From Clytia hemisphaerica (lineage: Eukaryota > Cnidaria > Hydrozoa > Leptothecata > Clytiidae): 64,000 nucleotides of DNA. Position numbers and translations under genes: made by a program. Below are positions 1 through 64,000 of the stretch, piece after piece. Location of the stretch: NCBI GenBank assembly GCA_902728285.1, contig CACVBU010000250.1:790085-854084 (forward strand), written 5' to 3'. Every line of letters begins with the position of its first letter. Within the stretch, counting starts at the first letter, position 1. The notes under the pieces are model-generated. The model was not told the origin of the DNA. It was given only the letters and a program-made list of their open reading frames with translations, and did no database searches.

Positions 1-870
1 GAATTTCACTGCCCGCAAAGAATCTTTCAACACCAGTGTGGATTATTGCAGCTGCTGTCATTAAACATGCTGCACCACAAATGTTGCAATTCGGACCTTG
101 AAAGGTTGAATTTTGCAAACACTTTTGGCCGCAAGACACACCATGCAAATCTGGATGGTGAGCATATCTAATGACAGCTTTCTGCAGATCTACAGTAATC
201 CAATTTTCTGAGTCACGAAAGAAAACTTTTCCTTCATATCCTTGGGATATGGCCAGGCAAGTGAATCAAAATAGAATATTTTAGGCGAATTAAAATCCAT
301 AATTGCTACGCTTCAGTGGCTTCCAGTCCGAAGAGAAGAGCTGAAAAAAGTCTCCAACCTTATCCTTTCCAACATTACAAATTATTGCCAGGGCTTTATA
401 ACTTTCCTTTATCTCTTTCAATTTCCCAGATGTCTCATTTGCACTTTCCCATATCCTGAGATTGGCAAGCGTGATAACGAATAGTTCACTAAACTTTTCG
501 TTGATCTTTAACCCAAACCAATCAATTATGGCTTTCTCAAGCCATTGATTTCCCACAATAGTGCAAACGTCAGATAGAAAGATTGCACGGTTATAGTCTT
601 TGTCAAGAGATCGATCATGAAATCCTGACTTAATGATCTTATGAAAATTGGCAACAAAATCCGTTTTACCCTCTATTGCAACGGAGGAGTGGATACAATT
701 GCTGAGCGGAAGCAAAATGAATTTGTCGATACCATATTCACGGTGAGCGGGTACTTGTTCAACATAAGAAAGACTTGTAACGTTCAAGGGAATTGGATCT
801 TCAATATCTTTGAAATCAATACGTTTCGTATTCGTAAATAAACTTGTATCGCGAGCAAGATCCTGGAAAA
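1..870 (-). pseudogene. Broken Ulp1/SENP-like (C48) cysteine protease domain
   Basis: Minus-strand coding starts after a splice-acceptor-like TTTTTCCAG near 870 and stays open to about 290 (165 residues from the first Met). A shifted frame then runs to the window edge. Across the two frames the order fits the Ulp1 fold: a substrate-groove-like stretch with GNQWLEKAIIDWFG, then SH-stop-SVAIMDF where the family has HW, then KIFYFDSLAW (Asp position), then FQGPNCNICGAACLM (Gln and Cys region). The usual Trp after the catalytic His is a TGA stop, and one frameshift lies just before it, so this copy is dead. Ulp1-type proteases cleave SUMO-like modifiers and are also carried by several DNA transposons; which applies here is not visible. 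The gene continues past base 1. The family call rests on motif order only. Confidence 0.5.
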
Positions 871-1480
871 AGCGAGGAAAGGAATCATAAAATTTAAATG
901 TTTTTATTATTTTTTATCCATATCCGATTTCTTGAAAACAAGAGGTCTTTTAGATTTTTTTAAAATAAGACTACAACATATTATAATGATTAAAACTGGC
1001 TATTGATAAACTTGTTTGCCTGTAAAAGTTCATTTGCATCTATGCAAATTAATGGTAATTAAAGGAGGAAAAATGAAAAATAAGATACTTACGAAAATCT
1101 TTTTAAATACTATTTTCAGCTTCAAAAACACACTCTGAACACTCTGAACTGTATAAGAAGTGAAAGAAAAACTCACTCGCAACCAAGCTCTCGCAAGTTG
1201 AATCATCACGGACTCACTTTGTGGATGTTAAGTCGCTATTTTTGTTATTAGCATCACTATTTATCATTATTTACATTACATGATAAAATGGTAGAAGTGT
1301 TCATTTTTATTATATTGTTTTTTCTATTTTAAACGTTAAATAGTTTCTTATAAAAACATTGAGCAGAAGCGATTAATACATTTACTTAGCTCTTTTGTTC
1401 TTTTACACATTTTGAAACGCGAGTGGAAAAGTTTTTAGTTTAATTGACGTTTTGGTTCGAAGAACCTCCACTTTTATATT
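871..1480. other. AT-rich stretch without recognisable gene
   Basis: No supported reading frame, RNA gene or inverted-repeat element was seen. It may hold an intron or 5' end of the protease-like gene to its left. Confidence 0.5.
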
Positions 1481-1481
1481 T

Positions 1482-1680
1482 TCAGGTCTTGGTCCGCTAA
1501 AATAAATCGCTTCCGAAAACGGAGTAAAGTTATTCAGGTCTTGGTCCGTTATTTCAGGTCTTGGACCGGTAAATCATCCGAACGAGAAATGAATTCAGGT
1601 CTTGGTTCGCTAATTTGATCACGGAAAAAGTTTTTCAGGTCTTGGTTCGCTAAATCAGGTCTTGGTTCGTTCACGGAAAA
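1482..1680. repeat. Short tandem repeat, about six copies of a CAGGTCTTGG unit
   Basis: The core TTCAGGTCTTGGTCCGCTAA recurs about six times with small changes (TTCG for TCCG) and irregular spacers of roughly 20-45 bp. It abuts the GC-rich repeat to its right and may have been mobilised with it. Confidence 0.8.
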
Positions 1681-2060
1681 AAAATTTGCGACGACGACTC
1701 TCGAGGGACGGCGGACGGATAACGACTCTCGAGGGACGGATGACGACTCTCGAGGAAAGGCGGACGGACGACGACTTTCGAAGGGAGGCAGACCAACGAC
1801 GACTCTCGAAGGGCGGCGGACCAACGACGACTCTCGAGGGAAGGTGGACGGACGACCACTCTCGAAGGACGGCGGACCCACGAAGGACGATAATTAATAT
1901 TTTAAAGACTAGATTAATCAATTAGATTAAATAGAGGAGGAATAAAATGCAAGAGAAGCTCCCACGATGTCCCTCCCAACGACTTCCTGGTCGGACGACG
2001 ACTCTCGAAGGGCGCCGCCCCGACCCACGACAACCCTCAAAAGTTGGTGACCCGACCCAC
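1681..2060. repeat. GC-rich minisatellite
   Basis: About eight or nine imperfect copies of a unit around GACGACTCTCGAGGGACGG, alternating with CGGACGGA or CGGACCAAC, fill this stretch. Base composition is far richer in G and C than the flanks. The array opens several overlapping Arg/Ser-rich frames on both strands, which I read as by-products of the repeat. A short AT-rich gap (about 1891-1945) interrupts it. Confidence 0.8.
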
Positions 2061-2960
2061 GATGACTAGTCTGGACCGGCATTATGAGCCGAACCCCCCC
2101 CCCCTCATAAATTGCTCAGTGATGTGGCTCGAATCATTCCTGTTTCAATTCTATTCACTAGAGGACAGCATCTAGTATAGCTGGGGCAAATCTTTTGAAG
2201 TTTTGTTCACTCGTTGCTGAAATATGGCCAAAAAAACTGTCAAAAAAGTCTTAAAGTGAGTTTTTGACAAATTTTGACTTATAAGACCAATCTCTCCTAA
2301 AAAAACAAATTTGCAACTCTTTTGTGTTGGACCTGAAAGTGCCTTTCATTTCCATCAACTTAGACTAAAAATGAAGATATCAAGTCAAAAATGGGACTGG
2401 TTGTCGTTGCTGGTTGTCCGATGTCGTTGGCACTCAAACGGTTAATGACGAAAGATCGCTCAGTGGCAGTTAACCATCAATCTAATTTTGACGTCTCTCT
2501 CAAATTGATCTTTTAAAGGGGAAAACTTAGACGGTTAAAAGTGACAAAATTCATAGCTCCAGTGTCACAGAAAAAAAGTACTCACCGAAAAAAATACTCC
2601 CCAGTACTTATTTCCCGGTATATTTTTCCTAGGAAATTGTCACCCCCTCCAGGAAAAAAGTACTCCCCATTGATACTATGCTGGGAAGTCAAATTTCCAT
2701 GAATGTTACCATTTTAACTATCAACCAGTTTAATCGGTCCATTAATTTAAGCGAAGTTTTCTGAGAAATTTAATCCAATCTCTTTTGGAGGGGATTGTTG
2801 ATATAGGTGGAACACAATCTTTCGCACAATAATTGAACAAAGTTGCCGGTTTAATTTATTGTTCGAACAGAATCTTTGATGTGAACTAGTGGAGTAGCTA
2901 CGTGGTGTTGAAGTCTGCAATCACCTAACACCTTTTTGAATTTCAAGTTTAATTAATTAA
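2061..2960. other. Intergenic stretch, no gene seen
   Basis: Nothing convincing is present. Around 2565-2680 there are several copies of an AAAAAAGTACTC-type motif in both orientations, possibly the remains of a small inverted-repeat element. Confidence 0.4.
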
Positions 2961-2964
2961 TAAT

Positions 2965-3723
2965 GCACTTACATCAAGCGGTTACAAAGAATCAATCACC
3001 TACAAAAAACGAACAAATAATCGCCCAAGATCAAGAAAACGAAAAATTATATGGTTTAATCCACCATTCAGTTTGAATGTCAAAACAAACGTTGCAAAAA
3101 GATTTCTTGCGATCGTCGATAAGAATTTCCCCAAAAACCTCAAATTTCGAAAAATCTTGAACAGAAATACTTTGAAAGTTAGTTATAGTTGTCTACCAAA
3201 CATTTCAAGAATAATTTCTTCACATAATAAGAAAGTGCTTTCAAACAATCAAAATCCAACAACTAACGACCCAGCGTGTAACTGTCGTAAGAATAATATC
3301 TGTCCACTCCAAGGAAATTGTCTTGAAAAAAACGTCATCTACCAATGTCACATCAAATCAACTATCAACGACCCGGGCAAATCTTACATTGGTCTCACTG
3401 GCAACACGTTCAAGGATCGTTGGAACACACACAAATACACACTGAGACACGAAGATGCTACAAGCCACACCCAGCTCTCAAACCACTATTGGGATTTGAT
3501 AAGATGAGGCGTCACTGACCCAATTCTCTCCTGGGAAATTATTGATCAAGCTGCATCATACAAAAATGGAACAAAAACGTGCAACCTTTGTTTGGCAGAA
3601 AAATTTCACATTATCACTTCCAAACGCAAACTAGTGAACAAAAAAACTGAATTAGTCTCTAAATGCAGGCATACAAACAGATTCATTCTAAAGAACTATA
3701 ACTCAGTCCCTCCGGACAAATAG
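2965..3723 (+). pseudogene. Penelope-like retroelement, C-terminal GIY-YIG endonuclease part
   Basis: The frame is open from about 2970 through RKRKIIWFNPPFS, a stretch typical of Penelope-like elements just before the endonuclease. It continues through a Cys-rich linker (CNCRKNNICPLQGNC) into the GIY-YIG nuclease (KSYIGLTGNTFKDRWNTHKY). It ends at a TAG after CRHTNRFILKNYNS. One in-frame TGA near 3505 interrupts the nuclease. The reverse transcriptase that should lie upstream is missing, so this is a 5'-truncated dead copy. In the family this domain nicks target DNA for retrotransposition. A hammerhead-like RNA follows about 150 bp downstream, as expected for this class. Confidence 0.8.
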
Positions 3724-3877
3724 CTTTATTTGCACCTTTTCAACTTTTTAATCATGTACATTCTGTAATCACTATCCTATTATGTCTTATATTTTAGCGC
3801 TTTATTTAGATATTCCCTTTGGGACTAGGTATTTCGATTTCTACAAGTAAAATTTGTTCGTAGAAAAATTTTTATCC

Positions 3878-3918
3878 ACATCTGATGATCGCCTTGTGCG
3901 TGAAACACAGTGTAATGT
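3878..3918 (+). ncRNA. Candidate hammerhead ribozyme behind the Penelope-like ORF
   Basis: Core CTGATGA (3882-3888) and GAAA (3902-3905) are present. Stem I is ACAT (3878-3881) with ATGT (3915-3918). Stem II is CGC (3890-3892) with GCG (3898-3900). Stem III is ACA (3905-3907) with TGT (3911-3913). The cleavage-site base would be A3914. The U-U pair at the base of stem II, where G-C is usual, may weaken it. Hammerheads are a known part of Penelope-like elements. Confidence 0.55.
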
Positions 3919-4143
3919 TTGTTTTTAATATTTGAAGAGAAATATATGAAATGATTTAGCTCTACTTGTTATTGAGCACTATCTTCTTCACCGTTCTTCA
4001 TGATTTAATTATGTACTTTATATATTTTTCGCAACTATTTATCATGTACTTTATCTGTAATTAATAAATGCAAATAGTTGCTGTCTATTAAAAATTTAGA
4101 AATGGTTCAAAAACAGCAAAAGCAAACGACTTTTTGGGGCTTA

Positions 4144-4387
4144 TACACGTTTTTTTTAAGAAACGCACTTATAAGAAACATGAGGCTCAGAATGCCTAAA
4201 AGACTAAAAACTAAGAAACATCTAAGAAACATGCTGAGGCTGAGAATGAGTTTTTTTTAAGAACCTTCCAATCAAGGATGTCAAAAAGTTTAGAAACATG
4301 TAAGAAACATTTTTAAGGCGCAAAAGGCCGATTTCTTAAGAAACATTGAGGCGCTTGGTAAAACTAGTTTCTTAAAAAAAATGTGTA
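4144..4387. mobile_element. TA-flanked MITE, family A, copy 1
   Basis: A 244-bp element begins TACACGTTTTTTTTAAGAAAC and ends with the inverse GTTTCTTAAAAAAAATGTGTA. The inside carries several AAGAAACAT repeats. Two relatives lie at 41750-42022 and 52166-52451 with TACACGC...GCGTGTA ends. TA at both ends suggests a Tc1/mariner-type target duplication. Confidence 0.75.
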
Positions 4388-4739
4388 TTGCATTGCAAAG
4401 TTGCAAATGTATCCATGAAATTTATATACCGCGTGACAGCTTCATTTTGGTTGGAACTAAATTTTGATTTTTATAAAACCTCAAAATCTGTTAAACTTTA
4501 TTGTTAAAATTAATAGCTCCAAGGTGGGAATTTAATTTGATGAATGACATATATTTTTATGTGATAATATAGTTTTCATATTAAACCTTTTCAGTATATA
4601 TATTTTTGCTGTAATTTACCTTTGGGAATCTTTGGTTTTACAGAATGGTAGAATGTTGTTATAAAACAATAGAAACCACAAAAGTTAGTTCCCCGCAAAA
4701 TTTGTACTGCAGAAAAGTCAATATATTGCTGATTTTGAA

Positions 4740-5530
4740 TTTTTTTAATTTATAGAAGTGTATTTCTCAGGTCTATTGACCTCTATGAAACAATCTTACA
4801 TCTTTACAATTTATAGATCTTATCTTTCCATTCGTTTGTCAATTCTAGTTTGAATTTCCCTACGGACGGTGCATTTACAACATTGGTTGCCAAACTGTTC
4901 CAAGTATCAAAGCTCCTATAGTAAAGTGAATTCGTTTGGTATCCTCTAATACCCTCTTCAGCGAAATTCCTCTTTAATTCGAGATTGTGCTTACGTTGAG
5001 GTCGATTTCGAAGAACGAGTTTCTGACATAGGGATTTATCATAGACATTAAGATGTTTATGTACTTCCACCATGTCCCCGATTTTACGCCGGATCTTGAG
5101 GCTGGGTAGGTTCATGACTTGTAAACGTTCTTCATATGAATGGTTTCTGTAACCACCGACAAGTCTTGTGGCCCTACGTTGGACACTTGAAATTGCATCA
5201 GAGTGTTTGATCAGCCGTGGAGATCAAACAGCTTGCGCATACTCAAGGTGAGGTCTCACAAATGCAATGAAAAGTGTGCGGAACATCTCGGGAGAAAGGA
5301 AGTCGAAGCTTCTGTTAATCAATCCAACGATCGAGTTAGCCTTCTTGATCTTGGTGTAGATGTGTTCTTTGAAATTCAATTCACTATCAATAATCACTCC
5401 AAGATCCTTCTCTTGATCAACATGTTCTAGGACGGAGCCAGCGATCTCGCAAGGATGTGCATGTTGAATGTTCCAGAATTTCCCTAGTGTCAACACGTGG
5501 CACTTGTCAGGATGGAATGAATGTATACTT
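4740..5530 (-). pseudogene. CR1/L2-like LINE, 3' end of ORF2
   Basis: Two minus-strand frames hold the C-terminal reverse-transcriptase region: first LGVIIDSELNFKEHIYTKIK and FVRPHLEYAQAV, then a stop and frameshift near 5220, then NSLYYRSFDTWNSL to the stop at 4804. Directly behind the stop is a 3' tail with AGGTCAATAGACCT inside a longer conserved stretch. The same tail occurs at 22996-23052 and 43428-43475. It is 5'-truncated at about 5530, so no catalytic motif remains. It is related to the larger element at 23.3-31.6 kb. Confidence 0.85.
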
Positions 5531-5634
5531 TAATAAATTTGCGAGAATAGGTTATAAATAACTTTTTGCAAATTATGTAATATACACCGAAATAAATTTG
5601 AAATAAATTAATTATTCTTACAATTTGTGTTATA

Positions 5635-5767
5635 GGGGCCATTCACATAGTACGTACGCACTAAGGGGGAGGGAGGGGTCTCTCCCAAAATCTATGCTTG
5701 CGTACAAGGGGGAGGGGGAAGTCCAATTTTAGTCACTTTTGTGCCTACGTACTCTGTGAATGGCTCC
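5635..5767. mobile_element. Small MITE with GGGGCCATTCACA ends
   Basis: A 133-bp palindromic element has left end GGGGCCATTCACATAGTACG and right end CGTACTCTGTGAATGGCTCC. ATA flanks both sides and may be the target duplication. The middle is G-rich. It has no coding capacity. Confidence 0.7.
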
Positions 5768-5784
5768 ATATGACCAGACGTTAA

Positions 5785-5905
5785 TAATCGATAAAATCGA
5801 TTATCGATTAAAATTGATAGCTAATCGATAATTAATCGATTATCGATTAAAATTGATAGCTAATCGATAATTAATCGATTGATTAAATATCGATAAAAAA
5901 CGATG
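5785..5905. repeat. ATCGAT palindrome-rich repeat
   Basis: A unit of about 46 bp containing ATTATCGATTAAAATTGATA and GCTAATCGATAATTAATCGA is present about twice, with many ATCGAT palindromes that could fold into cruciforms. Confidence 0.7.
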
Positions 5906-6460
5906 ATAAACTGCAAAGGCAGACAAACAAAATTTTTACGGTTCCCGTCTCCTGGCTGCATCACTTTTTTTCTCTAAAAGCCCAGTTCGGAAATGCGGAA
6001 AAAACCCCGGGAAATCAGAATTCTGAACGTGTTCCTTCCAATTAGGGGTTACCGATTAGAAAAACCCGGCTTTATGCCTACAGACCGCCTGCTCGCCCGC
6101 CTGCATGTATTTTTAAGACACGATCAAAACAATTTTTCGATGTCCGCCTAAAATGATTATGAAATTAGGAAAAAGAGAGATAATTTTGTCTGATTTTTGG
6201 CACAAATATGCAAAATGGCCATGACCAAAATGTGACGGAGCCAGATTTTTAAGGAAAGTTTATTTGGGCAAATTTGGGCCAAAAACTGCTTAAAAATAGG
6301 GTATTTTGGGCCTGAACGGTTTAAGTGATTTTCGTATTTGGGGAAATTCACAAGCTTTATTTTTCCATTCTGAACTTTTGTACAAAATTATTGTCACTTT
6401 TTTCTTATTTTCATCTGATGTTAATCATTAGGTAGGTCCATTCAGCATGTTGCTTGTTTT
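5906..6460. other. Intergenic stretch, no gene seen
   Basis: No supported feature was found. The left end of the Harbinger-like element may lie here, but no terminal inverted repeat could be matched. Confidence 0.4.
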
Positions 6461-6475
6461 TTTTTTAGGACTACA

Positions 6476-7157
6476 ATGAACTGGACTGAGCCACATGATG
6501 AAATGCTTTGTTGTGAGATAATCCTCGTGCAACCATTTGCCTACAAAACTGGCTCAAGAGAAAAGGGGCAAGCCTGGTCCAGGATTGCAGAAACATCTCA
6601 AAGATCTGTCTGGGAACACCTCTAGTTTATATGGACAAGGTTCAGAGCCAAACTTGCTGCAGAACGTGCTGATTCGGGTGCGAATCACGTGTTGAAATCA
6701 TCAGAGGCATTGTTGAAGGATATTAATTTAAGAATAATTGAATGTGAAAGTGAATTTGATGCTAAATCGAAAGAAAAACAAAGTAAAGTGGAGTCTGAAA
6801 ATCAGGCTATCAGTGATGCAAGAGCTAAAGCAATGGAAAATCTTTCAGAGACTTTAAAAAGGAAAAACAATAATGAAACTTGCAGTGCAAACAAGAATGG
6901 TAAACGTCAGCAATCAACTGGTAGTGAAACGTACAGTTATTTGAGAGAGAAATCTGAAAAAGACAATGAAATTGAAAAATGCACAAATTGAAGTGCAGAG
7001 ACTTGAGGCTCAAAATTGTCAGGCCGTGATTCAACAGCAACAAGCACAACAGACTCAACAACAACAAATGAACCAACAAATGATGCAGATGCTTTTAACA
7101 CAACTACAGGAACTTTTGAAAATTTATAGACAAAATATGTTTACAGATGAAGAATGA
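6476..7157 (+). pseudogene. PIF/Harbinger-associated Myb-like protein gene, broken
   Basis: After an acceptor-like TTTTTTTTAG the frame reads MNWTEPHDEMLCCEIILVQP, a Myb/MADF-type helix region common in the accessory DNA-binding protein of Harbinger elements. It runs to an in-frame TAG near 6623 and resumes in the same frame with FRAKLAAERADSG. A coiled-coil tail follows, then a frameshift near 6965. The rest (AQIEVQRLEAQNCQAV and a Gln-rich tail with QQQQMNQQMMQM) is in another frame and ends at 7157. In the family this protein helps the transposase bind its ends. It is convergent with the transposase remnant at 7863-8870, as in known Harbinger elements. Stop plus frameshift make it inactive. 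Confidence 0.65.
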
Positions 7158-7862
7158 TATTAGATCAGTTTTTTTCTTTCAAAAATAATGCTTATTTTTT
7201 GCTAGAAAGTATTTTATCGACTCTGAGTTGGAATTCAATGAAAAATGGTACTGCCACTTGTAGAAATATATCTTGTTTAATTTCTGCTACTCTGCTGTAG
7301 CAACTGTGTGTTCTGAAAGTAGTTTTGAAAGCACGTTCAATCTTCTTGACATTTCGTAAATGAAATTAATTGGCTTCAAAATTTTCAAAATTCCTGGTTT
7401 AGTCTCTCTTACTTTTTTAGACCTGTTTATACAAAACTGATATTTTCACTACAGCTTGCCAAATTCTCTCTGAAAACTTTTTGGTGACCTACTGAATTAT
7501 TTTTGCTCATTATGATCAGTTAAGTCTCAGAATTGTTCTAAAATTATTTTCACAAAGACAAGGGTACCTAGACAAAAGGTATGTGACACTACAAGATTGA
7601 CAAGTGATTCTAAAAACAGTTAATACTCTGTCACTCTGTAAAATAAGAACTTTTTAATCATTTTTCAATTTTGTTGTGTGAGGTTTAAGTCAAAGTTTCT
7701 ACTGTACAATCTTCTTTTTCTTTAGTTAAAGTGTTAACACTCTTTTCTTAAGTATAAATTCCAAAATTAGGATTTAAGATAAAAATTTTCAAAAAATAAT
7801 GATAAACTTTGATAAAATTTCACAAGTTAAAGATGATAACAATATGTGCATTAACATCATCA
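7158..7862. other. Spacer between the two Harbinger genes
   Basis: AT-rich DNA between the two convergent 3' ends. No feature was seen beyond possible 3' untranslated sequence. Confidence 0.4.
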
Positions 7863-8870
7863 TTAACACCTTTTTAGTGACTGAAAATAGTTTTCCAAAG
7901 TAGGGTTTTCCACGTAGTTGAAGTATTTAGCAGTTGTGTTATCATACGAAATTGTGCGTGCATTGTGTAACAGTCCACATACAAGATATATCTTTCCAAT
8001 AGGGCTCAACCCTAGTTTTAAGTTCTTTTTGTAATCCAGAAACTTAAAATAATTCACGATATCTCCAAAAACCCACTCAACAGAAACTCTGACAGAGATC
8101 AGTGATTTATTAAAGAGCGATTGAAGGCGCGTCAGTCGTGCCAAAGGTCTTTGAAGGTGGGCACGTAATGGGTACGCTGGATCCCCATAAATACAAAGTA
8201 TGTCACCGTTCGGTGAAAAACTGTTATTCATAAGTTGGTTGTAAAGACCAGATTCAACTAACATCGAGCTGTCATGCTTTTTCCCTTCAAAAGGGCCATG
8301 GAGTTGGGCGATCATTCTGTTTGGAGTAACAAGGGATTGAAATTTTATTGCGTGTATACGCTTGTGACCATTATATATCACTCTTTGATTTTCACCAGGT
8401 CTGGAGCATGGTCGGACAGTCCCTTCGACAAAAGCCCAGCAGTTCTCTAATGCAGCCCCAGCCTGGTGAATTGCATTTGCATAGTCTGCCAATAAATGCA
8501 ATTTGTTATCATTGACATAACGTTGCTCAGTTCAGGTACAGATCTACCAAATAATGAAATGAAGTCTCCAAGTCTACAACAATATGCATAGTGCTTCCAC
8601 TTTATCAAAATTTTGTCTATTTGGGCAGAAAATTTTGTCTGGTAATTGAAAGACGTCAGCCAAGTTGTAAATATCGTTCTTTAAAAATCTAAACATTGCC
8701 AAGCATTCATCATCTGACAGTTTATCTAGATCGAAAGAATCCTACTTCCAATATGGAAAATCTGGGTTTCTACTCCTGTTTAAGTTAAGTAGAGCAATAA
8801 ATTCTTCTTCGTCAATAACACCATTGTTATGTGCAAATAAAATCTGTTCAAAGACATGATTTTCAGTTTC
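7863..8870 (-). pseudogene. PIF/Harbinger DDE transposase, broken
   Basis: The C-terminal 212 residues are open and match the DDE superfamily 4 layout: CWAFVEGTVRPCSRPG (first acidic residue), YGDPAYPLRAHLQ (second), VSVEWVFGDIVNYFKF (third). Upstream on the same strand the N-terminal part can be followed (EFIALLNLNRSRNPDFPYW, then FDLDKLSDDECLAMFRF) but is cut by an in-frame stop near 8743 and by more stops and frame changes near 8500-8580. The first catalytic position is Glu (GAA) where the family has Asp in a DGT motif, so the enzyme would probably be impaired even if the frame were whole. The family cuts and pastes DNA with 3-bp target duplications. Confidence 0.8.
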
Positions 8871-9188
8871 TTATTTGTCAGTCTGAAGTTTTTTGTATAC
8901 ATTTTCTACTGCTATGTTTTGTTTTGTTTTTATTTTTTTGCTGACATTGCAACTTCATTTCGATTACTCTCCCGTGCTCTCCTACGTGGTGTTTTACTAA
9001 ACGTGTTTATCTTCGAGTACGGCCGGCGTAGTCTTTGACGGCATTATGACGTCACTCCAGCCGTACTAAAAAGTCCCGTCTGCTAAAGTTCTCTAATGAC
9101 AATGCAAGCACGAACTTCGACATCATATTGATTCACCAACAAGACGAACACGAACAACTAGACGGACAGGTATGATGTAGATTCTCCA

Positions 9189-9716
9189 ATGCTTATTAGA
9201 GAGCTTGAACTTGAAAAACTTAAGGATCTTCGTAAGAAAAACTGTAAGAAAATACTTATTGGTCAACTGAATCTCAACTCAATAAGGAATAAAATTGAAA
9301 ATTTATCAGCTATAGTATCAGGAAACCTAGATATACTTTTGGTTTCTGAAACTAAATTGAACGATAATTTCACGAATAATCAGTTTGAAATAGAAGGTTT
9401 TGAGGAACCGCATCGTTTAGATAGACCTAAAAACGATGGAGGTGGCGGCCATTTACTTTATGTAAGAACTGGATTACCATCTAAGTTAATAAGATCTGAA
9501 AATACGCACGAAGGCATGTTTGTTAAGGTGACAATTAATAAACAGAAATGGCTGATATGTTGTTCCTATAACCCACATTTAAATAACATCAACGAGCACC
9601 TAGAAAAGCTGCAAATTAGCATAGATGCAATAGATATCGATTATAATAGAAGAACTAGACAAACAAGCTCCTTTTAAATATAAAACGGTTAGAGCTAATA
9701 ATATGCCTTTTAATAA
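9189..9716 (+). pseudogene. LINE ORF2 remnant: APE-type endonuclease with internal deletion
   Basis: The frame opens with a basic lead, then IGQLNLNSIRNKIENL, DILLVSETKLNDNF and a GGGG stretch before HLLYVRTG. These are the N-terminal motifs of an apurinic-type endonuclease in CR1/L2/Jockey-like LINEs. After CCSYNPHLNNINEHLEKL the sequence jumps straight to the linker between endonuclease and RT (DKQAPFKYKTVRANNMPF, in another frame) and stops near 9718. The catalytic second half of the endonuclease is therefore deleted. The family looks like that of the RT fragment at 32.3-33.9 kb. Confidence 0.75.
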
Positions 9717-12700
9717 ATAGAGATATGAGAAAAGACAACAGGGGCAGTGCGACACCCCTGCAAAACATGCACTTGCAGGGTATGTGCTGGAGTCTTTTTT
9801 GTCGCAGCTTGTTTTTAGCGTACCCGGAGTTGTTTTTCCGGATAATTCGTTAGTGTTATTAGATTTATTTTACTGACTTAAAGTCTGCGGTAAATATAAG
9901 AAAACTGTTTATCAAGTCGCGTTACGGGAAGCGTGAATTCGAGTCTGTCTTTAAGATTTTGCGTACAAAAGCGTTTTGCAGGCCTGCACCATGCAAAATT
10001 TTGCAGAAAGACCTGGGTGAGATCAAAATGCAGGGTTTGCCCAGGATTTGATGGCTGTTAGTGTCAAAACGTTAAAAGTCAAGACTCGTCAAATGGCTTT
10101 AGATGCTTGGAGAAGAAAAAACAGAATAGACAGTCCTGATTTTATCTATTTTGTCGCAAATTCTGAAGAATTTGAAGCCTGCACATTTTCGATCTTCTCT
10201 AAATTCGTCATCTGAGGGCTCAAGGTCATCTCAATGTTTGTTTTTCTTCTTATGGTTATATTCTGAAATCCATTGCAACAAGGAAAGTCAAATCTGTAAG
10301 GTATGTGGTATTTTTCTCTATTATTTTCATGCCTGCATGTTATCAATTATAATCTGATAAGTGCAGGAAAAACTGCTTCCCTTCCCCCTCTTTCTCTACT
10401 TATCTGCCTATGGCATATGACTTGTCATAATTTTTGGTAGTCAACAAAACCACTTGTTGTGTGTGGTGAGTGAGTGGTGAGTGAGTGGCCAATCATGAAA
10501 TATTTATAAGATATTTGATCAATCGGGGTACGTAGTTACTGTTTGTTTGGCCAATCACTCTGGCTAAGAAAAGGTTGACGACAGGAGATGAATTTGTGGC
10601 AATTTAAGAGGCAAAGCCCCCAATCCGAATTGAAAACAAACCATATGTCATCAGAACTCATTTATTCATTATGTACATAATGCAGCATGTTTTATGTTTG
10701 GTATCAAAATTTAGTTGTTGTGTTATAAATTTTATACTATATTATATACATTATATGCATTGTCAAAATCAAATCAAGATGTACTTTCCAGAGATGATTT
10801 ACATGACAAATTTTGAATCCAAAAACTTCCAAGAAACTAAATGTTAGGTACAAATCATCATTTTGATTGAATTATTCCATTCTGTTGTTTCCTTTAAGTT
10901 AAATATGGTTCCACTCATCTTATTCTAAGAAAAGTTTGAAAATCTCTCATGGATCAAAACACTACCCTCAACATAATCTCAGCAAAAGCTGAAACTCTAG
11001 AGTCAGGTGTGGTACCAAGAGTAAGCACTCTCTGGCGCCCGCGAGCCACCCGTCATTTTTACCAAAGAAGAAATAGTGTTGATCAGACACTATTTCGTAC
11101 ATAAAAAAACAGAGAAAAGGGGTTAAAATAAAACAAATTGTAAACAAAAAAAGTTTAAAATTTCTGACCATACAGTGAAGTACAGCAGAAAGAAAGAGAA
11201 AAAGTTAAAAGGTTGACCGAGAGCCCGGTTCGGAACCCCGTAACCGAGTGGCCGTACACATTGGAAACGAGACAGTGCATTAGCAGACTTTGTCAATGTT
11301 TACAAAGATTTCGCACCAACCACGTGAAGGTGCTAAATAATCCATTGATATAGGGGCTACTGGACAGTATGATGGCAACTAACCTGAAAGTATATAATGA
11401 AGAGGGAATTAGGATCTTTGCAAGCTACACCTACATTAACAAACAAAACAACAAAATTTAAGTCAAACGACAACTGGACAACCAATGAAATTAATTTTAC
11501 ATAATAACTGGCTGACTGTGGGTAACCGCCAACCGCAATGCTTCATGAGCCAAACTATTAAACTTCTTGGATGGGTTTTTTTTGGTTCTGAGAATAATAC
11601 TTACAATTCAGGAAAAGTTCTGCACACGTGCAAGGCATCGAAGTGTATCCATCAAAAAATTGTTGCACACAAGATGGAGAGAAATGGAACCGTACAGGCA
11701 ATTTCCATTTGGAAGGGAACTAAAACAAAATAGAGAAATCATTTTTTCAGATTGTTGTGCAGTTTTCATGACCAGTACTTGACTGGCAGGTGCTGGCCCG
11801 CAAACTAAACATAGTCAAATACAATCTGTTTGTGTACCTCAAAATAGTGCGCGAAAAACCCACACAGCTCTTTCACTCCCCAGAAAAATTTTTTAAACGG
11901 CCAAAACATATTAAAAACATTAGGGTGTCAAGGTCAGAATCACAAAATTTTCAATGTTATTTTTTCTCTTATTTCAAAATAAAACCACAGTAGGTTGGTT
12001 GTCCCGGGGTTGTCCCTTCATGATATGAATTCATGTATAAAACATCAAATTTGGTCAATTTGTTCCAAAATTACGAGGTTTTTAAGTTTTGCCTGGAAAG
12101 GCTTGTAATGACGTCATCACAAAACTTTCAACCTCCATAGCTTTTGATAGGAACATTTTCAAGACATGTTTTATGCCTCGATTTTCATCAGCATTTCACG
12201 CTCTTTCCGCTGGAACCATCAGATTTTGAATATTTTCAAAAAAATAATTTTTTGCCCAGGTGGTAAAATTAGGTGTTAAATATTATTATATTATTTGATT
12301 AGGAATTTATCAAAACTAATTCTATTCGTATGAGACAAACATCATAAATCATGAGACGCAATCAAGCTTGTTCAGAATCCTTATCGAGTCACCAATGAAT
12401 ATTCTGTGAATCTTTTCAGTGTTTTACAGCGTCTTTTCGAACATAAATCTAGTCCCAAAATCCTGAAATTATAGTCCTGAATAAGAAAATATTATCTAAT
12501 ATATACTGTTTATTATATCTTTTAGTTTATTTTTATCTAGGAACGAAACCTATCTAACGATCTGAAGCGGAATTTTCCCAATTCGCTTTTCAAATCACAG
12601 TGTGCCTTTTAGCATCAGGGAAGTAACCATAGCTTCTTCGAATCAAATTATCAATTTACGTTTTTAAACTGATGTGTAAAAACCTAAGCTCCGATTTTTT

Positions 12701-12825
12701 CCTCGATCAAATACACCTCAGGGTAATTTATGTTGCTACTATTTAGTACGAGATGTACTCTTTATGATTTATAAACAGGAAATCTCTATTGTACTTTTGA
12801 ATTTATATAAGGAAAGAAATGAGAT
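9717..12825. other. Three-kilobase stretch with no supported gene
   Basis: Short frames occur on both strands, but none shows domain motifs or splice structure I can support. The stretch is AT-rich with a few palindromic TGACGTCA-containing pieces near 12110 that resemble MITE interiors elsewhere in the window. No RNA gene was recognised. Confidence 0.4.
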
Positions 12826-12862
12826 AATAATAATAATAATAATAATAACAATAATGATAATA
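12826..12862. repeat. Trinucleotide (AAT)n-type microsatellite
   Basis: About twelve units of AATAAT with two changes. A shorter one of the same type lies near 13302-13321. Confidence 0.9.
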
Positions 12863-12916
12863 ATTGACGTCAAAAAAGAGTGAAGACGCATTTTCTTTGC
12901 TCTCGATCAGACAAAA

Positions 12917-13165
12917 ATGATTCCACCTGGAAATGATCAAATCCAGCTGGATCAACCTAGAATTGCACAAGAACAATCACGAAACATTGAAGAACAACCA
13001 GGAGAAGTCTTAGAACGCGACATGCATCGGTCTTCCGACACCACAGCAGGAACACCAGTGCAAAACAACAACATTCAGCGACGAACAAAATGGACGAAAG
13101 AAATGAACTTACATATCGTTCGAAGCTATTTCATCGCGATCAAGACAACTCCAAACACATTCAGA
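12917..13165 (+). CDS. Short Myb-like fragment, origin unclear
   Basis: The frame begins with a Gln/Glu-rich lead and reaches RRTKWTKEMNLHIVRSYFIA, a Trp-containing helical motif like those at the N-terminus of some retroelement proteins. After TTPNTFR the translation becomes low-complexity, so a splice donor or an element boundary probably lies near 13165. It could be a 5' exon of the helicase gene at 13371 or a LINE scrap. No splice pair linking it to the next gene was convincing. Function is not assigned. Confidence 0.35.
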
Positions 13166-13370
13166 CTTAATATTAAATTTTTCTTATTTTTTAGTTCTTG
13201 TTCTAATATTATAATAGAAAAAGTGTACCTAATCTATCTTCGATAGAAGGAAAACTTTTATAAATAGTGCATTATCGAAACATTATCAAAATATATCTCA
13301 AATAATAATAATAATAATAACCATAAAAGCTGAAATTTGTTCCTTATTAATCATAACTCGTGCTGATAAC

Positions 13371-16300
13371 ATGGAACGAAGTAGCTATGTTGTGAGTGCT
13401 CCTCAAGATGAGGAACAAGATATTATCAACCCGAAAAAGGAACTGCGCTGCTCGTTACTGAAAACAACTTTAAAGTCTTTCGTAGTGACACATGTTTCAA
13501 AATACTATCAAGCATGTGGTATTAGAGTGATGTTGCCACACTTATCAAAGGTTGAAGTCTGGCTTGCAAGACAGAAGTTGGAAGAAAGATTGGCATCTGA
13601 GCCACACGTGGTAGAATTTTTTTCGTGTGGAACCGCACTCTATGACGTTAAGAAAAACAACAATGACGATGAACAGCAGGCCATTGCAGGAGTCGCTTTT
13701 TGGATCATGTTTGACTGGCCAGATATGGCAATCGAGGCATATGAAAGCCATATAACGAGGGTGGCAATGGACGTCGGACTTGACACTGTCCATTGCAAGG
13801 CTGTCAAAGGAAGAGGTAAGAAGTTTATATTTTGTCTGGATTTTCTCTCTGTCAATATTTTTTCATTTCGTAACCCGGCTGGCAAACAACGTTGTTTTAA
13901 CGTTCATCTAACGTTGTATGTAACCTTCATCTAACGTTATATGTAACCTTCATCTAACATCGTATGTAACGTTCATCTAACGTTATATGGACATTCTGAA
14001 GTTACATAAACATTTAAACAACGTTGTGTGCCAGCTGGGAAGTAAGATTAAGACAAAAACAAAAAAGGAGGAAGATTTTAAGACGTATTTATGACGAAGA
14101 GATTTAGCTGGGAGGTCTGGATCTAATGGATCTAGCACGTGTGATGTCAAAATTTTGAAAGCAATTTTGTAGCCCGTAACACAATTTAAATTTTTTTGGA
14201 GACTTTGAAATTTGCGGACATTTTTTTGAAAATTTTTTATCACTCTTGTCACTTGCTTATCACGCGTTATCACTTGTTATCCACCTTATCACAGCTTTTT
14301 GTAGAGAAGAGATTTTTACGGACACTTTGAAATTTGCGGACATTTTTTTTGAAAACTTTTTATCACTCTTGTCACTTGCTTATCACTTGTTATCACTTGT
14401 TATCCACCTTATCACAGCTTTTTGTAGAGAAGAGATTTTTACGGACACTTTGAAATTTGCGGACATTTTTTTTGAAAACTTATCACTCTTGTCACTGGCT
14501 TATCACGCGTTATCACTTGTTATCCACCTTATCACAGTTTTTTGTTGAGAAGAGATTTTTACGGACACTTTGAAATTTGCGGACATTTTTTTTAAAAACT
14601 TATCACTCTTGTCACTGGCTTATCACGCGTTATCACTTGTTATCCACCTTATCACAGCTTTTTGTAGAGAAGAGATTTTTACGGACACTTTGAAATTTGC
14701 GGACATTTTTTTGAAAACTTATCACTCTTGTCACTGGCTTATCACGCGTTATCACTTGTTATCCACCTTATCACAGCTTTTTGTAGAGAAGAAATTTTTA
14801 CGGACACTTTGAAATTTGCGGACATTTTTTTTGAAAACTTATCACTCTTGTCACTGGCTTATCACGCGTTATCACTTGTTATCCACCTTATCACAGCTTT
14901 TTGTAGAGAAAAGATTTTTATGGACACTTTGAAATTTGCGGACATTTTTTTTGAAAACTTATCACTCTTGTCACTGGCTTATCACGCGTTATCACTTGTT
15001 ATCCACCTTATCACAGCTTTTTGTAGAGAAAAGATTTTTACGGACACTTTGAAATTTGCGGACATTTTTTTTGAAAACTTATCACTCTTGTCACTGGCTT
15101 ATCACGCGTTATCACTTGTTATCCACCTTATCACAGCTTTTTGTAGAGAAAAGATTTTTATGGGCACTTTGAAATTTGCGGACATTTTTTTTGAAAACTT
15201 ATCACTCTTGTCACTGGCTTATCACGCGTTATCACTTGTTATCCACCTTATCACAGCTTTTTGTAGAGAAGAAATTTTTACGGACACTTTGAAATTTGCG
15301 GACATTTTTTTTTGAAAACTTATCACTCTTGTCACTGGCTTATCACGCGTTATCACTTGTTATCCACCTTATCACACATTTTTGTAGAGTAAAAATTTGT
15401 TTTTTTATCAGGTGTCCGTTCCCTCACTGATGGTTTCGTATCATCGCTGTATATTACCCTAAAAGATCAGAATAATGAAACATTGGTCCATCATTATGCC
15501 AAATCACAAGTTCGATGCTTGAAGGCGGCTGCAGAACAGGAAGGAATCCCAATCGAAAATGTCGAAATGACTGAAGGTGAAAGATACTCGTCGAAGATAT
15601 TGACTTCCCTTTGGCTTTGTAAATCGATGGATACAAACGTTGCAAAAGAACTTAGGAACGCCGTTGAATGTGTCAAAGGAATGATGGCTGTGAAATTGGT
15701 CGACCTAACTTCTGCAGGTAAAAAGAAATATTCTAATTTCACTGTGTGTTTATTGATTATAGATGAAAGACAGTGATAGGTCGTCTTGGTCTCGTTTTAA
15801 TCTTTCCTTCATTTTCTTTTCCAAAAATTCAGACCAACCTGTAATGGCTGCCCCAAGACCTGTCACCCGTCTCATGCAGTGCATCACAATGGTGAAGGCT
15901 TTCATGAACCAATTTGATTACGCGCTTTTCGATGGCTTTGTCTATAAAAAGGTCCCAGAGGCTAGATATACGTTTGTCTTTTGTTCTTCGGTCCACAACT
16001 TTATCCACTTCGTCTTGGGCAACTCGGAAATGGCAGACCAGATTGTGCAGCATGTAACGCAAATAATCAACTTGTTGTCTGAGAGTGCTTGTCGAATTAT
16101 CAAACCTTTACAAATTGATTACAACTTCATTGAGGTCACGCCCTATGGCACTTGCTTCAACATCCGTGAGAAATGCTTTCAGCTTGAACCAGCCGATTTA
16201 AAAGGTACATAATTATCACTGTCTTTTTTAAGATGACACTGTTTAACATTTAAATGGGTTAAAGTGCTGTCGGAAGACTCGTATAAATTGTGAATAAAAT

Positions 16301-18295
16301 CTATTGTTTCTTCCTCTTATCAGGCTCACCACGCGCGTTTGTCAAGTACTTGTATAATCCAGACAGGACACCACATCCCGAACCATTCATCAAAGGCGTG
16401 GAAAACTCTTTTGGAAATCCTAGAATTCGAAAACGGTTTTACAAAAAGTACTACCAGCTACTAATGCATGGCCAGTTTCCACATAAAGAAACCAAATTGT
16501 GTTTGGTTGGCCCACCAGATTCAGGGAAGACCAGTTGGTTCACGCCATTTCAAGGCATCATTCCTGCCCGATACATTGCTGGGGTGATGAACGACGGCCG
16601 TTTCTCTGCTGCCATGATCGAAAGCAATACTCAGATCGTCATGATGGACGAGTGGACACCCGATTCGCTTTCTTGCGAAGATGCCAAACGTGTTTTACAA
16701 GGTGAGTAGTGGTTTTTACACCCATCAATGTACTTGTGGTATTGCTCGAGCGCCTGCTCTTTAGAACATTGAGATCAATTTTATTCACTACTGTCTAATT
16801 TGCCTTGCTTACCATTCAATTTTGGAACTTTGTGTCTTGCTCACTATCTAAATTCTTTCAATTTACTTCTTCACGTGTTCAGGTGGAATGAACTTCGTCC
16901 CACAGAAGCACAAGAACGGATTGAGGATCAATTACAATTCAGGGTTTTTCATCACTACCAACGAATATCCAGATTTTGGTAATCAGACCGATTGCGATGC
17001 CATCCGTAAACGATTGGAAGTATTCCAGACATCATCATTGAAAAGAAGAGACACATCAGTCTCAGGTGAGGGGAACCATTTGATCTGATTATCTTTTTAG
17101 TATTTTTCTTCATAGGAAACAAATTCGAATTGGCTCCGTGTACACTGCTAACCACTTCGAATTTTTCTCTTTTTTCTCAGGCTGGCTGAGAATGAATTGC
17201 ATGGAAGTCTTCCACTATCTTGCGGACTACTTGCGGGACGAACCGATCTTCGACGCTCCAAGTCACCTACAGCCAAACGCCGTCCAAACGGGAGCGATTT
17301 ACAATGACTTCGATTTCAATCCAATGTCCCTTATGTACAGAGACGAGATGGACAGATTTTGTTTGAGTCAACCACCCTCTGCAGGCACCAATGCAGCGAC
17401 CAACGAAAATGTCGACGATGAAGACGAAGCAAACAATGACGACAACACAGCATTGGTTCAAGCACTCGACCATGCAATCATTCAAGCTGACCGTAACGAA
17501 GGAATTCTTTACGAGGACCTCCAGTGGGAAACAGAGCTGTTCGACAACGTAAGCGAGGTCTGTGACACGGATTACATCGAAAAAGTTATCACCCTCGCAG
17601 CTAACGTGCATGATGTTTGGGATTCATTGCAACTGACAGAAAATGCGAAGAATATGTTTAGACGAAGGCTACGAATCAATTGGGAAGGACCCGACACCGT
17701 ATATGACGCTTGGTTGGTGCGAAAGGGATGTAAACGCTCCTGGTTTGATTATCCTTTACTTTACAGCAAGTATCCTGACTTTGACCCTGAAGCAGAACAA
17801 GAGCCACCAACTCAAAAGCCTTTAACTCAACAAGAGGCACGCCCATCATCGGCAAGTGAGGAATCATTTAGCGAAATCACCTCGTACCAACCACCTAGAC
17901 CGGACCTTGTGCCTGAAGCCAAAACTCCAACCAGAACGCCACCGTCTTCGCCTAAATTGGTCATACCGGAGAGTCCTGTCATTCCAAAGCCTTCCACAGA
18001 CAGCGAAAGTTCTATCAACAATGACGTCTTCGACGAACTACCTGCCGTGACATCGTCAGCACCCAATAAAGCAACTAAAAGAAGATCACTCAGTCTCAAA
18101 AGATGCACATCGACAATCTTCGACCAATCCCATCAGCTGGTAACTCTCACAAGCGACGAAGAAGAAAGAGCCAGCAAGAAGGTCAAAGGTAGCGACTCGG
18201 ACTCGTCAATTGAATTTGATGTGACCAGGAAAGTGGATGGCACTGATACTCCCATCATCAACGTACCGTCATCAACTTCTAGTGACAGCGACTGA
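13371..18295 (+). CDS. Superfamily 3 (SF3) helicase protein, six exons, intact
   Basis: Exons are 13371-13815, 15412-15717, 15833-16204, 16324-16701, 16883-17065 and 17181-18295. All introns are GT-AG and all are phase 1, splitting a Gly codon at most junctions. The joined frame is 2799 nt (932 residues) without a stop. Residues near 437-446 are the P-loop GPPDSGKTSW, 478-485 the Walker B QIVMMDEW, and 522-530 the motif C FFITTNEYP with its sensor Asn; a following RKR may supply the arginine finger. This is the SF3 layout known from replication proteins of small DNA viruses and some mobile elements, which form hexamers that unwind DNA at origins. No HUH nickase motif was found in the N-terminal 370 residues, which I cannot place. 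The C-terminal 250 residues are acidic and Ser/Pro-rich. AATAAA lies 47 bp behind the stop. It faces the recombinase gene at 20387-22027. Confidence 0.85.
13873..14039. mobile_element. Small MITE inside helicase intron 1
   Basis: Ends are CCCGGCTGGCAAACAACGTT and its inverse AACGTTGTGTGCCAGCTGGG. The middle is four to five copies of a unit of about 26 bp with AACGTTCATCTAACGTT. It lies just left of the 120-bp array. Confidence 0.7.
14200..15390 (+). repeat. 120-bp iteron array 1 (10 units), in helicase intron 1
   Basis: Ten nearly identical units with a period of 120 bp (first two slightly longer). Read on the minus strand, each unit has six GATAA-type hexamers in the order GATAAG, GATAAC, GATAAC, GATAAG, GACAAG, GATAAG with start-to-start steps of 9, 10, 10, 11 and 9 bp. 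A short A-rich spacer and two TGTCCG motifs 18 bp apart follow. The array ends 20 bp before the splice acceptor of exon 2. The long frames it opens repeat with the array and are not taken as genes. Confidence 0.95.
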
Positions 18296-18341
18296 TATTC
18301 TCGTTTGTAAATTGGTCTTTATTTTTTAAATTTGGTATAAA

Positions 18342-18347
18342 AATAAA
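18342..18347 (+). terminator. Polyadenylation signal of the helicase gene
   Basis: AATAAA sits 47 bp behind the helicase stop codon, preceded by a T-rich stretch, at the expected distance for an mRNA 3' end and before array 2 begins. Confidence 0.7.
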
Positions 18348-18424
18348 GCTTTATGAAAGGTTTACATTATTAGACTTCTTTTCGTCTTCCCTTACACAAA
18401 TTTTCAATTCTTAAAGAACTGTCA

Positions 18425-20150
18425 CGGTGCGGATAAAAGGTGTGATTACGGAAGATAAGCTTGGGATAAGGAAGAAAAGCAAATCGAAAGTGTCCGCCAA
18501 ATTTACACTCTAAAAATGCTGTGATAGTGGGGATAAGCAGTGATAACGAGTGACAAGCTGGGGATAAGAGGGGAATAAGATTTTCAAAGTGTCCGATAAA
18601 AACATTTTCAATGTCCGAAATACTTTGCACCTCAGAATTAGGGGATAAGACGGATAAGCAGTGATAACGAGTGACAAGCTGGGGATAAGAGGGGAATAAG
18701 ATTTTCACAGTGTCCGATAAAAGCATTTTCAATGTCCGAAAGACTTTGCACCTCAAAATTAGGGGATAAGAAGGATAAGCAGTGATAACGAGTGACAAGC
18801 GGGGGATAAGAGGGGATAAGATTTTCAAAGTGTCCGCGAAAAGTATGTTCAATGTCCGAAAGACTTTGCACCTCAGAATTAGGGGATAAGACGGATAAGC
18901 AGTGATAACGAGTGACAAGCAGGGAATAAGAGGGGATAAGATTTTCAAAGTGTCCGCGAAAAGTATGTTCAATGTCCGAAAGACTTTGCACCTCAGAATT
19001 AGGGGATAAGACGGATAAGCAGTGATAATGAGTGACAACCAGGGGATAAGAGGGGATAAGATTTTCAAAGTGTCCGCGAAAAGTATGTTCAATGTCCGAA
19101 AGACTTTGCACCTCAGAATTAGGGGATAAGACGGATAAGCAGTGATAACGAGTGACAAGCAGGGGATAAGAGGGGATAAGATTTTCAAAGTGTCCGCGAA
19201 AAGTATGTTCAATGTCCGAAAGACTTTGCACCTCAGAATTAGGGGATAAGACGGATAAGCAGTGATAACGAGTGACAAGCAGGGGATAAGAGGGGATAAG
19301 ATTTTCAAAGTGTCCGCGAAAAGTATGTTCAATGTCCGAAAGACTTTGCACCTCAGAATTAGGGGATAAGACGGATAAGCAGTGATAATGAGTGACAAGC
19401 AGGGGATAAGAGGGGATAAGATTTTCAAAGTGTCCGCGAAAAGTATGTTCAATGTCCGAAAGACTTTGCACCTCAGAATTAGGGGATAAGACGGATAAGC
19501 AGTGATAACGAGTGACAAGCAGGGGATAAGAGGGGATAAGATTTTCAAAGTGTCAGCGAAAAGTATGTTCAATGTCCGAAAGACTTTGCACCTCAGAATT
19601 AGGGGATAAGACGGATAAGCAGTGATAACGAGTGACAAGCAGGGAATAAGAGGGGATAAGATTTTCAAAGTGTCCGCGAAAAGTATGTTCAATGTCCGAA
19701 AGACTTTGCACCTCAGAATTAGGGGATAAGACGGATAAGCAGTGATAACGAGTGACAAGCGGGGATAAGAGGGGATAAGATTTTCAAAGTGTCCGCGAAA
19801 AGTATGTTCAATGTCCGAAAGACTTTGCACCTCAGAATTAGGGGATAAGACGGATAAGCAGTGATAACGAGTGACAAGCGGGGGATAAGAGGGGATAAGA
19901 TTTTCAAAGTGTCCGCGAAAAGTATGTTCAATGTCCGAAAGACTTTGCACCTCAGAATTAGGGGATAAGACGGATAAGCAGTGATAACGAGTGACAAGCA
20001 GGGATAAGAGGGGATAAGATTTTCAAAGTGTCCGCGAAAAGTATGTTCAATGTCCGAAAGACTTTGCACCTCAGAATTAGGGGATAAGACGGATAAGCAG
20101 TGATAACGAGTGACAAGCAGGGGATAAGATTCTCAAAGTGTCTGCTAAAA
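18425..20150 (-). repeat. 120-bp iteron array 2 (14 units plus a decayed one)
   Basis: Fourteen units of 120 bp, the first few variable, preceded by a decayed copy at 18425-18540. On the plus strand each unit has GATAAG, GATAAG, GATAAC, GACAAG, GATAAG, GATAAG with steps of 9, 10, 10, 11 and 10 bp. ATTTTCAAAG and two TGTCCG motifs 22 bp apart follow. This is the grammar of array 1 in inverted orientation, with a clearly different sequence between motifs. It fills the gap between the 3' ends of the helicase and recombinase genes. Frames of up to 526 codons across it are repeat artefacts. Confidence 0.95.
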
Positions 20151-20386
20151 GGATATTCAATGTTCAAATATACCTAATTCAAATATTTTTTGTTTAAAAG
20201 TACAAGTTTTCTTAAAGATATAGGGATTAGAGAGAATAAGGTTTTTAGAATTTTACCAAATGTAATTTTAGTGAAACAAAAGGATGCAGAAAATCTTCTA
20301 ACTTCACATATACCTAATTTAATTTTTTTTAAATACAATTTTTCAAATACAATTTTTCAAATACTTTCTTAAATTTTATTTCAAAG

Positions 20387-22027
20387 TTACTCAATAAATT
20401 TTCTTGCTTTTGCCCGCATCATCAATGTAGAATTTTTTCTTGAAGGGTGAAATTTATACTCTGGGTCTTTTAAGATGTTAGACCATTTTCCTTGTCCGTA
20501 CTTCTTTATACCCTTTAACAGAAAATTGTCCTCTTCAGTAGTAAAAGCATTCTTCTTGTTTCTTGGCTTTTTTTCGGAGGCCACTTGTTTCATTTCTTCC
20601 TTTTCGATTTCATGAAGAACGATTTTATCTTCTTTTACATCTTTCTCCTTGGCCGATGTAACTTTTATCAACTTGTCCATACAGTCGTTCGCTTTTCTTG
20701 CAACATCTTGTGACTTTCGTTTTTGATAGTGCACCTTGGCAACGTTGGATGTGTGTTTCTGGTCGAGGCTGACAATACGTTGTTCTTCTAGCGTCAGGTT
20801 CTCAGCGCTAGCGGTTTCGATGATCTGCCTATAACGGGTTGGTGTTATATACTTTCCAATCGCTTGATACACCATTCTTCCAAATATATCTCCCAGGTTT
20901 TTAAGCTGGTTTCCGTTTTTACAGACCAGTAAAAAATCACATTTTGAATTCAATCGTGGTCTAACATGATCTACGTAATTTTTCAATTTCGAAAGTACGT
21001 CATCAGTAAAAACAAGTGAATCAAAACCGTATTGTTCTTCAGTTTTAAAGTGTGTTTGATCAATCATTCCTGTTTTCATAGCAGTAAGAACCATCTTCAC
21101 AGTAAGAAATTGAAATGTCATTGGCCTGCTACCTTTAACATTCAAAAACAACAAAGAAACTACGAAAGATGACGCGAAAGAAAGATCGTGGGCAATGTGA
21201 GCATTGATCTTTGATAAATTTACAACTTGGTTATACCTGTCCTCGTGAAAAGGTATCACTTTTTGTAAATCTGCAAGTGACGCCCAGCAATTGATACTCT
21301 CCAAATGCTCGATTGAAAGTAAAGTGTTCCACTCGACCCGCATCTTCTTTCTTAGACATTGTTTGGCACGAGAGAGAAAAACTTCGCTGGTCAGAAATAT
21401 CGCTATTTTGTCCGCGCGTATACCCCTGCATCTCAAAAAGTCTAGGCAATGACTCAATGACTGTAGGTAAGATATCATCCCGGGTTTGCCAAGTTTGCAT
21501 TCATTTTCCAAATATCTCAGAAATCTCTCTATATATTCCGTAGATCCAACACAATATTCCATTAAAGTCAAAGTCAATTCAAAATTTTCTTCCAAATTTT
21601 CCAAACAAAATTTACAGAACTTCATTATTTTTCGGCAAATTTGAAGCGCTTGATTTGCATCTTTGCCACCCCCTCCAGCACTGCATATCCAAAATATAAA
21701 GTCTTTAGCCAGTTGACATTTGTCCGAGAAAGATGAGATGTTCCAAGTTTTATTTCTGATTACTGCTCTTTTTGAAGAATAGATTTTATCTGTGAAAACT
21801 TCATCAACATTAGGTTTACTTTCAAAATAAAAGTACCATCCGTGTTTCGTCACAACATGTTTTCTGCAACCTCTTTGACTGTGGTAGCTATCGCTGTCAC
21901 AATTGGAAACAGGACAAACAAACAAGCCAGCTGCATTTGGAGTCAGCTTGAGCCGTTTAGCTTTGGGACTTGCTCCTTCAACGCCTTCCCAATCTTTCTT
22001 GCTGAAAGTTCTCTTCATCGCGTACAC
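20387..22027 (-). CDS. Tyrosine-recombinase-like protein with C2H2 finger and C-terminal Myb/SANT domain, intact
   Basis: Single exon, 546 residues, no stop or frameshift. Residues 38-62 form a C2H2 finger (C38, C43, H57, H62). The middle is helical. Candidate catalytic residues follow tyrosine-recombinase order: R301 in KGSRPMTFQFL, R398/R400 in TPTRYRQIIETA, H425 in DQKHTSNVAK and Y434 in VHYQKRKS. A charged linker leads to a Myb/SANT domain at about 494-546 (FTTEEDNFLLKGIKKYGQGKW), similar in style to telobox-type single Myb repeats. Proteins of this build seem familiar to me from other invertebrates as unnamed multicopy genes, but I cannot verify that. It converges on the SF3 helicase gene with array 2 between. 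The Myb domain is a natural candidate to bind the GATAA motifs. A recombinase would cut and rejoin DNA through a Tyr-DNA intermediate. The recombinase call rests on motif order. Confidence 0.8.
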   Translation of the reverse strand: MYAMKRTFSKKDWEGVEGASPKAKRLKLTPNAAGLFVCPVSNCDSDSYHSQRGCRKHVVTKHGWYFYFESKPNVDEVFTDKIYSSKRAVIRNKTWNISSFSDKCQLAKDFIFWICSAGGGGKDANQALQICRKIMKFCKFCLENLEENFELTLTLMEYCVGSTEYIERFLRYLENECKLGKPGMISYLQSLSHCLDFLRCRGIRADKIAIFLTSEVFLSRAKQCLRKKMRVEWNTLLSIEHLESINCWASLADLQKVIPFHEDRYNQVVNLSKINAHIAHDLSFASSFVVSLLFLNVKGSRPMTFQFLTVKMVLTAMKTGMIDQTHFKTEEQYGFDSLVFTDDVLSKLKNYVDHVRPRLNSKCDFLLVCKNGNQLKNLGDIFGRMVYQAIGKYITPTRYRQIIETASAENLTLEEQRIVSLDQKHTSNVAKVHYQKRKSQDVARKANDCMDKLIKVTSAKEKDVKEDKIVLHEIEKEEMKQVASEKKPRNKKNAFTTEEDNFLLKGIKKYGQGKWSNILKDPEYKFHPSRKNSTLMMRAKARKFIE

Positions 22028-22550
22028 ACGTCATTTCTCCATATTTTCCAAATAAGCATTTAAAAAGTGAACTTGCCTTTTTGAGAGATCGCATCGATCC
22101 TCTCTTAAATGAACTAATTATCTAGATAATTTCACGTAATTTCAGAAAAAAGGAATTATCTCACTATTTTAATGAAGTTCCTTTTATCCTTTTAATTTCA
22201 TTCTGTGAAATACCGTATTCTTTGATTAAAATGTTTTTTAAATTTAAATATACAATTAGTTCTTTTAAAAAATAGTTGAAATGACTATTAAAATGAGATC
22301 AGAGAGTTCCCAATTGGTTTGGTTCTCTTTACTCTCATTGAATCGTTGTAGAATAGGAACTATTTGTGCATATAGCACCAGCAAGGGAATACTTGTAAAT
22401 GAACAAAAAGTTCCTTTCAAAACAAATTATTTAACTCATTTGTTCCCTTGATAAAAAATGAATCTTACAAATTGAAATAGAAACGATGAACTATGAGTTC
22501 CTTTGGGAATTGACTTTCGGAATATGGAGATCTTAAACTTAAAATCATCA
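22028..22550. other. Upstream region of the recombinase gene
   Basis: This should hold the recombinase promoter, but no clear core motif was identified. TCTCCATATT near 22034 and its inverse near 22515 could be ends of a small element or the edge of the larger module. AGTTCC/GGAACT motifs recur. Confidence 0.35.
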
Positions 22551-22551
22551 T

Positions 22552-23060
22552 CTATATGAAACTACGGAAGACACGAAAGAGATAGCGGATAAGAAAGATA
22601 TCGACTACATAGAAAAACATGTAATTTCAAAACTGAATATAGGAGAAATCAAGGTAAAAATATCAGAAAGAATCGGTACCCTAACACTTGAAAACGAAGA
22701 GAAAAAACATTACCGTCCATTGAAACTTACATTTCAAAGTGAGGAAGATAAAGAAAAGGTGCTAAAGGGGATCTGCAATTCAAGACGCCGTTACGAATTT
22801 AAAGCAACAGACGATCTGTCAAAAAACGAACGAAACCTCGTTAAGGAATGGTGCCAAAAGGCAAAAGAACGAAATATGAAGAAGAACGATGACAGCTTCC
22901 AGTGGAAAGTCCGTGGAAGCCCAAGAACTCGACTTTATATGAAAAAAGTACTTGTACAATAAGAATAAGAACTTTGTTACATTATAAAGATAAACTGTAA
23001 ATTTAAATGAGATTGTTTCATAGAGGTCAATGGACCTGCGAAATATACTTCTATAATATA
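22552..23060 (+). pseudogene. ORF1-only LINE derivative
   Basis: The frame is open from about 22552 to the stop at 22961-22963 and carries the C-terminal half of an L1-type ORF1 protein: RPLKLTFQSEEDKEKV, LSKNERNLVKEWCQKAKERN, then FQWKVRGSP. That half binds RNA. Directly behind the stop are a few codons resembling the end of ORF2 (KDKL-stop) and then the conserved LINE 3' tail with GAGGTCAATGGACCT. The whole endonuclease and reverse transcriptase are missing, so ORF1 is joined to the 3' end. The same 3' tail is found at 4758-4800. This resembles half-LINE (HAL1-like) elements, or it may be a private deletion. Confidence 0.7.
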
Positions 23061-23364
23061 ATATATATAAACTGTAAACATTTTTTCTTAATGTAATAAA
23101 AACGTGTTTTGAACCAATAGTTCATTTTTTTCAATTCCCTTTTGGGATTGTAAAAAAATGATCTGTTAATAAACTGTAAAATGGACCAATCAGAGCCTTA
23201 CAACACTGCTTCATGGCAAGGAACAAATAATCTTTTATGTAGATAATGTTTTACAGTTTTCCATGCCACCGTGCAAGCACATGGGCCTCTATAAATCGCT
23301 CATACATTGGTTTGGTTTATTACAAAGGTTAACTTCAAACAGATATGCAACAATAGTGACAATT

Positions 23365-24608
23365 TCAATCATACTCAAACATTTTCTCTTTCCAAGCTAG
23401 ACCGAGGTTTTCTTTAAAATCTTGTATTGTAGATGATTTAACTACTTTTTCAGGTAGGCTATTCCACTGTTGAATGCCCCGATAGTAAAGGGAGTTGCTC
23501 TGGGGTCCACGGACACCATCGTTCCCGAAAAATCTTACCAGTTCAGAATTATGTGTTCTCATTGGTCTTATTCGTTGGTTAAATTTCTTAGATAGGAACA
23601 CACGATTTTTCATAGTGATTTAAATGTTTAAAGATCTCAACCATATCACTTACCTCACGCCTATATTTTAGACTTAGGATTCCAATTCTTTGTAGTCTGC
23701 TTTCATAACATAGTCGTCCACATGTTTCGACTGCTTTTGTAGCGCGCCGCTGAACACCTTTTATAATTGTGTTTTTTCAGTTTCAGTGATCAAATGACTT
23801 GGGCATATTCTAGGTGGGGCCTGACAAATGTTATGTAAAGTTTACGGAATAATTCAGGAGTTAGATACGTGAAGGTTTGTCTAATTAGACCAGCCATTGA
23901 GTTTGCCTTTTTTACTTGGTTTGATATATGTTGGTCAAAGATCCTTTTCGAATTTTACATGTTTCAGTAAATTTTCTCCGAGTGTGTATTGATGTACATG
24001 TTTAATTATATTCGGCTTACCTAACGTTAGTACATGACATTTGTCGGGATGAAATTTTAAAAGCCACGTATATGACCATTGCTGTAGTCGATCGATGTCC
24101 TTCTGGATTATAAGTGCATCTTCAATTGATTCTACTTTATTGACAAGTTTAGTGTCGTCAGCAAATAGAAAGAGTTGTGATTTAATTGAATCCGGTAAAT
24201 CGTTGATGTATAGAACGAAAAGGGTAGGCCCTATGAAACTACCTTGGGGTACTCCACTAAGAGCTATTTGTTTTTTGGATTCAACTCCATTTACTCTAAC
24301 TATCTGAATAGATCCTTCAGGAAGTATCGGATCCATTCAAGCAACTTATTTCTTATTCCGTAGGCTTCTAATTTGATTAAGAGCCTTTGGTGGGGAACTG
24401 AGTCGAATGCCTTTGCAAAGTCAAAGTATACTGCGTCAACAGCTTTACCGTTAGCAATGTCTTCGGTAGACACATCTAGATAGTTTAGCAGTTGTGTTAC
24501 TGTTGATCGGCGATTGATAAAACCATGTTGCTTGTTAGAAAGTAGTTTCTCTTGCTCTAGATGTGACACAATATGTGTTTTAAGAATCTTTTCCATCATT
24601 CGACACAC
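23365..24608 (-). pseudogene. LINE ORF2, reverse transcriptase part
   Basis: Motifs in order are VCRMMEKILKTHIVSHL, KQHGFINRRSTVTQLLNYLD, the catalytic VYFDFAKAFDSVPHQRLL, then (after a frameshift near 24310) SGVPQGSFIGPTLFVLYIND and the catalytic FADDTKLVNKV. After another break near 23935 the end reads NSLYYRGIQQWNSLPEKVV to the stop at 23365. The upstream RT0/fingers part lies at 25907-26300 (MGPDELHPRMLKELAEYI, VSPVYKKGNKNIAENYRPIS), beyond the 24625-25903 insertion. The family copies its RNA into nicked DNA at the target site. Catalytic Asp residues are present but the frame is broken at least three times. Confidence 0.85.
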
Positions 24609-24624
24609 AATGGATGTCAGGCTA

Positions 24625-25903
24625 CACAGGAAAAAGTTTTCAGATCACACGGGTAGGAAAACTTAAATTCCGACGCCGTAATTTTCAAAAATCAATTTTT
24701 GCATGTGATTTTATAAACTGATAAGGTGTGATTGTTTTGGCAGTGTGATTTCCGATATCACACTGCGGAATTTTTCAAATAGTTATTTTTATTTTTTTAA
24801 ATTCGGCGTGTGAAATCCAATTTAACACTTTTAAACTTGACTGAAAAGGCTTTATCGAAATCACACGTGTGATTTCTAATTTCCGCAAGCAAATAAAGTT
24901 TTTCAGCATGTTGTACACTTTAAATTTTCGGCGTGTGAAATCCAATTTAACACTTTAAAACTTCACTGAAAAGGCTTTATCAAAATCACACGTTTGAATT
25001 CTAATTTCCACAGGCAAATGAAATTTTTCAGTATGTTGTACACTATAAATTTTCGGCGTGTGAAATTCAATTTAACAATATGTCAAACACTGGCAACTAT
25101 AGTCCAAGAAGTATAAAACTTACACTACAAAACTCTAAAAACGTATAAGGACAAGATAGAAACAAGAAATCGCAGTCATTAGTTCCCACGGGTGGGAAAG
25201 TCAAATTAACACGGTGGGAAGGTACAATTCTGGAAACCACAAGTGAAAATTGGACCGAAACTGTTCAGATTGCATTCAAATCATAAAATTATAAGGCTGT
25301 ATTCGATCAGTGTGTAACACAACGCTAAAGGTGAGGCGTCCCGCAAGGGCGGCCTCATTCGCTTGCAATGGACTTGCGTCGCAAGGGCTCAGTGGACCGG
25401 TGAGACGGGTTTGAGGTCATTAAATTGGCTCTCTAGTGCAGCTCTACTTTTGTGAAAAAAGTGCTGGGATTCTCAAAGTAGCGCAAGTACATGATAGAAC
25501 GAATGGGAGCTATCGAGCCAATGCTCACGAATGACCGAATACATTTAACAATTTATCAAATACAAATCAAAACCATTTTCCAAAAACTTGGTGGGGAATC
25601 AAAATTTCGGCGTGTGGTTTTCGATAAGATAAGCGAGTGTAAAATGCTGACGTGGGATTTTCGATTTAACACGTGGGATTTTCGATTTAACACGTGTATT
25701 GTTCGATTCAGCACACAATGTTTAAAGCGTGTGATCCTGCGTTAACCACGTCGGAAATTCAATTATACACAAGTGATTTTGAGTTTCCCACCGGCGAAAA
25801 AACGAACCGATTCCCACGCGTGGGATAGCAGTGTGAAATGTATACTGTCACACCGTGTGATTTTCACTTTCACACCGGTGTAATTTGATGACTTTTTCCT
25901 GTG
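24625..25903. mobile_element. Non-autonomous DNA transposon with CACAGGAAAAAGT ends
   Basis: A 1279-bp element has perfect 13-bp ends CACAGGAAAAAGT and ACTTTTTCCTGTG, flanked by CTA on both sides (24622-24624 and 25904-25906). The LINE RT frame resumes beyond it (YRPIS to LTSIVCRM). It has no coding capacity. The interior is made of variants of a motif with GTGTGAAATCCAATTTAACA and CACACGTGTGATTT. A 3-bp duplication suggests a PIF/Harbinger-type mechanism. Confidence 0.85.
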
Positions 25904-25906
25904 CTA

Positions 25907-26299
25907 ATCGGACGGTAGTTTTCCGCTATATTTTTGTTTCCTTTTTTGTAAACAGGTGATACATTAGCATGCTTCCAGTCATTTGGGAGACAACTATCGT
26001 TGAGAGATTTTGTCATTATAAGGAAAAGCGGTTCTGCAATATATTCAGCGAGCTCCTTTAGCATCCTCGGGTGAAGTTCATCTGGCCCCATGGATTTGTT
26101 TGGATTTAACGCCTTGAGTTCTTTTTTTATAGTTTCAGTTAGTATATTTATCTCTACTTCTTTATCCGTCCTGGAATGGAATTCAGGGAGTTGTTCGAGT
26201 GGCTCACGTGTAAAAACACTACAGAATTGGCTCTGGAGTATGTTGGCTTTACTTTTGTCATCATATTTGATCGAATTTTCATTATTAGGGTTTTCGAGG
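25907..26299 (-). pseudogene. LINE ORF2, N-terminal RT segment between two insertions
   Basis: The frame runs from SLENPNNENSIKYDD through FCSVFTREPLEQLPEF and KALNPNKSMGPDELHPRM to ENYRPIS, ending at the CACAGG element on one side and the CTCAGG element on the other. It is the finger region of the RT and is continuous in meaning with 24608 and 26941. Confidence 0.85.
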
Positions 26300-26940
26300 C
26301 TCAGGTAAGTTATGGCATGTCTCAAAAACCTGAAAATTACCAAAACTTTTGAAGGCCATTAGCCGGCATGATAAAGTTTCGCTGTAGGGGTGTTACCTAA
26401 TTGTTTACGCCCTTATTTTTGCGAAAAACCGCAAAAACCAAAAAGTGCTGATGCCAGCAAAACTTGTTTTTTTTAATATCTCCAGTTTAGCTAATGGTAG
26501 TAACATGAAATTTGGACCAACGTTGAATATCATTAAAAGGATCATTTTGCAAAAAAAATTTTCGAAATTTTGCTGTCGTCAGCGGAAATAAGCAAAATAC
26601 GAAATTTTGCAATATAGTACTGATGTCAGCAAAATTTCAAAATTTTTTTTTGCAAAATGATCCTTTAAATGATGTCTAACTTCAGTCCAAATTTCATGTT
26701 TCTATCTTTGGCCAAACTGGAGTTATTCAAAAAACAAGTTTTGCTGACGTCAGCATTTTTTAGTTTATGCGGTTTTTCGCGAAAATAAGGGCGTAAACAA
26801 TTAGGTAACACCCCTACAGCAAAACTTCATCATGGTATCCTTTGTTGCAAATCATTGGTTTCCTCATTTTCTGCCGGCTAATGGCCTTCAAAAATTATGG
26901 TAATTCTCAGGTTTTTGAGACATGCCATAACTTACCTGAG
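26300..26940. mobile_element. Palindromic MITE with CTCAGGTAAGTTATGG ends
   Basis: A 641-bp element has near-perfect inverted ends of at least 68 bp: CTCAGGTAAGTTATGGCATG on the left and its inverse CATGCCATAACTTACCTGAG on the right. The inner arms are also self-complementary (CTGACGTCAGCA-like pieces), so nearly the whole element can fold back. A second, right-truncated copy is at 60965-61350. It sits inside LINE ORF2. No clear target duplication was found. Confidence 0.85.
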
Positions 26941-27618
26941 GGAGAGGATGTATTCCCGTTCTTGCTTTCAGGTTGCTGCGTACACATTTCCAGAATCTTT
27001 TTGGATTTGTTTTTTATTGTTTGCTGATCTTTTCTTCGAACTCTCTCTTGGAGCGAGTCAGGGCTCTATTAGCGGCGTTGCACCATCTTACGTACTCCCT
27101 TCTACCTCTCTCAGTGTCGTCGTTTTGAAGTGAGATTATCCATTTTCTATGCGCCTTACGTTTCTCTTTAATTATCTGACAAATTTTTGGATCCAAGGGA
27201 TAATTCCCTTTCCTCCTTTGATTTGACAGGTCGTTCTTATTGTGCGTAAGTGGCACATAGAGGTTTCGGTGCTCGATCATTTGTTTTAGGAATAGGTCCC
27301 AACTCTCATTCACATCTAATTCAATTGACTTTTGGATGAATTCGATAGACCAATTGATATGGCTTAGATGAGATCTCATAAACTGGTAGTTGGTTTTGCT
27401 GTATTGATATCTATCAAGCTCATTTTTAATTGTGAAATAGCCATAGAATTTAAAGGAGAGGACACTGTGATCACTGAGATGGAGTGGGGCAAGGTATTTT
27501 ATCTCGGAAATTTGATTTTCTTCCCCTGTAAGGATGAGATCGAGTATTGATGGTTTGTCGGTGCCTCTTCGCCGTGTCGGTTCAAGGACATGTTGGTATA
27601 AAAAACAGTCTCTTAAAG
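26941..27618 (-). pseudogene. LINE ORF2, end of endonuclease and linker to RT
   Basis: From the insertion boundary the frame reads FLYQHVLEPTRRRGTDKPS, LDLILTGEENQISEI and LHLSDHSVLSFKF, the last motifs of the APE-type endonuclease with its conserved SDH. A basic linker (KEKRKAHRKWIISLQ) and NPKRFWKCVRSN follow before the 26300-26940 insertion. The SDH His is a catalytic residue in this nuclease family and is kept. There is at least one frame change near 27010. Confidence 0.8.
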
Positions 27619-29863
27619 GGGAAGTTAAGTAATTTCTAGGGTACCCATTTTTTGCTGTTATCATCATTATATGACAATATCATGTGCCTCAGGTTACTTT
27701 TTATTCGTTCGAAACACTTTCTTCTACGAGATATAGCTCCCTCTTTTTTGCAATAAAAGTGAGTTTTTAAAGAGAACGCGTTTTTTAAAGAGGAATGGCA
27801 CGAGCAGCTGTTCTGACGTAATTTGCTCCAAAAGACGAACAGAAATCTTTTTTTTAATTAAAATTTGTACTGATAAACAGTGTTTTGTAAAGAGATTCTG
27901 CTAGACCTGGCTAGACATTTATCCGTTTTTTTTTCAAGATTTCTTCACGTTTCTTCGATTCTATACTTTCTTATTCTTTCTAGATACAAGATTAGTTCGC
28001 TGGAGGACAGAGTTAAGTTAATCAGTTAACTCGTAATTTTAGGTTTCGAGGAATGAAAGAAATCAATCATAGTTATACAACTTACGTAACTTTTGCGTCA
28101 CAACTGATATTCTTCTTCCCCTCATTTTAGAATAAAGTTTTTAAACGCAGCAAAGATTACCAAGCTTGAGATTACCTATCCCAAAATTATTCAGAAAAGA
28201 CTAAATAAAATATTTTAAAATTATTCTTAACATGTTCTTTTTTTCATCATTTTGTGAGTATTTATTTACGTAATCTTTTAAAAGGAAGCAGACGAAAAAC
28301 ACCAGGCCTTTGCCAACAGTTTCATTGTCATCAAAACTGGTGGCAAACGCCCGGTGTTCTTCGGATGTTTCCGTATAAAAGATTACGTCACAAATATCAA
28401 GAATGCAAAGCTGCTTTTTTGGAAACGGTAAAAAAGGATTCCACATGGGTTTAGATGCACCTTTTGTGATAATTTTAGTTTCATGAAGCAACCGTAAATG
28501 CTAGATTTGTAGATGTCGGAAAAAGCTTCGGCTCTCCAGGGGAAAATGTGTCCACGAATAGTCCTCATCCCGATTGGGTAAATCGCTAATTCCACTTGAA
28601 TTTTGTGGCTGAAAATGATTCCATTGAGAAAAAAAAGAATTAACATTATTTTGACTTTGACTTTACTGTGCGCGATTCAAAAGTACCCTAGAAAATTCTC
28701 CTTCCTTTACTTCTCCTAGAATTTAGAAAAATATACATTTAACCCCGTTGCTTTCGGACTTCAATTTCCCACTGGATTAGCTAGCCTTTAGAAAAACCTA
28801 CTGGTAAAAACAAGTTCTAGACTTTAGATATAGGGCGTACAACGTACGTTAGCATTAACTCACTAACGTTGACTTGTCATGAAATAGGAATTATTTAACA
28901 GCATTTTTCTCTTTAAAGAGGAATGGTCTAAACACAATTTTTATATCTCTTGTCTTTCGTGTTTCATAACTATAACTTTACTTACGGCCTCTTCACATGG
29001 AAAGAAGTCCAAAACTTACTAAGCTTACCGGACCCTACTGAAAACACAAAGATTCTTTCACATACCTAGATATTGTGGCTACCATTGAATTTCTATTGAA
29101 AAAAACAAGGCTTTTGGATTCTAGTATGGTTAGACCGTATAAAACATCAAGTAACGAAATATTGAAAAAATCAGGGGTTTGATCAGTTATGATACAGCTC
29201 TTTTCTACTACAAAGTCGTTTAAAAAAGATTCTTTCTGGAGCAAATGACGTCACACGAAAGAGAGATTAGAATTAGAAGAAATTTTAAACAAAAAGGGGG
29301 TCTTTAAAACACCGGTTTTTGCGTCTAAAAGAATATGTGTTTATGAAAGATATATCGATGTTTAGACATTGAAGTTGAGATTTTCGTGAATTCTATGATG
29401 TTAACCCTATTCGGACTAGGGGGGGGGGCTCTTTCTGTTCGGAGGTCAAACTATTGGTAATAGCTCCTGAAATAATAGAGCTTTTGCCGTGAAATTTTCT
29501 GTAAATTCTTAACTTTTATTTAGCTTCAAAATAAAAAAAAATAAGCATTTTAAACTCAGGCAACTTTATTCTAAAGCTTTTGTTAGAATACAATAGCTAT
29601 TTATAAGAACAAAGGAAATTTTCGGTTTTTGCTCACTTTGGGCATGATGAGTGACGTCATCAAAAAAAATTTTTGTCAAAAGTTACCTTACGTGACAAGG
29701 ATCTTGTGGGCCAAATTTCATCCAAAAAAACCCACTAGATCAAAAGTTAAGGGGTGGTACAGGAAAAGCCCCCCCCTAGTTCTGAACCGCCCCTAAAAGC
29801 CTAGTTTGAATAGGGTTAAGATTGGTTTTCAGGGGAAAAACATATACCTTAAAAATCTTCCCC
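27616..29863. mobile_element. About 2.25-kb DNA transposon, no transposase seen
   Basis: The LINE endonuclease frame breaks at FLDALK near 29865 and resumes near 27615. The ends are similar in inverse orientation: CTTAAAGGGGAAGTTAAG on the left and CTTTAAAGGGGAAGATTTTT read inward from the right. CTTTAAAG and CTTTAAGA flank it and could be an imperfect 8-bp duplication. Inside, TTTAAAGAGGAATGG recurs near both ends. No coding region could be supported, so it is probably non-autonomous. It carries the TTAA element at 29401-29819. Confidence 0.6.
29401..29819. mobile_element. TTAA-flanked MITE (piggyBac-like ends)
   Basis: A 419-bp stretch begins TTAACCCTATTCGGACTAGG and ends with its inverse CCTAGTTTGAATAGGGTTAA. 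The TTAA at each end fits a piggyBac-type target site. Runs of G and C lie next to the ends. Nested inside 27616-29863. Confidence 0.8.
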
Positions 29864-29864
29864 T

Positions 29865-30130
29865 TTAAAGCATCAAGGAATTTCTCCTCGTCGCCATCTT
29901 CTTCACAAGGTGAGGACCAATGGACCCAATCGATTTTCTTATAGTTAAAGTCACCTATCAGACATACATGAGTGTATTTCGGATTTAGGCAGAGATCTTT
30001 TATGAGCTTATTCCTGTTCTTGTTATTTTCATCGAAGATGTTTGTTTCAGTTTTTGTCGGGCTTCTATAAAGACATCCGAGTAACATGGTGTCTTTGTTC
30101 TCCATTGCAATTTCTAACAGGCAAGTCTCT
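29865..30130 (-). pseudogene. LINE ORF2, middle of endonuclease
   Basis: The frame MENKDTMLLGCLYRSPTK, then THVCLIGDFNYKKIDW and EKFLDALK, matches the core of the APE-type endonuclease, with the catalytic GDFN motif. It is cut at FLDALK by the 27616-29863 insertion. The N-terminal endonuclease should lie at 30130-30450, where the frame is broken. Confidence 0.8.
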
Positions 30131-30457
30131 TCAAATTCAACTTTCGTTTGTATTTGTAGGATGAGGTGATTAATAGATTGTGGACTAGAATGATGATTCC
30201 TCTCTTTTTTTTGTATTCCTATGTTAGTTTTATATGATGTAGAATAATTCTCAATTGAGTAGTCTTGATCTTTTCTCTCAGAGATTCGTTTAGTGTTGAC
30301 TTTGGTGATGGAAATTATATGAGGTTGTTCAGTAGCGACGTGCTTTAAAAGTTGGTTTTTCTGATAGTAAGTTCACTAATTGTTGTGGTTGTGCTTTTTG
30401 AATCGTTTTTGTTAGGTGGGTTTTCATTCAAGCTGTCGTTATCGTTATCGATCGGTT

Positions 30458-31603
30458 TTATTGATTGATGGGTTGTTGTATCGTTTTTGTGTTTTGTTGT
30501 AAACCTTCTTTATGTCGAAGCCGTTTTTTTGACGATCCTCGAACCCGATAAATAAATTCATCGGTTTCTAGGTCATCATTTAGGTCTTTCGCCTGTTGTG
30601 ATAGCTCTTTGTACTTTTCACGTTGGGACCTACATAGGTCTTCTGTGATACTTATGCCTTTATAAGTATCGTTACCTTTAAGTGATGGGAGATTTCCCAT
30701 GATCTTAAGTTTATCATCTTCACTATCGAGGCAAATTAACAGTAGACGATTTGGTTTCTTATCTATTCTAAATATTTTTTTGATCTTAGAAGAAACGTAC
30801 AAATCCTTAATTAATTGATCAGCCCATTCACAGTCCCTAGTATGATTATTTTTGTCAATATTATCGCATACATGTTCTTCTTCTTTTATTCCGTAAACGA
30901 TTATGTTCGTGGCTCTTCTCCTCTTCTCCATCTCAAGAGCGATCTCTTCGTCTCTGGCTTGTTTAATAGCAAGTTTGATTCCGCTCGTGTCACTTGTCGG
31001 TTGTTGAGGGAGACCAGATTTTGTGGCTTCTGAATACGATTTCATAGCTTATTGGCATTCGTTCTTTATTGTTGACAGGATACTGTCCTTGAATTCGTCA
31101 AGCTTTCGTTCGAATTTCTTTTCAGCAAACTCGAGTGTATGCAGGCCGGGGTCAGCTTTCAAATCATTTTTCAAGAGTTGGAGATCTGCATCCTTGTCTT
31201 CAAGCTGTTTCTTAAGCTGATCCTCAAAGTCACGACTACTTTTTATAATTCCTTCGCATGCGTCGATTTCTCTGCGAAGGCGTTTAATTTCATTTTGCGT
31301 TTGAAGCGATGGTTGAGCCTTTTCCTTCTTGGGGACCAGTTCGAGCAGCTTGGGTTCAACTTCAACGCAGTTGATACAAATGTATTTCTGGGTTCTGTTC
31401 GATTTGAGCGTTTGAATATTGAATGCAGGAAGCATACAACATCTGTAGTGAATGGATCTCTTACATTTTGCACAGGTTAGCGAATCTGAATCCCTGTCAT
31501 CAACACATCGATTCTCGGTGCATATAATGATATCTTCTTTCATTAAGATTTTCTTAGAAGCAGTAGATTGTTTTGGCCTTACAGATGATGCAGCCGATGC
31601 CAT
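30458..31603 (-). pseudogene. LINE ORF1 with PHD-like finger, interrupted by one in-frame TAA
   Basis: The N-terminal part (31603-31049, 184 residues) has a PHD-type zinc finger (CTENRCVDDRDSDSLTCAKC, then HYRCC and YICINC) and a coiled coil. An in-frame TAA at 31049-31051 follows NECQ. The frame then goes on unchanged (AMKSYSEATKSGLPQQ) through ATNIIVYGIKEEEHV, an RRM-like ORF1 core, to RVRGSSKKRLRH and the stop at 30458. ORF1 proteins coat the LINE RNA, and PHD-carrying versions occur in CR1/L2-type elements. A single stop could be decay or recoding; decay is likelier given ORF2. Confidence 0.85.
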
Positions 31604-31610
31604 TTGGTCA

Positions 31611-32340
31611 ACTAGTTGGTTGTAGTAGTTATTTGTTGGAAAAAAGCAGTTTTTTAAATGATTTTTATAAGATTTTCCATTGCAAGTGTTACTGTTTAGA
31701 ATTAAGTTTTAGACCCTCTAAGGATCATCTGTGCCAAGTTTCATGCTTTTATGTCCTAACAGACCTCACTATTATTATTAATCTGCTTGAAATTATTTGA
31801 GTCACCTTTCGGTAGCAATAAGATAAATAAATTTGACATTATAAGAATCAAAATTATATTAAAATTTTTTAGACGGTTTGGTAAATATTATTATTGTTAT
31901 TGCTATTATCACGATCAGATAAAGATTTTTGTATAATTTGTGTGCTATTGTATTACTTTGCTATCATTTTTCACTTTTTTGTGTAAAGTTCAAAAAGCTA
32001 TTTTAAAAAAAATTCATGATAGTTATGATTTTTGTCATTGATATAATGAATTGCCATTGTTTTACACCTCCTTTCTCTTTTCTTCATTTTTTCCATATTT
32101 TAGAGGCCACTCTTTTTTTTGTTTTTAAAACACTTTAACCCAAAAAACTATCTTAGTTTTACCAGCTTCATTTTAAATGAAATGAATTTCAATTCTTTAT
32201 CTCTGGTTCATGGTACATTGGGTATAAAAAGGTGGCTGTTTTAGCCAATCTAGAGGGTCGAAATTCAAAAATTTTTCTGACCAACCATGGTGGGCCCTCC
32301 TTAGACACTATATATAACTGAATCACTATATATAGCTGAC
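31611..32340. other. Spacer between two opposed LINEs
   Basis: AT-rich, no gene seen. It may include the 5' untranslated region of the minus-strand LINE. Confidence 0.4.
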
Positions 32341-32344
32341 ACTA

Positions 32345-33860
32345 TTTTGCAGGTTATCCTAAAAATCCTCGATACGTCCCTGGCCATCATGGTAAGATCC
32401 AAACTCAAGAACCTTTACTATAAGAATAAAATACAAGAAAACAAAATAAAATACAACAGACAAATTTTTTTTTGCTTATCCCTATTGAGGAGGACTAAGA
32501 AAGACTACTTTGCCAACCTTAAAGATTCCAGCATAACTGATAACAAAAAGTTTTGGAAAACTGTACAACCATTGTTTTCAAATAAAGGTTCAAACAATAA
32601 GAGTTATACTTTAGTAGAGCAAGAAAAGATCATAAATGACGAGAAACAGATAGCTCAAATATTCAATGACTACTATGGCCAAATAATATCGAAACTAGAC
32701 TTGTCTGAGCCTCCCTTTGTTGCATCTGACGAAACAAATAATCATACTGAAATTTGTATTCAGAAATATAGACAACACCCAAGTGTCACTGAAATGAAGA
32801 AAACTGAGTATCTAAATAAATTTTCTTTTATACAGACAACGAAAGAGGAAGTAGGGAAGATCATTAAGGACTTAGTTCAAGGAAAATCACAGCCAAAATC
32901 AGATATTCCAGTGATAATTAAAGGATAATTGTGATATGTTTTCCGAGCTTTTATGCTCAGAAATAAATGCGGCTTTCGAGTCAAACCCTTTTCCAAAAGA
33001 ATTGAAACTTGCCGATATAATACCTGTGTATAAGAGAAAAGGTTCAAAGAATGACAAGGGTAACTTCAGACCGCTGAGTATTCTCCCAGTTCTGTCAAAA
33101 ATTTATGAAAAAGTCATACATACTCAAGTCTCAACCTACTTTAACAACATTTTGAGCAATAGACGATCTGGATATAGAAAAGGAACGAGTACACAAACTC
33201 CACTTTCAGTCATGACTGAAATTTGGAAGAAAGCTACAGATGAAAAGAAAAAGATTGCAGCGCTACTCATTGACTTATCAAAAGCTTTCGTCTGCATCTC
33301 GCACAAACTATTGATTGCTAAACTTGAAGCATACGGGTTTTCAAGGAGTGCCTTAGGTCTCATAGCAGCCTATCTATCAGATAGAAAGCAAAGAACGAAA
33401 ACTGGCGACCATTACAGTACCTGGCATAATGTTAAAGTAGGTGTTCCCCAAGGATCCATTCTAGGGCCACTACTATTTAACATCTACATGAGAGATTTGT
33501 TCTACTTTCTTGAAAATAGAAATGTACTGAATTATGCAGACGATACAACACCTTTTGTGATAGCTGATTCTTGGGAACAGGTTGGTGAGGAGCTCTCGAA
33601 TGGAGCTGTTATCATCTTTGAGTGGATAACCCAAAATCAAATGAAAGGAAATGCAGACAAGTCTGAGTTGATAGCTAATAATACCAGCAAAGAAATCTTC
33701 ATTACTATACAGAATGAACGCATCTTTAACAGCAACTCAGGCAAGATCCTATGAATAACTTTTGACAACTGTCTGACTTTTGAGCCACATATTAACACGA
33801 AGATGTTTGAGGATAGTGTGTGATCATACATCTACTTTTGAGCAGCTTTTAGAGAAAGAC
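32345..33860 (+). pseudogene. LINE ORF2, reverse transcriptase, 5'-truncated
   Basis: Begins within the pre-RT linker (MVRSKLKNLYYKNKIQENK), continues with KKFWKTVQPLFSNKG and FNDYYGQIISKLDLSEPP, then shifts frame near 32930. RT motifs follow: LADIIPVYKRKGSKNDKGNF, LLIDLSKAFVCISHKLLI, GVPQGSILGPLLFNIY and the catalytic LNYADDTTPF. The conserved AFD of motif A is AFV here, though the leading Asp is kept. A stop after FNSNSGKIL is followed in frame by ITFDNCLTFEPHIN, so decay continues. It belongs to the same broad family as 9189-9716. Confidence 0.85.
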
Positions 33861-34179
33861 GGTGCAATCAAATTCCACCATAAAAATCTTCAGTTGTTAG
33901 CAATAGAACTTTTCAATGTAAAAATAACATATGAGGTCTAACTAAAGAAATTTTCAAACATGATGTTGTGCGCAGATATGTAATTTTTGCGCAGATATGT
34001 AATTTCTGCGCATACATGTAATTATTCTGCGCATATATGTAATTTCGAGCTGCGCAGATATGTAATTATATTTCTGCGCAGATATGTAAAACACGATCTT
34101 TAAAATCAATGGTACACCCTTGATAGCTTTTACTATTACTTTTACCTTTTTTGGACTTAGGTAATTTAGCTAAGATCTA

Positions 34180-35075
34180 TCAAATACTAGAATATCAAAT
34201 ATAAGCATCAACTTTATAAGAAAAATATCCATAACTTTTGAACCAACAACTTTTAGCATTGGGTGATTGGTTCTTTCAAAGCAGGCATGGAATAGGGCAT
34301 TAAATGAAAATAATTATTTTTCTTTTAAGCATCATCTTTATAAGAAAATGATGTATAACTTTTCAACCACTAAGTTTTAGCTTTTGGTAATTGGTTCTTT
34401 CAAAGTAAACATTGAATAGCGCCTAAAATGGATATGACTATTTTTCTAGTAAGCATCATCTTTATAAAAATCAAAGCAATAACTCTTGATAGACGGTGAT
34501 ATACCCTTCGGTTATTAGTTTTTATAAAGTAAATAAGGGATGGCGCATAATATGTGCATATTTATTTTCTTGTAAGAACCTATTTTATAAGAATCAAATC
34601 AATAACTCTTGATAGATGGTGATATACCCTTCGGTTATTAGTTTTTACAAAGTAAATAAGGGATGGCGCATAATATGAGCATTATCATTTTTCTTATAAG
34701 CAACTGCTTTATAAGAATCAAAGTAATAACTCTTGATAGACGGTCATATACCCTTCGGTTATTAGTTTTTACAAAGTAAATAAGGGATGGCGCATAATAT
34801 GAGCATTATCATTTTTCTTATAAGCAACTACTTTATAAGAATCAAAGAGACGGTCATTTACCTTTCGGTTATTAGTTCTTACAAAGTAGGCAAAGAACGG
34901 CGCATAATATGAGCACATTTATTTTTCTTATAAGCACCTATTTTATAAGAATCAAATCGATAACTCTTGATATACGGTGATATACCCTTCGGTAATTAGT
35001 TCTTACAAAGTAAAGAAGGAACGGTGCACAATATGAGCATATTTTTTTTTCTTTTAAGCTACTACTTTATAAGAA
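34180..35075 (+). repeat. Tandem repeat of about 120-145 bp, left arm
   Basis: Seven or so units share ATAAGCAACTACTTTATAAG, a stretch with ATATACCCTTCGGTTATTAG, and AGGGATGGCGCATAATATG. The array breaks off at 35075 where the Penelope-like piece starts and resumes at about 35915 with the same unit, up to 36230. Confidence 0.85.
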
Positions 35076-35077
35076 TC

Positions 35078-35713
35078 AATGGCAATACCCTCCAGAGAAA
35101 CCTTAACCCTACTGGACGTTCAGAAACCGAAGTTAATGCTGTTAGATGGGTCATTCTCTCAGGTACATCATATGAAAAAACAGTTGAACGCTTTGCTAGT
35201 CGTATCAACAAAACCCTCAGTCATCATCAAATTAAACTTGATATTGTAAAATGTAACGGTTCTTCAATCGGTAGTCTCTTGTTTCAAAACCATATCAAAA
35301 GTAACTTTCCACAAGCTTGTTCTCGGCGTTGTGTTGTTTGCTCCAACGATATTCGTAACGAAAATAGTCATATTGAATCACCAACCAATGGTCGTAGTTA
35401 TCCTGTTGACAGTTCCTTATCGTGTTCAAACTGTGGTATCTATTGTATTTCGTGCTCGTGCTTATCACTCTATGTTGGTAAAACTACCACAAAATTTGGT
35501 CAAAGGTTTAAGGAACATTTCCAAAAATCACGAACCTCGGCAGTTTTGGAACACTCGAAAACTTGTAGTGTTGGTAAAGAGAAAACTGACTTCTCAGTTC
35601 AGTACCTTGAAAACATGTACTCTAGAGGAAAGTACTCTTTGTCTGAAAGGGAGTACTTATGGAATGAACGTTTAAGAGGTGTCCTGAATATCCAGAAAAC
35701 GTTGAAAAGTTAA
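35078..35713 (+). pseudogene. Penelope-like GIY-YIG endonuclease part, second copy
   Basis: The open frame carries NLNPTGRSETEVNAVRWV, then INKTLSHHQIKLDIVKCNG, a Cys-rich linker (RRCVVCSND, SCSNCGIYCISCSCLS) and the GIY-YIG core LYVGKTTTKFGQRFKEHF. It ends KYSLSEREYLWNERLRG to TAA at 35711. It differs clearly from the copy at 2965-3723, so it is another Penelope-like lineage. The nuclease part has no internal stop, but the reverse transcriptase is absent, so it is a 5'-truncated insert in the repeat array. Its start at 35078 is the array junction, not a true start codon. Confidence 0.75.
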
Positions 35714-35821
35714 TTTGATAGTTTGATTATTTTGATTTTGTCCTTATACTTCGTCTCATTTTATCATTTTACTTGCACTTTTAATAACCTAATTTTTATT
35801 TATTTTTAGAACACTAAATAA

Positions 35822-35859
35822 TTACTGATGATGATATTAATATATCGAAACATGTTTAA
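35822..35859 (+). ncRNA. Candidate hammerhead-like core behind the second Penelope-like ORF
   Basis: CTGATGA (35825-35831) and GAAA (35847-35850) flank a 5-bp stem II, GATAT (35833-35837) with ATATC (35842-35846). Stem III would be only AC/GT and stem I only TTA/TAA, so it is weaker than the copy at 3878. One extra T lies before stem II. Confidence 0.4.
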
Positions 35860-37646
35860 AAATAAAAATTAACATTACTCCTGTCAAGTTCGTTCGACTA
35901 TGTCTTGCTATTGACTTATTATTTATAAGAATCAAATCGATAGCTTTTCATAGATGGTCATATACCTTTCGGTATTTATCTCTTACAAAGTAAGTAAGGG
36001 ATGGCGCACAATATGAGCATTATCATTTTCCTTATAAGTAACTACTTTATAAGAATCAAATCGATAGCTTTTCATAGATGGTCATATACCCTTCGGTAAT
36101 TAGCTCTTACAAAGTAAACAAGGGACGGCGTATAATATGAGCATATTAATTCTTCCTATAAGCAACTACTTTATAAGAATCAAATAACTCTTGGTAGAAT
36201 GGTATATACCTTTCGGTAGTTACTGTATTCCTTCAAATACACGCTCCTTCTCTGAGGAGAAAGATGCCTCCCCTCAATGGGAGGTGTTAAATTTTTTAAT
36301 TAACACCCCTCGAATAAACACCTCTCCTGAAAGTCTTAAAATTAAAAAGACGCCCAGGGTGTTTATTCGAAAAAATACGGTAATTTTTACAAAGTTAACA
36401 ATGGAGAACATGTTAAGAATATCTTTCGGCTAAAACCTAAAAAAAAAAGAGTATCCAAACTCTTTTTAAAAAAGTGAACCCATCTAGATCTAGCAAGGTG
36501 AGCACAAGATTCGGATTTTCTATTTTTTTATCGGTACAACCTAATGAAAAAATACAATATAATGAGATCTTCGATAGAACCTCGACTCAAGATAGTCGCA
36601 CCTATGTAAACTTTATTGATTTTGTAGGTATGGATTGCATTTCTTTACATTACAGTGAGATAAAGTAAAATTCTATGGTTGTCTTTACCAATACATGGAC
36701 TAATTTATGATTAAAAACACTCCCTTTTCCTTTTCATAGCTCGATCTACGAGCAATTTCATTATATTTGATTGAATTATCCAATGAAATAGAGTAGGATT
36801 ATTGAAGCTGTGATTCTTGTTCGAACTTTAAATTTTGAAGATTGTTATATATTTCAGGAATATTTTGACACTGATTGTTAAAGATATTAAAAAAAATACA
36901 TGCCTTGTTTTCCCCTTAAAAATTAAACTAAGGCAAAATATTCGACTTTATTTTTTTCTAAGTGGAATCGGCATTCTGCAACAGCTCTATCGAAAGAAAT
37001 AGGGAATTTTTCTAAATCTAACATTATAGTTTACAAGTATTTTATAAGAACAAGGATTTTTTCTAAGTGGAATAGGCTTTTGCGAGATTTGATTTATCAA
37101 ACAATAGCTAACAAATATTGTTTAAGAGTTATGAATTGTGTTCTTATAAAGTTGATGCTTATAAGAAAAATAAATTTTTCTAGCTTAAACACAATCATAT
37201 GTTTACTTTTAAAGAACCAATCGCCGAAAGCTAATATCTATTGTTTGGAGTATTATGAATTGTGTTCTTATAAAGTTGATGCTTATAAGAAAAACAAAAT
37301 TTTTTTTAGCACAGTCCCCTAGTTTCTTGTAGAACCAATCGCCGAAAGCTAATATCTATTGGTTTAAGAGTTATGATTTGTGTTCTTATAAAGTTTATGC
37401 TTATAAGAAAAATAAATTTTTCTAGCTTAAGCACAATCTTATATTTGCTTTGTAAAACCAAACTCCGAAAGCTAATAATCATTGGTTTAAGAGTTATGAA
37501 TTGTGTTTTTATAAAATTGACTCCAAAAGGTCGTGTTTTACATATCTGTGAAGCTCGAAATTACATAGTTGCGCAAAATAATTACACGATTGTGGAGAAA
37601 TTACATAATATCTCGAGTTAGGTACTGAAATCACCTATACTATACC

Positions 37647-37649
<3 letters not shown>

Positions 37650-37678
<29 letters not shown>
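37650..37678. repeat. Poly(T) run
   Basis: Nearly thirty consecutive T residues. On the minus strand it could be the poly(A) tail of a retroposed sequence, lying behind the minus-strand LINE fragment at 37745-38477. Confidence 0.8.
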
Positions 37679-37682
<4 letters not shown>

Positions 37683-37744
37683 AAGAGAAAATATCTTACT
37701 GGCTATCATGAATAAAAAAACAAATAATAATACAAAGTTTTTAA

Positions 37745-38477
37745 TTAAATAATCATGTTAGATTTCATGAATACTTCAGAGAAATCATCAATTTTTGTTT
37801 CCTTTGATCCTTTGGTACGGCTTCCCCTTACACAGAGGAGTGCTGCCCTCAGGATCAGGAAAGAGAGTCTACATCTAATAACACCAATCACTTTGCTATA
37901 TTGTTCCTCAGTTTTTCTTGCGATCTTGTCTGCAAGATGCTTGTGATAAATTGAACATTCTTTGGCCATCACACCCGTCACTGAAAAAATTAATGGGGTG
38001 AAAGTACCATGCTCAATGTTCATCACTCTCTGGTTGTACTGACGTTTTTTGTGCGGACACCTGAACCTGTGATTGACTGTTCGTATTTGTCACTCTCACA
38101 TCAAAGTAAGCGTTTTGTCCAGGTCTCCACACCCCTCTAGCTCTCACGTCTGGTTTTGCATTGTCTCCATTCAGTCCTCCTACTCTCTCTCCATCGATGG
38201 GTTGCAGCGGAGGTTCAATCTCAACGTCTCGGTGTACTTCTGATAAAAGGCTAGCTTCGAAATCCCTTATATTGTTGTGTCTGATAATGACAAACCCTCC
38301 TTTTTTGCAGTTGAGGGCGTGGTTGAGGTCGAACTTTTGACCACATGGACAGTTAGAGGGTAGTCCTTTCAGTTCTCTGTTATATCTCAGTCTGACTGCA
38401 TCCCTGAATTCTCCTTTGTTTAAAGCGAAACCATATTCCTGTAATGGTAAAACTGTAATGGTAAAACTGTCCGCCAT
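37745..38477 (-). pseudogene. C-terminal nuclease-like part of a retroelement (CCHC, RHN and PD...D motifs)
   Basis: From 38477 the frame reads FALNKGEFRDAVRLRYN, then CPCGQKFDLNHALNC (C-x-C-x7-H-x3-C), GGFVIIRHNNIRD, and KPDVRARGVW followed by YFDVRV. That succession looks like the restriction-like endonuclease of R2-type LINEs. A frameshift near 38060 separates the rest, which goes on with VMNIEHGTFTPLIFSVTGV and CSIYHKHLADKIARKTEEQY to 37745. I know similar C-terminal regions as highly repeated in cnidarian genomes. The upstream RT is missing. Nuclease assignment is by motif pattern only. Confidence 0.5.
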
Positions 38478-38589
38478 GATGATGCTCCTGGTAATCTTGT
38501 GTCGTCGACAATCCTAATTTTTTAAAATACAACACGTCTCTGTTTTCTCAAGCTAAAATTTTCATTAATTCTTAACCCTGTGATTTTTG

Positions 38590-38868
38590 CCTGAGACCGT
38601 CATATTTGTCCGAAAATCACACCAAAGTGCCCGAAAAAAAATTGGAAACATCGTAATATCGATTCCCCTACCCCCTAGCTTCCAAAAATGTATAACAAGT
38701 GCTTTGACCAAAACAATGGAGCAATTTTACAAAATGCCCTCTAATATTGGAAAACAAAGCTTCAAATATAGTGGAGCTAAACTTTATAATGATTTACAAA
38801 TTAAAGTTAGGAAGACAATTTCTTCTAAGGATTTTTCTGACGCCATGAAGACGCACCTGAAAGTTTAA
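38590..38868 (+). pseudogene. LINE ORF2 C-terminal scrap
   Basis: The end of the frame (QSFKYSGAKLYNDLQIKV, then SSKDFSDAMKTHLKV) matches the terminal block that follows RT in CR1/L2-type LINEs. Nothing catalytic is left. The AT-rich stretch to about 39240 may be its 3' untranslated region. Confidence 0.6.
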
Positions 38869-39292
38869 GCAATATCTTTTTATTGCTTTTTCTTTTTAGA
38901 GCTCTTCAAATTTATATCCTACTCTAGTTTTTAGCTTCTCTACTATGCATCTTCTTACTACACATCTCAGTCTTAGTCTCACACCTCTAGTCTCTCAGCC
39001 TTCCTGGCCACTTTGACCACTATACTCTTAGACTAAACTCAATCTTTCGAAAACATTAGATTTTAGATTTTATCAATTTATAATAGTATTCATTTTTAGT
39101 ATTTATGTCATTTTATCTAATTTTTATCTTGAGGTGTGATGTGAAGCGAGTGTACGATTTGGGCGAGAGGAGTGACGTTGATAGCAGTTGTAAATTTTTA
39201 TTTATTTAACTGATGTATGCTCCTCTTTAAATATTAATATGAATGAAATGAAAATGGAGTATGTCTCTTCAGGTTCAACTTAATCGTGTCTT

Positions 39293-39452
39293 TCACTCAG
39301 TTGGTCGACGCTCGTGAGCTACAAAATTGCTAAGTCTTGCTATAAAGTTTTGCTGCCTTTGAAGTATCTGACCACACGTGAATTTGAATTTTTCTCTACA
39401 AAGTGGACATTTATCCAATTTCTTTATGCAATCGAAGCATCCAAGATACAAA
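39293..39452 (-). CDS. RING-finger terminal exon
   Basis: After an acceptor-like ATGCCTAG the minus-strand frame reads LYLGCFDCIKKLDKCPLCRE, the second half of a RING finger (C..C then CPLC). It runs through RQQNFIARLSNFVAHERRPT to TGA at 39293. The first half of the RING should be in an upstream exon that I could not locate. RING proteins are commonly ubiquitin ligases. The exon at 39584-39801 on the same strand may belong to the same gene. Confidence 0.45.
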
Positions 39453-39583
39453 CTAGGCATTTGAAGATATCAATCAACTCTTGAAATGATTACTTTGTTA
39501 TCTGTCTTCAATTCAGTGGCCATCTCTTTTACTCTTTAGGCTGGTGTGAATACTGCAGTTGTCTTGCTTGATGATAATGGTGA

Positions 39584-39801
39584 CTAGTGTAGGGGAGTTT
39601 GCTTTGAGCAACCGGCCACTTCAGTTCCATTAGCAAGAGGTGGATTTCGATTTCTAAGAATATCATTTAGAGGTGGTAAAAACTCAACTAACGATTCCTC
39701 ATCATCCGACGAAACAAACTTATGCGCCATGGGGTCGTAGCGTTTGAAAGACTGCAAGTCCATAGCGCGATAAACAGATATGTTGTTCCAATTTTCCAAT
39801 C
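39584..39801 (-). CDS. Unrecognised exon, same strand as the RING exon
   Basis: A clear acceptor (TTTATTTTTTCAG) opens a frame with LENWNNISVYRAMDLQSF and an acidic DDEESLVEFLPPLND stretch, ending at a stop at 39584. No domain recognised. It could instead splice into the RING exon. Confidence 0.4.
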
Positions 39802-40267
39802 CTGAAAAAATAAAATCACAAATTAAATCCTGCATTTTGCAAAAAAAGAAGTTTTTTTTTCTATAAGTATAACGTTTATAAGCATATACAGGTTTTTGAT
39901 ACCTAAACAATGGCTTCGTTGTTTAAGAACAATCAAATGCATATTAAAGCTTAATGCAAGCCTGACATAGGGTAGACACTTGCTTATAAGACAAACATGT
40001 AATCTAGAACACAATATTCTAAAAGCTTCTGTTATATTTTCTGAACTCTTTCACTCATTTTTATAAGAACCAGTAAATGTTTGATGAAACTAGGCGATTC
40101 TTTTTTGATACTTTGAGCCTAAAATTGTTCTTATCCCTTTCTTACTTCTAGTGCAAAAGTGAGGTATTTCTGTTTTTATACCAAAACATTTAGCAATTCC
40201 AGCCTCTTGACAATTTTGAGCTTCGTTGTTATTATAAAGTTGTTCTTATGTAATAAAGTATAATAAA

Positions 40268-40884
40268 CAGTCAGGAGTTCTATCCTAATTAAGCATATTT
40301 TTTTCGATCGCACGGACTTTCTTAATTAGGATTATCCCTTTGTTTTTCAATCCTTATTAAGAATATGATTTTTAAAATGATGATATATTGAGCCAAAAAT
40401 CAAAACAAGGCGGCGGAGGGCTTCAAAATGACGCCATAAGTAGTTCTAATTAGGAATATTTACAAGCGCAATAATTTCCCGCGCTTTTTTAACCCGCGCT
40501 TTTTTACCCGTGCTTTTTTACCCGCGCTTTTTTCTTCTTCTTGTCGCCACCTGTGTTTTTTTTATTTTGTTCATTCATCGGTGTAGATAGGGCTATACAC
40601 CCGCGTTTTATACGCGTTTTTGTCGCGGGTTATAGAACATTTTTCTAAATGTCATAACTCAAGACTCCATCCATATTACTGTATCAAACTTTCACAATCT
40701 GCTCTACACACTAAATTCTTTCATTGGAGGCTGATAAAAATCTGCGGAAATTTCTATTTTTGGAAAAGAACTGGAAATTCGATATATATTCTTAATTAGG
40801 ATTGAAAAACAAAGGGATAATCCTAATTAAGAAAGTCCGTGCGATCGAAAAAAATATGCCTAGTTAGAATAGAACTCCTGACTG
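40268..40884. mobile_element. MITE with about 100-bp inverted ends and 5-bp duplication
   Basis: A 617-bp element has left end CAGTCAGGAGTTCTATCCTA and right end TAGAATAGAACTCCTGACTG. Complementarity continues about 100 bp inward, including TTCGATCGCACGGACTTTCT. ATAAA flanks both sides (40263-40267 and 40885-40889). The interior holds three or four GCGCTTTTTTACCC repeats. No coding. Confidence 0.85.
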
Positions 40885-40889
40885 ATAAA

Positions 40890-41740
40890 GAGTGAAGGAC
40901 AAAAACAATTCAAAAATCATAAGACTAGAACAGAGGTTTGAAACTTAGCAGAGTTCTTCCTTGGCTGATTTTTTATGGTGTCAGCACTTTATTGTATTTC
41001 TTGCGGAACGACTGTTTTGAGAGAGCCCGAATAGGGAGTGTAGCAAACTTTCTCTAGATCTGCGTGTGACGTAAAAAATCTGTATATGCACGAATTTTCG
41101 AAAATGAACCGAATGTATGGTATTGACTTTGCCTCGTGTTAGATGGGATGAAAATTAGTTTAGTACTATTGGAAGCATTTATTTCGTAAAATACTTATTT
41201 TAATAGAATGTAAGATTATTTTGGTAAAAAGAATAACCAGAAGCGTCATTATTTTTATTTAAAAACTGTATATTCGACCTACACAACAAGAGGTCATCTT
41301 CAGAGTGTAAAAATCTATCAACAAGAAAACAATTTTAAGAACAAATCTATAATTGGCTAATAAAATCACAATAAAAACAGTTAAAAATAAATACCTAGAG
41401 ACTATTATATATGGGTTGTAAAATCGTAACAATGGCATAAAATGGGACTGAAGATGTAAATGACTGATTAATAAAAAGACTACGTCGTGAACAGTTGTAT
41501 TGCTTTGTATATTTAATGTAGGTTTTTGTTCTATAATGAGAAATGATTCAGTAATTTCTCTTGCGTCATTTCTTTTAAATCCTTTTGCAATTAACTCAAC
41601 ATCGTCTATTGCGATTGGTTTATGACCGGACAGCATAGAATGTTTGAAAACAGTGGAATTTTTATCTCTTCCACTGTGATCTAGAATTATTGGCCCAAGG
41701 AAATATCTTTAAGATTTTTTTATAAAAATGTCAACTTTTG
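40890..41740. other. Intergenic stretch, no gene seen
   Basis: A 125-codon minus-strand frame at 41259-41636 begins plausibly (SGHKPIAIDDVELIAKGFKR) but turns into AT-driven hydrophobic sequence. The first 50 residues resemble GIY-YIG element C-termini (IKRNDAREITESFLI-like) and could be a Penelope-like scrap, though not securely. Confidence 0.3.
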
Positions 41741-41749
41741 TACAAATAA

Positions 41750-42022
41750 TACACGCTTTTTTTTTTATAAGAATACACTTTATAAGAATGTCCATGATGA
41801 AAATGGCCAAAAAATTAAGAATATGCTAAGAATATCATCATCATGGAATTTTGCTAATCAAGCTAAGAATGTCATTTTTAAAGCATTTTAAATTATAAAT
41901 TGCCTATTACCGCCAAGTAATAAGAATGCTGTAAGAATATTTTAGGATGATTTTGCCAAAAAAGTTAAGAATATCCACGATGAAATGGATTTACACCATT
42001 CTTATAAAAAAAAAAGCGTGTA
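41750..42022. mobile_element. TA-flanked MITE, family A, copy 2
   Basis: 273 bp, from TACACGCTTTTTTTTTTATA to TTATAAAAAAAAAAGCGTGTA less its last base. The interior holds repeated TAAGAATAT and AAGAATGTC motifs. Same family as 4144-4387 and 52166-52451. Confidence 0.85.
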
Positions 42023-42029
42023 GTAGTAG

Positions 42030-43427
42030 TGCCAATGTTGATCTCCTTTGCTTTTTCCTGCTTCTTCCAGATATCTGAGCCCAGGATTTTTTCTGCGTTT
42101 CATTTTTCAAGACAACACACGGCCAACTGCTCTAACTTGGGGCGGCAATTTGGCCACCATTTTGCCGAACCTCCAAAGTCATTTGATTTGAGTCAATGAA
42201 CGGCGTATTAAAAAATACACAATTTCTCTTTCGCGCCGAGTAGGCTATACCAGAATGTCTGGAACGAAGAAGACCAAATTAGTGGCAAAACGATGGAGCG
42301 TTTAAAGTCACTTGTGCGGCAAGTTACAGACTCGTTATTTGTTAATCCCATCGGGCGATAGACAGTTAGGCGGCAGGCGTTCTCTAATTCTCCAATCGGC
42401 GTCCGGTCACTTTGAATGAAAACAAAAAAGTTAAAAAGGGCGCGCTATCAGTGAAAGTACAGGCCAGATATCAACAGTCCTATGTTTCGACCAATCGTCC
42501 CAAGATAGAGCAGTTGACGGCAGATGGTTAGAAGACCAACGAATCTCTTTGATTTTTGATGTTCATAGCACTCATTTTAGGGTACTCATTCATACATCAA
42601 AAGAAGCGTATTCCAACGTACATTAAGGAAATTGCTGTGTTGGAATTATTTTTTGTAACCGAAAAAAGTTATTACCCAAAAACATGGTTTTTGACGTCAT
42701 AACGGACGTCATAAAAGTTAAAAATTGAATATCTCGAGAAATACTCATCAAAATCACTTATTTTTTTTTAAATTCTTGATGACGTCAGCAAAAAATTCAA
42801 AAAACGAAAAATTGGAATTTCTGATGATGTAATAAAAATTTTGAAAGTTTTTTAAATCAATCGAAATAGTTTATTGATGCTATTTTTCGGTGAAATTTGA
42901 AGTGATTTTGATGAGTCCTTTTCATGATATTCAATTTTTAATTCTTATGACGTCATCATTAGGAGTAGGACTTGCCGTAACTTGCTTCAGCTGTCTATGG
43001 CCCATTGAAAGGTAAATCGAGGTTTTTTTCAAGTTTTTGCCTTTATAGTTTCAACTATCTTTGAAATGTTAGTATACTTTCTTAGTGTTGACTTTTTTGT
43101 AAATTGGATTTCATCTCAAACTCGGCCATGTCCATGTGTTTCGTGGTAATGTTTTCTTTTTTATTGCTATGGGTCGTGTGTCTATTTCATTTTACTCTAA
43201 CTATAATTATTTTTATCTCGTCTGTCTTCATGTGAAGGTGCTTGATGGGTGACTTTTCAGGACACATTTATTAGGTGGGTGAACAACAAAGAAGTAGCAT
43301 AAAACCAAAATATACATAGCATTATGACCGTATGAACAGATTGTGATTGATGGAGAAAAATATAAAATGGTCAGCTGCTGAATATAAATTATGCCAGTTC
43401 ATATTAATTAATTAATTTCATTTATAG
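42030..43427. other. Non-coding stretch with an inverted-repeat-like piece
   Basis: Around 42680-42970 TGACGTCA-containing segments face each other (TTTTTGACGTCATAACGG to CTTATGACGTCATCATT), similar in style to the interior of the 57131-57783 element. No gene was seen. Confidence 0.4.
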
Positions 43428-43475
43428 ATGTGTATTTCACAGGTCTATTGACCTCTACGAAACAATCTAATTTTT
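43428..43475 (-). repeat. LINE 3' tail scrap
   Basis: GGTCTATTGACCTCTACGAA with its flanks is the conserved 3' tail found at 4758-4800 and 22996-23052. No coding part is attached. Confidence 0.75.
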
Positions 43476-44639
43476 ACAGTTAGGCGATTGGCTCAAAAGA
43501 CAACTTAAATGATAAAAGTACCTATATATGCGGTATGCAGTGCTGACGAGTCCTAATAAGGACGAATTGCGCAGATTGGGACAAGCTGCACGCATACGTC
43601 AAAAATGCGTGTTTAAATGTCTCGTATTTTCATTTCAAAATCCTCGCTCTTGCAAAAGTTGTAGTTGAGAAAAGAAGTTATGGCACAAAACTAAGACTTA
43701 AGAAACACAATAAAAGAGATACTGGCAGAGGAGCAGAAGAAAGAAGACTCTTCAATCTCAAAGCTAAAGCAGAGGCTCGAACGAAAAAGATCTTACGACC
43801 AGACAACTTTTTCTAAGCGCAGACATGAGGAACAATTTAAGCACACAGTAGAAGTTATTGAAAATTTTGACGATGCCATAGAAGCACTTGCAGCCGGAGA
43901 AAATGAATCTACCACGGCTAAAAAAGTGAGTTTCTCGGAGTTTTGAGAATTCAGGATAATCGATGGAAAGCGGAGTTAAACGGCGTTTTACGGACATAGA
44001 GTTTCCTAATTTCGGTAAACTCCGTCAAAATAATCGTAAATTTTCATCGTAATTTTCCTCAGTTTGCATGCGTGTCTAAAAGTTGGTTTTATACAAGTGC
44101 GTGTCGTGAAACTTCGGAAAACCAATTTTCGATTTTCATAACATCGGGAGATGAAAAAAATAGTTTTACGGAGTTTTCCTGATCAAATTTTATCCGATCG
44201 GGATATTGGATTAAAGACGGATTTTAGTTCCCATTCTTCTGAAAACGCGGTTCATTCATTGAATATTGTTTGGCGCCAGAGTTCATTCAAAATGGTGTTT
44301 TCAAGAGGGGAAGTTACAAAAAGTCTACGAAACCAACAACCAGGTAAATTTTCTTGTTAATTTCTAATTGTGAAATAAAGGAAATTTTCTATTCTTTTAA
44401 TTGACCAATTTGCTTTTTCAATTGAAAAGTCTTTTAAGTTATAATTTTAACTAGGAAATGTTCAAGACTGACAAAATCTTCTCTATCTTAGATCTTAGCT
44501 CGCAGATTATTTCTTTGGACTTTCCTCGCCACTGAGAACGTATCAACTTCCAAAGCATACATCAAAAACCAAATGGACAATAAAGATAAGTATTTTCGTT
44601 AGCATATTTATTTTGATCGATAATTTCACTTTGGGTTAG

Positions 44640-45440
44640 TGTAATAACCAGAAAAAAGTTTTTTATTAGTACGTTGTAATCCAGTCATACATATTTAGTA
44701 TCAACAAATTTATACAAGCACACTTGTTTGATTTGACGTTTTAAGACGGGCGAAATCTTCTAGAGAACTACCCTTTTGGAGGGTCTGTTCGGTGCTAGTA
44801 TTTTTCTGTCTTTTTGAAAATGAGAGTTTTTTATTGGCAAGTTTTCCAGTCATCCAGTCATACATATTTTGTATTAAAAATATATGTAAGCACACTTGTT
44901 TGATTTGACGTTTTAAGACGGGCGAAATCTTCTAAAGAACTACCCTTTTGGAGGGTCGGTTCGGTGCTAGTATTTTTCCGTCCTTTTGAAAATGAGAGTT
45001 TTTTATTGGCAAGTTTTAACCCAGTCATACATATTTTGTATTAAAAAATATATGAAAGTAGCACACTTGTTTGATTTGACGTTTTAAGACGGGCGAAATC
45101 TTCTAAAGAACTACCCTTTTGGAGGGTCGGTTCGGTGCTAGTATCTTTCTGTCTTTTTGAAAATGAGAGTTTTTTATTGGCAAGTTATAATCCAGTCATA
45201 CATATTTTGTATTAAAAAATATATGAAAGCACACTTGTTTGATTTGACGTTTTAAGACGGGCGAAATCTTCTAAAGAACTACGCTTTTGGAGGGTCGGTT
45301 CGGTGCTAGTATTTTTCCGTCCTTTTGAAAATGAGAGTTTTTTATTGGCAAGTTTTAATCCAGTCATACATATTTTGTATTAAAAAATATATGTAAGCAC
45401 ACTTGTTTGATTTGACGTTTTAAGACGGGCGAAATCTTAA
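44640..45440. repeat. Tandem repeat of about 170 bp, five units
   Basis: Units start near 44720, 44892, 45063, 45232 and 45400 and share CACTTGTTTGATTTGACGTT, GGGCGAAATCTTCTAAAGAA, CTTTTGGAGGGTCGGTTCGG and AATGAGAGTTTTTTATTGGC. The last unit is cut. The array lies inside the gap of the gag-like gene. Confidence 0.9.
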
Positions 45441-45924
45441 GTACTATACTACTCTTTAGGATATGAGACTTCTTCTACATATTTGAAAGTTCTGTTGCGT
45501 AGGCTGAATTTATATCTGATTTTCTTTCAGATTGATGACATCACTTTACATCAAAGCACGTAATTGACATATTTGTTGACAAATCAAAAACAATTCATCA
45601 CATTTCACGCCTTCATGTCCCAAAGGTATAAACAATATAAAATTAAATATAAAAACCAAGTAATTGTTTTAATTGAATCAAGTAATTGCGAAAAAAAGAA
45701 TTATTTAATATCATATTTTTTTAAAGTTTAATTTTTACGTCTGAGTAAAAGTCGATCATCTATGCATAAATCTGTTTGCTTAAAACAATACACAAATCCC
45801 TTAAATATACCTTACAATTCATTTCAGTTCTTTATCAACATTTTGCCACGCAAACTTTCGGGTTGTTAAAATCTAATTTATAAAAGAAACGAAACAATCA
45901 AGTGACGCAACACGGGTTCTTTTG

Positions 45925-46030
45925 CTTTGATGATTGGTCTGAATAACTGCAATGTTTTTGCAAGCTCTAGCATTTTTGAAGCAGCGATTAAGACCTCAAT
46001 AACAATGAAATAATGTCAATCTGGCTTTAC
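45925..46030. repeat. Dispersed repeat, copy 1
   Basis: About 100 bp with TTTGATGATTGG and TTTTTGAAGCAGCGATTA closely match 52915-53020, on the other side of the DIRS-like element. Confidence 0.7.
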
Positions 46031-46559
46031 AAATAAAATTTCAATCCCCGTTTTTACCATTGAAAATACGTAAAGTGCAAGTAAACTTTTTCAGGTCTTT
46101 ACGAAAATTCGGTTTATAATTACATCCCTGTCTCAGTGACTTGTTAAGATTTTGTGACCGGTGGGGATCAGTCTTCTTGTTCTAGTAATTTCCTTACTTT
46201 AACTAACAATATCCTTTAAAATTTATCTTATTTATGAACAATGTTAATTTTTGTGACTAAGTGATGTAATTAACAATTTTATATTTAGTATTTATTATAT
46301 ACAATTAATTGACTAATTTAAAACTATTTAGTATATTCACAATATTCATGTACCAAACATTTATTTATTTTTTCAACTAATAAGATTAATGACATTTTAG
46401 AATAAGAGTAAATTTAAAAATCTATTTCATTTATCTACATTTTCATTTCTCAATCCAGTTCCCAAATGCAATCATTTGGATTGAAACATCCTTTGAATTA
46501 AACTTTTAATAGTATCAACCGTTTCTGAAAGATACAAAGTCCATAGTTTTTACAAACGC

Positions 46560-46965
46560 ATCCTATTTTCGGTTGTCTGGTTTTTCACATTGCTGCAAAC
46601 CTCGTTAAACCTTGTCACTTTTTACACACATCGTAAAACTCCGTGTAACTCTGTCGGTTTTACGTACGTTGCTAAACTATGTTACCTAAGTATACCGCAG
46701 TCCGGACAACTGCGTATAACCCCTTTTTAACGCTCAATACAAGGCAACGTTTGCAAAGTTTTCCTATGTCCGTAAAACTAGGTATTGTTTTACGCACTCC
46801 GTAAAACTCAGGATGGACGGGTTCATGGAACTCAGGACAACTCCGTGGTTCGCTTCCTGAAATAGAACGATGTCAGGTAAAACTACGTCAAACGGTGTCT
46901 TATAACTCCGGAAAACTGTCTTTTTACGAAGTTGTCCTGAATCGTAAAACTGTCTTTTTCTGCCG
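46560..46965. repeat. Cluster of GTAAAACT / AACTCCG motifs
   Basis: CGTAAAACTCCG-like octamers recur a dozen times with irregular spacing. The inverse type (CGGAGTT, GTTTTACGG) occurs at the other side of the gap near 43970-44210. This is what subterminal repeats of a DNA transposon would look like. Confidence 0.5.
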
Positions 46966-47437
46966 TGTACCATGACATTCATGAAGCAAGGTAAGCTCCT
47001 TTTAGAAGATAGGATTCAGATGCTAAGACTTGCGGACAGGGAAGGATGGACGGTAGTGAAATTTTATAAACAAAATCTGTTGATTTCGAATGGGGAATTG
47101 AAAGAAAAACAGTTGAAAGAGGCCAGAAAATCTGCCGAAAAAATGAAACAAAACATCGAGATTGAACAGGGAAAGATAAACAGGTCATCTGGTTTTGACG
47201 ATGTTACATGCTACAATTGTAAAAATTGGGCATTATTTGACATATTGTCTTTTTGTGCAAAAAAAGCAGCCACAAATCCCTTATTTGCCAAAAATTTCAT
47301 CAACATCAACTAGCAGGCACAGTTTATCAAGTTCCTCATCATCAAAGTCAAAAAGCAGAAGAGATAAGTGATTAACTGGCAAAACGAGCAAAAATGAAAA
47401 CATTGTGTTAATATAATAATTTTGATTTCTTTGTTCT

Positions 47438-50400
47438 TTACATTTCCTTTGAAGAAGAGGCTGACCTCTTGGAGTGAGCCTGAAAAATGTTGATGTCAAT
47501 GCCCGTCATTTTTAACATCTCTTTTACCCATCTAGCTGTTGTATCCTTTCCTACGGGCTTGTGTGGTTCGACATAGCTCAAAAATAATTTAGAGGTTTGC
47601 TGTTTTTTCCTAAACACCTTTGTAACTTTGATGTATTCGGTAAGGGCTTGATATGGACAAAGCTTCCTATTTCCCTCAAATTTCCTAAATTCTATTGGTT
47701 CATTTTTCTTTCCTTGTTTGAAATGCTTGGGTGGTGTACTTAAATGAAAAATGAAAGTCGTTTCTGATTTCCCCATGAGATCAATATCCAGGTCCGTAAG
47801 TTCCGAGCCTCTATTTGGCGCCAGGATTCCCAAAAGTGTTACAGTTTTAAAAGTAAGTTCCTTTAGTTGTAAATGTTCGTTTTCTGGTAATTCCCTCATA
47901 CAATTCAACACTGTGTCGATGTCCCATATTTCCGTATATTTAGGCATCGGGGGTCTCTGTCTTGAAACTCCTTTTAGTAAGGAAGTGACCAGTGGATGTT
48001 GCCCCACTGGTAGCCCTTCAACAATTCTATGGTAAAAGGATATGGCTGATCTATGCCCATTTATGGTGTTATATTCTTTACCCTCTTCGAATAAGGTTGT
48101 TAAGTAGTTGACTACGGTCTCTATAGTACTTGAAATGGGATCAATTTCCCTTTTACGACACCAGCTACTGAAGTTTTTCCAGGCTGACATGTAATGTCTC
48201 CTAGTTCCCTTTGCTTTGGATTGTTGGATAAGGGTAGCAGCAGTTTGTGATATGCCCTCTGAAGACTCATGTTCCCTGATATCTCCCACACTGCCAAGTG
48301 CAGTGTTTTGTTTCGAATGAGAGGGTGCGTTTCCTCCAATGGGTGGGTTAGAGTGTCCCTTTCCATTTCTATCTTCCTTGGGTTTGAGATTAACATCCCC
48401 AGTAAAACTGGATACCAGGGTTGGGTTGTCCAGATTGGGGCTATCAAAATTACTGTAGCTCGAGACCTTTGCGCTTTCTCCAGGCACCTCCCTATCAGAG
48501 AAAATGGGGGAAATGCATATGCTAGAGTTTGGTCCCAGGTCTGAGTTAATGCATCTATTGCTTGACAATCCGGGTCTGGTCTCCAACTGAAATAGGTTTC
48601 CAGTTGGTGGGCTGTTCTGGAAGCAAATAGGTCGATTTCTGGAGTTCCCAAAGTTTCCACTATCTGTATGAAAACCCTCCTTTTTAGCTTCCAATCGCTC
48701 CAGTCTGTCGAGTTCCTGGACTCGAAGTCGGCTTCCTTGTTCAAGCTCGATGGGATGTATTCTGCAGTAAGAGTGATCCCTTTCTGGGTCAAGAAAGACC
48801 ATATTTCCTTGGCTATGTTTACTAGAGTCAAATTTGTTGGTCGACCCATTTTCACAATGTGAGCTAGAGCTACCTGATTGTCTATCAATAGATGTATTGA
48901 CTTCAGATGATTTCCCTTCACAAAGGTTTTCAGAGCTATGAGAGCTGCTTTCATCTCCAGGACATTTATATGTTCCTCTTTTTCCCAACTTTGCCATAGT
49001 CCTCCTGACGAGATCTGACCACAGTGGGCCCCCCATCCTCCTTTTCTTCCCTTTGCCGCATCTGAGCTTATAATTAAATCTGGGGGTAAGATGTTTATGT
49101 TTTTCCCATTTCCTGTCGAAAGGTTTTCTACCCACCACTTTAGCTCCTCCGTCGCTTTGTTGTCCAAGCTCATTGCAGACTCGTATCTCTGTTCGCATCT
49201 CGCTAATTGCGTGTTCATGCATTTTTGAAGGAACCTTATTTGGAGTGGTGCTAGGGTGAAGGCTGGGGCGATTGCCATAAGATTCCCTATTAGGCTCGCT
49301 AGTTTCCTTATGGGAAAAGTTTTCAGACTCAACATTTGAATGCATAATTTCCTCAGTTTTTGCACTTTCTCTAGTGGGACTTTGAAGGTCATATCGCAGC
49401 TGTTTATTAAGACTCCCAGATACTCCATCTGTTGGTTTGGTACCAGTACAGACTTCTGTAGATTTATTGTAAACCCTAGATTCTCCAGAAGAAAGATTGT
49501 TGTGTCCCTTGAGAAGATTGCTTCTCCTTTCGACCCTGCTACTATCAATAGGTCGTCTATGTATATGAGGACTCTTATTTGTAACCTTCTCAACAGTGAA
49601 ATGGGTACTTTTGTGAAGAACCTGGGAGCTGGTCCCAATCCGAACATCAGGCATTGGAATTCGTATAGGCTTCCTTCCCAGCTGAATCTCACATACTTCT
49701 TTGATTGGGGATTCAACTGTATTGCAAAATAAGCGTCCTTCAGGTCGATTTTGACCATGAAGTCCCCCTTCTGGAGGATGTTTTTCACATCCTTCAAAGT
49801 TTCCATTTTGAATTTTTGATATGGAATGTATGAGTTCAGTTCCTTTAGATTTATAACTGGCCTGTATTTTCCTGGTTCCTTTTTCTCTCTTAAAAATAGA
49901 GTGGACAAAAATTGACCTTCTGTGTTTAGAACTCTCTTCACAGCCCCTTTCTCCAGTAAGGTTCTTATCTCTGCTCTTATCAAGGCTTTCATTTTGGAAT
50001 TGAAATTTATTTGTTGTGGTCTTGTTTTTTGAATTGGCTTCCCTATTATTGGGATCACTAAGCCTGAAACTGTTTCCAAGATGAATTTGTCCTGAGTCAG
50101 TTTTGACCAATTGTTTTGAAAAAATCCTGTCCTTCCAGTCTGTGTCAACTGGGGATTTGATAAATCCTCTATGAGGTTTTTTATACTTGGGTGTATTTTC
50201 CCAAATTTTTGTGACTCCCCGTTTGTCAGCAGAGGTTTTGCTTGACTGGAGAGAGGTTCTGTGAAGTTTGACAGAATTTTTCTTACCTTTGCCTCTTCGG
50301 TTTTGAATTCTGTGGTGCAAGCCAGCCTGTTGTTCATCGGTGTATTGTTCGTGCCCCTCTCCGTGGCTTGTTGATCGGGAGGAGCTCCATGAAAAGGGAG

Positions 50401-51427
50401 TGCGATTAGCTGTTTGTACTCTTTTTGAAAAGAGGAATTGTTTGAGTGACTGGTTGTTCACTTTTGCCTGTTTTGTGAGGGATTTTATTGTCTCCTCTCC
50501 AAAAGGTTTTCCATTACTTTCTTGTAACTCCTCTAATAGGGTCTCTCTGAGCCACACACTGATATGGCTTTCACGAATGCCAAGTCCCATCAAAGCATTT
50601 TTCCTTCGGAAGAAATTGCTGGCATTGAGGGCCTGTCCTAACAGCAGTATCGACTGTTGGAAATGAGTGGCCACCTCTTCGAGATCGAGTTTTTCATTCT
50701 CGTCTCCTGATCTTGCTCTCTCAACGCTCTGCCAGATTTTGGCAAGCGGAGCCAAGATATCTCTGACTTTATTCGATATCCGGGATATCGATTTGTCCAC
50801 GGCCAGGGTTTTAGTTCCCATTGACCCTTTTTCTCTGAGTAAGCAATCGAATAATGAATCAATTTTTAACTCAGGTGAGACGTTGCTTGGGACTGGTGTT
50901 TCTTCCAGTATGTCCCTCTCAAGCTCTTTATCAGGTATGTAATTCCTGATGTGCTTCTCCAGATACTTCACAAGTCTGGGATCAAGTTTCCAGTCATGTT
51001 CATTGACGTCCATCTGGAATAATTCTGGTTTGTCGTCACTCGAGTTAGATGATGAGGTAGAGGAACTTCTGCTTCTTTTTCTGGATTTTCGTCTCTTTTT
51101 GACTTGCTTTTTCTTCTTTTGCTTCTTCTTCTTTTTCTCCTTTTTCCGTCTCTCCTCAGAGGAATCGGAGCTACTTGAGCTGCTTGATGATGAACTGGAA
51201 CTTCTGCTGGAGGAGGATGAGGGAGAGGGTGTTCTTTTCCCCTTTTTCTTCTTGTCTCTTCCTCTTTCCTTTAAACTACCATTCCTATCAGTTCCTTCAA
51301 CGTTTGTTTTTGTTAAATCTGCATCATTTAATTGATTTTCCTCACTGATTGTGTTGTTCTCATTAGATTTATTAGATTTAGTCACATCATATCTCACTTT
51401 AGTTTTTTCGGTCGTTGGCGACGCCAT
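47438..51427 (-). CDS. DIRS-like gag-to-recombinase long frame
   Basis: One uninterrupted frame of 1329 codons. The N-terminal 330 residues are a gag-like protein with a Ser/Lys/Arg-rich block and a folded part (DEKEMENT not seen; look for LAKIWQSVERARSGDENEKL). Residues about 365-1080 lie over the RT/RNase H gene in another frame and are Ser/Lys-rich without a domain. The C-terminal 250 residues are a tyrosine recombinase (TRRHYMSAWKNFSSWCRK, GILAPNRGSELTDLDIDL with the first Arg, AHSKRSASSS with the HxxR box). It ends KEM-stop before the nucleophile Tyr, so the enzyme is inactive. In DIRS elements the recombinase inserts a circular cDNA. Confidence 0.8.
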   Translation of the reverse strand: MASPTTEKTKVRYDVTKSNKSNENNTISEENQLNDADLTKTNVEGTDRNGSLKERGRDKKKKGKRTPSPSSSSSRSSSSSSSSSSSSDSSEERRKKEKKKKKQKKKKQVKKRRKSRKRSRSSSTSSSNSSDDKPELFQMDVNEHDWKLDPRLVKYLEKHIRNYIPDKELERDILEETPVPSNVSPELKIDSLFDCLLREKGSMGTKTLAVDKSISRISNKVRDILAPLAKIWQSVERARSGDENEKLDLEEVATHFQQSILLLGQALNASNFFRRKNALMGLGIRESHISVWLRETLLEELQESNGKPFGEETIKSLTKQAKVNNQSLKQFLFSKRVQTANRTPFSWSSSRSTSHGEGHEQYTDEQQAGLHHRIQNRRGKGKKNSVKLHRTSLQSSKTSADKRGVTKIWENTPKYKKPHRGFIKSPVDTDWKDRIFSKQLVKTDSGQIHLGNSFRLSDPNNREANSKNKTTTNKFQFQNESLDKSRDKNLTGERGCEESSKHRRSIFVHSIFKREKGTRKIQASYKSKGTELIHSISKIQNGNFEGCEKHPPEGGLHGQNRPEGRLFCNTVESPIKEVCEIQLGRKPIRIPMPDVRIGTSSQVLHKSTHFTVEKVTNKSPHIHRRPIDSSRVERRSNLLKGHNNLSSGESRVYNKSTEVCTGTKPTDGVSGSLNKQLRYDLQSPTRESAKTEEIMHSNVESENFSHKETSEPNRESYGNRPSLHPSTTPNKVPSKMHEHAISEMRTEIRVCNELGQQSDGGAKVVGRKPFDRKWEKHKHLTPRFNYKLRCGKGKKRRMGGPLWSDLVRRTMAKLGKRGTYKCPGDESSSHSSENLCEGKSSEVNTSIDRQSGSSSSHCENGSTNKFDSSKHSQGNMVFLDPERDHSYCRIHPIELEQGSRLRVQELDRLERLEAKKEGFHTDSGNFGNSRNRPICFQNSPPTGNLFQLETRPGLSSNRCINSDLGPNSSICISPIFSDREVPGESAKVSSYSNFDSPNLDNPTLVSSFTGDVNLKPKEDRNGKGHSNPPIGGNAPSHSKQNTALGSVGDIREHESSEGISQTAATLIQQSKAKGTRRHYMSAWKNFSSWCRKREIDPISSTIETVVNYLTTLFEEGKEYNTINGHRSAISFYHRIVEGLPVGQHPLVTSLLKGVSRQRPPMPKYTEIWDIDTVLNCMRELPENEHLQLKELTFKTVTLLGILAPNRGSELTDLDIDLMGKSETTFIFHLSTPPKHFKQGKKNEPIEFRKFEGNRKLCPYQALTEYIKVTKVFRKKQQTSKLFLSYVEPHKPVGKDTTARWVKEMLKMTGIDINIFQAHSKRSASSSKEM

Positions 51428-51480
51428 CTTGATCCGAAAACGAAAGTGAGAAGAGGACTTAGCCGGCGTTCCACAGCCTT
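47445..51480 (-). mobile_element. DIRS-like tyrosine-recombinase retroelement, 3'-truncated
   Basis: Reading on the minus strand: gag-like protein, RT with RNase H in another frame, then tyrosine recombinase. The element ends abruptly at about 47445 just behind the recombinase HxxR box, so the active-site Tyr and the right end are missing. The left end lies somewhere between 51430 and 51540; no inverted terminal repeat could be matched. Confidence 0.85.
48121..50337 (-). CDS. DIRS-like reverse transcriptase and RNase H
   Basis: 738 codons, open throughout and wholly inside the 1329-codon frame. RT motifs are EKKEPGKYRPVINLKELN, FMVKIDLKDAYFAIQL, LMFGLGPAPRFFTKV and the catalytic VLIYIDDLLIVAGS. 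RNase H follows with IISSDAAKGRKGGWGAHC, NVLEMKAALIALKTF, HLLIDNQVALAHI and SLNKEADFESRN. The C-terminal DIRS extension has EIDLFASRTAHQLETYFSW and WDQTLAYAFPPFSLIG. All catalytic acids look present. The true start is probably upstream or reached by frameshift, because the Met at 50337 lies inside the gag region. Confidence 0.9.
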   Translation of the reverse strand: MNNRLACTTEFKTEEAKVRKILSNFTEPLSSQAKPLLTNGESQKFGKIHPSIKNLIEDLSNPQLTQTGRTGFFQNNWSKLTQDKFILETVSGLVIPIIGKPIQKTRPQQINFNSKMKALIRAEIRTLLEKGAVKRVLNTEGQFLSTLFLREKKEPGKYRPVINLKELNSYIPYQKFKMETLKDVKNILQKGDFMVKIDLKDAYFAIQLNPQSKKYVRFSWEGSLYEFQCLMFGLGPAPRFFTKVPISLLRRLQIRVLIYIDDLLIVAGSKGEAIFSRDTTIFLLENLGFTINLQKSVLVPNQQMEYLGVLINSCDMTFKVPLEKVQKLRKLCIQMLSLKTFPIRKLASLIGNLMAIAPAFTLAPLQIRFLQKCMNTQLARCEQRYESAMSLDNKATEELKWWVENLSTGNGKNINILPPDLIISSDAAKGRKGGWGAHCGQISSGGLWQSWEKEEHINVLEMKAALIALKTFVKGNHLKSIHLLIDNQVALAHIVKMGRPTNLTLVNIAKEIWSFLTQKGITLTAEYIPSSLNKEADFESRNSTDWSDWKLKRRVFIQIVETLGTPEIDLFASRTAHQLETYFSWRPDPDCQAIDALTQTWDQTLAYAFPPFSLIGRCLEKAQRSRATVILIAPIWTTQPWYPVLLGMLISNPRKIEMERDTLTHPLEETHPLIRNKTLHLAVWEISGNMSLQRAYHKLLLPLSNNPKQRELGDITCQPGKTSVAGVVKGKLIPFQVL

Positions 51481-52165
51481 TTGTGAAGACTCACTCTAGA
51501 CTGCGTCCGCTCGGCATAATGAATTCATCTGATTTTAAGCGATATAAAATTTGTAGTTTCAGTGCCGTTCTTGAAGTAGAAACTATACGGAAATTCGAAA
51601 TTTCCACATTAGTTTCCTGCTTGAAATACTAACCGGAAAGTTACACCTAGTTTCCGATAATTTCCAGTGTAAATATTAGCTGCAGACTCCAAATTTCCGA
51701 GATAGTACACCGTGATGATTCTACGGAAATCCTGGTTGTTTTATTGGAAATTCACAATTTCCAGCTCGCTTCTCAGGTGGATACTTTAATTTCTAGATGA
51801 GAATTTATGTGGAAACTTCTAGTTTTTGTGTATCCAGTTTCTCCTTTTGGAAACTTCATTTTTTTCAATTAAGAAATTTGTCCGAAAAAGCCTTTTGTGC
51901 GAAAATGTACCCAAGGAAGGTGGAAGTAATTTAAAACTAGTGGAATATTGAGAAAAAATGTAAGTCAGATTAATTTATCGTTATGGTGAAAGGTTCTTTC
52001 AAACGTAAAGGTAACTATTATTTACAATGGTGCTAAAAAAATTCTCAAATTGAAATCACGTTACAAATGATGTAATAAAATGAATGTATAGTAAAATGAC
52101 ATAAAAAATATCCAGTGGAAAGCCATCATGCGCTATATGGAAATAAAATTTCAATAAACATAGTG
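51481..52165. other. Intergenic stretch left of the MITE, no gene seen
   Basis: Repeated GGAAATT / TTTCCAGTTT words in both orientations (51580-51860) suggest a small decayed repeat. No coding. Confidence 0.35.
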
Positions 52166-52451
52166 TACACGCTTTTTTTTATAAGAACAATTTTATAAGA
52201 ACACGAGGCTGAAATTTGGCCAAAATTTAAGAACAAAGAAAGAACAAGCTGAGCCTCAGATTTCAGAAATTACTAAAAAAGTACTGACTTTAAGGGATTT
52301 TAACAGATTTTAAGCCATTTTAAGTTCTTAAATAAAGAAACTAGGCGCAATTAAGAACATCATAAGAACATTTAAGCCTAAAAAATTCGGAAAATTAAGA
52401 ACAGCCCAGCCTGAGCCAAAATTTACTGGTTCTTATAAAAAAAAGCGTGTA
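52166..52451. mobile_element. TA-flanked MITE, family A, copy 3
   Basis: 286 bp, from TACACGCTTTTTTTTATAAG to CTTATAAAAAAAAGCGTGTA. The interior has TTAAGAACA repeats and GGCTGAAATTTGGCC. Same family as 4144-4387 and 41750-42022. Confidence 0.9.
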
Positions 52452-52914
52452 CTATGAGTGAGTCGCAAACGTTGTGAATAACCTTTTTTTTAATTGAAAA
52501 AATGTCATGGTATTTCTAAGAAAGTTTTACTTTGACACTTTTTTGAGTCCCGAAGAAAGAAAATTATGCGTATTTAAATTTAAAAGCGATTTAAAAACTC
52601 AACCAAACTTAAAAGCTCTCTCAAAAATCTTGAAAACATTAGTTACAGGTAGCTACTTTTATTATACAATGGTTTGAAAGAAATGTAATGTTACAATAAA
52701 TATACCGGGTCTCACTTTTGACGTTTGGTGGCCCACTGAGACCGAACAAAGCCTGGTTTGAACTCAAAACCACTGTTATTAGAAAGAAGAAGATAGCCTA
52801 ACTTAAATTTTGATGTTTAATTCTTTAAGTTTGGTCAAGTGGTTGTCAAGATATGAGCTTTTGAAGTCAAAATTCACTTGTGAAAAACATGTAAAAAGGG
52901 CATCAAATTTATGC

Positions 52915-53020
52915 TTTGATGATTGGTTAAAAAAATGCAAAAATTACGACAGCTCAGCGTTTTTGAAGCAGCGATTCAGACCTCGGAAAAATATAATGTC
53001 AATCTGGTTTTACGACCAAA
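52915..53020. repeat. Dispersed repeat, copy 2
   Basis: Matches 45925-46030 (CTTTGATGATTGGTT, TTTTTGAAGCAGCGATTCAG, AATGTCAATCTGG). Confidence 0.7.
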
Positions 53021-53067
53021 GTTTTTTGAGCCACCTGGTACAATTATAAGTATATAATAAATAATAA

Positions 53068-55658
53068 TTACCTGAATTTCACAGGAGATACTGATGAAAC
53101 TCGTTGAGCTTTCAGGGCAGGTTTATCCCTTTTCGCCATTGATTCTTCGTGACGGCGATCAAGTTTCCGTATGAGTTCTGTCAATTCAAGGGGACGATCT
53201 TTCAGGGTTTTCCTTTTAAACGAGTTGTTTGCGCCATCCTCTTCATCCGTCATGTCATTCGGGTTTACACCGGCCCACAATTCCTCCTCCCGACCATCCT
53301 TGATATATTTTGTACGTGCATTATAAAGCTAAAATGGAAGTTAAAAGGAACTGAAAGCTTTTCTTTTCCTTCCTCTGAGTTATATCAACCAATGATTGTT
53401 TGAGAAGAGACAATATGTGACCCCCCAAGCGATTTGGAGTACATTAAAAATGAGACCCGTCTTGGTGCGGACAGATCGATAAAATGTGCGGCAAAAAAGC
53501 GGCGAAAAGATTACCGTGCGGTAAAATGATACCTTTGTATCTACCAGAAATTATCCAAAAATCTTTCCTAGAAATTCCATTCAAACGCACTTGATCGGCC
53601 ACTAAAGAGCACCATTAGAATAAGTGCGGTCATGGTGCGGACATTTTTGTTTTTATTGTTTTGCTTGTTTGAGCTCGAGGCTGAAATTCTTACGGCAATC
53701 GAAAGAAATATAAACAAACGGCGGGGACCGCACCATCGTCCACTTTCGTCGGCACTTTGTCTGCACGGATCATACAGTACTGTGCGGTCTTCTGGCCGCT
53801 TTTTTCAGCTTTTAGTCGCACAATTAACCAGTCCAAAAGCGGCAGAGGCATGACCGCACCAATACCGGTCTCATATTTAATGTACTCCAAATCGCTTGGG
53901 GGTCACATATCTTGTACGCACTAAAACAAGTGTGAGCTTAGTTTAGAGTTTTGATTACCCACGACGTAATTTTTTGTGAGGCTAGCTTAAGCATTTAAGG
54001 TTGCAAAGCTTACCCGTTGTTTTCTGGAACGATATTTCTTCTTAAGCTTGTCTTCTCTGTATTTCCCTGGATCATTCAGCTCTGCATCGTGTTCGCGTTT
54101 AATTGATGTAAAATGTGTCTTCAAACCCGCTGTAAGAAAAGTCCAATCAGTATATTCATTCACATTTATAATTAGGAACCTAAATTTACCACCTAAATTG
54201 TTATCACTTCGTTTTTCTAATTACAATAATAAACCAATACATATTATGATCGACGGTTGTAGTCATCCTTAGCCAAGCTTGGCAAAGTTTTCATTGACTC
54301 TGCTTATTTCAGTAAGAGATGAGGTAAAGATACAGATTAAAAGTAGTCCCATGTGTTACCTAAAATCACATCTTCAGGTTGTTTTCCCTTCAACTGGGCA
54401 TGAATGTCCGCAAGGATTTGGTCCGTTATGTTCCCATTAACCTCTGAATTCCATCTAACAGAAACAAAAGAAAAAATACTTTGTTAATCAAAAGGTGATA
54501 CAACGTCAAAATAACTACCAAAATGACTGTTCGTTTCACTCGAATAGATACTTTAAATTGTAAGACTTGAATTGTTACAAAGTTTACCAAACTGTTATAA
54601 ATTGGACCTAAAATGCAAACAAATCAAAGAATTATACAACTTACTGTTCAAGTAATTCCATTTTTCTTCCTCTGGGCACAAACCATAAGTCCGCACGATC
54701 CTTTTCTAAACAAGAAAATAATGTCTATGAGCTATGAAAATTTCAAAATTTCTAGCATAAAACTTTCCAAAAGTTAATTCTAACTCACCCCTGTATCACC
54801 AATCCCAAGATAGCCCTACTTTAAAGGTATTAGGTCTCAAAATCAAAGTGGGCAGAGGGGTACCAAGCCCCCCTTAAAAATGACACCCCCTCTTTTAGCA
54901 GCTGTCTTGAAAAAGCAACATACTCCATCAAGAGTTGTAGAAACAAGAGTTTTTGCTTCATTTAAAAGAATGGAAATATAATAATTGTTGAGAAATTTAA
55001 AAGTGAATGGAAAACACTCTTTTGCAAGTTGCCAAATCTTCCAAGCCCCCCTCTTTTTGTCCAAGCCACCCCTTTTATTTGAAATTTTCACAAGCCCCCC
55101 TTCTTTTAAATTCAGTAAAATCTCAAAAAAAAACTCAAATCCAAATTAGCAACTTTTTTCTTCTGCAATAAAAAATAACAGAAAGCCTTGCAAATCTGAG
55201 AAATGCCTTTATTGTCAATTTAAGAATGAAAAATGTTTTTAGCCCATTTTAAGCTTTTGGTTCATAAGCAACCTTACAAGCAACTCCAGGCCTGACCCTA
55301 AAAATGGAGTTGCTTATTAAAAAAGAGGACCAAACTACAAATGTGGGTTTTTTTTTGCTCCTTCAAGTGACGATGATAAATGAAAATATTAGTGACAAAA
55401 CTAAATTTAAACCATTGGAAAGTCTTTAGTAATATTAATTTAGGGTAATGAATCAAAGTCCTGCAAAGTCTTACCTGCAAAAATTTTGGAACAGTTACTT
55501 TTGTTGATTTTTTAATTGTTTCCAGGTGCTGGCTCAATTTGTTTTCGATGGATTGAAGTTTTGTTTCGAGGGCTTCATTCTTTTCCCCTTGGCTTTTAAC
55601 TAGTTCACCAACATTCCTGATAGATTGGGATATTGTGTCTCCCATGTTCGTGATTTTC
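53068..55658 (-). CDS. Multi-exon gene of unknown function, 3' exons
   Basis: Minus-strand exons with GT-AG borders lie at 55475-55658, 54645-54705, 54360-54454, 54014-54129 and 53068-53328. The last four join in frame: LWFVPRGRKMELLEQ, then WNSEVNGNITDQILADIH, LKTHFTSIKREHDAELNDPG, YREDKLKKKYRSRKQR, LYNARTKYIKDGREEELW, and a tail with MTDEEDG and RPLELTELIRKLDRRHEE, ending at 53068. The 55475 exon is a coiled coil (NEALETKLQSIENKLSQHLE); its phase does not match the next exon, so an exon between is missing or decayed. The basic and acidic tail suggests a nuclear protein, but I recognise no domain with a known function. The MITE at 53413-53910 is inside the last intron. Confidence 0.55.
53413..53910. 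mobile_element. MITE with ATATGTGACCCCC ends, inside an intron
   Basis: 498 bp. The left end ATATGTGACCCCCCAAGCGA and the right inverse CGCTTGGGGGTCACATAT continue inward for about 50 bp (GGAGTACATTAAAAATGAGA). The centre is GC-richer (GCGGACA, GCGGTCTT). No coding. Confidence 0.85.
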
Positions 55659-55858
55659 CTAAAAATTAAAGAAACAGTTATAATGTTATTCAAAGATAAA
55701 ATGTAATTATCAATAGGACTGCAGTACAAATTAAAGAAATTCATCTGAATTCCAGTTAAAAAAATCATTGCATTACTTTTTTGTTAATAGATAATCAATG
55801 ATACCTATAATAATTTAGGGTATTATAATTAAGGTTAAAATACGAAAAAGTAATATAC

Positions 55859-56279
55859 TCATAGTGCGGAAAGGGGTCTGATTCCCTTCTTGGCATCCCC
55901 CCCAACCTTTAAAAATGCCTATCCCCCAAGGGATTTGGGCTAAATTTTCGAAAATATATAGTGAATAGTGCGATCCGATAATCCCCTTCTCGCTGCTACC
56001 CCCTTGTAAAAATCAATTCCCTTGTTTTCTCTCTCTATTTGTTTATGGTAAAAAGTGAAGGGAAACAGTAAAGAAAAATGAAGTCTGGCAAATATAATAC
56101 CACTTTTTAGTGAAAATGAAGTAACAGTGTTGGAAAATAATCTACAAAATATGTGAGCCCCCTTCTTAAACAAGCCCCCCTCCTTGCTATCCCCCCCTTT
56201 TAATGAAAATTTCTGATCCCCCTTCTTCACTTTTTTGGAAGGTGTCATCCCCCCTTAAGAAAGGGGGTCCGAACTATGA
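55859..56279. mobile_element. MITE with TCATAGT ends and TAC duplication
   Basis: 421 bp from TCATAGTGCGGAAAGGGGTC to GGGGGTCCGAACTATGA, flanked by TAC on both sides (55856-55858 and 56280-56282). Runs of C and G alternate inside. A related C-run-rich stretch lies at 54830-55110. Confidence 0.65.
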
Positions 56280-56615
56280 TACTTTTTTCTTTGTTACTGT
56301 TGTTTCTCTTCTTTTAAATGTTAATGTCATTTTTCAAATGTCGCTAAAAAATAAGTCATTAAAACAATTTAAATAGACTGCCATAACAAAAACACACATG
56401 AAAAACAACAAAATGACAAAGATTTTTCTCTTTTGATATCCAAAAATATATAAAATTGTAAACTTTTCCTAAACCGTGTAATTAGAGACTCAAATCCATG
56501 AAATTAGGAATTGATCACACTGTTTTTGTAACAGCTAAGCTTTAGAGAAATAGCTTAGGAAAAATATCATCATACTATTGAAGGTAAAATACCAAAGTAA
56601 TAAAAATGTGCAATA

Positions 56616-58466
56616 TCATTTCATTTTCACCAACACAGTCAATGCTGTTTTAATGGGGATTCGAAAATCTGCCTCGTTTACTTTCATACTTCTTCCTAGT
56701 TCTACAACTTGGTCACAAGGCACAAGAGCATATAAATGTTTAAGTATGTGTCCAAGAGAAAATATATCGGTTTGAACGCTTTGTTTTGATCCTGGTATGT
56801 TTCTCAGTTCATATGCAATGTGACGATGATATGTATTGTATTTTTTTGCAGTGTCACTTCCTGGTTGAATATTGTATGTTTTTGGATTGGAAAAGTGTGT
56901 AGCTTTTCCAAAATCGATCAGCTTCACACAGGTGTTTATAAATACAAAATTATCAGCTTTTAAATCATTATGAAGTATCTTGAAAGAGTGAAGTACCATG
57001 ACAGAATTCAAAACATCAATGAATATGAGCTTCAGTTGGGAAAAATTTGTCAATTGTTTCACTTTACGGTATAAAGTAGGGGAAGCTTCCAATGTTTCTT
57101 GATTACCAAGGAATTCCATCAAACTCCAGGGGATTAAGGCGGGTCAAAAAGCTTGCAGCTTTACAAATCAATTTCAGAAGCTCATTTTGGGCTCAAACGA
57201 AGCGTATGACTAAGTAGAATAAGATTCAGTCTAGGCATATGTTTTGTCATTTTGAAATTTTGAGTAATTCGCAAAAATCCTCAATTTTGCGCTATTTTGA
57301 TGACGTCATAAAGATTGAAATTCCAATAACTTTTGATAGAATTATCAAAATAATTTCAAATTTTGACCAAAGATGCATATTATTAATGTTTTCAGAATTA
57401 GAAAAAAATTTCAACGAAATTTGATGATGTCATCACTTTTCGGCCAAAAAAACTAAAATCCTTAAAAAATGCTGACGTCATCAAGATTTTAAATTTTTTC
57501 TAAAATCGTTTGAAGATTTGCCTTGAAATGCATCTTTGGTGAAAATTTGAAATTATTTTGATGATTTTATCAAAAGTTATTGGAATTTGAATTTTTATGA
57601 CGTCATTAAACTATCGCAAAATTGAAGATTTTTGCGAATTACGCAAAATTTTTAGATAAAAAAACATCTGCCTAGACTGGGTCTTATTCTACTTGGTTAT
57701 ACGTTTCATTTGAGCCCAAAATGAGCTTATGAAAATGATTTGTAACGTTCCAAGAATTTTGACCTCCACGGACCCGCCTTATTCTCCTGGAGAAATAGAA
57801 AAGGGCTGTAAAATTCCAAAGATGTATGGGAAATATTTTTCACCAGAAATGGTCATTCCTACAACAGCCTCACTTAAAACATCATATTTAGACGATGTTT
57901 CATCTGACATTGTTTTGCAAGCGACCACAATATTGAGCCTTTTTAATCTAAAAGCTTTCACATTTCCAAATTGACCATTGCCTATTGTACCATTTTCAAT
58001 TTCAATAACATCTTCTTCGTGAAAGATGGGTATCTCTGATAGTAAATCTGAAGTCTTTTTGCCTCTATTATGTTTGGGTACTTTAGGTTTTGTTGTTTGG
58101 CATAAACCAGTGGCAATGCATGTTTTATATTCTTTAGTAGATGTTATATTGTTATATCTTAAACTATGCTTTGCAAGAAGTCGACTTTGTCGATTCTACA
58201 ACATCCTCCAGACATTGAACCTTCTCCTTTTCTTCATTTAACTTTTCATTATAATTTTTCTTTGTTGATTCTACAACATCCTCCAGGCATTGAACTTTTT
58301 CCTGTTCTTTAGTTAGATTTTCATCATAGGTTTGGTGGGCCTTCCATAACTGTTTCCTTTGTTTTTTCTTCAAATTCTTCATTGTATTTTTAAATTTTTT
58401 CTTTTCCCTGAGTTTAGAAAAAATGGACATTCTTTTTTTCCAATAAAAATATATAAGACCAACCAC
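56616..58466 (-). pseudogene. Coiled-coil and protein kinase gene, split by a MITE
   Basis: A coiled coil at 58466-58164 carries two copies of KVQCLEDVVESTK. A one-base frameshift near 58178 leads into RLLAKHSLRYNNITSTKEYK and the kinase N-lobe: GNGQFGNVKAF (glycine loop), IVVACKTM (Lys), FPYIFGILQPF. The 57131-57783 MITE interrupts here. The C-lobe follows in another frame: MEFLGNQETLEASP, ILHNDLKADNFVF (catalytic loop), LIDFGKATHF (metal-binding Asp) and YNTYHRHIAYELRN, ending at 56616. Catalytic residues are kept, but the frames are broken twice. This kinase family, with HND for HRD, is one I associate with repeated genes of cnidarians and sponges. Confidence 0.7.
57131..57783. mobile_element. 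MITE inserted between kinase lobes
   Basis: About 650 bp. The ends match inversely over about 100 bp (AAGGCGGGTC outside, AAGCTCATTTTGGGCTCAAA and AAGTAGAATAAGA further in). ATT flanks both sides. The interior is again an inverted repeat with TGACGTCA pieces. Confidence 0.8.
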
Positions 58467-58652
58467 TGCCCAGTTAATCTAAATGTTATGTGTTCTTCAT
58501 GTCAACTTACGTTTAAAGGGACATCAGTGAAAATTAAAAACCATTTTTTCATTTTTGTTTGTTTTAGAAGCAAACCTTTTAATTCTAGGTCAAAAAATCT
58601 GAATAGTTCAAAAGAAGATTTCAATTAAATTTTAAATAAAATTAAAACCTAC

Positions 58653-59673
58653 CTGTAAAGTTCACCTTCATTGACATTGCTGCCCGTAGGTGTGACAACA
58701 TCTCATGAACCAATGCAATTGTTGCTTGGGGTGTTTAGTCCTCGGTTGCGTAGTTGAGTGTTTTCATGGATACTGCAAACTCAAAATAATATCTTATTAA
58801 CATACTAAACAAATATGGAATTTTAAAAATACTTCATAATATTGCAATGGGAACTTTGTTTTGCTGCTTGAAATTTCACTGGCTCATACCGCAGTAAACA
58901 GTCATAAAGGTTAACTTGCATCACTGGACTGATGAAGGAGAATTGACAGTCCAACTGAATTATACAAGCAATTTTACACTTAATGCCATAAGAGGTCTGC
59001 TTTGATGCTACTGTTTAATAAGGGGAAATGAAAACATCATAAATTACCGTGGGGTCTTGTCCAATGATTGGTTTCCAATGTCAGAATCTTCGTCACCACT
59101 AAATCCATTAAATGAATTGCTTAACTTATGCATTGGATCTTCACGTGATCTGGAAAAAATTTATTATTCATAAAATAAGACACCTAATTCTACTTCAGGT
59201 TCCTGGTATAAATAAATGCAGGATTAAAAAAAATTTCAAATTCCAATAAACATTGGAAAACCTAATTGCTAAGAGTTAAAAAACTGAAAATAGAGGAAAA
59301 ATAGACTAAAATCCGATTATTAAGAGTACGCGCAGTAGAGCAATTAAAATTTCATGGGTTAGCTTTCAAATTCCTTTCCTTCTTTAGAACTGAAAAGCTG
59401 AAAGTTCATCCACAAGATTTTTCAGGGACTTAATTTTGTGAAGGGTTTTGTTATTTCACATAATTTGGGCATTTTATTAAAAACTATTTTGCCATGGTAA
59501 GGCTTCTTCAAATGGGGAACTAAATTTTAAGCACACAAGATAATATCCCACAAAATTTTATCACATATTAATAAAGGAATTTTCTTACCTGGATTTCTTA
59601 GCCTCCAAGCAAGCAGACGCAGATGCTAAGGACGTTGATGTTGCTGATGAATTAAGTACTGGACTTTTTGCCA
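58653..59673 (-). CDS. Upstream exons of the kinase-type or neighbouring gene
   Basis: Minus-strand exons with good borders: 59589-59673 (VAKSPVLNSSATSTSLASAS, Ser-rich), 59048-59149 (SREDPMHKLSNSFNGFSGDE) and 58653-58772 (TPQATIALVHEMLSHLRAAM, with one in-frame TAA before it). They may be the 5' part of the coiled-coil kinase gene at 56616-58466. The stop in the last one suggests decay. No domain recognised. Confidence 0.4.
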
Positions 59674-60630
59674 CTAAAAATAAATAAAGTCTATAGAAAG
59701 CATCGTGACCCAAGAGACCTTACTCTATGGACCACCTAACAATTTTATTCTTCCTCTCTCATAGGTGGACTATTTACCCTACATGCAAAAAATATGTCTT
59801 GACAATGCCTTTTTAATCAAATTTCTATTTATTGTGAGTAGAGTAAATGTCTAATAAACCGGTAGTGTAATTTCTGTGAGCCAGAGCAGAAATCCATCTG
59901 AGTTGGAAGAATTGTGAACTGAACGAGAAGTTCTGAGAGATTACCAAGATTTAGGGAAGTAAACTTCTTTTGTCACCATATGTAATGTCAAAATAGATAT
60001 CAGGTTTTAAGGCTCACTTGAAAAAAGCAGCACATACAAAAAGAAGTGTAGACCCAGATATTCTAATTGCCATCATCATATCAAAACAATAGACAACATA
60101 AGGATGTTAAACTGATTTGGTCTATCTATGCTCAGGAAACACAAGGTTACATGCCAGGTCTCAAGGCAGCCTAGAATAGGGAGCACATACACAAATGAGA
60201 GTAGACCCAGGCAATGTTTATGTTGTGTTTCATTCGCTATTTTATTCTACTTTAATGTCTATACTCTACAGCAATCAGTCAGTTCGTAGAAATCACTTTC
60301 GAAATCAAACTAAAAGCTTACCAGGGAGATGGAAATTCCGTTGATGATGGCATGTTGTATTCAATAATATAACAATAGTGACAAAAGACAATTAAGTTGA
60401 CGATTAAATCGAAGAGAATATTGACGACAAGACAACAGTTGCTCGATTACGAAAGGAAGGAACTCCGTGCAGTCACGCGGGAATATGGTGTAACTTGGTC
60501 ACTCTCACTTAGGCACGTCTATCATTCACTTTCATCAATTGTATTTGCGTGCGACTGACCAAGTATCCTATTTTAGCCTCTCTCCGCTTAGCGTTCTAGA
60601 AGCTAAAAAAATGGTAGCCGTATTAGCGTA
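59674..60630. other. Intergenic stretch between divergent genes
   Basis: The minus-strand gene must start here and the plus-strand exon at 60631 begins at its right edge. No core promoter motif could be fixed. At 60612-60680 there are weak tRNA-type A- and B-box look-alikes. Confidence 0.35.
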
Positions 60631-62340
60631 ATGGTAGTGGCACGCCAGCAGCAAAGTTGCATTTTCGAGATTGAATCTGTACATGTTAGAAATCTGTCCA
60701 ACGAAAAAATTTGCCCTCGTTGTAATGAAGAACTCAGCAGACAAGCACTTCATCGTCATAAGCAGCTTTACTATAGAAATGGCTTTTGGAAAAAGAAAAA
60801 AAGTGGTAAACAAGGTAAGATGTTTTTGTAGTTTTAATTATATATCTAGTTCAGTTAGGTCGATAGCTTAACTCGCAGTATACGTCGATATCGTCATATA
60901 CACCGATATTGCTGTATACAACGAGTGACGCTCGACGTATACACCGATATCGGCTTATATATTACTCAGGTAAGTTATGGCATGTCTCAAAAACCTGAAA
61001 ATTACCATAATTTTTGAAGGCTATTAGCCGGCAGAAAATGAGCAAACCAATGATTTACTACGAAGGATATCATAATGAAGTTTCACTGTAGGGGTGTTAC
61101 CTAATTGTTTTCGCCCTCATTTTCGCGAAAAACCGTAAAAACTAAAAAGTGCTGACGTCAGCAAAACTTGTTTTTTTAATAACTCCAGTTTGGCTAATGG
61201 TAGAAACATGAAATTTGGACCAACGTTGTGTATTATTAAAAGGATCATTTTGCAAAAAAAAAATTTTCAAAGTTTTGCTTTCGTCAGCAGAAATCTGCAA
61301 AATACGAAATTTTGCAAAAAAGTGCTGATGTCAGCAAAATTTCAAAAAGGAAATTTAGGTTTAGGAAATTAGTCGGACATTTTTACCTGCACTTTTTAAG
61401 CTCTTCAAATATTGTTTTTTAAAGTGCTTATAATATAACCACACATATCCTGAAACAATTAAAAAAAAAACACATAGGTTTTCTATTTTGTAGGGAGATT
61501 CACACAAAACTCCTACACAAATCAAACATTCAAGTGTTTTTCTTTTTAATCGTTTTTAACAACTTAAAAGTCATTAAATTGTTCACGACATTCACAATTG
61601 AACTATTTTATTGTCTCTCATTAATAGCAACAGAGTAAAAGTACAAAATAAAAGTGACAAAAAATCAAATTTCTAAAAGAAAATCAAACAAAAATTCTAC
61701 CATTGTATAATACCGTGGTATATCAAGAATTGTTCAATGGCTGTTTTGCCTACTGGTATATAATAATCAAAATTATATCCACATGGGGAACTCCTAAAAG
61801 AAAGTAGACAGGTAGAGAAGACTAAATTGGGTTTTTAAAATCAGCTTGGAGCATAAAAACCTGCAGGACACCATCTTTTTACAGAAATATTTTTATCCAT
61901 GATAATTTTGTCTTACTTTAAAGCATTATATTTTGTTTTAGCATGATGTTATGGCTCCAGAAGAAAATTTTAATGATAATGGAAATGATGACCTTGATGA
62001 TCTTGTAATATCAATGATTTCTTCTTATTTACAGGACGATACTCCAGATCACAGAATTGATGCAGAAGTTTTGGATGATACTGATTCGTGTGACGAATTT
62101 GAAGATACCCCTCAAAACGAATCAATTATTTTTGATGATGGAAACGAAAAAATCATTATTATGCTTATGTACCAACCTTTTGCCCTTCAAACAACATACT
62201 CAATTTCAGACAATGTTATGGGGATCTTGTTGAAATTGTTCCACTCGTTTTTGACACAATTGAAGTCGCATGACGGTGTTGATGATAAGTTTTTGAAAAG
62301 TTTTGCGGGATTTATTTTTGCGAATTTTTGTTTTTGAAAA
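60631..62340 (+). CDS. Two exons of a possible EnSpm/CACTA-type transposon gene
   Basis: Exon 60631-60814 holds ICPRCNEELSRQALHRHKQL, a C2H2-like finger with a basic tail, and ends at a GTAAGA donor. A second exon starts after an acceptor at 61941 with MAPEENFNDNGNDDLDDLV and an acidic stretch, followed by FALQTTYSISDNVMGILLKL. That finger, acidic stretch and hydrophobic helix order resembles N-termini of tnp2-type transposases in invertebrates. The two exons do not join in phase, so a third exon or a frameshift lies between. The transposase core is not in the window. A truncated MITE (60965-61350) sits in the intron. Confidence 0.35.
60965..61350. mobile_element. CTCAGG MITE, right-truncated copy
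   Basis: Begins CTCAGGTAAGTTATGGCATG and follows the element at 26300-26940 closely up to CAGCAAAATTTCAAAA, where it stops, so the right arm is missing. Confidence 0.85.
61351..61940. other. Intronic or intergenic stretch, nothing seen
   Basis: AT-rich, no supported feature. Confidence 0.4.
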
Positions 62341-62712
62341 GTTTTGAATACATGATTTATTTTTGTGAATGGGGGCCAAATCCGCCCAAATAAATTACTA
62401 AGTCAAGTTGCTTAAGATGTTGGCCATTTTTCAGGGTTGAACCCTTAGCAACTCACTTGCTTATAAAAAATGTGTATATGGGAACCTTATTTACTGTATT
62501 TAAGTGTCTACATTAGCAATATACTTTTCCAGTCACTGTATTTTTATAGTGTCTACATTTTAAACACAGGCTGTACTTTCCAATCTTTTTACTACGAAGT
62601 GAAGCTAAAGCATTGTCACTTTTTTGGTCTTGGCATTGCAATGAACGTTTAAAACAATTAACAAAAGGTTCGAAAACATTGTGCGATTATTTACGTTTTA
62701 TTCTATTGACAG

Positions 62713-63187
62713 GTGAACTGGTTTCTATCGAAGAAGCTGATGAAAGACGGATAAATTATGAAAAAGATGGACATGGATGTTTTATTTAAAAAATTTCTAA
62801 CACGCAAAAATAAATACCATAAGGTAAGTGTTGTTAAAAACTTACCTTAATAAGGTAGTCAGTTAAATAGGTACTGCCAAATGAGCTTAATTTTTTTTTA
62901 TTCTAAGGTCAAAAACAACTAGTCAATTTGGTCTGGTCTAAGAAAAAAATTTAGATTTAGATTCAGATTTGATTTGATTTTAATTTGAATGAGACTAGTG
63001 ATATTAGTTTGAGTTCAACAATTTATCTCTTCAGTTTGGATGCAACATTGATGGAAGGCTACGGAAAATATATCAACGATTCACCAAAGTGCCTAGCCAA
63101 TGCAATAATGAAAAGACAGATAGTGGATCAAAAAGTTCGTCTTTATCTTGTCGCATCCCAAGATATTGAGCAAGGAACGGAAATCTG
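62713..63187 (+). pseudogene. KMT5A (SETD8)-like SET-domain fragment, two exons
   Basis: Exon 1 (62713-62823, AG before and GTAAGT behind) reads GELVSIEEADERRINYEKDG and HGCF, then needs a one-base shift to go on as FKKFLTRKNKYHK. Exon 2 (63035-63187, CTCTTCAG before and GTAAGT behind) reads LDATLMEGYGKYINDSPKCL, then RLYLVASQDIEQGTEIW. This follows the SET fold of H4K20 methyltransferases: (E)YxGxLI, the DAT strand, the pseudoknot NHS motif and the LxASxDI strand. The usual INHS is INDS, which removes a conserved His, and the frame is shifted in exon 1. The YDYG part should be in a next exon that was not found in the last 800 bp. Confidence 0.6.
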
Positions 63188-63199
63188 GTAAGTTGGCTG

Positions 63200-64000
63200 G
63201 TGGACGGGAAACATTTATCTTTTTAGGGTCAGCCTGGGTCAGCCTATGGTTCGTTCAAAAAAGAAACAAACCTTTCCTCACAAAAAAATAATCCTTTCAA
63301 AATCATAAACTATGAATGGAAATTTAGAGGTTTCAGGCAAGAGGGTGTTATAAGCGTAGAGTTATCCACTTAGTTTCAAAAAGAAAAATGCTTACATCCG
63401 GGTGTCTGAATCTGTCCTACCTGATTATGAATCATCGATTCATTTCTTTCTTCCAAACAATCTTTAATAATTTCCACCACCAAAAGAAAATGTTTTGTTT
63501 CGTTAAACAAAATTGCTAAAAGAAAACCTGAAAACTAAGACCAACAACACGAGGAATAATTACAACTGTTACTACAACTGTTGTTAGTCATCCAGTTTTA
63601 CCACTCGACTGGACAGCATAAATTAAATAACTTTGTTATGAAAAAAAAAAACACAACAACATTTTCTTTCAAGTTCATAACTATTGAAAAAACAGAAAAA
63701 TTCGATTTTGCAATGATTCGCAATGGAATGTCTTCTTTTTGTGACTTGGCGCCCAAATGTTGTTTTGATATTTTTCGGCTTCGTAGATCAGCCTGGTTTG
63801 GACTCGATCTTTCATAAAATGGATTATAAAAAAGTAAGGCCAAACTTAACCGACCCAGTCCAATCTTGGACGATCTAAGTCATTCTTGGTTGTTCTTGGG
63901 CGAGTTGGACGAAGAACAAAAAGGCCGAACCTAGCCGAACATGAATGTTATCTAAATCGCGTGGCAAGACACATTTGTGGCTTTTTATTATATTCCTTGA
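63200..64000. other. Right edge of the window, no gene seen
   Basis: No domain-bearing frame. GCCGAACCTAGCCGAAC and GGTCAGCCTGGGTCAGCC are short local duplications. Confidence 0.4.

Follow-up and report, generated by a model that had tools for sequence, protein, structure and literature searches.

The window, that is, the whole stretch of 64,000 nucleotides analysed (C180:790085-854084), holds two intact convergent genes and two arrays of 120-bp units, and positions 13319-23246 are best read as a single copy of a mobile element with two genes. An earlier note made from the letters of the window had placed this module at 13371..22027, which proved too narrow: the element covers 13319-23246, including about 524 bp of foreign DNA. 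The features are, in window positions:

13319..13345, + strand: left end, beginning AACCATAAAAGCTGAAATTTGTTCC..., 52 bp 5' of the helicase start codon
13371..18295, + strand: SF3-like helicase gene; 932 aa encoded by six exons, with the core in exons 4-5 (16324-17065)
14190..15389, + strand: iteron array 1, 10 x 120 bp, 96% matches, in helicase intron 1
18531..20129, - strand: iteron array 2, 13.3 x 120 bp, 97% matches, between the gene 3' ends, motif order mirrored
20390..22018, - strand: tyrosine-recombinase-like gene, one exon, 543 aa, open frame
22545..23068, no strand: foreign insertion within the window copy, not belonging to the element itself, about 524 bp
23220..23246, + strand: right end, GGAACAAATAATCTTTTATGTAGATAA

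The earlier note had described both genes as intact, and both frames are indeed open. The helicase is spliced from exons at 13371-13815, 15412-15717, 15833-16204, 16324-16701, 16883-17065, and 17181-18295, with GT..AG introns. Nine of nine cores compared share the Walker A residues K68 T69 S70, D108 E109, and N152 of motif C; the C768 core reads SAKT in place of SGKT, and cores of far element lineages are 26-34% identical to that of the window. Profile matches were weak. The whole protein matched PPV_E1_C at E=0.003, below the Pfam cut-off, and the window core matched it at E 2.1e-4 (21 bits, below the cut-off of 26.5) and DUF5906 at 18.7 bits (below 27.6); no curated SF3 profile in Pfam was above cut-off, and no Pfam match was found outside residues 426-549. 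Across the nine cores, DUF5906 appeared in five (best 1.7e-6), PPV_E1_C in four, Parvo_NS1 in one (0.041), and GTPase and AAA models in one each (E 0.17-0.24). Profile matches to PDB entries were led by a DNA primase (3.5e-4), a REM1 GTPase (0.0047), and Replication protein E1 (0.022), followed by many GTPases. From the motifs and the primase/E1 matches, SF3, as claimed earlier, is the best reading of the core, although it does not reach any curated profile cut-off.

The second protein combines an N-terminal C2H2 part, a set of residues that we take to be catalytic from XerD and lambda Int spacing (R298, K325, R395, H422, Y431), and a C-terminal Myb/SLIDE domain. The five residues are invariant in 22/22 homologues, the C2H2 residues (C35, C40, H54, H59) almost so, and Pfam detected Myb-type domains in 12 of the 22. 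The H-Y spacing of 9 equals that of XerD and lambda Int, and the R-Y spacing is 133 vs. 131 in XerD; the first H of HxxR is kept in some homologues and replaced by T or N in others. No Pfam YR model was over cut-off among the 22 homologues (Phage_int_SAM_1 in two, best E=0.068), and the profile search against PDB matched the Myb part and one zinc-finger (at 1.6) and no YR. Comparison with YR profiles by hhalign gave no match, either for the element or for the positive control, and a single-sequence fold of the window protein had a pLDDT of 36 and was unusable. The Myb and C2H2 parts of the earlier description hold, and YR chemistry is supported by the R-K-R-H-Y residues together with the style of integration described below, without a profile or fold match.

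Coding constraint was assessed in 14 recombinase pairs, five of them with saturated dS. The dN/dS ratio was 0.09-0.15 in six pairs at 90-96% amino acid identity, 0.06 and 0.09 in two pairs at 84-87%, and 0.26 in one pair at 99%, with few changes. Ratios near 0.1 indicate, as far as sequence comparison goes, that the recombinase is under purifying selection.

Compared by blastn, the two window arrays did not match. They share motifs mainly when one of them is reversed: 14 recurrent 8-mers (present at least three times in each array) are mirrored and one is direct, in agreement with the opposite orientation reported before. Words common to both include CGGACACTTTGA, CTTGTCACT, and CGTTATCACT, and the window has 11 occurrences of TTATCCACCTTATCACA at up to three mismatches, vs. 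0.21 expected. Mirrored and direct counts elsewhere were 15/1 (C380), 18/8 (C352), 6/0 (C680), 147/1 (C694/C788), and 14/1 (C730), and the rule is broken at two loci, C883 (0/85, both arrays oriented alike) and C355 (0/0, no motif in common). The units themselves change: far-lineage iterons are unlike those of the window, with GACCGT motifs or a 128-bp unit, and those of C883 retain TTATC words. We considered the arrays as possible element ends and ruled this out, the true ends lying 0.9 kb and 3.1 kb beyond them; the arrays flank the helicase core.

The borders were defined by DNA comparison with other copies, whose matches start at window 13302-13319 and end at 23246. All eight left ends read without selecting for it carry AACCATAAAAG, with different flanks; the other 15 of 23 left flanks had been chosen via the left-end pattern and were excluded from the count of AACC conservation. 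CTTTTATGTAGATAA is present at 16/16 right ends read, with different flanks. The junctions of these eight left and 16 right ends are sharp. The two ends are imperfect inverted repeats of each other (inverted sequence in common: CATAAAAG..TTTGTTCC), with AA preceding C at the left end and following GAT at the right end. In a genome scan, the 27-base right-end pattern occurred at 21 places at up to three mismatches vs. 0 in the control; the left-end pattern, with 26 matches vs. 45 in the reversed control, is weak when used alone. Thirteen end pairs have the right order and orientation, 9.9-21.1 kb apart. In other copies, the sequence corresponding to window 20120-22544 and 23068-23246 runs on almost without a break, and 22545..23068 is therefore read as foreign. 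As a separate observation, C18 and C714 are similar in their left flanks (22/24 letters) and unlike in their right flanks.

Searches of the 417-Mb genome gave at least 90 recombinase matches (80 of 638 candidates scored) and at least 103 helicase matches (49 of 667 scored). Merged by script, the 90 matches to the recombinase and 35 typed matches to the helicase correspond to at least 79 and at least 28 loci, respectively, with two helicase stretches on C850 counted as one. The earlier note had made its reading depend on whether the two genes are neighbours elsewhere, and they are: a recombinase lies within 15 kb at 17 of the 28 helicase loci found (chance expectation, about 0.006 per locus), convergent in every case. 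The search found no recombinase at the remaining 11, one of which (C788) has a recombinase on reading, and at another (C340) pieces of recombinase DNA adjoin the helicase.

Five diverged lineages hold both genes and two arrays, the arrays being mirrored in three of them and in the window. C380, C352, C355, and C883 each have a convergent recombinase and two arrays in the 10 kb read on the helicase side. The fifth was assembled from two copies: the first array was read in C694, with no recombinase in its 10 kb read, and the second array, together with a recombinase frame of 655 codons from stop to stop, in C788. C694 had first been taken for a helicase-only family because matches stopped at one point, and sibling flanks ruled this out: among seven more copies compared, C788, C431, C281 (about 30 bases), C412, and C423 continue in shared sequence past the stop point, C827 hits N there, the C459 stretch missed the point, and it is C694 that departs.

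The earlier note had allowed for a domesticated copy. This is unsupported, because recombinases 99-100% identical are found in five copies located on different contigs. At least nine recombinase copies of the window subfamily (92-100% identical) match over the full length without a stop; copies with stops include C775, C460, and C793. Taken together, the sequences show defined ends, many insertion sites, and diverged lineages that retain the plan of two genes and two arrays.

How the element inserts is best seen in a second lineage, whose recombinases are 47-48% identical to that of the window and in which nine copies have a common right border, eight of them to the last base. C628 is a counterpart of C352 without the element: AAATCTCA|GTATTTAC meet where C352 holds it, with no duplication. 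C628 is an allele or duplicate, 97-99% identical to C352 left of the insertion, and this empty-site evidence comes from one site. At C577, a right end runs directly into a left end, and the next 772 bp are 96.6% like the left part of C352. Searches of the assembly found neither an empty allele of the C460 copy nor, for the subfamily of the window, any joined ends.

For the main family, several targets are AAT microsatellites (C180 and C643, and C768 by its right flank). By our reading, removing one AA restores the repeat register at C180 and C643, so that this family would duplicate at most AA; the direct repeat at the ends is AA in the main lineage and 0-1 bp in another. Clean integration and end-to-end joining are predicted for a tyrosine recombinase acting on a circle; from a DDE enzyme, a fixed duplication would be expected. 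The joined ends would read CTTTTATG-TAGATAAC-CATAAAAG, inverted arms of 8 bp flanking 8 bp, and the predicted junction of a window-family circle is GTAGAT-AA-CCATAAAAG. The sequences show mobility and clean integration, and the mobile element suspected earlier is borne out by 13 copies with both ends, by their borders, and, in the related lineage, by the empty site and the end-to-end junction.

The genes have partly separate histories. C180 and C768 have recombinases 100% identical and helicase exons 4 at 83%; for C180 and C468 the values are 92% and 87%. The units in array 2 are the same in C38, C768, and C180, and C714 differs from C180 in array 1 with a recombinase 99% identical. The recombinase, array 2, and the right end thus seem to travel as a module. 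The C180/C768 conflict could also be expected if two independent elements had been nested by chance, which we regard as extremely improbable: one inverted-repeat end pair encloses both gene matches in 13/13 paired copies, so that the shared ends already contradict it, the genes converge in 17/17, and exchange between elements accounts for the conflict in identity.

A simpler element is also conceivable, namely a Crypton-like YR transposon in which the helicase, rather than initiating replication, serves transposition or acts against silencing, and the arrays have a regulatory role or are bound by the Myb domain of the recombinase. C680 and C730 speak for it, as they keep both arrays and the recombinase and no helicase was detected between their ends with the window and C883 proteins as queries; the Myb domain of the recombinase could bind the arrays. 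However, lineages with recombinases about 39-48% identical have retained the helicase, the arrays are placed around the helicase core and not at the ends, and the SF3 helicases familiar to us are replication initiators, which makes this explanation unlikely. In C680 and C730, judged from these two copies, the left end lies just 5' of the arrays, and arrays kept without a helicase suggest that they may be needed in cis, with the helicase acting in trans.

A capsid-less polinton-like virus or another DNA-virus provirus would be another source of such a gene pair, as polinton-like viruses include some that encode a YR integrase and some with a primase-SF3 helicase, according to PMC4642659. This is quite improbable here: besides the two genes, the long frames of the window copy are array read-through only, and searches of viral contigs with the helicase or with the recombinase alignment found no relative. 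The recombinase alignment likewise found no relative in prokaryotic genome contigs.

We therefore return to an element that excises as a circle, is replicated from the iterons by means of its SF3-like helicase, and uses tyrosine recombination to reintegrate, which we consider probable from the sequences compared. In such a cycle, the recombinase (C2H2 - YR - Myb) would act at both ends and release a circle, in which the joined tips would form an inverted-repeat core. The SF3-like helicase would bind and unwind the iteron arrays, and host polymerases would copy the circle. The recombinase would then put a circle into a short A/T-rich target, duplicating nothing or, at most, AA. The circular intermediate, the arrays as origin, and the episomal replication are what we infer here, and the interpretation of the earlier note is, on the whole, supported.

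We also lean, somewhat less firmly, towards reading it as a eukaryotic transposable element of a new class: a plasmid that integrates and replicates itself, with its own integrase, replication initiator, and paired iteron arrays. Initiator and iterons would diversify together, as in plasmid incompatibility groups, and the recombinase-plus-ends module would be swapped among lineages. No element class of this kind was found in the open-access literature searched (Repbase and most subscription papers were beyond its scope), and among the papers listed there none, by title or abstract start, dealt with this pairing of YR and SF3 helicase in animals. To our knowledge, eukaryotic transposons copy themselves via RNA, rolling circles, cut-and-paste with repair, or their own polymerase (Polintons). 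If true, the present reading would add a route in which an element with a recombinase and a replication initiator replicates as a circle; it would also provide natural autonomous origins and link transposons to small DNA viruses and plasmids.

Among known systems, Cryptons share a YR-type enzyme, the lack of a DDE transposase, little target duplication, and a proposed circular intermediate; they are described with short terminal direct repeats and without TIRs, and the word "helicase" is absent from that paper (PMC3212892). Against the Crypton criteria of no TIR, terminal direct repeats, and no helicase, the element described here has inverted-repeat ends, an SF3-like helicase, iteron arrays, and C2H2 and Myb parts. 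Polinton-like viruses and virophages include members with a YR integrase and with an SF3 helicase, and have capsid proteins and a packaging ATPase in common (PMC4642659). In contrast, the window copy has no long frame for a capsid or packaging ATPase. The fixed target-site duplication of DDE transposons is absent from C628 vs. C352, the one empty site.

Helitrons combine HUH and an SF1 helicase with 5' TC and 3' CTRR ends, whereas the ends of the element are unlike these and its helicase resembles SF3. Papillomavirus E1-type SF3 systems consist of an initiator and its binding sites. The helicase core weakly resembles PPV_E1_C and DUF5906 at scores below the Pfam cut-offs, so it is not assigned to E1, and here it is linked to a recombinase. 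Finally, SaPI and ICE (bacterial, with iteron origins) and the yeast 2-micron plasmid join a recombinase to a replication initiator or repeats. Their hosts are bacteria or yeast, and the likeness, in which the sequence comparison is that of XerD and lambda Int spacing only, is one of analogy: the element would work as they do.

At its right end, the window copy of the two-gene element meets another repeat, and further repeats and an insertion lie within it and elsewhere in the window:

13874-14039, a short inverted repeat that carries tandem units of 23 bp, within helicase intron 1
22545-23068, insertion of ~524 bp, unique to the window copy of the element
23243-24500, LINE-like dispersed repeat that matches reverse transcriptase on the minus strand (E=3.3e-12)
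34202-37520 and 44657-45438, more tandem arrays, 118-124 bp and 168 bp

The LINE-like repeat begins where the right end of the element lies, and its AAT tail may be the place where the element inserted. Elsewhere in the host assembly, the insertions at C18:1640403 and C714:665022 have left flanks that match at 22 of 24 letters and right flanks that are unlike; a repeat common to both sites was perhaps their target. A stretch of less than 40 kb, C643:294571-332300, holds two family elements, one of them spanning 21 kb from end to end.

Within the window copy, the ~524-bp insertion is flanked by TAAACT on either side, and its 139-aa frame had no Pfam match. Part of the inverted repeat of helicase intron 1 is also present at C793. 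To the left of the element lies a high-copy repeat of ~730 bp (window 11279-12005; at least 35 copies, 92-94%).

Genome-wide, 128 phage-integrase (PF00589) matches were among those listed, several of them almost identical to one another; these listed matches belong to tyrosine recombinase elements other than the two-gene element.
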